From a virus: a stretch of 36,666 nucleotides of DNA. Below, in pieces: positions 1 through 36,666 of this stretch. The notes under the pieces are model-generated. The model saw only the letters and a program-made list of their open reading frames with translations. It was not told where the DNA came from and searched no databases. The position numbers and the translations under genes were made by a program. The DNA is taken from IMG/VR virus record IMGVR_UViG_3300042090_000749, positions 1 through 36,666 of that record; one strand, given 5' to 3'. How positions within the stretch are numbered: position 1 is the stretch's first letter; each line of letters starts with the position of its first letter.

Positions 1-3000
1 ATTGCATGTCTAATGCAGCTGGAGCCGTAAATACAACGGCTATGGGTGTTAACGTACTGCAAAATGTAACCTCTGGAGCAGCAAACAATTCATACGGCGT
101 TAATTCTTTACAAAATTGCAACACAGGATCACAAAACCAGGCATATGGTGTACAAGCTCTTCAGGCTTTACAAACTGGAAATGATTCAGTGGCAATTGGT
201 CATCAAGCCCTTCAAACTTCTGTAAATGACAATCAGAATGTGGCTATAGGATCGGGTACATTAGGCAATTTAAATGGGGCAAGTGGTATAACCGCAGTAG
301 GCTATCAAGCGCTTGGCTCTACAAATAATGACACTTTCAATTGCGCATTTGGCTGGCGAGCTTTAGCCTCAGTAAATAATGCTGGAATAGCGAGCAGTAA
401 CACGGCCATAGGCTATAATTCTATGAGTTCCACTGTAACGGCGTCTGCAACGACAGCATGTGGATTCGCAACTTTACAGGCACTAACCACAGGAATTCAG
501 AATAATGCGTTCGGAGCCTCAGGCTTATATTATTGTACCACAGGGTCAAACAATTGTTCATTTGGTAACAACGTTTTAGTGTCGCTGACCACGGGAAATG
601 ATAACGTGGCTATTGGTCTAGCTGCTGGAAGCTCTTTAATTGATGGCTCCCAGAATATCGCGATAGGCAGTTTAGCCCTATCAGCCGTTGGAAGCACAAC
701 AGACAACGTGGCTATCGGTTTCCAAAGTATGCAAAACTTTTTTGCTGCTGGTGGAAACATCTTCATTGGATCAAATACTGGTCAATTAGGTCAAGGGGCT
801 AACAACGTTGGCGTGGGTTATCTTGTCATGTCCGCCAATGCAAACGCAACATACAACGCCCTTGTTGGTATTGGATCGTATGCTTTACAAAACGTAAATA
901 CTGGCGCTGCTGAATTAACAGCCGTTGGTACATCGGCATTAACCAACGCTACGACATCCGTAGGCGCAACAGCAGTCGGTAATCAAGCGCTTTATAACCT
1001 TACAACAGGAATAAACACGACCGCTGTCGGTGATCAAGCTCTTTACTCAACATCCACTGATAACTATAACAATGCTTTTGGTTACTTCTCTCAGAATCAA
1101 ACCAATGGTGGATCTTATAACGACAGCTTTGGCGTAGGTAGTTTACAGGCTAACACCACAGGATCACGCAACTGCTGTTTTGGCTATCAAACATTAACCA
1201 CAGCTATAACAGACACTGATGATGTCGCTATCGGCTATCAAGCTTTAGCGACTGCTAATGGAACAACACAGCTAGTCGCTGTAGGGTCTTTAGCCCTAAC
1301 TTCATGTACTGTTGGAAGTGCAGCAGTTGCCGTTGGGTATGGGGCTTTACAAGCCTTTACAAGCGGAAATTCATGCACCGCTGTAGGTCATCTATGTCTA
1401 AACGCTGCGACTACATCGGCTTCACAAACCGCTGTCGGTAGTCAGGCGTTATCTGCTTCAGTTGCTGATAACTATAACAATGCTTTTGGGTACTATAGCC
1501 AGCTTAATACCAATGGTGGATCGTCTAACGATTCCTTCGGTGCTGAGTCTATGGAGTTCAACACCACAGGCGCTAGACATTGCAGCTTTGGATACCGAAC
1601 TTTAAGGCAATCGACTACGGATTCTGACTGCGTAGCTATGGGTTATGAGGCACTCTTGTCGTTAAATGGAGCTTCAGGGATAACCGCAGTCGGTTCAGGT
1701 TGCCTTGCTAATTTGACTACCGGGGCAAATAATAGTGGATTTGGATTCCAAGTTTTAAATTCTATTACGACCTCCTCAAACAACACGGGAACAGGTTATA
1801 GTGCACTTTCAAGCTTAACATCAGGCCAATACAATTGTGCCTATGGTAGTTCTGCGATGCAAAATTCTACGCTTGCTACTGACAGCGTAGCTATCGGTTA
1901 TCAAGCGATGGGTCAAGGGATTGCTCCCGATTATTCAGTTGCTGTAGGCTTCCAAACTCTTCAGAACTTAAATAATGGTCCATGTATTGGAATTGGCTGG
2001 AATGCTGGAAACGCAATGGTTAACGCAACTAATTGCTGCGCTATCGGTTATCAAGCGCTTTACTCGTCTCAAAATGACCAATACAACATCGCTATTGGTG
2101 ATACTACCCTCTTTAGTTTAAACGGCGGAAATAACTGTGTCGCTATAGGGTATCAAGCTCTCCAAACATCGGCTGCTGACAGTGACAACGTGGCTATCGG
2201 ATTCAGTAGCATGCTCAACCAAAATGGCGGAAGTGAGAACGTCTGCGTTGGTTCACAAACTATGCAATCTAGTACGACAACACAACAGTCTGTCGCTATC
2301 GGATTTGAGAGTATGTTTACTTCAACTTCGACAAACTTCTCCGTTGCTATAGGGTATGCAAGTTTGTATTCATCCACAGTTGACCAGTATAACGTCTGCG
2401 TAGGCTGGAGCAGTTTAGAATCATTAAATGGTGGCCAGTTTAACACATGCCTAGGCACTAGCACAGGAACTTCTCTTTCAACAGGAAATTACAATACCTT
2501 ATTAGGTATGAATGCTGGTGGTAACTATTCAGCAAGCGAATCTTCGAACATACTTATAAACAATATAGGTACAGGTGGAGAGAGCAATACCCTTAGAATT
2601 GGTAGTGCAACAGGCACAGGCAGCCAAATGATTAACCAAGCCTTTATCTGCGGTATCCAAGGCATTGCAGTTACAGGTGCAGCTGTCCTTGTCTCTGGCT
2701 CTGATCAACTTGGTGTTACTGTTTCTTCTAGACGGTTCAAAGATAACATTGAGGATATGGGAGACTATAGCTCTTCAATCTTAGACTTAAGACCTGTTAC
2801 CTTCACAATGAAAGGGGATCAACAGATTGTCCCTGGACTCATTGCTGAGGAAGTGGCTGAGGTCATGCCGGATCTAGTAGTTTATGACTTACAAGGTGAT
2901 CCGCAAACTGTGAAATACCATGAGTTGCCAGCGATGTTATTGAATGAATTACAAAAAGCAATCGCTAGAATCGAAGTCTTAGAAGCTAAATTACAAGGTA

Positions 3001-3005
3001 GCTAA
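1..3005 (+). CDS. Tail fibre with YadA-head-like repeats and C-terminal S74 chaperone (5' partial)
   Basis: The frame is open from the first base, and the first ATG (base 6) lies inside a repeat unit, so the gene very probably starts upstream; 999 residues are visible from that ATG. About the first 860 residues are tandem units around motifs such as VAIGYQAL, AVGSQAL and AFG, resembling the left-handed coil repeats of YadA-type trimeric adhesin heads. The last 100 residues are a peptidase S74 (endosialidase-type) intramolecular chaperone: SSRRFKDNI near residues 907-915, with Ser907 and Lys912 as the expected self-cleavage pair, then GLIAEEVAEV and a C-terminal coiled coil. In known fibres this domain drives trimerisation and is then cut off. 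Inferred role: host receptor binding. It is followed by the next fibre gene with a TAATG overlap. A block of about 65 residues is duplicated (see findings). Confidence 0.85.
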   Translation, partial: CMSNAAGAVNTTAMGVNVLQNVTSGAANNSYGVNSLQNCNTGSQNQAYGVQALQALQTGNDSVAIGHQALQTSVNDNQNVAIGSGTLGNLNGASGITAVGYQALGSTNNDTFNCAFGWRALASVNNAGIASSNTAIGYNSMSSTVTASATTACGFATLQALTTGIQNNAFGASGLYYCTTGSNNCSFGNNVLVSLTTGNDNVAIGLAAGSSLIDGSQNIAIGSLALSAVGSTTDNVAIGFQSMQNFFAAGGNIFIGSNTGQLGQGANNVGVGYLVMSANANATYNALVGIGSYALQNVNTGAAELTAVGTSALTNATTSVGATAVGNQALYNLTTGINTTAVGDQALYSTSTDNYNNAFGYFSQNQTNGGSYNDSFGVGSLQANTTGSRNCCFGYQTLTTAITDTDDVAIGYQALATANGTTQLVAVGSLALTSCTVGSAAVAVGYGALQAFTSGNSCTAVGHLCLNAATTSASQTAVGSQALSASVADNYNNAFGYYSQLNTNGGSSNDSFGAESMEFNTTGARHCSFGYRTLRQSTTDSDCVAMGYEALLSLNGASGITAVGSGCLANLTTGANNSGFGFQVLNSITTSSNNTGTGYSALSSLTSGQYNCAYGSSAMQNSTLATDSVAIGYQAMGQGIAPDYSVAVGFQTLQNLNNGPCIGIGWNAGNAMVNATNCCAIGYQALYSSQNDQYNIAIGDTTLFSLNGGNNCVAIGYQALQTSAADSDNVAIGFSSMLNQNGGSENVCVGSQTMQSSTTTQQSVAIGFESMFTSTSTNFSVAIGYASLYSSTVDQYNVCVGWSSLESLNGGQFNTCLGTSTGTSLSTGNYNTLLGMNAGGNYSASESSNILINNIGTGGESNTLRIGSATGTGSQMINQAFICGIQGIAVTGAAVLVSGSDQLGVTVSSRRFKDNIEDMGDYSSSILDLRPVTFTMKGDQQIVPGLIAEEVAEVMPDLVVYDLQGDPQTVKYHELPAMLLNELQKAIARIEVLEAKLQGS

Positions 3006-6000
3006 TGAATTACTTTCAACCTGGTCAACAAGCATATAGTCAAGGCGTAGGAACAGCAGGAACTTCTAATCTTGTTATTTTCGCAAGAGCGCCTACGGTC
3101 AATGATATTTTAGATCCAGGGACAAGTACAATCTTTAGTGTGGGTAAAAACTGGTTAAATACAACTCTTAGCAATATGTGGTTTCTGAATAATTTTTATT
3201 ATTCAGGATCAGAGTTACAAGCTAATTGGATTTTACTCGCTGCTGCCGGTGGTTCAGTATCTAGTGTTATGGGAACTCCAGGGTATATCACTGCCTCACC
3301 AACAACTGGAAACGTTACAGTTAATATAGACTCGACTTACCCCGGACAAAATTCCATAACGACGTTGGGAACAGTGATAACAGGAGCATGGAATGCAACA
3401 ACTATCGCCCCGACTTTTGGTGGCACTGGTCTAACTTCTTACAATCAGGGCGACTTACTCTATGCATCCGCTTCTAATACTCTAAGCGCATTAGGTATTG
3501 GCTCAACTGGACAAGTCCTCACTGTTAGTGCAGGTGGAGATCCCTCATGGGCAGCAGGTGGTGGTGGAAGTGGGACTGTAACAAACGTGACAGGGACTAC
3601 AGGTCAAATAGATGTAGCCAATGGCACAACAACACCACAAATTTCTATAGATAGTAGCTATGTTGGACAGACGTCAATCAATACTCTCGGAACCGTCACG
3701 ACTGGAATCTGGCATGGAACGCCTATTGATCTTTCCACTTATGTGACTAACAATCTTCCCATAGCTAATTTAGGAAGTGGTTCAGGGGCTTCAGCCACAA
3801 CTTACTGGAGTGGCAACGGTACTTGGTCAACACCAGCTGGAACAGGCGTTACAAGCGTCACTGGAACAACGAATAGAATCAGCTCAACAGGTGGCACAAC
3901 TCCCCAAATTGACATTTCGGGTACCTATGTCGGACAAACGAGCTTGACTACATTAGGAACAGTCTCAACAGGCACCTGGCAAGCTTCCGTTGTCGGAGCC
4001 GCTTACGGTGGCACGGGACAAGCTTCATTGACTGCTAATAACGTTTTAGTGGGTAATGGCACATTAGGCGTTCACTTTGTAAGCCCAACTGGCTTATCAT
4101 CGGGTAATCCAATGGTATCTCAAGGAGCTGGAAGTGATCCTGTATTTAGCAATACTGCAACTGTTAATCAGATTACAATTATCAACACCCCCGTTAATCC
4201 TTCAGATGGTACTAATAAAAACTACGTTGATCTTTTAGCTTCTGGCTTTACGATCAAGGCTTCTACTCAGGCAGCAACAACAGCCAACTTAACTGCGACC
4301 TATAACAATGGTGCATCAGGTGTTGGCGCTACACTGACTAACTCAGGAGCACAGGCATCTTTTGCTGTCGATGGCTATACCGCTTCACTCAATGACCGCA
4401 TCTTAGTCAAGAATCAAACAGCTCAGGCTGACAATGGTATCTATAGCGTTACAACACTAGGTTCAGGGGCTTCTAACTGGGTGCTCACTAGGACTACAGA
4501 CTATGATACAACAGTTGAGATTGTCCCTGGATCAATGGTTCCTGTAATCAATGGTACTGTCAACGCCGGAACTTTCTGGACTGAGACAAACACCGTTGTC
4601 ACTATCGGCACTGATCCAATAGCTTTCAATGAGTTTGGCGTTAATGCTTCCCAATTCCTTCAAGTGGCTAATAACCTTTCCGATGTAGCTAGCGCTGCCG
4701 CATCGCGAGCTAACCTCGGCCTTACCAACCTAGCAACTCAGACAGTCTCTCAATATGATGTGATTGTTGGTGGAGCTGCTAATACCCTTGTTTCCGTTGC
4801 TCCTAGTGCAACTACTGGAATAGCTTTGGTGTCTAATGGAGCTGCTGTCAACCCGTCCTTCACAACTGTCTCTGTAGCAGGTGGGGGAACTGGCATAGTT
4901 AGCTTTACCGCTGGGGATATACTGTATGCAACAGGTGCAACAACACTTGCTAAGCTAGGTATAGGGTCTAACAATCAATTACTCACTTCCAATGGTTCTA
5001 TTCCTGGATGGGCTAACGCCCCTGCTTCTTCTATCTCTATAACTGGGGATAGTGGTGGTGCATTAACGGGCAATGCTTTTACCATAACAGGTGGTACAAC
5101 TGGGCTAACCTTTGCTGGAGCTGGATCGACAGAAACCCTTGGTGGCACACTCAAAGTCACTAATGGGGGCACTGGGGACACTACATTCACAACCTATGCA
5201 GTTATTTGCGGTGGTACAACAACCACAGGGGCTCTTCAATCTGTAGTCAGTGTAGGTACAGCCAACCAAGCATTAGTTAGCAATGGCGCTGGAGCCTTAC
5301 CCACTTTCCAAAACGTTTCGGCCACATCCTTAACAGGATTGCTGCCTCTTGCTAATGGTGGAACGAATGCTGCTTTAGTGGCTTCTAATGGTGGGATATT
5401 CTACTCAACAGCCACAGCGGGTGCTATCCTTGCTGGTACCGCAACAGCTAGACAGATGTTACAATCTGGAGCAACTGCTGCTCCTGCTTGGTCAACAGCC
5501 ACATGGCCTGCTACAACAACGGCTAACAACCTTCTTTATTCATCTGCTGCAAACACAGTCAGTCAAATTGCAACTGCAAACGATGGCGTTCTAATTACTA
5601 GCAATACTGGCGTTCCTTCATGGCTAGCGAACTCTGGAACGGCTGGATATGTGCTTACTGCCAACACAGCTGCTCCTCCGTCATGGGCTGCTCCTGCAAT
5701 TGCTTATACTATTCCGATAACAGACGTAACCCATGCAGCTTCTCCCTACACAGTTCTAGCAACAGATCAATATCTATCTGTTAATTCATCAGCTGGAGTA
5801 GTGACAATTCTACTGCCTAACTCGCCAGCTAAAGGGACAGTGTATGTAGTAAAAGACTCCACAGGCAGCGCATTAACCAACAACATCACGATTACAACAG
5901 TTGGTGGAGCAATAAATATTGATGGATCGACTACTTACGTTCTCAATCTCAATTATGAAGCGATATCGCTAGTCTATAATTTAAGCACAACAGCCTATGA

Positions 6001-6010
6001 GGTGTATTAA
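3005..6010 (+). CDS. Large modular tail fibre / receptor-binding protein
   Basis: This 1001-residue protein starts at an ATG overlapping the previous stop (TAATG), so translation is probably coupled. The N-terminal 90 residues look like a non-repetitive attachment part. Then come repeats rich in Gly, Thr and Ser, with units such as TLGTVTTGIWHGT, YGGTG and GDLLYASASNTLSALGIG followed by GQVLT and PSWA. Residues about 406-545 form a distinct domain (ASGFTIKASTQAA, DRILVKNQTAQADNGIYSV) seen in many phage fibres. The C-terminal 100 residues look like a beta-rich tip (VTILLPNSPAKGTVYVVKD). These features match known phage fibres of beta-structured repeats; the exact family was not tested. The next fibre gene reuses the same repeat module. 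Inferred role: distal fibre or tail appendage. Confidence 0.75.
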   Translation: MNYFQPGQQAYSQGVGTAGTSNLVIFARAPTVNDILDPGTSTIFSVGKNWLNTTLSNMWFLNNFYYSGSELQANWILLAAAGGSVSSVMGTPGYITASPTTGNVTVNIDSTYPGQNSITTLGTVITGAWNATTIAPTFGGTGLTSYNQGDLLYASASNTLSALGIGSTGQVLTVSAGGDPSWAAGGGGSGTVTNVTGTTGQIDVANGTTTPQISIDSSYVGQTSINTLGTVTTGIWHGTPIDLSTYVTNNLPIANLGSGSGASATTYWSGNGTWSTPAGTGVTSVTGTTNRISSTGGTTPQIDISGTYVGQTSLTTLGTVSTGTWQASVVGAAYGGTGQASLTANNVLVGNGTLGVHFVSPTGLSSGNPMVSQGAGSDPVFSNTATVNQITIINTPVNPSDGTNKNYVDLLASGFTIKASTQAATTANLTATYNNGASGVGATLTNSGAQASFAVDGYTASLNDRILVKNQTAQADNGIYSVTTLGSGASNWVLTRTTDYDTTVEIVPGSMVPVINGTVNAGTFWTETNTVVTIGTDPIAFNEFGVNASQFLQVANNLSDVASAAASRANLGLTNLATQTVSQYDVIVGGAANTLVSVAPSATTGIALVSNGAAVNPSFTTVSVAGGGTGIVSFTAGDILYATGATTLAKLGIGSNNQLLTSNGSIPGWANAPASSISITGDSGGALTGNAFTITGGTTGLTFAGAGSTETLGGTLKVTNGGTGDTTFTTYAVICGGTTTTGALQSVVSVGTANQALVSNGAGALPTFQNVSATSLTGLLPLANGGTNAALVASNGGIFYSTATAGAILAGTATARQMLQSGATAAPAWSTATWPATTTANNLLYSSAANTVSQIATANDGVLITSNTGVPSWLANSGTAGYVLTANTAAPPSWAAPAIAYTIPITDVTHAASPYTVLATDQYLSVNSSAGVVTILLPNSPAKGTVYVVKDSTGSALTNNITITTVGGAINIDGSTTYVLNLNYEAISLVYNLSTTAYEVY

Positions 6011-6681
6011 TGGCATATTATGGCAAACCCCCTTTAGTTGAGCAAGCAGGTGGTACTTCTGAAAGCTCTTATGCACAAGGAGATATTCTTTATGCCTCAG
6101 CTGCTAATACCTTGTCTAAATTGCCTATTGGAACTAATGGACAAGTAATTACGAGCAATGGAACGGTTCCTGGATGGGCAGCTGGTGGTGGTGGAACAGG
6201 ATCTAGAACTTTGATTCAGTCTCAAGTTATTTCTTCTTCTGTAGCAAATGTGGTTTTTAATAGTGGGATTTCAGGATACACATATTATGAGTTAGAAGCG
6301 TTAGGAGTCACTCAAGCTAGTGGAAATAGCATTTTTTATATTCAATTTACTACTAGCGGTGGTTTGCAATCTACTAACTATGCGTTTCAGCAAACTGGAG
6401 GCGGAAACGTGCAAGGACAATCATATATTGAATTTGCATACAGTTCTTCAAGCACACAAACACTCAATGGTTTAATGAGATTATACAATCTTAATAGCAA
6501 CACGTTAAATCCAATGGCAGTTAGTCAATTTGCCACTGGTAACACTAATGGAGCAACTTTTTCTTCTAATAATAGTTTTTCAGGAACATGGAATGGAACA
6601 GGGCCAATAACTGCAATAACGATAACTAATGGCGGCTCAAATATGACATCTGGAACATTTCGTTTATTTGGCGTTTCTTAG
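6010..6681 (+). CDS. Short tail-fibre / fibre-tip protein
   Basis: This 223-residue protein begins at an ATG overlapping the previous stop (TAATG). Residues about 18-60 are one copy of the repeat found several times in the preceding fibre (GDILYASAANTLSKLPIG, then GQVITSNGTVPGWA). A Gly-rich linker leads to a beta-rich C-terminal domain of about 155 residues (SQVISSSVANVVFNSG, AITITNGGSNMTSGTFRLFGVS) of the kind that ends phage fibres. It is the last gene of the + strand fibre operon and is followed by a hairpin that may terminate transcription. It could be a separately encoded receptor-binding tip or a duplicated tail end of the preceding gene. The fibre assignment is good; a specific receptor cannot be inferred. 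Confidence 0.7.
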   Translation: MAYYGKPPLVEQAGGTSESSYAQGDILYASAANTLSKLPIGTNGQVITSNGTVPGWAAGGGGTGSRTLIQSQVISSSVANVVFNSGISGYTYYELEALGVTQASGNSIFYIQFTTSGGLQSTNYAFQQTGGGNVQGQSYIEFAYSSSSTQTLNGLMRLYNLNSNTLNPMAVSQFATGNTNGATFSSNNSFSGTWNGTGPITAITITNGGSNMTSGTFRLFGVS

Positions 6682-6692
6682 AAAAGGATATA

Positions 6693-6712
6693 GTGACGTA
6701 ACCCCGCGTCAC
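6693..6712. terminator. Hairpin between converging operons
   Basis: GTGACG (6693-6698) and CGTCAC (6707-6712) form a 6-bp stem with an 8-nt loop, just after the last fibre gene and over the stop codon of the last - strand gene. There is no clean T-run on the + side; the - side has a broken one (TATATCCTTTTC). It is plausible as a weak bidirectional terminator of the converging operons. Confidence 0.4.
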
Positions 6713-6807
6713 GTTCTGTCCTTCCATATCATCCACAGATAATTGGCTAGTAGATTGCCAATAGCACAAGCAAAAGCTATCATCAAATAGTGGCCAATGT
6801 CATTCAT
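6709..6807 (-). CDS. 32-residue membrane peptide
   Basis: The start ATG overlaps the stop of the upstream 54-residue membrane peptide (TGATG), which is why this tiny frame is likely translated. The product is almost entirely one hydrophobic helix (YLMIAFACAIGNLLANYLW, residues 7-25) followed by a short basic end (WKDRT). It is the last gene of the - strand operon and its stop lies within the hairpin facing the fibre operon. No family is recognised. A pair of small membrane proteins at the end of a phage operon could be involved in lysis (holin-like or spanin-like), but no endolysin is visible nearby, so this is only a possibility. Confidence 0.5.
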   Translation of the reverse strand: MNDIGHYLMIAFACAIGNLLANYLWMIWKDRT

Positions 6808-6971
6808 CAAAGCACCCTCAACCTTACCACATGCTCAATGACCGTTACTAGCCTCTCCAAATGAAACCAAATGTACCATAGCTGGTAGAAGACGTAACAA
6901 TAGGCAAGTAGTGTGATGGTGAATATTAGGCTTAGCCAGTTAGATTTTATAAACTCAAGTATCTTGCTCAT
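6807..6971 (-). CDS. 54-residue membrane peptide
   Basis: The start lies inside the end of the upstream 61-residue coiled-coil gene (17-nt overlap), and the stop overlaps the next start (TGATG). The protein has a short polar N-terminus (MSKILEFIKSN), one long hydrophobic, aromatic-rich segment (about residues 12-38, including LIFTITLLAYCYVFYQLWYI) and a basic C-terminus (VVRLRVL). This is a single-pass membrane protein of unknown function. Tight packing between two small genes supports translation. A holin-like role is possible but rests only on size and topology. Confidence 0.55.
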   Translation of the reverse strand: MSKILEFIKSNWLSLIFTITLLAYCYVFYQLWYIWFHLERLVTVIEHVVRLRVL

Positions 6972-7140
6972 AATCCCCCAGTAAAGTTCTTATAGATTGT
7001 GGCATTGGATTTGCAGGAAGGTCTTCCCAGTCTTCTAACTCAGCAACCTTAGCTTCCATTTTAGTCATGCGATCATCAAGCTCGCTAAGAACCTTCATGA
7101 GGTACTGCCTATTCTCTAAAGCTTTTAAATCAAAATCCAT
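6955..7140 (-). CDS. Small coiled-coil protein
   Basis: This 61-residue acidic protein has a predicted coiled coil over residues about 5-40 (LKALENRQYLMKVLSELDDR, then MTKMEAKVAELE with regular hydrophobic spacing). It starts at an ATG that touches the stop of the upstream zinc-binding gene and overlaps the downstream membrane-peptide start. No family is recognised. Its position in an unbroken chain of small - strand genes suggests it is expressed with them. It may be a partner or oligomerisation factor, but no function can be assigned. Confidence 0.6.
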   Translation of the reverse strand: MDFDLKALENRQYLMKVLSELDDRMTKMEAKVAELEDWEDLPANPMPQSIRTLLGDYEQDT

Positions 7141-7376
7141 TAGAACGTCCTCTTCTTAGTGTGTGAATTCCAAGCCGTCCGGGCTTTCTTATTGCTTTGT
7201 TTAGGATTCAGGCAGTTGCTTAACTTAAGATTAGTGTCTTTAAGCTTTTTCCTTCTTTCCTTGTCACAAGCTTTACAATGAGGGGTGAGTCCATCGAGAT
7301 TGTTAATCTTATTCCCAAACTCAAAGAACGGCTTACTTTCCCCACACAGCTTACAAACCTTTTGTCTAAATTCCAT
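7140..7376 (-). CDS. Small zinc-ribbon protein with basic tail
   Basis: This 78-residue protein has two CxxC pairs, CKLC (residues 8-11) and CKAC (about 34-37), the typical spacing of a small treble-clef or zinc-ribbon fold. The second half is strongly basic (DKERRKKLKD, NKKARTAW, KKRTF), which suggests nucleic-acid binding. Similar CxxC-x(20-25)-CxxC starts occur in small phage HNH-type proteins, but the His-Asn-His part is missing here, so no nuclease is claimed. It touches both neighbours in the - strand operon by one base. Confidence 0.6.
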   Translation of the reverse strand: MEFRQKVCKLCGESKPFFEFGNKINNLDGLTPHCKACDKERRKKLKDTNLKLSNCLNPKQSNKKARTAWNSHTKKRTF

Positions 7377-7705
7377 TAAAGCGCTTCCTCTATGATAATG
7401 GGATAGAGAGCCTCCACCTGTTTCTTCTTAAGATTGTACATGGGAGTCTTCATACCCTTAGCGTCTATGTATCTCACATTGCCATCTGAATAAAACACTT
7501 GAAAATCCACAATGTATTTTATCGCGCCTGGCAAAATTATCGGGACTTGCATCAAAAAATAGCTAATCAACTCTTTCTCTTTTAAAAGCTTCAACGCCGT
7601 ATAAAACTGACTTTCTCTCTTACTCGCAAAGCGTATCCCATCAATGATCGTAGGAATAGCCTTATACTTAGACTTCGGCTTGTAAAACTGCTTTACATCT
7701 GCCAT
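7376..7705 (-). CDS. DUF1064-type putative PD-(D/E)XK nuclease
   Basis: This 109-residue protein matches the pattern of the phage DUF1064 family: an N-terminal basic segment (KPKSKYKAIPTIIDGIRFAS), KRESQFYTALKLL with the conserved Glu (residue 31), a Q on the next strand, YIVDFQVFY with a conserved Asp (residue about 67), VRYIDAKGMKT (Asp and Lys of the core) and YNLKKK near the end. The Glu, Asp and DxK-type arrangement is that of small PD-(D/E)XK nucleases, and some relatives have been discussed as junction or DNA-end nucleases. It overlaps the upstream repressor gene by 13 nt and touches the zinc-ribbon gene downstream. The family call is good; the substrate is unknown. Confidence 0.7.
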   Translation of the reverse strand: MADVKQFYKPKSKYKAIPTIIDGIRFASKRESQFYTALKLLKEKELISYFLMQVPIILPGAIKYIVDFQVFYSDGNVRYIDAKGMKTPMYNLKKKQVEALYPIIIEEAL

Positions 7706-7902
7706 AAATCCACCGCCTTAATACCACCCTTAGTGCGTGATTGTAGCCATCTGGCATTCTTCTTAGACACTTTAGAAGCTCCACTGATCCACCGGTGTAT
7801 CGTGGTGTAATGCACATGACAGTGCTTGGCAAACTCACGGATAGGAATTTTATGCTTGGTTAGATAATCCTTTATTATTTGTGACGATTGGGTCGAATCC
7901 AC
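7693..7902 (-). CDS. Cro/CI-type helix-turn-helix repressor
   Basis: The start is GTG (7902), preceded by a good ribosome binding site (AGGAG, about 8 nt upstream). The 69-residue protein contains a helix-turn-helix: IREFAKHCHVHYTTIHRWIS (residues about 21-40), typical of small Cro/CI or YdaS-like DNA-binding proteins. It is the first gene of the - strand small-gene operon and faces a + strand exonuclease gene across 59 bp. That gap contains the direct repeat TGCTA-N5-TGCTA, a good candidate operator for this protein. It probably controls the switch between the two divergent transcripts. No lysogeny genes are visible, so a prophage repressor role is not claimed. Confidence 0.75.
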   Translation of the reverse strand: MDSTQSSQIIKDYLTKHKIPIREFAKHCHVHYTTIHRWISGASKVSKKNARWLQSRTKGGIKAVDLWQM

Positions 7903-7922
7903 TAGCGATTCTCCTTTGTATA

Positions 7923-7937
7923 TGCTACTATATGCTA
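7923..7937. promoter_or_regulatory. Divergent control region with TGCTA direct repeat
   Basis: Between the repressor gene and the exonuclease gene, TGCTA occurs at 7923-7927 and 7933-7937, ten bases (one helical turn) apart. The first copy is part of TGCTACTAT, which resembles an extended -10 element (TGnTATAAT) for the + strand gene starting at 7962. The same ATGCTAC(T/A)AT string recurs at 13980 and 16009, each time in a divergent intergenic region. Confidence 0.45.
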
Positions 7938-7961
7938 TTTTTACAATTAAAGAAATTAATT

Positions 7962-8522
7962 ATGTACAGAGTATCAGAAGTATTAGAGTTTTACAAAGAC
8001 TACAGCAACATCCCTCAAAACATCTTAGAAGAAAAACAGGCCATAGGCACCAATGTTCATGCCTGTATTGATGGGTATTACAACGACATTCCACTCTATC
8101 CTGAAGGCAGAGAGGTAGGTTACTACAACTCATTCCTTTCCTGGCAAAACAATCATAGAAAGCATCCAAGCCACCATGAACAGCGTTACTACGGTGTAGG
8201 CTACTACGACAAGCTTTCAGGTCAAGTAGACGCTGTAATACCCCTTAAATCAAAGATAGGCAGTGTTTTGGTAGACTTCAAGACTAGTGCTAAGCCTGAT
8301 TCGTTAACATGGTCTCTTCAAGCATTCTATTATCACCGCTTGCTCATGGATAACCAGATAGCTACAGACCCGTTCGTTTTATTTCTACAGCTAGATCCTA
8401 AAGGGGGCGTTCCTAAAGAGCATTGGATAGATACAAGCGATCCGGTGATTACCGATATCGCTATTTCAACATGGACAGTGTTTAAGGCTAAGAAGGGATT
8501 GTTGAAGGTTAGACAGCTTTAG
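7962..8522 (+). CDS. PD-(D/E)XK exonuclease (RecB/Cas4/lambda-exonuclease-like)
   Basis: The chosen start is the ATG at 7962 (186 residues), because a longer frame would run through the promoter region and over the divergent repressor. The protein shows the ordered motifs of the superfamily: GTNVHACIDGYY (motif I, Gly-x-x-x-His), SGQVDAVIPL (Asp of motif II, residue about 89), VLVDFKTSAK (Asp-x-Lys of motif III, about 103-107) and LQAFYYHRLL (Gln-x-x-x-Tyr, motif IV). These are the residues used by RecB-family and Cas4-like nucleases. It is the only + strand gene within a run of - strand genes and overlaps the convergent gene by 14 nt. With the ERF protein and ssDNA-binding protein elsewhere in the window it could form a recombination system. 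Confidence 0.75.
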   Translation: MYRVSEVLEFYKDYSNIPQNILEEKQAIGTNVHACIDGYYNDIPLYPEGREVGYYNSFLSWQNNHRKHPSHHEQRYYGVGYYDKLSGQVDAVIPLKSKIGSVLVDFKTSAKPDSLTWSLQAFYYHRLLMDNQIATDPFVLFLQLDPKGGVPKEHWIDTSDPVITDIAISTWTVFKAKKGLLKVRQL

Positions 8523-8823
8523 ACTTTTTCCTAGATTTCTTTCTCTCTAGATAGCAACCAATGAAGAGATCATTTTGTGTGTAAATTTGACACAGGTTTT
8601 CTTTGATAATCTTGGTATTTTCTACCAATGTCTTTTCAATCTCTCCATGATTGCGCTCTTGCATTTGCATTAGAGAAAAAGCACTGTCTAGAAATGTTTC
8701 AATGCGACCTAAAGTCTCATGGATATTCTCTAGGTTGTCATTGGTATTCTTGATATCTCTACGAATTGAGTACATGGTGACAAGGATAGCTACAAGCAGT
8801 GCTAGGAAAATAGAATTTAACAT
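8509..8823 (-). CDS. Single-pass membrane protein with coiled coil
   Basis: The start at 8823 is preferred because its ATG overlaps the upstream stop (TAATG) and puts a hydrophobic helix at the N-terminus; the longer frame to 8898 has a non-natural-looking extension. The 104-residue product has one membrane segment (LNSIFLALLVAILVTMYSIR, residues 2-21), a long helical coiled-coil region (DIKNTNDNLENIHETLGRI and on) and a lysine-rich tail (RKKSRKKSKAV). The topology suggests a membrane-anchored protein with its helix in the cytoplasm or periplasm. The function is unknown; a spanin-like or superinfection role is conceivable but unsupported. Confidence 0.6.
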   Translation of the reverse strand: MLNSIFLALLVAILVTMYSIRRDIKNTNDNLENIHETLGRIETFLDSAFSLMQMQERNHGEIEKTLVENTKIIKENLCQIYTQNDLFIGCYLERKKSRKKSKAV

Positions 8824-9005
8824 TAGATATCCATACTTGTTTTGATTGTCACTGTATCGACTGGTTGACCAAATGCCTGTAGTACTTGTTCTACCCAACC
8901 TTTCAGTTGAGGATCATCGAGACCAAGAACTAAGGCATCGGTTTCAAAGTCTTCGGTTAAAGAGCGGTGATCATTTTTTACTTTAACTTTGACTCTGATA
9001 AGCAT
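8823..9005 (-). CDS. Small conserved-looking protein, unknown
   Basis: This 60-residue protein has an N-terminal beta-strand pattern (MLIRVKVKVKNDHRSLTEDF), a middle helix (QLKGWVEQVLQAFG) and a C-terminal strand (VDTVTIKTSMDI). Both ends touch neighbours in TAATG overlaps, so the reading frame is very likely real. No family is recognised. The compact alpha/beta shape suggests a small folded protein within the early operon. Confidence 0.55.
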   Translation of the reverse strand: MLIRVKVKVKNDHRSLTEDFETDALVLGLDDPQLKGWVEQVLQAFGQPVDTVTIKTSMDI

Positions 9006-9223
9006 TAGCTACCTGATGTTGGAGCTACGGGAGCAGCTGGTGCAGCAGGAGCGGTAACTTTTAGAGCTTGTAGAGATTGGCAGAGGTCATCAATGAGAGC
9101 GTTTCTAGCGTTTCCATCAACAACATAAGCGGCTTCAAAATGCTGGATAAGATTTGTGAAGGCTTGGATGAAAGAGGTTCCAAATGAAACATTTTTGAAA
9201 TAAGCAAGTAGTGAGCTTAACAT
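9005..9223 (-). CDS. Small protein with Ala/Pro tail, unknown
   Basis: This 72-residue protein has an amphipathic helical body (LLAYFKNVSFGTSFIQAF, NALIDDLCQSLQALKV) and a low-complexity tail of about 15 residues (TAPAAPAAPVAP). Such Ala-Pro tails are flexible linkers. The stop overlaps the next start (TAATG), and the gene is preceded by an AAAGGAAAA ribosome binding site just after the stop of the 49-residue gene upstream. The function is unknown. Confidence 0.55.
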   Translation of the reverse strand: MLSSLLAYFKNVSFGTSFIQAFTNLIQHFEAAYVVDGNARNALIDDLCQSLQALKVTAPAAPAAPVAPTSGS

Positions 9224-9225
9224 AG

Positions 9226-9375
9226 TTATTTTCCTTTCTTTTTTGGTTTAATTTTAACACCTGATTTACGAGCTTCATTTAAAGAAGCGGCTATACTTTG
9301 AGCCTTCGAATGACCCGAACGCTCCATTTCTTTGATATTCTTACCGATGTTTTCTTTACCTGGTTTTAAAGGCAT
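9226..9375 (-). CDS. 49-residue basic protein (DUF6496-like)
   Basis: The sequence begins MPLKPGKENIGKNIKEMERS and ends in a basic SGVKIKPKKKGK. The pattern of an MPLKPGK-like start, a KNI-x-E-M helix, a G-H-x-x-x-Q-A-x-A-A helix followed by an N-x-A-R-K-S-G motif is that of a widespread small phage protein family (DUF6496) of unknown role, often found near structural or packaging genes. It fills the gap between two - strand genes almost exactly: the stop is 2 nt from the next start, and the start is 1 nt from the previous stop. The high lysine content suggests DNA contact. Confidence 0.65.
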   Translation of the reverse strand: MPLKPGKENIGKNIKEMERSGHSKAQSIAASLNEARKSGVKIKPKKKGK

Positions 9376-9376
9376 A

Positions 9377-9703
9377 CTAACTCCGTCTGATCTGTCTAGC
9401 TTTTTGATCTAACTCATCTTGAGCTATATTAGTTTTAGGGGACTTGATTTCACAAGTGATGGGAAGTTCTTCGCCAATCATGGCTTCGTTACACAACTCA
9501 GGATCGATCTTTAAAACGCGAATGCAGTCTATAGCTTCGGAGGCCGTAACACACCTTTGGAGACGGTAGGGTTCTAGTCTAAGACGCATTCGCCATAAAT
9601 TTGTCTTTTCAATGATTTCAAGGATAAATAGCTTCACCTGATCCATCGTTTCAAACCGTTTTTTGGCATGAGCTAGAGGGAAGTGCGATATCACTAAGTA
9701 CAT
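9377..9703 (-). CDS. Hypothetical protein, 108 residues
   Basis: No family is recognised. The protein starts with a hydrophobic strand (MYLVISHFPLAHA), followed by a helix (MDQVKLFILEIIEK), an Arg-rich stretch (WRMRLRLEPYRLQRC) and a charged C-terminus. Its start overlaps the stop of the upstream lysine-rich gene (TAATG), so it is part of the same - strand operon. It is probably a cytoplasmic early protein. No function is proposed. Confidence 0.6.
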   Translation of the reverse strand: MYLVISHFPLAHAKKRFETMDQVKLFILEIIEKTNLWRMRLRLEPYRLQRCVTASEAIDCIRVLKIDPELCNEAMIGEELPITCEIKSPKTNIAQDELDQKARQIRRS

Positions 9704-9846
9704 TATTTTTTACCTTTTTTCTTCATCATTTCTTTTTTGCCGACTTCACAAATTTTATCTCTTTTTTTATCAGCCTTAGCTAGAGATTTCAAGCCTTTTT
9801 CTTCTTTGACGGCAAGCTTTTCGAGCTTATGAATTTTCTTATCCAT
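9703..9846 (-). CDS. 47-residue lysine-rich protein
   Basis: The product begins MDKKIHKLEKLAVKEEKGLK and ends MMKKKGKK. Over a third of its residues are lysine, with an alternating charged helical pattern. It lies exactly between two - strand genes, with its stop overlapping the following ATG (TAATG), which supports expression. It may bind nucleic acid or be an accessory to a structural protein; neither can be shown from sequence. The composition resembles the neighbouring DUF6496-like peptide, but they do not align. Confidence 0.5.
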   Translation of the reverse strand: MDKKIHKLEKLAVKEEKGLKSLAKADKKRDKICEVGKKEMMKKKGKK

Positions 9847-9882
9847 GGTTCACCTTTAGTTTTTTCAACCACGGTAAACTTA

Positions 9883-10059
9883 CTAAACTTTTTTTGCATT
9901 TAATCTTTTAAATAACTGGTTAAGGCTATCAAAATCATCCCGATCATCGCTAAAATAGCTATGCAGATCGATGTCTCTATACACATAAAAGTTCTTCTCC
10001 AAGATTTTAGAAACCTCGTCAATCTTGTTTTCAGTCTTAGTCCTGGCTACCCGCGTCAT
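9883..10059 (-). CDS. 58-residue hypothetical protein
   Basis: The reading frame overlaps the end of the upstream gene by 23 nt and has a ribosome binding site-like AGAGAGGG 5-12 nt upstream of its ATG. The product has a basic start (MTRVARTKTENKIDEVSKIL) and an acidic middle (YFSDDRDDFDSLNQLF). No family is recognised. The reading frame fills an otherwise empty gap in the operon, which is the main support. Confidence 0.45.
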   Translation of the reverse strand: MTRVARTKTENKIDEVSKILEKNFYVYRDIDLHSYFSDDRDDFDSLNQLFKRLNAKKV

Positions 10060-10354
10060 AATTTTCCCTCTCTAGATCATCTCTAAATTGGAGTAGAGCC
10101 GTTTTTGGATAGTCGATCAAGAGATCGTGATCGTGATTTACAAGAGCTTTAAAAACAAGCTCTAGCTGTTCTTCATCATCTCTCTTATTCCAATGAAAAT
10201 CTAAATCCTTACCAACGTACTCAAAGGCTACTTTAGCCTCTTTATCGCTTTCTATAAGCTTTTTAAATGCTTCAGGCAACTTCATCATCGCACACACCCT
10301 TTCATGCTCACAATGTTCATCCCAATACTCATCAGGCTCTTTTACCCTAAACAT
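10037..10354 (-). CDS. Hypothetical acidic protein, 105 residues
   Basis: This protein is rich in Glu and Asp (EPDEYWDEHCEHERVC, KRDDEEQLELVF) with predicted helices and a few His/Cys residues near the N-terminus (HCEHERVC) that could bind metal but do not make a known motif. Its start overlaps the end of the upstream membrane-peptide gene by 13 nt. No family is recognised. An acidic protein of this size in an early phage operon could be a host-protein inhibitor or DNA mimic, but this is only a thought. Confidence 0.55.
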   Translation of the reverse strand: MFRVKEPDEYWDEHCEHERVCAMMKLPEAFKKLIESDKEAKVAFEYVGKDLDFHWNKRDDEEQLELVFKALVNHDHDLLIDYPKTALLQFRDDLERENYDAGSQD

Positions 10355-10470
10355 GCTAATGCTCCGAAGAATAAGATTAAATTCAGCAAGGTTGCTCCTG
10401 CCATGATTAAGTAAGATGGCTCAACCACATACACTTCATGTTTTAACCAATGATGAATTTTATCAATCAT
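10342..10470 (-). CDS. 42-residue membrane peptide, first gene of the - strand operon
   Basis: Its ATG is preceded by GGAAGGG, a good ribosome binding site, and by a clear promoter. The N-terminal half is polar (MIDKIHHWLKHEVYVVEPS); residues 20-42 form one hydrophobic helix (YLIMAGATLLNLILFFGALA). It overlaps the next gene by 13 nt. The role is unknown. Being the first gene after the promoter it should be well expressed. Confidence 0.55.
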   Translation of the reverse strand: MIDKIHHWLKHEVYVVEPSYLIMAGATLLNLILFFGALACLG

Positions 10471-10485
10471 TTAGCCCTTCCTTGT

Positions 10486-10514
10486 TGTATAAATAAGTGA
10501 AAAATTTAAGTAAA
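10486..10514 (-). promoter_or_regulatory. Promoter for the - strand small-gene operon
   Basis: On the - strand, TTTACT (10509-10514) and TATACA (10486-10491) are separated by exactly 17 nt, close to the sigma-70 consensus, and lie 16 nt before the first start codon at 10470. The 10-base string TTTACTTAAA at its upstream end also occurs in the promoter at 12122-12150 and before the major capsid gene. Confidence 0.6.
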
Positions 10515-10594
10515 GTCCATGCTTTCCTTCATGGTAGCAACTCTCTTGTAAAATGCAACAAAATATGATAGATTTATAGAAAAAAGAGGTAAAC

Positions 10595-10831
10595 ATGAAC
10601 TTACTGACCATTTCAAGACTAGAAAACTTAAAAAGTGCTATTGAAGATTATCTAAACTACCAATTCATCGGATCGTTTGTTAAAGAAAGCTTGTATGATA
10701 AAATGACACGAACAGGGTTTTCTCTTATGAATGAAAACCAATTCGAGGAAATCCTCGCTATGGTTGAAAACCAAGATTACGAACTAGCTATCTTAACTAT
10801 TGAAAACATCTTAGAAAAGGCGGAAGTATGA
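10595..10831 (+). CDS. Hypothetical helical protein, 78 residues
   Basis: The start is preceded by AAGAGG (7-8 nt spacing). The protein is mostly helical (ISRLENLKSAIEDYLNYQF, NQFEEILAMVENQDYELAIL) and acidic. Its last codons overlap the next start (ATGA), so the two form a small operon transcribed away from the - strand cluster. No family is recognised. Confidence 0.6.
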   Translation: MNLLTISRLENLKSAIEDYLNYQFIGSFVKESLYDKMTRTGFSLMNENQFEEILAMVENQDYELAILTIENILEKAEV

Positions 10832-11082
10832 GACAACGCATAGAAGACTTTGGTAGAATCTACCAAATCGCGCAGGAAGCTAGTAAACACGAGCTATTCG
10901 ATGTTCCTTGGCACAGACCTAAGGATGCACTAGAATACTGCATGGATCAGCCTTTAGAATGGCAAAAAGGCTATATGGAAAGACTGGCCTATAACATTGA
11001 ATCAATGGAAGCGCTAGTTAGCGAGATCAAGGCAATAGCTGCTGGTTTCGATAATCTTAATTCTGCTCACCAAAGAGATTGA
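10828..11082 (+). CDS. Hypothetical protein, 84 residues
   Basis: The gene is translationally coupled to the previous one (4-nt ATGA overlap). It encodes a helical, mildly acidic protein with Trp and Tyr residues (LFDVPWHRPKDALEYCMDQP, LEWQKGYMERLAYNIESM). No family is recognised. It converges with the replication-control genes on the other strand across a 123-bp gap. Confidence 0.6.
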   Translation: MRQRIEDFGRIYQIAQEASKHELFDVPWHRPKDALEYCMDQPLEWQKGYMERLAYNIESMEALVSEIKAIAAGFDNLNSAHQRD

Positions 11083-11123
11083 TCTAACAACCTTTACCAA
11101 TGCCCTGAATTCTTATTCCTATG

Positions 11124-11146
11124 CCCCTAGAATCGATTATCTGGGG
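11124..11146. terminator. Possible terminator hairpin between converging genes
   Basis: CCCC-AGA and TCT-GGGG pair around a loop containing ATCGAT, with one bulged T. It lies in the 123-bp gap between a + strand operon and the converging - strand operon. There is no T-run on either side, so its role as an intrinsic terminator is weak. Confidence 0.3.
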
Positions 11147-11205
11147 GTTAGGAGTGTAATGGTAGCTTGAAGCATAAGAAAAAAGTTTTAAGCCAATAAA
11201 ATTGA

Positions 11206-11508
11206 TTATTTTCTATGCATGTTATCTTCTAAAATATAGTACGCATCTCCAAATTCTCCTGAGCTATCGCATTTGATAAGCCCATGGCTTATTAATTTTT
11301 TTAACTCTTTTTGTAGCTTGTTTTTTTGGAATTTAGCATCACAAAGAATCTTTTCTAAATCTTTATACAAAACGCGATTGTTTTCTGATTTATGAGCAAT
11401 CGTAGTAATTTTCATGTAAATTTTTATTTGATTTTCGTTAAGTATTGCTAAGAATTTTTCAAAAAATTCGTTTGGGACACTTACATAAATTGGCACATTT
11501 TTATTCAT
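11206..11508 (-). CDS. Winged-helix-like protein, 100 residues
   Basis: The predicted structure fits a winged-helix DNA-binding domain: a helix (ENQIKIYMKITTIAHKS), a second helix (LYKDLEKILC), a recognition helix (FQKNKLQKELKKLISHGLIK) and a beta wing (CDSSGEFGDAYYIL). The phrase KKLISHGLIK is typical of the end of the recognition helix in HTH_36-like domains. It is the last of four - strand genes that begin with the initiator-like gene. It may control or help replication. No specific family was identified. Confidence 0.5.
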   Translation of the reverse strand: MNKNVPIYVSVPNEFFEKFLAILNENQIKIYMKITTIAHKSENNRVLYKDLEKILCDAKFQKNKLQKELKKLISHGLIKCDSSGEFGDAYYILEDNMHRK

Positions 11509-11745
11509 TTAAGACTCTTCTTGAAAAACTATTTCGCCATCCTTAACAAGTTCGTTAAACAACTGATAAAACTTTTCTTTTTCGATATAAGGAAAATCTA
11601 AATGCAGATCTTCAAATCTTTTTTGCTTAAATTTGTTTACATTGCATGAAATGCAACACTTTTCTAGTCCGATTTTTTTTGCTTCATCTTTATTGATAAT
11701 ATGAAGATTGTACCAATCATCTGTGTGTTTTACATGTATTGTCAT
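11509..11745 (-). CDS. Small protein of the replication operon, unknown
   Basis: The start at 11745 (MTIHVKHTDDW) is preferred over the ATG at 11766 because AAGGGAA precedes it at proper spacing; both overlap the upstream gene. The product has CCISC (a possible metal-binding pair) and a C-terminal helix-turn pattern (IEKEKFYQLFNELVKDGEIV) like the end of a winged-helix domain. It ends one base before the next gene. The function is unknown; gene position suggests a replication or regulatory role. Confidence 0.5.
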   Translation of the reverse strand: MTIHVKHTDDWYNLHIINKDEAKKIGLEKCCISCNVNKFKQKRFEDLHLDFPYIEKEKFYQLFNELVKDGEIVFQEES

Positions 11746-12091
11746 TATGTTCCCTTGCTTGATCATCTAATTCTCTTATCTTTTTTGGCTCACCAAAAAC
11801 AGTATATTCTACGCCAGAAATCCTACCCTTTTCATAAAGAGTAGTTTTTTCGATGTAACCAGCCTCAATTGCTTCTTTAATTAACTTATATAACTTGTCT
11901 CTGCCAATAATTTTTTTAAACTCTAGTTGTAATTCAGCAATCGTCGCTCCTGAAATATAACAACAAAATGAAGTTTGAGATTCTACTTTGGTCATTATGT
12001 AAATAATCAAAAATCTACACTCTAAAGAGACAGAATTATCTTTTATTAATTCAGGGCAAACCCCAACTGTATACATAGGATTGTAGATCAT
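11717..12091 (-). CDS. Winged-helix (HTH_36-like) replication-associated protein
   Basis: This 124-residue protein has the outline of phage helix-turn-helix replication or regulatory domains: an N-terminal segment (MIYNPMYTVGVCPELIKDN), a helix that in relatives senses folding (LECRFLIIYIMTKV), a helix-turn-helix (ATIAELQLEFKKIIGRDKLY followed by KLIKEAIEAGYIEK) and a wing (KGRISGVEYTVF). The wing phrase resembles the HTH_36 pattern in the larger neighbour at 12154-13155, suggesting shared ancestry. It has its own promoter 24-59 nt upstream of its start. Confidence 0.6.
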   Translation of the reverse strand: MIYNPMYTVGVCPELIKDNSVSLECRFLIIYIMTKVESQTSFCCYISGATIAELQLEFKKIIGRDKLYKLIKEAIEAGYIEKTTLYEKGRISGVEYTVFGEPKKIRELDDQAREHNDNTCKTHR

Positions 12092-12121
12092 TTTTTACCT
12101 ATTTACTATTTTATAGAATAA

Positions 12122-12150
12122 AGTATAATAGATTTGAGCTTTTAAGTAAA
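12122..12150 (-). promoter_or_regulatory. Promoter for the 11206-12091 genes
   Basis: On the - strand, TTTACT (12145-12150) and TATACT (12122-12127) are spaced by 17 nt, a good sigma-70-type promoter, about 30 nt before the start at 12091. Its first ten bases, TTTACTTAAA, are identical to those of the promoter at 10486-10514. Confidence 0.6.
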
Positions 12151-12153
12151 CAG

Positions 12154-13155
12154 CTATAAAGTACTATACATTGTTGCCATGTTGTGCATGTTGTAAAGCA
12201 ATTCCATTCTTTGATCTATTTTATGCAAAAACTCATCCTCTCCAAAATCAATTGAATATTTTTGTGATTGATAAACCATAAACAAGAAGTTGTCTTCCAA
12301 GTAAATTTCTAAGCCTGGTATAGCATTTTCGTTGTGTGATTTCAATTGTTCAAAATGTTTTTCAAGAAACTGTTCGTTTTCCTCGAGATTTTTGATTATT
12401 CTTTTTTCATCTTCTAAGCTATTTAAACCATTTAAGTTTTCAAATTTTTTTTTGTCTTTTAGTTCATCTCTTAAATTGTCTCTAATCGTTGTCTTTACAG
12501 CTTTAGGGGAAGAAATAGGTTTATTTCTCAATTTTTCTTTTTCTATAAAAGACATGTATCTTCTCAAGACTTCTTCTTCTTCTTCACTAGAACTATAAAA
12601 ATTTTCTTCTTCTCTTTCCTCTTCATCTTTTTTCCATTTTTTTGAACTTTTATCTTTATAAGGCTGTGGTTTTCTAGGACTAGAGGAGGATGAGTTCTGA
12701 GTAAAATTACATTCTTCATGACAATTAGTACTTGGTAGTTTCCGATTTAGAGGTAGCTCTGTTTGCGCTTGCTCAAAAACGCATTGCGCAAACATTTTTT
12801 TAAATTCATCTTTGTATTTGTCGGCTTCTTCTTTAGAAATTTTTCGATCAAAGATCATGTAATCAACCGATGAAAAAGTAGCTCTTTTTATTCCATTAAC
12901 TTCTCTGACTGTAGTTTTTTGGACTCTAATGCAATAACCTTTATCGATTAGTTCATTAAGACCTTTAAGGACTGAATGCCTAGAATCACCATAAGTTTTC
13001 ATAAGCTCTGTTACATGGAAGTTCCAATCGTCTGGGCGTGATATGCAAGTTAACCACCAACCTAAAGCAGTACGCGATAATGTGGGATCACGAATAACGT
13101 CGTTATTACAAATTGTGAAATTTTCTGTGAGTTTTTTTGTGTGAATGACTGACAT
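12154..13155 (-). CDS. Replication initiator-like protein with N-terminal winged helix
   Basis: This 333-residue protein starts with a winged-helix domain of the type found in phage and plasmid initiators: residues about 20-60 (NDVIRDPTLSRTALGWWLTC, WNFHVTELMKTYGDSRHSVL) and a wing (KATFSSVDYMIFDR region, residues 90-105). A low-complexity linker follows, very rich in Ser, Lys and Glu (SSSSSPRKP; EEEREEENFYSSSEEEEE), then a helical C-terminal part (residues 200-300) that could contact helicase or loader. The ribosome binding site (AGGAG, 9 nt before ATG) lies inside a 12-bp inverted repeat. The initiator role is inferred from domain type and from its place at the head of a winged-helix gene cluster; no helicase or polymerase gene is visible here. 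Confidence 0.6.
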   Translation of the reverse strand: MSVIHTKKLTENFTICNNDVIRDPTLSRTALGWWLTCISRPDDWNFHVTELMKTYGDSRHSVLKGLNELIDKGYCIRVQKTTVREVNGIKRATFSSVDYMIFDRKISKEEADKYKDEFKKMFAQCVFEQAQTELPLNRKLPSTNCHEECNFTQNSSSSSPRKPQPYKDKSSKKWKKDEEEREEENFYSSSEEEEEVLRRYMSFIEKEKLRNKPISSPKAVKTTIRDNLRDELKDKKKFENLNGLNSLEDEKRIIKNLEENEQFLEKHFEQLKSHNENAIPGLEIYLEDNFLFMVYQSQKYSIDFGEDEFLHKIDQRMELLYNMHNMATMYSTL

Positions 13156-13245
13156 TTTTGTAGTCTCCTAAAAGTTGAATGCCTTTAGAGACCTCTGTGA
13201 ACACGATTAGCGTAAAGACTTTCTTTTACGTTAACTTTTAGGAGG
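13156..13245 (-). promoter_or_regulatory. Leader with ribosome-binding-site-sequestering stem
   Basis: In the - strand transcript the initiator gene is preceded by CTCCTAAAAGTT (13233-13244), a 56-nt spacer, then AACTTTTAGGAG (13165-13176), which contains the ribosome binding site. The two are perfectly complementary (12 bp), so the site can be hidden. Between them lies an inner hairpin CGTAAA/TTTACG (13211-13230). The likely -10 (TATATA, 13252-13257 read on the - strand) would start the RNA at about 13245, just before the anti-site strand. Confidence 0.6.
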
Positions 13246-13259
13246 CGATTTTATATACT
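13231..13259 (+). promoter_or_regulatory. Promoter for candidate small RNA
   Basis: TTAACT (13231-13236) and TATACT (13254-13259) are 17 nt apart on the + strand. The -10 shares bases with the TATATA -10 suggested for the divergent initiator transcript, so the two polymerases would compete. The -35 lies inside the inverted repeat. Confidence 0.5.
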
Positions 13260-13265
13260 TTCTGG

Positions 13266-13357
13266 CACATTGTTTGCAGGAAAGTTAATTACTTTCGCCT
13301 CTGGGTTTTCAGAGGTATCTTGTTGAGCCTAACGATTTGCCGTCGTTAGGTTTTTTT
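13266..13357 (+). ncRNA. Candidate small RNA with three hairpins and intrinsic terminator
   Basis: The predicted RNA of about 92 nt has no convincing reading frame. It folds into GAAAGT/ACTTTC (13280-13285 with 13291-13296), CCTCTG/CAGAGG (13298-13303 with 13310-13315) and the terminator CCTAACGA/TCGTTAGG (13328-13335 with 13343-13350), followed by seven Ts. It is made divergently from the initiator gene. Its ACTTTC and CCTCTG segments can pair with GAAAGT and CAGAGG in the initiator leader, so action on that leader is possible but unproven. Confidence 0.5.
13328..13357 (+). terminator. Intrinsic terminator
   Basis: A perfect 8-bp stem (CCTAACGA/TCGTTAGG) with a 7-nt loop is followed by TTTTTTT on the + strand. 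There is no + strand coding gene just upstream, which is why a small RNA is proposed. Confidence 0.75.
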
Positions 13358-13406
13358 ATTTATAGTTGTTTCAATCTACGCATAACTATTTTTTTAGTCT
13401 ACGCAA

Positions 13407-13940
13407 TTAAGCTTCCATCTCCCAAAACGCTGGTGTCTGTTTACTTCCCTCTTTGAACGGGTCTTCATTGGTAAACATGGCTTCTAGGTTAATCGCTCTG
13501 GCATAGAATTCAGTCTTGATTTCTTCGCTTATTGGTTTGTGTGGTAATGGTGTAACATCATACCTGGTATCTTTCTGTTCACCGCTCTTCACAACTTTGA
13601 TATCGTAGTGAAACGGTGCTCCCCAATCAACATCGCGAGAAAGCTTTTCTATGGCCTTTCTAACGCTTGTTTGGGTAATGTGCAGTATCTGCACCTTCTT
13701 AGCTCCGACGTTCCACACAATGAGGCTCCAAAAGTGTTTTGGAGGGTTTGCAGGATCTAAGGGCACAGGCACTTCACCAGACACATAAACATGGCGCTTG
13801 GGTTTTCTTTCAGGAGTCCACTCTTCCCAACCCACAATGGGTGAGCTAAGGATTCTAAAGCGGTTTTCTCCACTTTGTAACTTCATAAAGCCGTCGTTAC
13901 TTTCTTTCGGGGATTCGTAGTTTTTATCTAAAAATGACAT
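13407..13940 (-). CDS. Single-stranded-DNA-binding protein (gp32-like), probable
   Basis: This 177-residue protein begins with the pattern seen in T4 gp32-like phage ssDNA-binding proteins: a short basic/acidic lead (FLDKNYESPKESNDGFMKL), then SGENRFRILSSPIVGWEEW (residues about 23-41), HFWSLIVWNVGAKKVQILHI (residues about 69-88) and WGAPFHYDIKVVKSGEQ. The KLQ-x-GENRFR-x-L phrase and the later V-W-N strands fit an OB-fold. The C-terminus is mixed charge and aromatic rather than purely acidic. It lies close to the ERF annealing gene and the initiator gene, fitting a DNA replication or recombination role. The family call is from pattern memory only. Confidence 0.6.
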   Translation of the reverse strand: MSFLDKNYESPKESNDGFMKLQSGENRFRILSSPIVGWEEWTPERKPKRHVYVSGEVPVPLDPANPPKHFWSLIVWNVGAKKVQILHITQTSVRKAIEKLSRDVDWGAPFHYDIKVVKSGEQKDTRYDVTPLPHKPISEEIKTEFYARAINLEAMFTNEDPFKEGSKQTPAFWEMEA

Positions 13941-13960
13941 AAATTTCCTAGTTATTTTGT

Positions 13961-13989
13961 TTGTGTGTATATAGTTAAAATGCTACTAT
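13961..13989 (+). promoter_or_regulatory. Extended -10 promoter, ATGCTACTAT motif
   Basis: TTGTGT (13961-13966), 17 nt, then TGC-TACTAT (13981-13989) reads as an extended -10 promoter on the + strand. The same ATGCTAC string is found at 7922 and 16009. It also sits about 40 nt upstream of the - strand ssDNA-binding-protein gene, so it could alternatively be an operator for that gene. Confidence 0.4.
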
Positions 13990-13995
13990 TGTATT

Positions 13996-14117
13996 GCCTC
14001 TAATGGTTTGAGTTTTCGTTCATGTTAGCTCAGATTTATGGTATTGATATGTAGTCAGGGTTCTTAACCTTCTCTGGCGGGATAGCTCTAAGGGTAAAAT
14101 CTTAGGGCTATTTTTTT
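13996..14117 (+). ncRNA. Second candidate small RNA ending in an intrinsic terminator
   Basis: From the promoter-like element at 13961-13989 a transcript of about 120 nt would end at the strong terminator at 14083-14117. The region has no reading frame longer than about ten codons with a ribosome binding site. It has a small hairpin GGTT/AACC and lies divergently upstream of the ssDNA-binding-protein gene, the same arrangement as the candidate RNA at 13266-13357. It could alternatively be an untranslated leader with terminator for the genes from 14180. Confidence 0.35.
14083..14117 (+). terminator. Intrinsic terminator or attenuator upstream of the 14180 gene
   Basis: TAGCTCTAAG (14083-14092) and CTTAGGGCTA (14101-14110) form a 10-bp stem with one G-U pair and an 8-nt loop, followed by seven Ts. 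It lies 63 nt before the next + strand gene, so it could end a small RNA or attenuate that operon. Confidence 0.7.
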
Positions 14118-14126
14118 AGCCGTCAA

Positions 14127-14160
14127 CTACCAATTTACTACCAAAACCTACCAATTTGGT
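14127..14160. repeat. Three CTACCAA direct repeats (iteron- or operator-like)
   Basis: CTACCAA starts at 14127, 14138 and 14148, spaced 11 and 10 bp, about one helical turn, and the last copy runs into the inverted sequence CCAATTTGG. Evenly phased direct repeats of this kind bind replication initiators or regulators. They sit between a terminator and the gene at 14180, on AT-rich DNA. Confidence 0.45.
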
Positions 14161-14179
14161 AATTGAGTAAAAGGAAATT

Positions 14180-14494
14180 ATGGAAATCACAAAAACTGAC
14201 CCTACAGAAGAAAAGATTATTGATGGGTATGACAATGTGTGTTGTTCTCCCATTATCATCTCTTTATCCCAATTCCTAACCCTGTCAAAAATGTTAGGCT
14301 TTTTGGAAGGCTCTATTACTAATTTAGAAGTCATTGATCGGTGGGCAGATTTAGTAGAACCCAGTGAGCTATATGATTTCCTGGTTAAACATAGAGATGC
14401 GCTAAAACACATGTTAAAAGACGAATTAGAGCCAATTGTAATGGCGCTTAGAGATCAACTAGAACTAGAAGGGAAGAAATTAGAGATAATATAA
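14180..14494 (+). CDS. Hypothetical protein, 104 residues
   Basis: The start is preceded by AAGGAAATT, a good ribosome binding site. The protein is acidic at both ends, with a helical middle (IIISLSQFLTLSKMLGFLEG) and a long C-terminal helix (DALKHMLKDELEPIVMALRD). No family is recognised. It follows the repeat and terminator cluster at 14083-14160, so its transcription may be regulated there. Confidence 0.6.
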   Translation: MEITKTDPTEEKIIDGYDNVCCSPIIISLSQFLTLSKMLGFLEGSITNLEVIDRWADLVEPSELYDFLVKHRDALKHMLKDELEPIVMALRDQLELEGKKLEII

Positions 14495-14518
14495 GTCAGG
14501 ACTTCATAGATAAAATGT

Positions 14519-14773
14519 ATGAAAAAGAAAAGAAAAGATGGAATGCAGTTGAAATTGATGTACGTCTTGATCAAGGAACTAATACGGAATAGACATATGC
14601 ATGAATGGACTTCCCTTGAATTTTCGGATGTTACTAAGATAGATGGCCCATTGATTAGACATGTTGAAGCGTTGTGGGCTGAAATACACACATTGCAAGA
14701 AAGGGTTAGAGAATTAGAAAAATCTGAATTCCAAAAATATTGCCAGCCACAAGAGAAAACCTACAACATTTGA
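14519..14773 (+). CDS. Hypothetical protein with C-terminal coiled coil
   Basis: This 84-residue protein has a lysine-rich start (MKKKRKDGMQLKLMYVL), an aromatic middle (HMHEWTSLEFSDVTKIDGPL) and a helical, heptad-like C-terminal part (EALWAEIHTLQERVRELEKS). The ribosome binding site is poor: AGG lies about 17 nt upstream. A competing ATG at 14515 opens only a 25-codon frame. An internal start at 14543 (MQLKLMYVL) is possible. No family is recognised. Confidence 0.45.
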   Translation: MKKKRKDGMQLKLMYVLIKELIRNRHMHEWTSLEFSDVTKIDGPLIRHVEALWAEIHTLQERVRELEKSEFQKYCQPQEKTYNI

Positions 14774-14943
14774 AAACTTTGGAATTATTGCAACGCCGTT
14801 GCAACAATTAAATCGGGAAAAAGCTGGAAGGCCTGTTGAAGAATATCTCTTAAACGAACCACAAGCGACATATAGAACTTAAATAGAAAAGAGCCTCTTT
14901 TACAAGGCTCTAATTCCATGAAATACCTAACACAAGGACAGTC
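14774..14943. other. Intergenic region with palindrome and terminator
   Basis: This gap between converging genes holds a perfect 7-bp inverted repeat with a 3-nt spacer (TTGCAAC-GCC-GTTGCAA) near 14796-14812 and, closer to the ERF gene, a terminator hairpin. No reading frame with a good ribosome binding site was seen. Confidence 0.4.
14881..14911 (-). terminator. Terminator of the ERF operon
   Basis: On the - strand AGAGCC and GGCTCT (14890-14895 and 14906-14911) pair and are followed by TTTTCTATTT, giving a plausible intrinsic terminator about 35 nt after the stop of the ERF gene. Confidence 0.6.
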
Positions 14944-15591
14944 TTAGCTTACACTACTGCCAATTTGTTTTTCTAGCCATTTGTTGAAATGCTCTTTAAA
15001 AGGCTCCGGATCTTTCAACCACTTAAATATCGTTTCCTGGAAACTTTTACCCGCTGGTAGTTTGGAGTAAGCAAATCTTAGATAATCTTCAACTTGTGGA
15101 ATCATAGAAGAATCCATCCCCGTGATGTCAACTAAGTGCGCAGCGTTGTGGAAAACATCGGATTCGTTGAAAACAGGCTTTACAGGCTCTTTCTTCTTAG
15201 CTTCATGAACCTTACGGTCTTCCTCTCCATCATCATCTTCTTCGGCTGCAATGCCTAACAACGATGAAATTTGATACCTTCTCATGTAAGTTACTGATGC
15301 TCCAAACAACTGATCCGACTTCGCTCCTCTAACTAACAAACAACTTGATTCAATCCGCTCACCACTAGCGTGTGCTAGAATCGTGGAGATGATAATGTCT
15401 CCATTGGGTAAATCTTTCCAAGGCTGTAGCAGAGCAATACCGTATTTGCTGAGTGCAGGTTGTATCGATTTCCGGATAGAGGCTAGCGATGCAAACTTTG
15501 ATTTAAAATGTGGGTTGGTTTTATCAAAAGCTACGAGCTCAAATTCTCCTTGGGCTTTAGCTAACGCTTCGTAAAGCTTATTGTTTTCCAT
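14944..15591 (-). CDS. erf: ERF-family single-strand annealing protein
   Basis: This 215-residue protein has the ERF core in residues about 1-125: LYEALAKAQGEFELVAFDKT, FASLASIRKSIQPALSKYGI, an internal strand region (DIIISTILAHASGERIESSC) and LFGASVTYMRRYQISSLLGI, followed by AAEEDDDGE, all in the order expected. The YxRRYxxxxLLGI-AAEEDDDG phrase is the family signature. These proteins anneal complementary single strands in phage recombination, usually with an exonuclease and an SSB, both present elsewhere in the window. The C-terminal 70 residues after a lysine-rich linker (HEAKKKEPVKPVF) are less typical. It overlaps the upstream ribbon-helix-helix gene by 14 nt. Confidence 0.85.
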   Translation of the reverse strand: MENNKLYEALAKAQGEFELVAFDKTNPHFKSKFASLASIRKSIQPALSKYGIALLQPWKDLPNGDIIISTILAHASGERIESSCLLVRGAKSDQLFGASVTYMRRYQISSLLGIAAEEDDDGEEDRKVHEAKKKEPVKPVFNESDVFHNAAHLVDITGMDSSMIPQVEDYLRFAYSKLPAGKSFQETIFKWLKDPEPFKEHFNKWLEKQIGSSVS

Positions 15592-15730
15592 GTTTCTCCA
15601 AATGTGTGTTTATCAGTTGCGTTACTAAAGAGGCCATTGACATGTGCTTTAAGGCGCAGAAAGCTTTTAGGTTTGCATGTAAGATGGGGTCTAGGCGTAG
15701 TGTTAAAACTTGGTAGTCGATTTCGTTCAT
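15578..15730 (-). CDS. Ribbon-helix-helix (Arc/CopG-like) regulator
   Basis: This 50-residue frame has an N-terminal beta strand (YQVLTLRLDP), a helix (ILHANLKAFCALKHM) and a second helix (SMASLVTQLINTHLEKHG), which is the ribbon-helix-helix layout with alternating residues on the strand for DNA contact. GGAAAC precedes the ATG. Its stop lies 14 nt inside the ERF gene, so the two are probably co-translated. Likely a dimeric transcription regulator, perhaps of its own operon. Confidence 0.7.
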   Translation of the reverse strand: MNEIDYQVLTLRLDPILHANLKAFCALKHMSMASLVTQLINTHLEKHGKQ

Positions 15731-15741
15731 CGTTGTTTCCT

Positions 15742-15960
15742 TTAGTTAATTTTTATATTTACGGGGTAAGAAGTGTGATGCTCTAAATCAGCTTTTACTT
15801 TGATGGTGTTGTCAACAACAACTGTATGCTTAATTTTAATTCCATTGCTAAAAGCATGACTGATACCGCTAGACAAAATCATAGAGACTACAATCGGAAC
15901 CCAGATGCGGTATAAGCGTTCTAAGTTTGCCCATAGAACTGATGGCTTTAAATTACTCAT
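15742..15960 (-). CDS. Single-pass membrane protein, 72 residues
   Basis: The start has a strong ribosome binding site (AAGGAG, 8 nt upstream) and a clear promoter. One membrane segment is seen at residues about 19-37 (IWVPIVVSMILSSGISHAF), with a short basic/aromatic N-terminus inside and a C-terminal part rich in beta-forming residues (KHTVVVDNTIKVKADLEHH) that would be outside. It is the first gene of the ERF operon. No family is recognised. A superinfection-exclusion role is possible for such topology but not shown. Confidence 0.6.
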   Translation of the reverse strand: MSNLKPSVLWANLERLYRIWVPIVVSMILSSGISHAFSNGIKIKHTVVVDNTIKVKADLEHHTSYPVNIKIN

Positions 15961-16009
15961 TCTTCATTCTCCTTGTGTGTCCTTGTGTTGTGTGTTTAGT
16001 ATTTTGTTA

Positions 16010-16043
16010 TGCTACAATTATAGCATATGCTGTATTTATAGCA
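16010..16043. promoter_or_regulatory. Palindromic operator cluster
   Basis: Three overlapping inverted repeats lie here: TGCTA-N6-TAGCA (16010-16025), AGCATATGCT (16022-16031) and TGCT-N8-AGCA (16028-16043). They cover promoters in both directions and are a strong candidate regulator-binding region in the divergent gap between the ERF operon and the terminase genes. Confidence 0.55.
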
Positions 16044-16044
16044 A
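16017..16044 (-). promoter_or_regulatory. Promoter of the ERF operon
   Basis: On the - strand, TTGCTA (16039-16044), a 16-nt spacer and TGC-TATAAT (-10 at 16017-16022, perfect hexamer with extended TG) form a strong promoter about 57 nt before the start at 15960. An opposing TGC-TACAAT (16010-16018) reads toward the terminase genes. Confidence 0.6.
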
Positions 16045-16102
16045 GAAAAAAAAGATGCTTGTGAATTAAATTAGTTTTTAGTAGTTTCGGGGTAAATGTA
16101 AG

Positions 16103-16507
16103 ATGGATTTACTGATGGCGGAAACTGAAACAACCAAAAGCAAAAAAAAGATGCCCTTGACTTTTACTGATGAGGCTATTGCTAAAGCTCTTATTAGACG
16201 CCGTGGACTTCAATATCTAGCTGCTAATGACTTGGGAATTAGTGGTGGTCATATGTCTGAAAGGATCAATTCTTCCGAATATCTTACTTCTGTACGTGAT
16301 AATGCAAGGCAGGTACGTATTGATGATGCTGAGCAAAGCCTTACTGAATTGGTTAGCTCAAAAGAGTTAGGAGCTGTTTGCTTCACACTCAAAACTATCG
16401 GTAAATCACGCGGATACACAGAAACAAGTGATAATGCTGTTGATAAAGACACGCTCAAACACTTTGTAGATCTCATGAAACTCGTCACTGAGAAACAAAT
16501 AAACTAA
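16103..16507 (+). CDS. Terminase small subunit, probable
   Basis: This 134-residue protein has an N-terminal lysine-rich lead, then a helix-turn-helix-like segment (EAIAKALIRRRGLQYLAAND, LGISGGHMSERINS), a helical middle (VRDNARQVRIDDAEQSLTEL) and AVCFTLKTIGKSRGYTE, which resembles the A-x-x-F-x-L-K phrase frequent in small terminases. It lies upstream of the large subunit, separated by one inserted - strand gene. Small subunits recognise the phage DNA and start packaging. The alternative start at 16115 (MAETETTK) is possible. The call rests on fold pattern and position. Confidence 0.6.
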   Translation: MDLLMAETETTKSKKKMPLTFTDEAIAKALIRRRGLQYLAANDLGISGGHMSERINSSEYLTSVRDNARQVRIDDAEQSLTELVSSKELGAVCFTLKTIGKSRGYTETSDNAVDKDTLKHFVDLMKLVTEKQIN

Positions 16508-16896
16508 TCTCTGCTCAATATAGCCTGTAGCAATATCAAAGCACTTACGAAATCATAGTGGTTTATCGGCAATGACATAGCCATATTAGGCAACTTCTCT
16601 ATGTTTTCAATCATCGCATCTAACTGTTTTAAGAGATCTTTTTTGGTGATCGGTTGAGAAAGTGTTTTCTCGCTGAAACCGTTATCTGAGGGCATATTTG
16701 CATCTTCAATTTTAGGTATAATTTCATTGCCTTCATCATCAACTCTTAAAAAATTAGACCAGTTCAAAGCTGAAGCCTTATAACAATCATTTCCACCATC
16801 AATAGATATCTGCCCACAACTACATGTAACGTAATCATGTCTATGGAATGACTCAAGAACATCTTTACATAGTTTACATTTAGCTCTGTTTCTCAT
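16504..16896 (-). CDS. Zinc-ribbon protein inserted between terminase genes
   Basis: This 130-residue protein begins with a metal-binding region: KCKLC (residues 7-11) and TCSCGQISIDGG (residues 24-35), giving CxxC...CxC, seen in a conserved phage/bacterial small-protein family (DUF7695-like by memory). The rest is helical and charged. It is encoded opposite to its flanking terminase genes: its end overlaps the small-subunit stop by 4 nt and its start is 26 nt from the large-subunit start. This placement is that of a moron, an extra gene that is not part of the virion operon. The function is unknown. Confidence 0.6.
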   Translation of the reverse strand: MRNRAKCKLCKDVLESFHRHDYVTCSCGQISIDGGNDCYKASALNWSNFLRVDDEGNEIIPKIEDANMPSDNGFSEKTLSQPITKKDLLKQLDAMIENIEKLPNMAMSLPINHYDFVSALILLQAILSRD

Positions 16897-16922
16897 ATAA
16901 CAATCCCAAAAACGATGATAAT

Positions 16923-18227
16923 ATGACTATAGATAGTAATGACCTATTGGCACCAAAACAACTAGAATTTATTTACAAATCAACGAAGCAATGGAATCTA
17001 GCTCATGGCAGCGTTCGATCTGGTAAAACAATCTGTACACTATGGCGATTTATGCAGGCTTGTTTTGCCTGTCCAGACTCTCAAATATTTATGGTTGGTC
17101 ACTCAAGCGATACTATTTACCAAAACGTTATTAGACTCATTCTTGAATCACCACAGCTAGCCGTTTATAGGCCATTTTGTACCTGGGAAGCGGGAAAGAG
17201 ACGGCTTAAATTTATGGATAAGGTTATAAGCACACTCGGTGCCAAAGACGAAGGAGCTATTGGTCAGTTTCAGGGTAAGTCTATGTCTCTAGTTTACTGT
17301 GATGAAATTACTCTATATCCAGAAGCTATTATCGACATGATCGATACACGGCTATCGTTCAAACATTCCATGGGATTCGCTTCCATGAATCCATCCTATC
17401 CTACGCACAAGGTCAAGCAATGGATAGATAAGGCTGAGGCGGGAGACCCTAATTACTACGCTCTACATTTTAACTTGGATGATAATCCTTATGTCGACGA
17501 ATCTTACAAACAACGAATCCGCGATAGTCTTTCTGGTTTGTTTTATAAGCGTAATTATCTGGGGTTGTGGTGTCTTGCAGAGGGTGCAATCTTCGACTTC
17601 TTTGACCGTAAAATCTATGTTCTTCGTCGCCCTCCCACTGCTGCTGAGTATTGGATCGCTGGTATTGATTATGGCACTGTTAATGCGTTTGCTTGCGTTT
17701 TGATAGGAGTTTCAACTGGAAAATACACACAGACTGGTAAACGTTTGTGGGCTGAGAAAGAATACTTCTGGGATTCAAAGAAGAAAGGGAGACAGAAGAC
17801 TAACTCTGAGTATGCGGATGATGTTGCAGCTTTCCTCGAACCATATGCAGTTAAAAACGTTTATGTTGACCCTAGTGCCGCTGCCTTTAAGCTAGAGCTA
17901 AGACGACGTGGTATCCACTGCGTGGATGCTTATAATGAGGTAGAGGATGGTATTCAAATCATGACATCCGAAATGAAAAAGGGTAACTTCTTTATTTGCG
18001 AGGATTGCCCTAATCTGATTAGAGAAATTGAAAGCTATGTATGGGATTCTAAACAAGCAGAGCGTGGTATTGATGCTCCCCTTAAAAAAGATGATCATAT
18101 CCTCGATGCGACACGTTATTGCCTAGCCACTCACAAGGTGGCTTCGTTTGATTTGGATGAATATCACAGGAAACAAGAGATGCAAATGAGACAGAAATAT
18201 CATCCCCAAGGTTATGGGTTTAAATAG
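16923..18227 (+). CDS. Terminase large subunit (packaging ATPase/nuclease)
   Basis: This 434-residue protein has the full motor-nuclease layout. ATPase: Walker A GSVRSGKT (residues 29-36), a Q-motif-like start, Walker B LVYCDE (123-128, Glu128 catalytic) and the coupling segment FASMNPSYPTHK (about 151-162). Nuclease: IAGIDYG (Asp249), VYVDPSAAAF (Asp316) and HILDATRY (Asp395), the three acidic residues expected for the RNase H-like domain. The length and order fit PBSX/terminase-6-type proteins. It cuts concatemeric DNA and pumps it into the prohead through the portal encoded just downstream. It starts at an ATG with a weak site in the short divergent gap. Confidence 0.9.
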   Translation: MTIDSNDLLAPKQLEFIYKSTKQWNLAHGSVRSGKTICTLWRFMQACFACPDSQIFMVGHSSDTIYQNVIRLILESPQLAVYRPFCTWEAGKRRLKFMDKVISTLGAKDEGAIGQFQGKSMSLVYCDEITLYPEAIIDMIDTRLSFKHSMGFASMNPSYPTHKVKQWIDKAEAGDPNYYALHFNLDDNPYVDESYKQRIRDSLSGLFYKRNYLGLWCLAEGAIFDFFDRKIYVLRRPPTAAEYWIAGIDYGTVNAFACVLIGVSTGKYTQTGKRLWAEKEYFWDSKKKGRQKTNSEYADDVAAFLEPYAVKNVYVDPSAAAFKLELRRRGIHCVDAYNEVEDGIQIMTSEMKKGNFFICEDCPNLIREIESYVWDSKQAERGIDAPLKKDDHILDATRYCLATHKVASFDLDEYHRKQEMQMRQKYHPQGYGFK

Positions 18228-18326
18228 ACCAATCAGTTATAATCTTTGTGTGCCTAGAACGACGGTTCGAAAAGCTATTTCCGATAGCCTGGCATAACTT
18301 TCATTCGGATCAACTACGGAGGTTGT
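18228..18326 (+). other. Leader between terminase and HNH gene
   Basis: This gap contains a perfect -10-like TATAAT (18238-18243) without a clear -35, then two small hairpins, GAAC-GACG-GTTC and GCTAT-TTCCG-ATAGC, and a ribosome binding site GGAGG (18318-18322) before the GTG start. It may be a promoter or mRNA-processing zone that arrived with the endonuclease gene. Confidence 0.35.
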
Positions 18327-18947
18327 GTGTCTAAGAAAGAAAATAAAGCTAATTACCACAAAAGAACTTACATTCCAAAAAAGAATTGTTGCGATGTTTG
18401 CAACAAAGATTTAACAGGCACGAGAAGAAAAAGATGTGATGAATGTAAAATTACATGTCTATGTCAAGACTGCGGAAAAATATTTTTACGAAGAGTAAAA
18501 TACAAACTGTGTTCTGTATGTTCTTATAAAGATTTAAAACTTAAAAACTCAGAAGGGTTTCAAAAGTATCGTCAAAGAATAAATGAAGAATATAAAAAGA
18601 AAACACGAGAACGATTAAAACTTCCTTTAGACCATGATTTTGGGAAAGCACCAAAGGGAACTGGTTTTGTAAATGTAAAAGGGTATCGGAAGTTTTGGAT
18701 GAAAGATATAGAAACGGGGAAACAAATATCAAGATACGAACATCATATAGTTATTGAACAAAGTTTAGGCAGAGAATTGTTTGATCATGAACGAGTTCAT
18801 CATAAAAATGGAGACAGGGGAGATAATAGAATAGAAAATCTTGAACTTTGGTCAATTGGACAACCTTCAGGACAACGAGTTGACGATAAGATAAATTACT
18901 TCATTGAGTTTTTACAAGCCTACGGTTATAAAGTATATAAAGTGTAA
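18327..18947 (+). CDS. HNH homing endonuclease, free-standing, next to the intron-bearing portal gene
   Basis: This 206-residue protein starts at GTG with GGAGG upstream. The N-terminal third has several CxxC pairs (CCDVC 21-25, CDEC 37-40, CLCQDC 44-49, CSVC 62-65), a zinc-finger array, and a basic linker. The nuclease core is YEHHIVIEQSLGRE (138-150) plus VHHKNGDRGDNRIENLELW (157-175): His139/140, Asn161 and a final Asn make the H-N-H pattern of phage homing nucleases. Codon use is more A-rich than the neighbouring structural genes, suggesting a mobile origin. It ends 26 nt before the portal start, whose gene carries a group I intron with no endonuclease gene of its own. It probably cuts intronless portal or nearby sequences. 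Confidence 0.85.
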   Translation: MSKKENKANYHKRTYIPKKNCCDVCNKDLTGTRRKRCDECKITCLCQDCGKIFLRRVKYKLCSVCSYKDLKLKNSEGFQKYRQRINEEYKKKTRERLKLPLDHDFGKAPKGTGFVNVKGYRKFWMKDIETGKQISRYEHHIVIEQSLGRELFDHERVHHKNGDRGDNRIENLELWSIGQPSGQRVDDKINYFIEFLQAYGYKVYKV

Positions 18948-18973
18948 GTAAATATTTTAGATGGAGGTTTACC

Positions 18974-21330
18974 TTGGCTTTTTATATGCCGCCTTGGAAC
19001 AACGCGTTGGAGCCGAATCAAGGTAACGTCAGACAGTGGTTAGACAACCTGTATTCGAAATTCCAACCAATTGAACAGGCTTAAAGCGGGTCTGTTAATA
19101 AAAGAGAAAGGCGTTGGAATCAATCGAACATTGATACCCTCTTTTATGCTGGCTTGAGTTTAGGGTCAGTTTAAACCGTTCCTGATTGACTTGGAAGGCT
19201 AAACCGAAAGGCATGCCGACAAGGCGGAACTCGCAAGAGACCGTGAGAGACTGAGTGGAATGGGCTAGAAATAGCAAGCGACAGTCCGACCCGAACAACG
19301 AAAGGTTCGGAGGCTAGCAGAAATGACTAGCCCGCTCGTAAGAGAGGTAACAGATTGCTCAAACTTTCATAAATAGATATTTTAATTTTACGCCAGCAGC
19401 GTCATATCAAAATTTCTACTTCAACCTGCTTCAACAGCCAGTCAACATGGTGACGGGATACCAACGTCAACATCGAAAATCTATTAACTATCTACCCTCT
19501 GAAGGGGCTGATCCTAATACGACCGATCAATACACACGGTTAATCACTCATGTTTGTAATACTAACGGAATTCACGAGCAGTTTTCTAGAGCTTGTGAAC
19601 AAGCAGCCATCACTGGAATGGTTTTACTCCAACCTTATCTTGATTATAATGGCGATGATCATGCTCAAGGACAACTTAAAGTAAAACTTTGGGAATATAA
19701 CTCATTCCTGATTGATCCCTATATGAGAGAACTTGATGGTTCCGATTGTCAATTTGTGTGGTGTCAAGAGTATATATCCAAGAAAGAGGCTGAATTCCGC
19801 TTCCCTGATATGAAAGCCAATATTGCTCCTATGTCGGGAACGCCTCAACGCTATGGATCATTCTATTTTCTTCCTGAAAACTACAACATGGCTCGTAATG
19901 ATCTAATGGTTTTGAGTTATGTTTGGTATAAATGGAAACGTAAGAAGAAACGTCTTTATTCCCGATCTAGAAATCAATTCTTTGATTACGCTGGGGATGA
20001 TGGTCATCTTGAACTCATCCTATATTCAATCCCTGACCTAGAAGAAGTCACAGTCGAAGTGCCATGTTGGAAGCTTGCAGTCGTGCTTAACGATCAGTTG
20101 ATGTTCCAAGGGGACAATCCACTGGGTTTTGACGACTGCCCCTTTATACCCGTTGTGTGGAATTATGAACCTCATATCAATTATTACGATTTAAGGGCAC
20201 GCGGATTAGTTAGAACTATGAGAGATTCTAACTATCTGCTTAATCGAAGAATCATTATCAATCATGATATATCAGAAGCTACTATTAACGCAGGTTGGAT
20301 GCGCAAAGTTGGTGCTGTAGCTAACGAAGATAACCTCAAAAAATCTGGTCAAGGCTGGGACGTTATCATCAATGAAGGATATGAGATGAGTGATGTTCAA
20401 AAGATCATTCCTTCATCTGTTCCTGAATCTGATATGGCCTTAGCAGATCAATTAAGGTCGCTTATCTTTGGAACTTCGGGTATCGATTTAGAGAATTGGA
20501 GCGCACAAAACGATAAACAAGCCTCTTCGCTTACAACTATCCTTAAGCAAGCTGCCAATCTGACTGTTCTTCAAAAATATTTCGATCAATGGGATTTAGC
20601 TCTTAAATATCTAGGAGATAGAATGCTTCAAATTGCTCAAAACAATTGGAATGCTGCCAAAGTAGGATTGATCATCGGAGAAGATCCATCACCGCACTTC
20701 TATTCGAAGATCTTTGCTAAATATCAAACAATTGTAGAAGAAGGCCTCTTAACGCCAACTCAGAAAGCGTATCAAGCTCAACAAATGCTCGATATAAATG
20801 CCCAGTTTGGAAGAGAGGTGTTCCCTGCTTCTATGATTATTAAAGATATGGCAATCCAAGGTAAAGCAGAGATTATGGAGTTCTTACAACAGCAAGAACA
20901 ACAAGCAGCAGCTGTTCAAAATGAAGCCACAAACATTCAACATGCATTTGAAGAAGCAAAACTCAAAGAACTCATGTCTAAAGCTGCTTCTAATCTGGCT
21001 ACTGCTAGAGAGCGTCACGGTAGGTCTCAAGCTGATATCGGCCTCTATGAAGAGAGATTAAGCGAGATCACACGCAATAGAGCATTAGCGACAAAAGATA
21101 AGATGGAAGCTCTTGAGAAGATGGTTGATGTCACTGCTAAACTTGGTGCTATTGAAACCATGATGAAGATGGGTCAGATTGAAGACTTCAACAACTCTCA
21201 ATCGATTGGCGAAGATATTGAAAAAAGAGACGCTCAGAAAACAAGCGATTCTAATGCATTTATGATGGAAATATTGAAAGGGATGCCTGGTTTGCAACAA
21301 CCTGCTCCACAACAAGAAGTTGGTGTGTAA
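18974..21330 (+). CDS. Portal protein, split by a group I intron: join(18974..19081,19354..21330)
   Basis: Exon 1 (36 codons) starts at TTG 18974, placed 6 nt after a strong GGAGG, and reads LAFYMPPWNNALEPNQGNVR to EQA. Exon 2 starts at 19354 and reads IAQTFINRYFNFTPAASYQN onward. Splicing joins them in frame into a 694-residue protein. Without splicing, exon 1 stops at once (TAA). The ATG at 19447 has no ribosome binding site, so it is not a separate start. Features include NLLQQPVNMVTGYQRQHRKS, typical of one group of large phage portals, a long core, and a C-terminal helical coiled-coil barrel region (EQQAAAVQNEATNIQHAFEE). Portals form a dodecameric ring at one capsid vertex through which the terminase pumps DNA. 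It lies between terminase and scaffold/capsid genes, as expected. Confidence 0.85.
19082..19353 (+). ncRNA. Group I self-splicing intron in the portal gene (272 nt, no internal ORF)
   Basis: P1: exon ACAGGCT (19075-19081) pairs with internal guide GGTCTGT (19089-19095), with the required U-G pair at the 5' splice site. P2: ATAAAAGAG/CTCTTTTAT (19098-19106 with 19139-19147). P3: CCGTTCC/GGAATGG (19176-19182 with 19257-19263). P7: GACTG/CAGTC (19249-19253 with 19282-19286). P8: GCTA-GAAA-TAGC (19264-19275). P9: CCGAAC/GTTCGG (19291-19310). P9.1: GGCTAG/CTAGCC (19312-19332). The last intron base is G19353. P10 can form between exon 2 bases 19356-19359 and intron 19085-19088. The joined exons stay in frame. 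P4-P6 lie in 19183-19248 but were not fully drawn. Confidence 0.88.
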
Positions 21331-21394
21331 GTAATTTCTTGAACAATACATTGTTCAGGGTATAATAAAGAAAATTAAAGCTATGTGAGGTTAT

Positions 21395-21619
21395 ATGGCT
21401 GGTAGAAAAATTGATGACCACTCAGCGTGGATGGGCAAAGGTTCTGAAGGTTCAGTCCTCCCATTAAGCTCTAAAATGAAACAATTCAGCTCAGCTGGTG
21501 GAAATGAGAGGTCAGGGTCACTTGATTACCATGACACCACAGAAGAAATCGAAAGAGATCAAGAACATGGCATTGGCAAAGCGAAATCGCACAAGCTAAA
21601 ACCAGGCTATAGAAATTAA
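21395..21619 (+). CDS. Small phage protein, 74 residues
   Basis: This Gly/Ser/Lys-rich, hydrophilic protein (MAGRKIDDHSAWMGKGSEGS, SSAGGNERSGSLDY, KSHKLKPGYRN) starts after GTGAGG. No family is recognised. It has no membrane segment and looks flexible. It lies between portal and scaffold genes among three similarly small, basic proteins, so it may be a minor virion or assembly protein. Confidence 0.6.
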   Translation: MAGRKIDDHSAWMGKGSEGSVLPLSSKMKQFSSAGGNERSGSLDYHDTTEEIERDQEHGIGKAKSHKLKPGYRN

Positions 21620-21658
21620 TCTTAGGGGATTGGTAACAGTCCCCAATTCAGAGGCATT

Positions 21659-21895
21659 ATGAAAGACGTATTCAAAGATAGACATGAACCCAAGAAAAGG
21701 AAGCAAGAAGGCGAACCTTGGTCATTCAAAGCTGATTCTAAAGATCGAGCAATATCAGGGTCTCTATATGCTGGTACTGATTATGGTATAGGTTTTAAGC
21801 AACCTGTAGGCAAAGAAAAAGCTGGTGGATATGCTATTCCATTAGGGTGCCGTAGAATGGACACAAGCAAGATGATTGACCATGAAAAAGAGTAA
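21659..21895 (+). CDS. Small basic protein, paralogue of the next gene
   Basis: This 78-residue basic protein is preceded by AGAGG. Residues about 18-52 (EPWSFKADSKDRAISGSLY, AGTDYGIGFKQPVGKEK) align with residues about 18-53 of the following gene's product (KPWEFDASNADQRAGPSA, AGDYYGTGVRNPIGRLR), sharing the PW-x-F-x-A start and the AG-x-DYG-x-G-x-x-x-P-x-G core. Probably a duplicated minor structural or assembly protein. The two genes overlap by 14 nt. Confidence 0.6.
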   Translation: MKDVFKDRHEPKKRKQEGEPWSFKADSKDRAISGSLYAGTDYGIGFKQPVGKEKAGGYAIPLGCRRMDTSKMIDHEKE

Positions 21896-22109
21896 GCCAG
21901 GTTCCTTCATTGGACAAAGCAAAGCAATCAAGAAGCCTTGGGAATTTGATGCTTCTAATGCTGACCAAAGAGCGGGGCCAAGTGCTGCTGCTGGTGACTA
22001 TTATGGCACTGGTGTTCGCAATCCCATCGGAAGATTGAGAGACGATACAATGGGATATAGGCCGGCTACTAAGAAACAACTTGGAAAACCGCCTAAGTCT
22101 GTAGTCTAG
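21882..22109 (+). CDS. Small basic protein, paralogue of the previous gene
   Basis: The chosen start is the ATG at 21882 (MKKSKPGSFIGQSKAIKKPW) rather than the upstream TTG. The 75-residue product shares the PW-x-F...AG-x-YYG-x-G-x-x-x-PIG core with the preceding gene and ends in a basic tail (TKKQLGKPPKSVV). Gly-rich turns and Tyr suggest a small folded module, perhaps binding capsid or DNA. It is followed by an opposing gene overlapping by 4 nt. Confidence 0.55.
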   Translation: MKKSKPGSFIGQSKAIKKPWEFDASNADQRAGPSAAAGDYYGTGVRNPIGRLRDDTMGYRPATKKQLGKPPKSVV

Positions 22110-22669
22110 ATCATCTCAAATTTAGGTTGCTGGTAAGCCTTACCAATCTCTTTATAAATTGCATCAATCTTTTCGTCAGATAGATCATCAGCTTCTCTTT
22201 TCTCTAGTTTCTTACGATTATTCTGATAAGTCTGTATACTCTCGTATACAATTTCATTCTCAGTCATCAAACCTTTCTTGTATTGCTCCCACAGTTCCTC
22301 AGCAGGGAGCATCCAAATGATATCAAATGTATCTGTAGAAGGAAAATATCTAAACAACATGGAATTAGGTTGAGCTCTAGGTTTAGATAACCTTGGTTGC
22401 CATATAAGTCTATTATTAGGGACTTGGTCTATATGTGTGTATTTACGCTGATAGGATAAATTTATGAGCGATTCTCTGAGGTCTTGATTAAATATAGACA
22501 CACGCTCGTCAATACCAATTTCGCGCTTATGAGCAAAAATATAAAATGGATAGCTTTCAAATTGAGGTGGCCTGTTATTGATACAATCTTGACAGCCTTT
22601 AGAAATATAATCGGATTGTTGTTTAAAAGATAGGAGTCGGTCGTGAGCTTCTAGCTTATTTACTTTCAT
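22106..22669 (-). CDS. Unknown protein inserted opposite to the head genes
   Basis: This 187-residue protein is read against all its neighbours. It is helical and basic at the start (MKVNKLEAHDRLLSFKQQSD), has Cys pairs only once (CQDC, residues 26-29), an aromatic-rich middle (YPFYIFAHKREIGIDERVSI) and a charged C-terminus. It has its own promoter (TTGACG-16-TATAAA) and ribosome binding site-like AAGG upstream. No family is recognised. Independent promoter, opposite strand and position in an intergenic gap are the marks of a moron. Confidence 0.6.
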   Translation of the reverse strand: MKVNKLEAHDRLLSFKQQSDYISKGCQDCINNRPPQFESYPFYIFAHKREIGIDERVSIFNQDLRESLINLSYQRKYTHIDQVPNNRLIWQPRLSKPRAQPNSMLFRYFPSTDTFDIIWMLPAEELWEQYKKGLMTENEIVYESIQTYQNNRKKLEKREADDLSDEKIDAIYKEIGKAYQQPKFEMI

Positions 22670-22706
22670 TATAGCCTTGTAAAATTAAATCTTTATGTAT
22701 TATATG

Positions 22707-22734
22707 TTTATAATAATTCGCAAACCAGCGTCAA
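22707..22734 (-). promoter_or_regulatory. Promoter of the 22106-22669 gene
   Basis: On the - strand, TTGACG (22729-22734), a 16-nt spacer and TATAAA (22707-22712) form a near-consensus sigma-70 promoter, with about 30 nt of leader before the ATG at 22669. Confidence 0.6.
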
Positions 22735-22744
22735 GGCAAATCGT

Positions 22745-23425
22745 ATGACTATAAATGCTCAAGATACTCCAAATACATCAACTGAAACGAAACAAACCGA
22801 TAAAGATTACAATTTTGCGCAACTCAGGAAACAAGTAGAAGCAGAGCGTGTGGCTCGTGTGCAGGCTGAGGAAAGAGCTGCGGAACTTGAAAGACAAGTA
22901 AAATCCAAGCCAATTCATGAAGATGATGAAGATGATGATGAGCCTTATGTTGATCGTAGAAAGCTCAAGAAAGAATTGAATCGCTTTGGCGAACAATCAA
23001 AGCAACAAACTCAAGCGGATATTCAAAGAACTGTTCAAGAAGCGTTGAATGAAGAAAGAAGACAGAACTATCTAAAGCAGAACAATGATTTTAATCATGT
23101 GATGTCGGAGGCCACGATTCAAAAGTTCGCGGATAGACACCCAGAGATTGCAGAGAATATATTAAGAATGCCCGAAGGTTTTGAGAGACAAAAGCTAGTT
23201 TATTCAACGATTAAAGCCCTCGGAGTGGATAAGCCAGAAGCAAAACCTCAATCTATTCAAGAAAAGATAGATGCCAATAGAAAAAACCCTTATTACCAAC
23301 CATCTCAAATGGGAACAGCGCCTTATGGAACGCATCAAGTAACAGGAAGAAATGTCAGTGATCAAGAAGGTCAGAATCTTTATAAGCAGATGCAGCAACT
23401 AAAGCAGAATATGAGACTTGGATAA
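22745..23425 (+). CDS. Scaffold-like capsid assembly protein
   Basis: This 226-residue protein has the composition of phage scaffolds: no hydrophobic core, high Gln/Glu/Lys, a long coiled coil (AQLRKQVEAERVARVQAEER, residues about 25-55), a very acidic stretch (EDDEDDDEP) and further helices to the end. The C-terminal 40 residues (YQPSQMGTAPYGTHQV, LYKQMQQLKQNMRLG) end in a basic amphipathic helix, the part of scaffolds that contacts capsid subunits. It lies directly before the major capsid gene, the usual order. The assignment is by composition and context. Confidence 0.65.
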   Translation: MTINAQDTPNTSTETKQTDKDYNFAQLRKQVEAERVARVQAEERAAELERQVKSKPIHEDDEDDDEPYVDRRKLKKELNRFGEQSKQQTQADIQRTVQEALNEERRQNYLKQNNDFNHVMSEATIQKFADRHPEIAENILRMPEGFERQKLVYSTIKALGVDKPEAKPQSIQEKIDANRKNPYYQPSQMGTAPYGTHQVTGRNVSDQEGQNLYKQMQQLKQNMRLG

Positions 23426-23432
23426 TAATATG

Positions 23433-23490
23433 GCTAGAGCAGGCTTAAAACGTCTGATAAGGTTATTCTCCTGACCGTTCTCTAGCTTTT
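23433..23490 (+). terminator. Terminator after the scaffold gene
   Basis: GCTAGAG (23433-23439) and CTCTAGC (23480-23486) form the outer stem, with CAGG/CCTG inside, followed by TTTTCTATTT. The result would separate the early structural genes from the capsid transcript. Confidence 0.55.
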
Positions 23491-23493
23491 CTA

Positions 23494-23524
23494 TTTACTT
23501 AAATATTTAATTTGATAGTATAAA
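23494..23524 (+). promoter_or_regulatory. Promoter of the major capsid gene, with structured leader
   Basis: TTTACTTAAA (from 23494) is identical to the -35 region of two other promoters in the window; TATAAA (23519-23524) is the likely -10, with a long 19-nt spacer. The leader of about 130 nt to 23660 has small hairpins (CACG-TTA-CGTG) and repeats of ATATAT and ACGGAT, and a good ribosome binding site (AAGGAAAA) near its end. Confidence 0.45.
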
Positions 23525-23659
23525 ATTACGTTAGCACACGTTACGTGCGTTCGCGTTAGAAGGTTCGCATCTTCAATCTAGATATATCAGAGAACGGATG
23601 TAACACGTTTTCGTCCACGGATCTATATATCAATTAGAATTGACACATAAGGAAAACCT

Positions 23660-24631
23660 ATGTCAATTACTACAACTGGCAGTTTAGGTCCTATGATTTT
23701 GCAGAGTTTAGCTCCTGCGATGCTCTATGTTCCTACGCCAACCATGAACTATATCTTAGTCTGCGACAAAGTATCGATGCCTGCTAATGGCGGTACTACA
23801 TGCAGATTTATGAGACCAAGAGCCCTCCAACCGCCAACAGTGCAGCTTGGAAACTCTGGTATCGATCCTCCTGCCCAGGTGCCACAAAGAGACATTATTG
23901 ATGCCCAGATGGCTTTCTTTGGAACAGGCTGTATTATCAACGAACAAGTTATTTTACAAGACCAAGAAGGTGTATTAGCTTGGGTTTCTGAACGTCTAGC
24001 TGTTGCTATGCGTCAAGCCGAAGATTTGATCCTTCGTGACTACATCGTTTCAGCCGCTTCCGAAATTAATGCCGGTGGTGGTTCAAACTCTGACAACCCA
24101 ACTAACCTTGGAGTCTCTGACTTCTCATTAGTTGCAACTACTTTAGATACAAATAACGCTTATAAATTTATGAGTGGTATCGAAGGTATGGATAGATTCG
24201 GAACTGGTCCTGTACGGTCAGCATATTTTATGCTCTCTTCTACAGAACTACAAACGGATTTAGATGGTTTAACTGGTTCAGGGTTCTTGAACCAATGGAA
24301 CTATCCAACTAATGCAAGTGCACTTCCTAGCGAGTACGGTTCTGTCTACAACGTCAGAATCTTAACAAGCTCTGAAGCTCCAGTTGCAAGAAATGCTTCT
24401 GCTAATAGCAGGGACGTTTACTATAACACTGTAGTTGGTAAGCAGGCTGTAACACATATCAACCAAGATGGTTATTCGATGAATTTGATTTATCGTGATC
24501 CATATTACTCTGGTATGTTAGCTCAAAACGCAACTCTTGCTGTGAAGTTTGCTCAATCGCAAGCGATCACTCAGGATACAGCTATTAGAAACCTGCTCTG
24601 TACAAGAGCTTCAAACTTAAGTGGGGTGTAA
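23660..24631 (+). CDS. Major capsid protein, N4-gp56-like
   Basis: This 323-residue protein follows the scaffold gene and matches the pattern of the N4-gp56 family: an N-terminal segment around TCRFMRPRALQPP, then LGNSGIDPPAQVPQRDIIDA (residues about 62-81), FFGTGCIINEQVILQDQEGV with hydrophobic strand and helix (85-105) and a long helix (LAVAMRQAEDLILRDYIVSA), the typical E-loop, spine helix and P-domain order. The C-terminal part carries QAVTHINQDGYSMNLIYRDP. It should make the capsid shell. It has its own promoter and a leader, consistent with strong expression. Confidence 0.8.
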   Translation: MSITTTGSLGPMILQSLAPAMLYVPTPTMNYILVCDKVSMPANGGTTCRFMRPRALQPPTVQLGNSGIDPPAQVPQRDIIDAQMAFFGTGCIINEQVILQDQEGVLAWVSERLAVAMRQAEDLILRDYIVSAASEINAGGGSNSDNPTNLGVSDFSLVATTLDTNNAYKFMSGIEGMDRFGTGPVRSAYFMLSSTELQTDLDGLTGSGFLNQWNYPTNASALPSEYGSVYNVRILTSSEAPVARNASANSRDVYYNTVVGKQAVTHINQDGYSMNLIYRDPYYSGMLAQNATLAVKFAQSQAITQDTAIRNLLCTRASNLSGV

Positions 24632-24632
24632 T

Positions 24633-25742
24633 ATGGCTGAATATTCAAGAATTGCAAGAGGTACTTTTACCACAGCTGCTTCTCCTATTGCTCAGATTGT
24701 TAATCTTCCTTTCCAGCCTCAAGCTGTTAAGTTGATTAACTATACCGCCTATAGCGCACCTTCTCAATATGCTGTAACAACAGCTCATTGGGATTTGTAT
24801 ATGGGTCAAGCTAATACAACATTTGAGTACATTGAAACAGCTTCTGTTAACTGGATTATTGCAGCAGATTATACAACTAATGGTATATCTACTTTTAGCG
24901 CTGGATCTCTTCTTCAGTTTGGAGCACAACAACAAGTTGTCGCTTCTACTAAAGGATCTCCAACTTCTTTCCAAGTTACAGCTCACGGGTATAATACTGG
25001 TGATGTTGTTGTCTTTGAAGGATTGTATCAATCTCCAACTACTGGTATGCCACAAATGTGCGGTATGCCATTCGTAGTGACACGAGTCGACGCTAACGAT
25101 TTCACAGTAAATTGGAATTCAAACACAAGTAATTACACCGCATTAAGTGGATCGCCTACAGGCGCATATGTGAAAAAGGTATTATATCCTTTCTTGTATG
25201 CTCCTCAGCTTTCATTTATCTCTGCAATTACTACAGGAACAACAACTACTATTACAACAACTGCTCCTCACAACTTAGTTGTAGGCCAAGAAGTTGCGTT
25301 TAGAGTGCCATCAGCATGGGGAACAACTCAGTTGAACTCTTTACCTGATATATTAATTCCTGGATCTCCAGTGTACGGATATGTGACAAGCGTAACCAAC
25401 TCAACCACATTTGTGTGCAATATTAATTCAACTGGTTACACCGCCTACACTGCAAACGTAGCTGTAGCTAGTGTTCCTGGATTAACATTCCCACAAGTTG
25501 TTCCGGTTGGTGATGTGAATACTGGTGGCGTTGCTTACTCAGGTGGTGCTTTATATCCATCTCCTGTTGTAAATGGCGTTTCTACTATTAACGGCCCTGC
25601 TATTAGCGGTGCATTCATTAATAACACCTCACAAGGATTTATTGTTCAAAACGGTGTTGGAAGTGCGCAAGCATCAACTTCTTTACTCACTGCTTCGAGC
25701 AAATATATCTATGAAGCGTATTATTACGACCTATCTGCTTAA
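24633..25742 (+). CDS. Structural protein with two beta-domains (decoration or fibre-like)
   Basis: The ATG at 24633 (369 residues) is used; the stop of the capsid gene is 2 nt before. The protein is rich in Thr, Ser, Ala and Val. Residues about 110-165 (VTAHGYNTGDVVVFEGL, FVVTRVDANDFTVNW) and about 195-275 (PHNLVVGQEVAFRVPSAWG, YVTSVTNSTTFVCNIN) are two related beta-barrel modules, resembling the FCCH-like domains found in phage proteins. The second module and VGDVNTGG are similar to the next gene. It may decorate the capsid or form a head fibre. Confidence 0.55.
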   Translation: MAEYSRIARGTFTTAASPIAQIVNLPFQPQAVKLINYTAYSAPSQYAVTTAHWDLYMGQANTTFEYIETASVNWIIAADYTTNGISTFSAGSLLQFGAQQQVVASTKGSPTSFQVTAHGYNTGDVVVFEGLYQSPTTGMPQMCGMPFVVTRVDANDFTVNWNSNTSNYTALSGSPTGAYVKKVLYPFLYAPQLSFISAITTGTTTTITTTAPHNLVVGQEVAFRVPSAWGTTQLNSLPDILIPGSPVYGYVTSVTNSTTFVCNINSTGYTAYTANVAVASVPGLTFPQVVPVGDVNTGGVAYSGGALYPSPVVNGVSTINGPAISGAFINNTSQGFIVQNGVGSAQASTSLLTASSKYIYEAYYYDLSA

Positions 25743-25756
25743 TAAAGGTAAGTTTG

Positions 25757-25776
25757 CCAGGGAATTCGTTCCCTGG
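25757..25776 (+). other. Very stable hairpin with UUCG loop
   Basis: CCAGGGAA-TTCG-TTCCCTGG is a perfect 8-bp stem closed by a UUCG loop between two structural genes. No T-run follows, so it may protect the upstream mRNA end or mark a processing point rather than terminate. Confidence 0.5.
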
Positions 25777-25801
25777 TATATGTATAAAAAAAAGGATTAT
25801 T

Positions 25802-26230
25802 ATGGCCTTCCCATATCCCTATATCGGTCCATATTCACCCTATAATAACCTTCCAATTGAACCGCAATATTATCAACCAAGTCGTTTTGTGATATCCACA
25901 CTAACACTTGGAATAACTACACTTGTAACAACTTCCATAAATCATAATTATGTGATTGGTCAAGAGGTAAGATTACTTATTCCCTCTGCTTATGGATCGT
26001 ATCAACTCAACGAAAAGACAGGTTTTGTTATCCAAATACCAGCTTCTAATCAAGTAGTTGTAAATATTGACTCAATAAATAGTAATGCATTTAACGCATC
26101 CCCTAGTTATGGACCAACACCTCCTCAAATAGTTGCAATAGGTGACGTCAATACTGGACAAACTAATACAGGAAGAACAGGTAATACAACCTATGTCCCT
26201 GGATCATTTATCAACATATCTCCTAATTAA
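25802..26230 (+). CDS. Small structural protein, related to the previous gene
   Basis: The start is the ATG at 25802 with AAGGATT upstream; the longer frame begins in the hairpin. The 142-residue product has a Pro/Tyr-rich start (MAFPYPYIGPYSPYNNLP) and then the same module as the preceding protein: NHNYVIGQEVRLLIPSAYGS, a VNIDSIN strand and VAIGDVNTGQTNTG near the end. The shared IGQEV..PSA.G and GDVNTG strings show a duplicated domain. Probably a virion surface protein. Confidence 0.6.
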   Translation: MAFPYPYIGPYSPYNNLPIEPQYYQPSRFVISTLTLGITTLVTTSINHNYVIGQEVRLLIPSAYGSYQLNEKTGFVIQIPASNQVVVNIDSINSNAFNASPSYGPTPPQIVAIGDVNTGQTNTGRTGNTTYVPGSFINISPN

Positions 26231-26239
26231 AGGATTTTT

Positions 26240-26857
26240 ATGACTCAAGAACTAACAAAAAAGCCTAAAGTATCAAATTCATATGCCGAAAGGGAATTAG
26301 ATAAAGCTGAACAGCAATTCAATAATTTTGATGAGCAAGTCAAAGCTATGACTATGGATAGGATGAATGAAGCTCCAAGAGAAGAAACAGAGCCTCAAAC
26401 AAAGCTTTCTAATCGAGAGATTCTTAAAAACAATGACATCTACTTAAAACCAAAGTCTACAATTTTTGCTGTTGATCCTAAGACAGGAGTCGCTCAAAAG
26501 TTTAATGAAAATTTCAGAGAAGAATATAACTTTCAAAAAGAGTACGTAAACTTTATATTTGAAAACAATGAGTTAAAAGGGGAAACAACCTCTATCTGGA
26601 CAAGACCTTTTGGTGGAGTTCCTGCTGAAGAGTGGCTAGTTCCAGCAAATAAACCAGTATGGGGTCCTCGTTATTTAGCTGAGCAAATTAAACGTAAATA
26701 TTATCACAGGCTTGTGATGAAAGAAAACAATATGACTGGAACGGATGGGATGGGTCAATATTATGGAACCATGGCTGCTGATACTACGATTCAAAGAATC
26801 GACGCTCGCCCTGTCAGCTCAAGAAAATCCATATTTATGGGATCAGGGTCTTTCTAA
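26240..26857 (+). CDS. Conserved-looking structural-module protein, 205 residues
   Basis: The start has an AAAGGA site. The N-terminal third is charged and helical (AERELDKAEQQFNNFDEQVK), the middle is mixed (DIYLKPKSTIFAVDPKTGVA, FQKEYVNFIFENNELKGETT) and the C-terminal part has TSIWTRPFGGVPAEEWLVPA and KPVWGPRYLAEQI. No family is named with confidence. It sits between head surface genes and the adaptor, so it is probably a virion or assembly protein. Confidence 0.55.
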   Translation: MTQELTKKPKVSNSYAERELDKAEQQFNNFDEQVKAMTMDRMNEAPREETEPQTKLSNREILKNNDIYLKPKSTIFAVDPKTGVAQKFNENFREEYNFQKEYVNFIFENNELKGETTSIWTRPFGGVPAEEWLVPANKPVWGPRYLAEQIKRKYYHRLVMKENNMTGTDGMGQYYGTMAADTTIQRIDARPVSSRKSIFMGSGSF

Positions 26858-26892
26858 TGTAAAATTGAGGCTTGAATATTTAGGATGAATAA

Positions 26893-28065
26893 ATGAACTA
26901 CGTTTCCGATATTATAACGTATATAAGGAGGATTGTTAAAACTCCTTCTAATGCAGCGTTAACAGATAATTTGATCATCGATTATATCAATCGTTTTATT
27001 ATGATGGATGTTCAAGCTCGTATTCAGTTATTTGATTTTAAAACCACATATGGTTTCAATACACAGCCTGGCGTTGATACATATAATATGCCTTTATATA
27101 GCGTGCAAACTGAGCCAGGATCTCAAGAAGTCGCTATGTATCCAGTATATCAAGGGTTTTTTGGCCCTGCTTATGTTAATGGCATACAAGTACCTTTTTA
27201 CACACAATTAGAGGCTTGGACGAATTTATGGCCTGAGTATCTTCAATCGCTGCAACCAGCTGCTATGGGAAATGGAGGAGATACTTACTCCTTTTATCTA
27301 CCCTTCTTTCCCGCAGTTCCCGGTCATATCGACATCTCAGGAATCATGGCTACAAATACTAATCAAGATCCTCCTGTTAACAATACTCTTTTGGTAAACC
27401 CAAATTCTCCTTACAACGGAAATTCAGTTATTCCAACAACTAGCGTGCAACCGGGTGTCATTATCACAACTCAAGATGCAACCGGTGCAAATGTCGTGGT
27501 CTATGACTCAGGGCAATTTTTAACTGGCAATGTAGGATATGGATTGCTAATGAGTCCAGGAAACGCTCCTTTTGGTATAGCGCCATTATCTGGTGGTTAT
27601 TCAACGACTTCTAATACGGTCAACTATGCATCTGGATTAGTCAATGTGACATTTCCTACTACAATCCCTGCTAATACACCTATCAATGTCTCCTGTTATT
27701 TCTATCAGCCAGGTCTTCCAAGAGCGATTTTCTATTACAACAACTCCATCACGCTAAGAAATCCACCAAATGTTCAATACTATGTGGAAATGTCAGCTTA
27801 TTTGACACCAGCAGCTTTTTTTAGTACAGCTCAAGCAGTTCCATTTGGTTATATGTGCGAGTATATTGCTAGGGGTGCAGCTAGAAAGATTCTAAGTGAT
27901 ACAGGTGATATCGAGCAGTTCATGTTCTATGAACCTCTTTTTAAAGAACAAGAAACACTTGTGTGGAAGAGAAGTCAAAGAATCTTTACCAGCAACAGAA
28001 CAGGTACGATTTTTAGTGAAAATCAAGGCCCTGCTAACAATTTTGGACAAGGAGCGAGTTATTAA
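26893..28065 (+). CDS. Head-tail adaptor protein, SU10-adaptor-like
   Basis: This 390-residue protein starts after AGGATG. Its first 60 residues are helical (YVSDIITYIRRIVKTPSNAA, LTDNLIIDYINRFIMMDVQA), then FDFKTTYGFNTQPGVDTYNM, which is the pattern of podovirus adaptor proteins (helical ring with a beta insertion). The rest is a long beta-rich insertion, ending in helices (GYMCEYIARGAARKILSDTG, EPLFKEQETLVWKRSQRIFT). Adaptors bind under the portal and connect to the nozzle and fibres. Its place between the head genes and the nozzle-like gene agrees. The stop overlaps the next start (TAATG). Confidence 0.65.
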   Translation: MNYVSDIITYIRRIVKTPSNAALTDNLIIDYINRFIMMDVQARIQLFDFKTTYGFNTQPGVDTYNMPLYSVQTEPGSQEVAMYPVYQGFFGPAYVNGIQVPFYTQLEAWTNLWPEYLQSLQPAAMGNGGDTYSFYLPFFPAVPGHIDISGIMATNTNQDPPVNNTLLVNPNSPYNGNSVIPTTSVQPGVIITTQDATGANVVVYDSGQFLTGNVGYGLLMSPGNAPFGIAPLSGGYSTTSNTVNYASGLVNVTFPTTIPANTPINVSCYFYQPGLPRAIFYYNNSITLRNPPNVQYYVEMSAYLTPAAFFSTAQAVPFGYMCEYIARGAARKILSDTGDIEQFMFYEPLFKEQETLVWKRSQRIFTSNRTGTIFSENQGPANNFGQGASY

Positions 28066-28625
28066 TGACATTTCCTATTAACGTTACTGTTCCTGGAACA
28101 AACAATGATCCTGCTGATGATCAACCACTCATGCAAACAAACTTTGGTAACATTAATAGCTACCTTCAAGTCGATCATACTAATCCTGCAGCACCTGGAG
28201 CTGGACAACATGAGCAAGTTACTTTCAATAGTAATAATGTACCTAGCGGAACCGTCTCTCCTCCAGTTTTGTTTACAAATGACGTAAACTCCCTTCCACA
28301 GCTGTTTTTTTATTCAGGAACTACAGCACAAGGTAGCACTCAATATGTACAAGCCGCTCAAGGAAGCACTTTTTTACTGGGTGGTATTATTCTTAAGTGG
28401 GGTTTAATAGGACTGACTCCAAACAATACAACAATCAGCTTTCCTGTAGCATTTCCTAACAATTGTTTTAGTGTGGTATTGACAATAAACGATGCAACAC
28501 AAAAACAAGCATTTTTAAACGTATCACAAGGAACTCTTACAAAAACTGGTTTTACAGTGAAGACTATAAATGCTAGCGGTAGCGCTACTACTATCGGTTT
28601 TTATTATATGGCTATAGGCAATTAA
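28065..28625 (+). CDS. Tail protein with gp53-like C-terminal domain
   Basis: This 186-residue protein is coupled to both neighbours by TAATG overlaps. The N-terminal part (DDQPLMQTNFGNINSYLQVD) resembles the start of small phage tail proteins. The C-terminal 85 residues (GGIILKWGLIGLTPNNTTIS, FPVAFPNNCFSVVLTIN, GFTVKTINASGSATTIGFYY) have the G-x-I, FP-x-x-F and GF...YxAIG pattern of the gp53-like fibre tip domain. It may be a short fibre or tail tip next to the adaptor and nozzle genes. Confidence 0.65.
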   Translation: MTFPINVTVPGTNNDPADDQPLMQTNFGNINSYLQVDHTNPAAPGAGQHEQVTFNSNNVPSGTVSPPVLFTNDVNSLPQLFFYSGTTAQGSTQYVQAAQGSTFLLGGIILKWGLIGLTPNNTTISFPVAFPNNCFSVVLTINDATQKQAFLNVSQGTLTKTGFTVKTINASGSATTIGFYYMAIGN

Positions 28626-31555
28626 TGGCTGATCAAATCCTTATTGGCAATTTATCAAAAGGGTTAACTACCAGTCGATTGCCATTTAATATAGACAATG
28701 ATGCATTTCCAACTTTGATTAATTTCTATGTTTGGAGAGGAAGAGCTAAACGCAAGCGTGGAACCCTTTTATTAGGTCAATTACAACTACAAGTGCAATC
28801 TGTTGCAACAGCAACACCTCCTGCGTCTTGGCAAGTTGGAACGATTATGACTTTAGACGGTTCCGGAAATGGGTCAGCTAATTTAATTTCTCTTTACAGC
28901 TTGGCTGGAACATCTTCGTTTACTCCAGGGTCTTTTACCTTAACAGATGGAGTAAATACATACACTGAGCCGGCAACTTCTAATGGAACTTTGGTTGGTT
29001 CACCTGAAGGGTCTGGAACGATTAATTATGCCACAGGGGCAGTTACAATTTCTGGAGGGAACCCTGGAGGTACTTTAGTTGGTACATTTAGTTATTTTCC
29101 TGGAAACCCAGCGATGGGATTGGAAGATTTGGTCAATTCAGCCTCATCTTTCACCTATCCACTTCTTTTAGCTTTTGATACTAAAAAGGCGTATCAAGTT
29201 AATCAAACCACAGCCGTTGTTAACTTCTATAATGTGAGTTTTTATAAGTCTTCTAATAACCCAGTGATTTGGAGTGGGCAGAATTACCAACAATTTTGGA
29301 CTACTAATTACCAAAGCGCTTTATGGGCTACAAATAATAAACCTGGATTGCACATTGTAACAGGGACGTATGTTTCAGGAAGTACCACAACAACGATTGT
29401 ATTTACATTCACATCTGCTCTGACATTTGGTCTAACTGTTGGGGATGTTTTGTGGTTTAACGAATGGAATTCAAGCTCTACAATCAATGGAATCACAGGA
29501 ACAGTGAGTTCGATCACAGGATCAAATTATTCAGTTCTTTTTACAAATGCTCAAACTGTTGTTGCAGGAAGCGGTATTGCTCAGATCTTGACTAATGGTG
29601 TTAATACTCAAGACGGAATTAAATGGTACGATGGGGACCCAACAGGTACTACAGGATTACCAACATCTACAGGAAAAGGCTGGGTAAATTTTTCACCTCC
29701 TTTAACTGAGAATAATGTATCAATTAATAACACACCTTTGGGTAAGTATTACCTTGTAGGTGCGTTAGCTATTTTGCCTTTCAAAGATAGGTTGTTATTC
29801 TTTTCCCCTTGGATTCAAACAAGTTCAGGATCTCCAATCCAATTACAAGATACTGTTCTTTGGAGTTGGAATGGAACTCCTTATTACACTGTATCTGACA
29901 CGAGTTCTACACCTTCTCTTGTTCCAAATAATGAAACAGCTGAGGTAACGGCTTACTATGTTGATAGAACAGGATTTGGTGGTTGGATTGCAGCAGGGAT
30001 CTCTCAAGCAATTGTTACGATTAATAACAATGAAGATGTGCTTCTTGTTGGATTTACTAATAGGCAAACTCGATTCGTTTACACGGGAAATGATTTAAGT
30101 CCTTTTCTTTTCTTTTCGATTAATTCAGAGATTGGTTCATCAGCAACTTATTCAGGGATTACACTCGATCAAGGTGGTCTGACCATTGGTACTTATGGTA
30201 TTGCTATTACAGATCAACAAAGTACGCAAAGAATCGATTTAAACATCCCCGATCAAGTCTTTCAAATCAAAGCTGCTAATAATGGTCCTTTACGAATTAA
30301 TTCAGTTAGAGATTATTATAGAGAATGGATCTATTTCACCTATCCTGTAAATAATAGCCAATGGGACTATCCAACCCAGTCATTTCTATATAATTATCGC
30401 GATGAAACTTGGTCAATACTATATGAAAACTTTACTTGTCGTGGAACTTATAGAAGGAAGCAGAGCTTTACTTGGGCAACATTGCCCTATAAAACATGGG
30501 CTCAATGGAGAGAGCCTTGGAATTCTGGAGCTAGTTCAGCTCAATTTCCTAGCATTGTAGCAGGAACACCTCAAGGATATGTCCTTATTGAGGGAGAAGG
30601 AACAGGGGAATCTGTTTCAGGCACTATTTCAGCTATTACAGCGAATCTTGGAAATACACAGATCACCTCTACTGATCATTGCGTATCCGCCTCTAATCCA
30701 TTAACTGGAATTGGAGATTATCTGTATCTTCAAGGAATTTTAGGTTTATTAGGTTCTACAATCACTGGAGCAACACAATCTAATCCAATCGTTTTGACTT
30801 CAACAAACTCCTTTTCTGTAGGAAATTACATTACAATCTCTGGCGTTGTGGGAATGACAGAACTTAATGGAAACACTTATAAAATTTTTGCTGTTTCAGG
30901 AACGACGATCACTTTAGAAATAGACTCCACAAACTTTAATGCATATGTTTCTGGTGGAACAGCTACATCAGCTATTAATGGGCTTATTGGACAAGTTAAA
31001 ACAATTATCGATGCAAACAACTTTGTAATTGATATTCCAGCTCCAACATTTACTACTTCATATCTTGGATTAGGGAAATTTACTAGACTTTCTCAACCAC
31101 TTCTACAAACAAAGCAATTTAATTTGTATTGGGATCAAGGTAGACAAATGAGACTAAGTAATCAGAAGTATCTCATGGATTACACAGCTAATGCTCAAGT
31201 CACAGTCAATATCTACTTAAGTCAAGATCCAGATGATGTGTATAATAGTGGCTCAATTGTCCCTACAACAAATCCTAATCCTACAAACAATAGTTTGATT
31301 TACTCACAAGTTCTCTATACTTGCCCAGAAAGCGATAATATTGGTTTAACTCCAGCTAATACGAATCTTCAGATGCCAACAGCTCAAGGGCAATATCAAA
31401 TATGGCATCGGATGAACACTAGTTTGATTGGCGACTCTGTTCAAATAGGGTTAACCTTATCAGATGCACAAATGAGAGTATTAGATTACGCCACAAATGA
31501 GGTGACTGTTCATGCGATTCAATTCACCTGTCAACCAGGGCCGTTATTATCATGA
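28625..31555 (+). CDS. Large tail protein, nozzle-like / tail hub
   Basis: This 976-residue protein starts ADQILIGNLSKGLTTSRLPF and FPTLINFYVWRGRAKRKRGT, a pattern typical of large podovirus tail proteins that read as beta-propeller-like nozzles. The body is beta-rich, with aromatic runs (YYREWIYFTYPVNNSQWDYP, YRDETWSILYENFTCRGTY) and an FCCH-like module at about residues 718-775 (FSVGNYITISGVVGMTELNG). It follows the adaptor and gp53-like genes and precedes a small tail protein (ATGA overlap). This order suits a short non-contractile tail nozzle. The assignment is from context and general pattern. Confidence 0.6.
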   Translation: MADQILIGNLSKGLTTSRLPFNIDNDAFPTLINFYVWRGRAKRKRGTLLLGQLQLQVQSVATATPPASWQVGTIMTLDGSGNGSANLISLYSLAGTSSFTPGSFTLTDGVNTYTEPATSNGTLVGSPEGSGTINYATGAVTISGGNPGGTLVGTFSYFPGNPAMGLEDLVNSASSFTYPLLLAFDTKKAYQVNQTTAVVNFYNVSFYKSSNNPVIWSGQNYQQFWTTNYQSALWATNNKPGLHIVTGTYVSGSTTTTIVFTFTSALTFGLTVGDVLWFNEWNSSSTINGITGTVSSITGSNYSVLFTNAQTVVAGSGIAQILTNGVNTQDGIKWYDGDPTGTTGLPTSTGKGWVNFSPPLTENNVSINNTPLGKYYLVGALAILPFKDRLLFFSPWIQTSSGSPIQLQDTVLWSWNGTPYYTVSDTSSTPSLVPNNETAEVTAYYVDRTGFGGWIAAGISQAIVTINNNEDVLLVGFTNRQTRFVYTGNDLSPFLFFSINSEIGSSATYSGITLDQGGLTIGTYGIAITDQQSTQRIDLNIPDQVFQIKAANNGPLRINSVRDYYREWIYFTYPVNNSQWDYPTQSFLYNYRDETWSILYENFTCRGTYRRKQSFTWATLPYKTWAQWREPWNSGASSAQFPSIVAGTPQGYVLIEGEGTGESVSGTISAITANLGNTQITSTDHCVSASNPLTGIGDYLYLQGILGLLGSTITGATQSNPIVLTSTNSFSVGNYITISGVVGMTELNGNTYKIFAVSGTTITLEIDSTNFNAYVSGGTATSAINGLIGQVKTIIDANNFVIDIPAPTFTTSYLGLGKFTRLSQPLLQTKQFNLYWDQGRQMRLSNQKYLMDYTANAQVTVNIYLSQDPDDVYNSGSIVPTTNPNPTNNSLIYSQVLYTCPESDNIGLTPANTNLQMPTAQGQYQIWHRMNTSLIGDSVQIGLTLSDAQMRVLDYATNEVTVHAIQFTCQPGPLLS

Positions 31556-32025
31556 CATTACAAGGAAGTCCTTATCTACGTAATCAAAGGGATTTCCCTG
31601 ATGATAATGCCAAGCTACTCGCTGTTCAAGTCGATAAAGCTTACATAGAGATTGCTAATGCGGTTAATTCTAGGATCATAGGAACCTTTGCTCCTAACTT
31701 TAGTATCGTTACTGGAGAATCATGGTATTTAAAAGGTGGGAGTCAGAAACAACAAACTTTAAGACAAGTATATCCCTTTTCTGTTGCTGGTTCGATTGCA
31801 CACGGAATTACAGTTTCAAGTATATCAGGTTTTACAGCAATTTACGGTACAGTTTCAGACACTTCTGGGAACTGGTACCCACTTCCATATGTAGATTCCA
31901 CATCTGCTGCTAATCAGATTAGTTTACAAATAACTGCTACTAACATTGTGATCACTCAGGGAGCAGGGGCGCCATTTACGATTGCTTCAGGGTTTGTGGT
32001 ACTAGAGTGGTTGAGCGCCTCATAG
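31552..32025 (+). CDS. Small tail protein
   Basis: This 157-residue protein is translated through an ATGA overlap with the large tail gene. It starts with a helical part (DDNAKLLAVQVDKAYIEIAN, AVNSRIIGTF) and continues in beta structure (GESWYLKGGSQKQQTLRQVY, GSIAHGITVSSISGF). The R-x-V-Y-x-F...I-x-HGI phrase occurs in many phage tail proteins. It is probably a tail-tip or fibre-attachment protein. It is the last gene before the - strand insertion. Confidence 0.6.
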   Translation: MTLQGSPYLRNQRDFPDDNAKLLAVQVDKAYIEIANAVNSRIIGTFAPNFSIVTGESWYLKGGSQKQQTLRQVYPFSVAGSIAHGITVSSISGFTAIYGTVSDTSGNWYPLPYVDSTSAANQISLQITATNIVITQGAGAPFTIASGFVVLEWLSAS

Positions 32026-32051
32026 GGGGCTTTAATTTAGGAAAAGTGAAA

Positions 32052-32069
32052 GAGCGGGTGCAACCGCTC
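32052..32069 (+). terminator. Hairpin after the tail operon
   Basis: GAGCGG/CCGCTC (32052-32057 with 32064-32069) follows the tail operon by about 30 nt. A second inverted repeat, TGATGA...TCATCA, lies near 32080-32100. There is no T-run, so termination is uncertain. The gap up to the stop of the opposing gene at 32113 contains nothing else. Confidence 0.35.
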
Positions 32070-32112
32070 AATCAACAAATGATGATATTGATACTCATCA
32101 GAACGAAATTTA

Positions 32113-32670
32113 TCACCCAACTATATCATTATTTAATTTTTTTGTCAGATGTTCAAATAACTTTGAGAATTTGGAACTGTCGTTCTTGCTCATATTTTTC
32201 ACAGCTTCTTCATACTCATCGGGTTTATAGAATTTATTTCTCAATTCAATCAGTAATTGTGTATTTGCTGCGTTAATTATATAGTCATCTCTTACCTTTT
32301 CCATCATCTTTAAATCCCTATCAAACCTTTCTTCTAAATTCTTTTTGGCTTGTTCTTCATTTTCTGTGAAATCAATCTCAATAAGTCCTTCATAACCAGA
32401 AATCGCAGCAATTTCTCTGATAGCTTCATCAAATTTCATTTTAAAAGCTTCCATGAGAAAAATAAATGCATTTCCTTCAGCTTTACACTTAAAACAAAAA
32501 TAAGAATTCATATCTTCCATAATCAAAATGGAATGAATTCCCCCACAAAAGGGGCATTTTGAAAAATAATGACCTTCAGCGGGGGTAAGTTCTATTCTCT
32601 TTTCTAAAATATCAATTATATTGTGATTATCTAATAATTCTCCTAAAGACTCTTTAGTAAATGCTACCAT
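32113..32670 (-). CDS. Primase CHC2-type zinc-finger protein without catalytic domain
   Basis: This 185-residue protein is like the N-terminal zinc-binding domain of DnaG primases: a helix (LGELLDNHNIIDILEKRIEL), then CPFCGG (Cys39, Cys42, with His46 nearby), YFCFKCKAEGNAFIFLM (Cys59, Cys62) and a helix KFDEAIREIAAISGY. This is the CxxC/H...CxxC pattern of zf-CHC2. The remaining 100 residues are helical and charged; there is no TOPRIM catalytic core, so it cannot be a full primase. It lies on the - strand with another gene, inside the + strand virion genes. It could guide a host or phage primase, or act as a decoy. Confidence 0.75.
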   Translation of the reverse strand: MVAFTKESLGELLDNHNIIDILEKRIELTPAEGHYFSKCPFCGGIHSILIMEDMNSYFCFKCKAEGNAFIFLMEAFKMKFDEAIREIAAISGYEGLIEIDFTENEEQAKKNLEERFDRDLKMMEKVRDDYIINAANTQLLIELRNKFYKPDEYEEAVKNMSKNDSSKFSKLFEHLTKKLNNDIVG

Positions 32671-32672
32671 AT

Positions 32673-33155
32673 CTAACTCCTGGTGTTGGCAATGTATTCA
32701 TGATGTAAATCTATAAATTCTTGCGGATTATATAATTCTGTTTTTAATAGTTTTGAAAAAATGCCATCAAAGTTATTTCTGTATCTTTTTAGGTTATACA
32801 TCGACGCAAATGGGCTAGTCCTATCTGTAAATAGATACAAACCTGAAGTATTAAGGGATTGACTTTTCTTTGTTAACTCTTTGCAATAATCAGGCAAAAC
32901 AAGATCATCACACTCTATATAAAACTGATCATACAGCTCATAATTAATCCAATTATCAATGCTTTTTGACCTACAACCAAAACCTATAGGCTTGTAATTT
33001 CTATTCAAAGGGATGAGTTTATCTTTATCTTTAGAGTAGTGGAATGTATAGGGTAGTGAATCATATAAAAGGCAAACTTGCTTTGTTGTTTTTACATATT
33101 TTAAGTGAAATTCAACAGATTGTAGAACACCCACTGAGGGATTTAAGAATTCCAT
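32673..33155 (-). CDS. Unknown protein, 160 residues
   Basis: No family is recognised. The protein is mixed alpha/beta with many aromatic residues (VEFHLKYVKTTKQVCLLYDS, LYDQFYIECDDLVLPDYCKE, YLFTDRTSPFASMYNLKRYR). It begins at an ATG with GGAAAA before it and is followed 2 nt later by the zinc-finger gene, so the two form a two-gene unit. Position on the opposite strand in the middle of virion genes suggests a moron pair. Confidence 0.55.
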   Translation of the reverse strand: MEFLNPSVGVLQSVEFHLKYVKTTKQVCLLYDSLPYTFHYSKDKDKLIPLNRNYKPIGFGCRSKSIDNWINYELYDQFYIECDDLVLPDYCKELTKKSQSLNTSGLYLFTDRTSPFASMYNLKRYRNNFDGIFSKLLKTELYNPQEFIDLHHEYIANTRS

Positions 33156-33258
33156 AAATTTTCCATTTCTTTACTTTTGAAAGTTATCAAGATTCAATTT
33201 TGATTTATATGAAATAAATTACTTGATAGTGTTACCCTTAAAATAAAACGGTATTGCT

Positions 33259-33837
33259 ATGAATTCACTCATGGGATCTAGAGGGCCAACAGGTGGGAAT
33301 GTAATTCCCAAGGGCTATAAAACTGGACAATTACAAAACTTTACACCAGAGCAAATGCAGTTATTCCAAAGCCTTTTCTCACAAGTGGGTGCTGGAAGTC
33401 AACTATCAAAGTTAGCAGGGGGCGATCAATCTCAATTCGATCAGTTAGAAGCTCCAGCCATGCAGCAGTTTCAGCAATTGCAAGGACAATTAGGCTCAAG
33501 ATTTAGCGGAATGGGCATGGGAGCTAGAAAATCTAGTGGTTTCCAAAATGCAGCAACTAGCGCCACTCAAGATTTTGCTTCCCAATTACAGAGTCAAAGG
33601 ATGGGGATACAACAGCAAGCTTTAAGAGATTTGATGGGCATGTCTAATGATTTACTTGGACAAAGACCTTATGAACAGTTTCTAGTGCAAAAACAACAAA
33701 AAAACCCTTTTTGGCACAGTTTAATTGCTGGTGGAGCTCCATTAGCTGGAGCAGGATTAGGATTTTTAGCTGGAGGTCCCGTAGGAGCTCAGTTAGGCGG
33801 TCAATTAGGCGGCGCGATTGGTCAGGCATTTTTATAG
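33259..33837 (+). CDS. Putative internal virion / ejection protein
   Basis: This 192-residue protein has a Gln/Gly-rich helical body (FTPEQMQLFQSLFSQVGAGS, APAMQQFQQLQGQLGSRFSG) and a C-terminal segment very rich in Gly and Ala (FWHSLIAGGAPLAGAGLGFL, GQLGGAIGQAF), which can insert into membranes. Small Gln-rich proteins with Gly-rich membrane-prone ends are common among podovirus ejection proteins, which leave the particle with the DNA. It is the first of three + strand genes that probably serve this purpose. Confidence 0.6.
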   Translation: MNSLMGSRGPTGGNVIPKGYKTGQLQNFTPEQMQLFQSLFSQVGAGSQLSKLAGGDQSQFDQLEAPAMQQFQQLQGQLGSRFSGMGMGARKSSGFQNAATSATQDFASQLQSQRMGIQQQALRDLMGMSNDLLGQRPYEQFLVQKQQKNPFWHSLIAGGAPLAGAGLGFLAGGPVGAQLGGQLGGAIGQAFL

Positions 33838-33848
33838 AGGAATGAAAA

Positions 33849-34466
33849 ATGGTTCAAATACTTCAAGAAAACAGACAACCCTCGACATCTGAACGTTTTG
33901 GTAAAGCTTTTGCTAATGTTGGACAGGTTGCAGGTGAAAAGGTTCCTGAAATGTTAATGAGAAGAAAAGAAAAAGAAGAACTAAATAATTTTGCTGATCA
34001 ACTAGAGAAAAATAATCCAAATAGTCCTTCTCATAAGACTATTGCAGATATTTACAGATCTAATCTTTCAATGGATGATAAATCACAAATGGTAAAGGCT
34101 CTTACTGGTGTAGACCCTTTTAAAATGGAACAACAAAAAAGGTTACAACTTGATAGTGTTCTAAAACGCTATAACAATCGGATTAAAGAAGAGCAAACAA
34201 AACTGAAAGATACAGCAAGAAGTTCTGATAGAGAATCCATCAATGAATTAATCAAAAATCTTCAATCTGAAAGAGACCAACTATTGGGTTTCGAGTCTAT
34301 TGGTGACGAAAATGATATATTAGAAGATGAAATGTCTAAACCTAAAAAGCCTGTACTTGATCCAAAAAATAAAGAACATGTAAAGAAATATAAGCAACTT
34401 TTTAAGAAGTTCAAAGGCGATCAAGAGAAAATAAATGCAGCTCTAGCAAAGGAATTTTCACTTTAA
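33849..34466 (+). CDS. Putative internal virion protein, helical
   Basis: The start follows AGAGGAAT. The 205-residue protein is almost wholly helical and charged (RRKEKEELNNFADQLEKNNP, LKRYNNRIKEEQTKLKDTAR, SINELIKNLQSERDQLLG) with coiled-coil character. Its stop overlaps the start of the next large gene (TAATG), pointing to a common assembly. It may be a core or pilot protein. No family is recognised. Confidence 0.55.
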   Translation: MVQILQENRQPSTSERFGKAFANVGQVAGEKVPEMLMRRKEKEELNNFADQLEKNNPNSPSHKTIADIYRSNLSMDDKSQMVKALTGVDPFKMEQQKRLQLDSVLKRYNNRIKEEQTKLKDTARSSDRESINELIKNLQSERDQLLGFESIGDENDILEDEMSKPKKPVLDPKNKEHVKKYKQLFKKFKGDQEKINAALAKEFSL

Positions 34467-36666
34467 TGGGATATGATTTCTATGATCGAATGCAGAAGGC
34501 TAGTATAGAAGAAAAAGATTCTAAATCTTTAGATTTTTACAACCGGATGTCGTCTCATGAAGAAATACCAAGCAACCAAAAGAAAGGATTACTACAACGT
34601 TTTGGAGAATTAAGCGCGCAAACTTATGGTAACGAACCTTCGCTTCATGAGATTCCGCCTGAAAATGCTATTAATGCTTTTAAACAAGTAGGAGCAGGAA
34701 CTATAGAAGGATTAACGCTTGGAGCGGTTGACTTAGCAAAACCTAAATCCGAACCAGAAGCCATCGAAAGAGAAATCTTCAGGTTATTTGGCCTAACAGG
34801 ACCAATTGCAGTATCTGATAAGCTATTAATATCACCATTAGTTAAATTAGCCTCTAAATCGCCGATCATACCCAAAACATTATCTGCTTTTACTCGATTA
34901 ACAGGAATTGGTTCTACTGGGGCAGGAATAAAGACTGCTGAAACTTATTTTAAAGAGGGTGAACTGCCTAGCCCAGAAGAAGTAGTTAAAGAAGGTTTAT
35001 GGTGGGTTGGAATCGACGCAGTTATGCAATCTGTCGGATTAGGCGCAGAATTTGCAAGTTCTATCAATCGGCTATCTAAATCGATGAAGATTTCAAAAAG
35101 TGAAGTTATTGGAAAGTTGTGGAATTCAACAAAGAATTTTATCAGTCAGAAGTTTGGAAGAAAGATCAACACCCCAGCAGACATTGAACCATTCGATATT
35201 GAAATCCTGAATGGACAGGCAAAAGAAGCGGCAGAATCCATTAGACCTACTGAAGTAAAGCCTACAGCCCCTGAAGTACCAACTCAAGAACCTAAAACAA
35301 ATACAGAGTCTCCAACTCAAGCTATTCATATAGAAGATGGAAAAGTCACAGCAGAAATAAAAGATGAAAGACCAGTTTTAAAACGTATTGCTGATTTAAA
35401 AAAACAACTTAGAGAAGCAAAAACTAGAGTAGAAAAAAAACAAATTGCTGAGCAAATAAAAGTAGCTTCTAAAGAACTAAAAACATTGAAAGAGAAAAAT
35501 TCTCTTGTAGAAGAACCACTAGATAAAGAGTTTGGAAAACCACAACTCACAACAAAAGACTTAAATAATCAAAAAGAATTCATCATTAGTAAAATAGATA
35601 ATGCTTTATCAAATCCTCCTGATACTAATGCAATTACTATAGATGTACCAGGTGATGGAATCTTCAAAGTCAATAACGAACCTACTATTTTAGAAGAATT
35701 TAAAAAGAGAGTTGAAAAAGATTGGCCTAAAAAAGGTGTAACCAAAAAGGTAACAAAAAAACAATCACCAGAATTATTATCAAAAAAATGGAATGAAAGA
35801 CCTAATGGGCATAAATTAAAAAACCTACAACCTTATTTTGGAAAAAAACAAGCGGTTGCACGTTCTAAAATTATAAAACTTTTCAGAAAAGCATTTAATG
35901 ATCCTATTAGATTAGGGAAATTAGGAAAACGTAAAGTATTAGGGATTCATAAGACTTGGTCAAGAGTTACAAGACTTTTAAAAGACAATGATATTGAAAC
36001 TGTGGCACACGAAATTGGCCATAATTTGCACAATCTCCTTTATGAGGGAAATCCAAAAACAAGTGAAGATCAGTATCATAATGTAGCAGAAAAATTAAAA
36101 CCTTTTATGGATGAACTAAAGCCCTTAGCTTTATATCAGCCTTTTGACAAAGAAGGATTTGCCGAATTTACTAGGCTTTACGTAACTAATCCTCATGTCG
36201 CAAAAGAAGTTGCTCCTAAGTTTTATTCCAAATTTGAAGCTGATCTTGAAGTGCAGTTTCCTGAACTAAAAAATGCATTACTTCAAGCCAGAGAATATTA
36301 TGATACCTATATCCAAGGGACTCCAGGATCTAGAATTGAAGCTCAAATAGACTATGGTGAGAAAGATTTTAAAATAAAAAATGTTATAGAATGGTTTAAA
36401 GGCGAAGGGAAATTTGACAAAGTTAAGACTGAATTCCTAGACGATATGTTTCCAGCTAAAAGACTTGTTGCTGAAGCATTTGATATCCCTCTTACAGATG
36501 TTGAAAATCTTAAAGATGAAAAAAACCTTTACCGAGCTTTAAGAGTATTAAAAGGAGCTATTGGGAAAGGTGACGTTTATTTAATGCATGAGACATTCAA
36601 TGCTTTAACATTAGATAAAATTAATGGAAGTCTGAAAGATATTTTAAATCAAGTGTCTGATGAAGA
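34466..36666 (+). CDS. Large virion protein with metallopeptidase-like HEIGH motif (3' partial)
   Basis: The frame opens at the ATG overlapping the previous stop and runs past the window end (733 codons visible). Residues about 65-165 have Gly/Ala-rich, membrane-like parts (FKQVGAGTIEGLTLGAVDLA, FRLFGLTGPIAVSDKLLISP), then a long charged coiled coil (LKRIADLKKQLREAKTRVEK, residues 303-350). HEIGH (His515-Glu516...His519) is the zinc-metallopeptidase HExxH signature, followed 44-48 residues later by EGFAEFTRLYVT (563-574), whose Glu567 could be the third ligand, as in gluzincin-type enzymes. Giant phage virion proteins of the large-polyvalent-protein class carry such peptidases. It may open a path through the host envelope or cleave host proteins during DNA entry. 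Confidence 0.65.
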   Translation, partial: MGYDFYDRMQKASIEEKDSKSLDFYNRMSSHEEIPSNQKKGLLQRFGELSAQTYGNEPSLHEIPPENAINAFKQVGAGTIEGLTLGAVDLAKPKSEPEAIEREIFRLFGLTGPIAVSDKLLISPLVKLASKSPIIPKTLSAFTRLTGIGSTGAGIKTAETYFKEGELPSPEEVVKEGLWWVGIDAVMQSVGLGAEFASSINRLSKSMKISKSEVIGKLWNSTKNFISQKFGRKINTPADIEPFDIEILNGQAKEAAESIRPTEVKPTAPEVPTQEPKTNTESPTQAIHIEDGKVTAEIKDERPVLKRIADLKKQLREAKTRVEKKQIAEQIKVASKELKTLKEKNSLVEEPLDKEFGKPQLTTKDLNNQKEFIISKIDNALSNPPDTNAITIDVPGDGIFKVNNEPTILEEFKKRVEKDWPKKGVTKKVTKKQSPELLSKKWNERPNGHKLKNLQPYFGKKQAVARSKIIKLFRKAFNDPIRLGKLGKRKVLGIHKTWSRVTRLLKDNDIETVAHEIGHNLHNLLYEGNPKTSEDQYHNVAEKLKPFMDELKPLALYQPFDKEGFAEFTRLYVTNPHVAKEVAPKFYSKFEADLEVQFPELKNALLQAREYYDTYIQGTPGSRIEAQIDYGEKDFKIKNVIEWFKGEGKFDKVKTEFLDDMFPAKRLVAEAFDIPLTDVENLKDEKNLYRALRVLKGAIGKGDVYLMHETFNALTLDKINGSLKDILNQVSDE

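Follow-up and report, generated by a model that had tools for sequence, protein, structure and literature searches.

A candidate divergent OOP-like short-RNA unit and a leader predicted to hide the ribosome binding site at a phage replication initiator gene

The stretch of DNA analysed here (the window) comprises the 36,666 bases of a virus record, and in it profile matches identified a large terminase (16923-18227, + strand), a portal protein (19447-21330, + strand) and a major head protein. The gene of interest encodes a winged-helix protein, the N terminus of which is the region matching PHROG DNA-binding and replication-initiation families (phrog_270 at this locus, E = 1.7e-6); an HTH_36 match was sub-threshold. 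The preliminary description of this DNA had named it an initiator gene. The name is backed by both kinds of profile and, because of the PHROG matches, is a fair one. Two more small winged-helix genes lie downstream (11206-11508 and 11717-12091), and the segment 11206-13155 thereby holds three tandem winged-helix replication-type genes of 100, 124 and 333 aa. Coordinates of the features discussed below are given in Table 1.

Table 1. Features at the initiator locus of the window.
Feature	Position	Strand	Remarks
Replication-initiator-type winged-helix protein, 333 aa	12154..13155	-	PHROG DNA-binding/replication-initiation families
gp32/SSB-like gene	13407..13940	-	Upstream of initiator, co-directional; possible read-through source
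Candidate divergent short RNA, OOP-like, 92 nt	about 13266..13357	+	Hairpins 13280-13296 and 13297-13316, then terminator
Strong intrinsic terminator	13325..13355	+	U-run on + side only
Small RNA promoter candidate, TTAACT-17-TATACT	13231..13259	+	Overlaps initiator -10
Predicted 5' leader of initiator mRNA, ~92 nt	13156..13247	-	Fold z about -3; blastn homology to L002
SD-containing arm of long-range stem, AACUUUUAGGAG	13165..13176	-	
5'-end anti-SD arm, CUCCUAAAAGUU	13233..13244	-	GCYUCCUA 7/8 identical in L002
Inner hairpin, UUAACGUAAA...UUUACGCUAA	13207..13234	-	2/7 pairs changed on both sides in L002
Middle anti-SD arm of local SD-hiding hairpin, GUCUCUAAAG	13183..13192	-	Constrained folds; competes with long-range stem
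SD arm of local hairpin, CUUUUAGGAGAC	13163..13174	-	
AT-rich -10 candidate of initiator promoter (TATATA/TATAAA)	13250..13258	-	Read from sequence

No - strand terminator was found between the SSB-like gene and the initiator in a scan of 12500-14000. A search of 11700-14200 revealed no iteron array, only two-copy repeats, and for this reason no origin was located. A second strong divergent terminator occurs at 14087-14112 (+ strand), 170 nt upstream of the SSB-like gene (window 13941-14112); since + strand ORFs follow it, its role may be attenuation and not the ending of a small RNA.

On the + strand, folding reproduced the candidate 92-nt RNA of the preliminary description, with two hairpins and a strong terminator (z = -4.4, 0/200 shuffles as stable). 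The predicted RNA starts about 110 nt from the initiator and ends 49 nt before the SSB-like gene, and no antisense overlap with the upstream coding sequence was found (RNA end ~13357, gene end 13407). The promoter previously assigned to it is present as described, but its 9/12 agreement with the consensus is at chance level (3 sites versus 3.9 expected in the region); in a PWM scan it scored z = 1.4, with 3/40 shuffles equally good. A bidirectional terminator of the upstream gene was rejected in the window, as the - strand has no U-run.

The perfect 12-bp repeat reported earlier, which pairs the SD with the likely 5' end of the initiator transcript, is present, and no other inverted repeat in the window reaches 12 bp with a spacer of up to 100 nt (0.23 expected under a first-order Markov null). 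The earlier claim of a hidden ribosome binding site held in predicted folds: for transcripts starting 90-120 nt upstream, the SD pairing probability was about 1.0, and hiding is kept in the nearest relative, L002. Two other SDs in the window, with shorter motifs, were equally paired. The candidate initiator promoter is without a good -35, and Rfam yielded no family match at the gathering threshold.

The long-range stem between the 5' end and the SD is favoured in the window at about -23 kcal/mol, and a local alternative, GUCUCU-AAAG / CUUU-UA-GGAGAC, reached about -16 in constrained folds. This local SD-hiding hairpin is common to the window and L002 and was absent from the preliminary description. 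According to prefix folds of the window leader, its 5' GCCUC pairs with the middle GAGGU before the SD is synthesized; by analogy with phage MS2, this intermediate could provide a brief opening for ribosomes. A candidate anti-anti-SD contributed by read-through sequence (TTAACTTT with AAAGTTAA) may lower SD pairing in modelled window transcripts starting at least 180 nt upstream; it was set aside because L002 is without it.

L002 was found by a terminase scan, its terminase being 88% identical to that of the window. Positions 2799-2913 of L002 match window 13151-13262 at 67% (blastn, E 6.5e-8 against 2.36 Mb of related loci); the match spans the promoter region, the leader and the start codon and ends at the gene. 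BLASTP detected no similarity between the two initiators. Because the leader matches while the initiators are unrelated, the leader and divergent unit appear, as judged from these alignments, to outlast the coding sequence under their control. The predicted divergent RNA of L002 has the same layout of two hairpins and a strong terminator (fold z -6.4). At the position of the window's TTAACT-17-TATACT the alignment reads TTACTT-17-TATACT, and AGTATA(TA)AAA at the -10 region is common to both.

In L002, as in the window, a long-range and a local stem compete to hide the SD. The local hairpin GGGUCUCU / GGAGGCCC is favoured there (-23.4). When folding is limited to the first 90 nt, the most stable structure is a 9-bp long-range stem, GCUUCCUAG / UUUAGGAGGC, with the inner and middle hairpins inside it (-22.2, equilibrium prefix folds). 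Over the two helices counted, 93% of pair cells are retained between window and L002. A covariation check restricted to these two sequences found two double-sided changes in the inner hairpin, but the result was insignificant (120/500 shuffles).

The leader sequence is shared with this one relative only. Single-sequence scans of IMG/VR with the initiator and SSB returned no relatives, whereas terminase and portal scans found some. A conserved leader-core DNA pattern matched 25 stretches, with a true leader only in the L002 contig, and a scan with the L002 initiator and PD-(D/E)XK nuclease pair recovered L002's own contig only. Contig L038, suggested by blastn to be leader-like, turned out not to carry a leader. 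Separately, an insertion in the large terminase ORF of L002 (9989-11725, 578 aa) has ends that look intein-like (CVTGDTLVATNTG...IIVKNC), and the window terminase lacks this insertion.

Related loci gathered by terminase and portal alignments formed about 125 distinct contig groups. Winged-helix initiators came up repeatedly in a scan for terminators that read away from gene starts. A first enrichment count (24/32) suffered from biased seed choice and was replaced by initiators selected blindly by the phrog_270 profile alone, which removes selection bias; among 49 records, 37 had a hit and their upstream DNA was inspected. A strong terminator reading away within 300 nt of the initiator was found in 24/37 records versus 18/189 other early operon heads (p = 2.7e-12). 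The remaining 13/37 records had no divergent terminator detected within 300 nt, and only 6/37 had a terminator pointing toward the initiator.

Past the divergent terminator, the longest open frame usually runs in the same direction as the initiator. The terminator thus ends a short unit that stands by itself, and an attenuator of a leftward operon is disfavoured. Given this orientation, the short RNA would be antisense to a read-through message entering the initiator. Because the short-RNA layout recurs at the initiator gene in most relatives, inheritance as a control point seems a better account of it than chance. Across the family, promoter signal on the small RNA strand exceeded that of shuffles only modestly (mean z 0.59 over 27). 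The median SD pairing of initiators was 0.80 versus 0.58 for other genes (p = 8e-5), with SD length uncontrolled. In five named phages with related initiators, the initiator sits close behind other genes.

Three further observations were made among the related loci. Contigs L021 and L022 share long identical stretches, and their initiator ORFs have the same end and different upstream divergent terminators, hinting that the region upstream of the initiator was exchanged. About 100 nt upstream of the initiator in L062 (L255 query 52-155) are 76-82% identical to distant DNA in L047, L103, L120 and L141, a possible mobile or repeated element. The terminase family also occurs, as the sole yield of a genome scan, in three MAG contigs of different phyla, L192, L193 and L194 (labelled Nitrospiraceae, Alphaproteobacteria and Simkania), where binning errors are possible.

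Phage lambda served as a positive control: the same test detected a divergent terminator 80 nt from the O start and none co-directional. In lambda, a pO promoter, a short oop RNA and a tO terminator have been described; transcription from pR falls when pO is active and replication suffers when pO is lost, whereas supplying more oop RNA in trans hardly changes plasmid copy number (PMC3985674). In a review, OOP is counted as one of the regulators of lambdoid development (PMC12197685). A search of the literature collection used here for oop-like elements in phages found nothing. In layout and fold the window resembles lambda: a short candidate RNA ending in a terminator points away from the initiator within the gap that precedes it, and the gene past the terminator runs in the initiator's direction. 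Lambda OOP, however, overlaps cII and is antisense to it, and about 2 bp separate the pO -10 from the first O codon (PMC3985674), whereas the window RNA stops short of the SSB-like gene and its promoter overlaps the candidate initiator promoter. Window 13100-13400 had no match among 50,697 phage records including lambda (blastn, 11-base words); the module appears to work like lambda oop, probably without homology to it. This resemblance, absent from the preliminary description, suggests cis action on transcription and on read-through.

For the leader, the closest parallels are other mRNAs in which the SD is hidden. The MS2 maturation-protein leader hides its SD kinetically by a 5' complement, and the type I toxin mRNAs aapA3 and hok use metastable anti-SD hairpins (PMC6733600). 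As in MS2, the predicted folds of the window place inner hairpins between the SD and the 5' end of the leader to which it pairs, and equilibrium prefix folds give earlier folding intermediates. The comparison with MS2, an RNA phage, implies no homology; unlike the MS2 leader, the window leader has a second, local anti-SD. The window is like aapA3 and hok in that anti-SD elements compete one after another and a candidate small RNA lies alongside. Those mRNAs encode a toxin rather than an initiator, and in the window the mRNA that would start at the initiator's own promoter has no overlap with the small RNA.

With moderate confidence, we read the locus as an OOP/pO-type cis module, acting through promoter interference and read-through antisense, joined to an SD-hiding leader, the two controlling initiator supply. 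From the computed anatomy, the folding, the retention in L002 and the family-wide enrichment of divergent terminators, we infer the following course of events. Two promoters with overlapping -10 regions would compete, one leading to the initiator and the other to a non-coding RNA of ~92 nt, which would halt at its own terminator ahead of the co-directional upstream gene. The short RNA would act mainly in cis, polymerase firing away from the initiator interfering with transcription into it. The same RNA would be a perfect antisense to any read-through message from the SSB-like gene. Initiator mRNA made from its own promoter would hide the SD via either the 5'-end or the middle anti-SD, so ribosome loading would probably be limited to nascent RNA or to the period after some trigger.

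The preliminary description had instead suggested a replication control circuit in which RNA structure, and perhaps the small RNA, sets initiator translation; on this model the small RNA would base-pair in trans with the leader through its ACTTTC and CCTCTG segments, opening or closing the SD. The hidden ribosome binding site and the divergent terminator-ended RNA of that circuit are supported; the action in trans is not. Both segments, and GAAAGT in the leader, are located where they had been placed, the small RNA and leader share CGCCUC and CAGAGGU-UCU (inverted repeat I1, 13/16), and GGUCUC is common to the small RNA and leader of L002. However, pairing is not above chance in the window, where 16/100 cofold and 24/200 duplex shuffles were as good, and is inconsistent in L002 (56/100 and 5/200). 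Moreover, the matching bases are buried in stable hairpin stems of the small RNA, and the paired segments are unlike between window and L002. The trans model is therefore unsupported, and we regard it as unlikely. Control by the leader by itself, with the terminator just blocking antisense transcription and no regulatory RNA involved, has a little more to recommend it and is still improbable to us. Leader conservation in L002 is the strongest sequence evidence at the locus, and the evidence for the small RNA promoter is weak; yet the divergent terminator recurs at initiators of the family regardless of the leader, L002 retains the small RNA hairpins ahead of it, and a terminator needs transcription to stop, when the nearest + strand genes reading toward this one are 2.3 kb off (10595-11082).

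We give little credence to a direct role of the divergent RNA or its promoter at the origin, through priming or transcriptional activation, in place of a role in initiator expression. Such a role accords with the position beside the initiator, with early proposals for lambda oop and with the influence of lambda pO on origin function (PMC3985674), but the search described above found no iterons, and a primer role for lambda oop is considered unlikely (PMC3985674). Fortuitous hairpins in AT-rich intergenic DNA would explain why promoter-like sites are as numerous as in shuffles; this is the least credible account and is disfavoured by the unique inverted repeat, the significance of the leader match to L002, the fold z-scores of the two small RNAs and the terminator enrichment across the family. 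The cis module joined to an SD-hiding leader thus remains our preferred reading.

More tentatively, a large clade of uncultivated ~40-kb phages may keep an OOP-type RNA and promoter at the head of the replication operon while swapping unrelated initiators and RNA sequences, the unit being selected for position and transcription, as a cis timer of initiator supply, and not for the sequence of its RNA. One sublineage may have added a leader with two anti-SDs that would allow translation only on new messages. The lambda pO/oop unit has been disputed since it was proposed as a primer, and its role in replication is tangled with antisense action on cII. Where a pO/oop-type layout recurs across a clade although the initiators are unrelated, and the RNA stops clear of the upstream gene, the replication role would become testable on its own. 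The leader would show in compact form how two anti-SD elements can compete within a replication gene of a DNA phage, and OOP-like units may be a general solution for limiting initiator supply.
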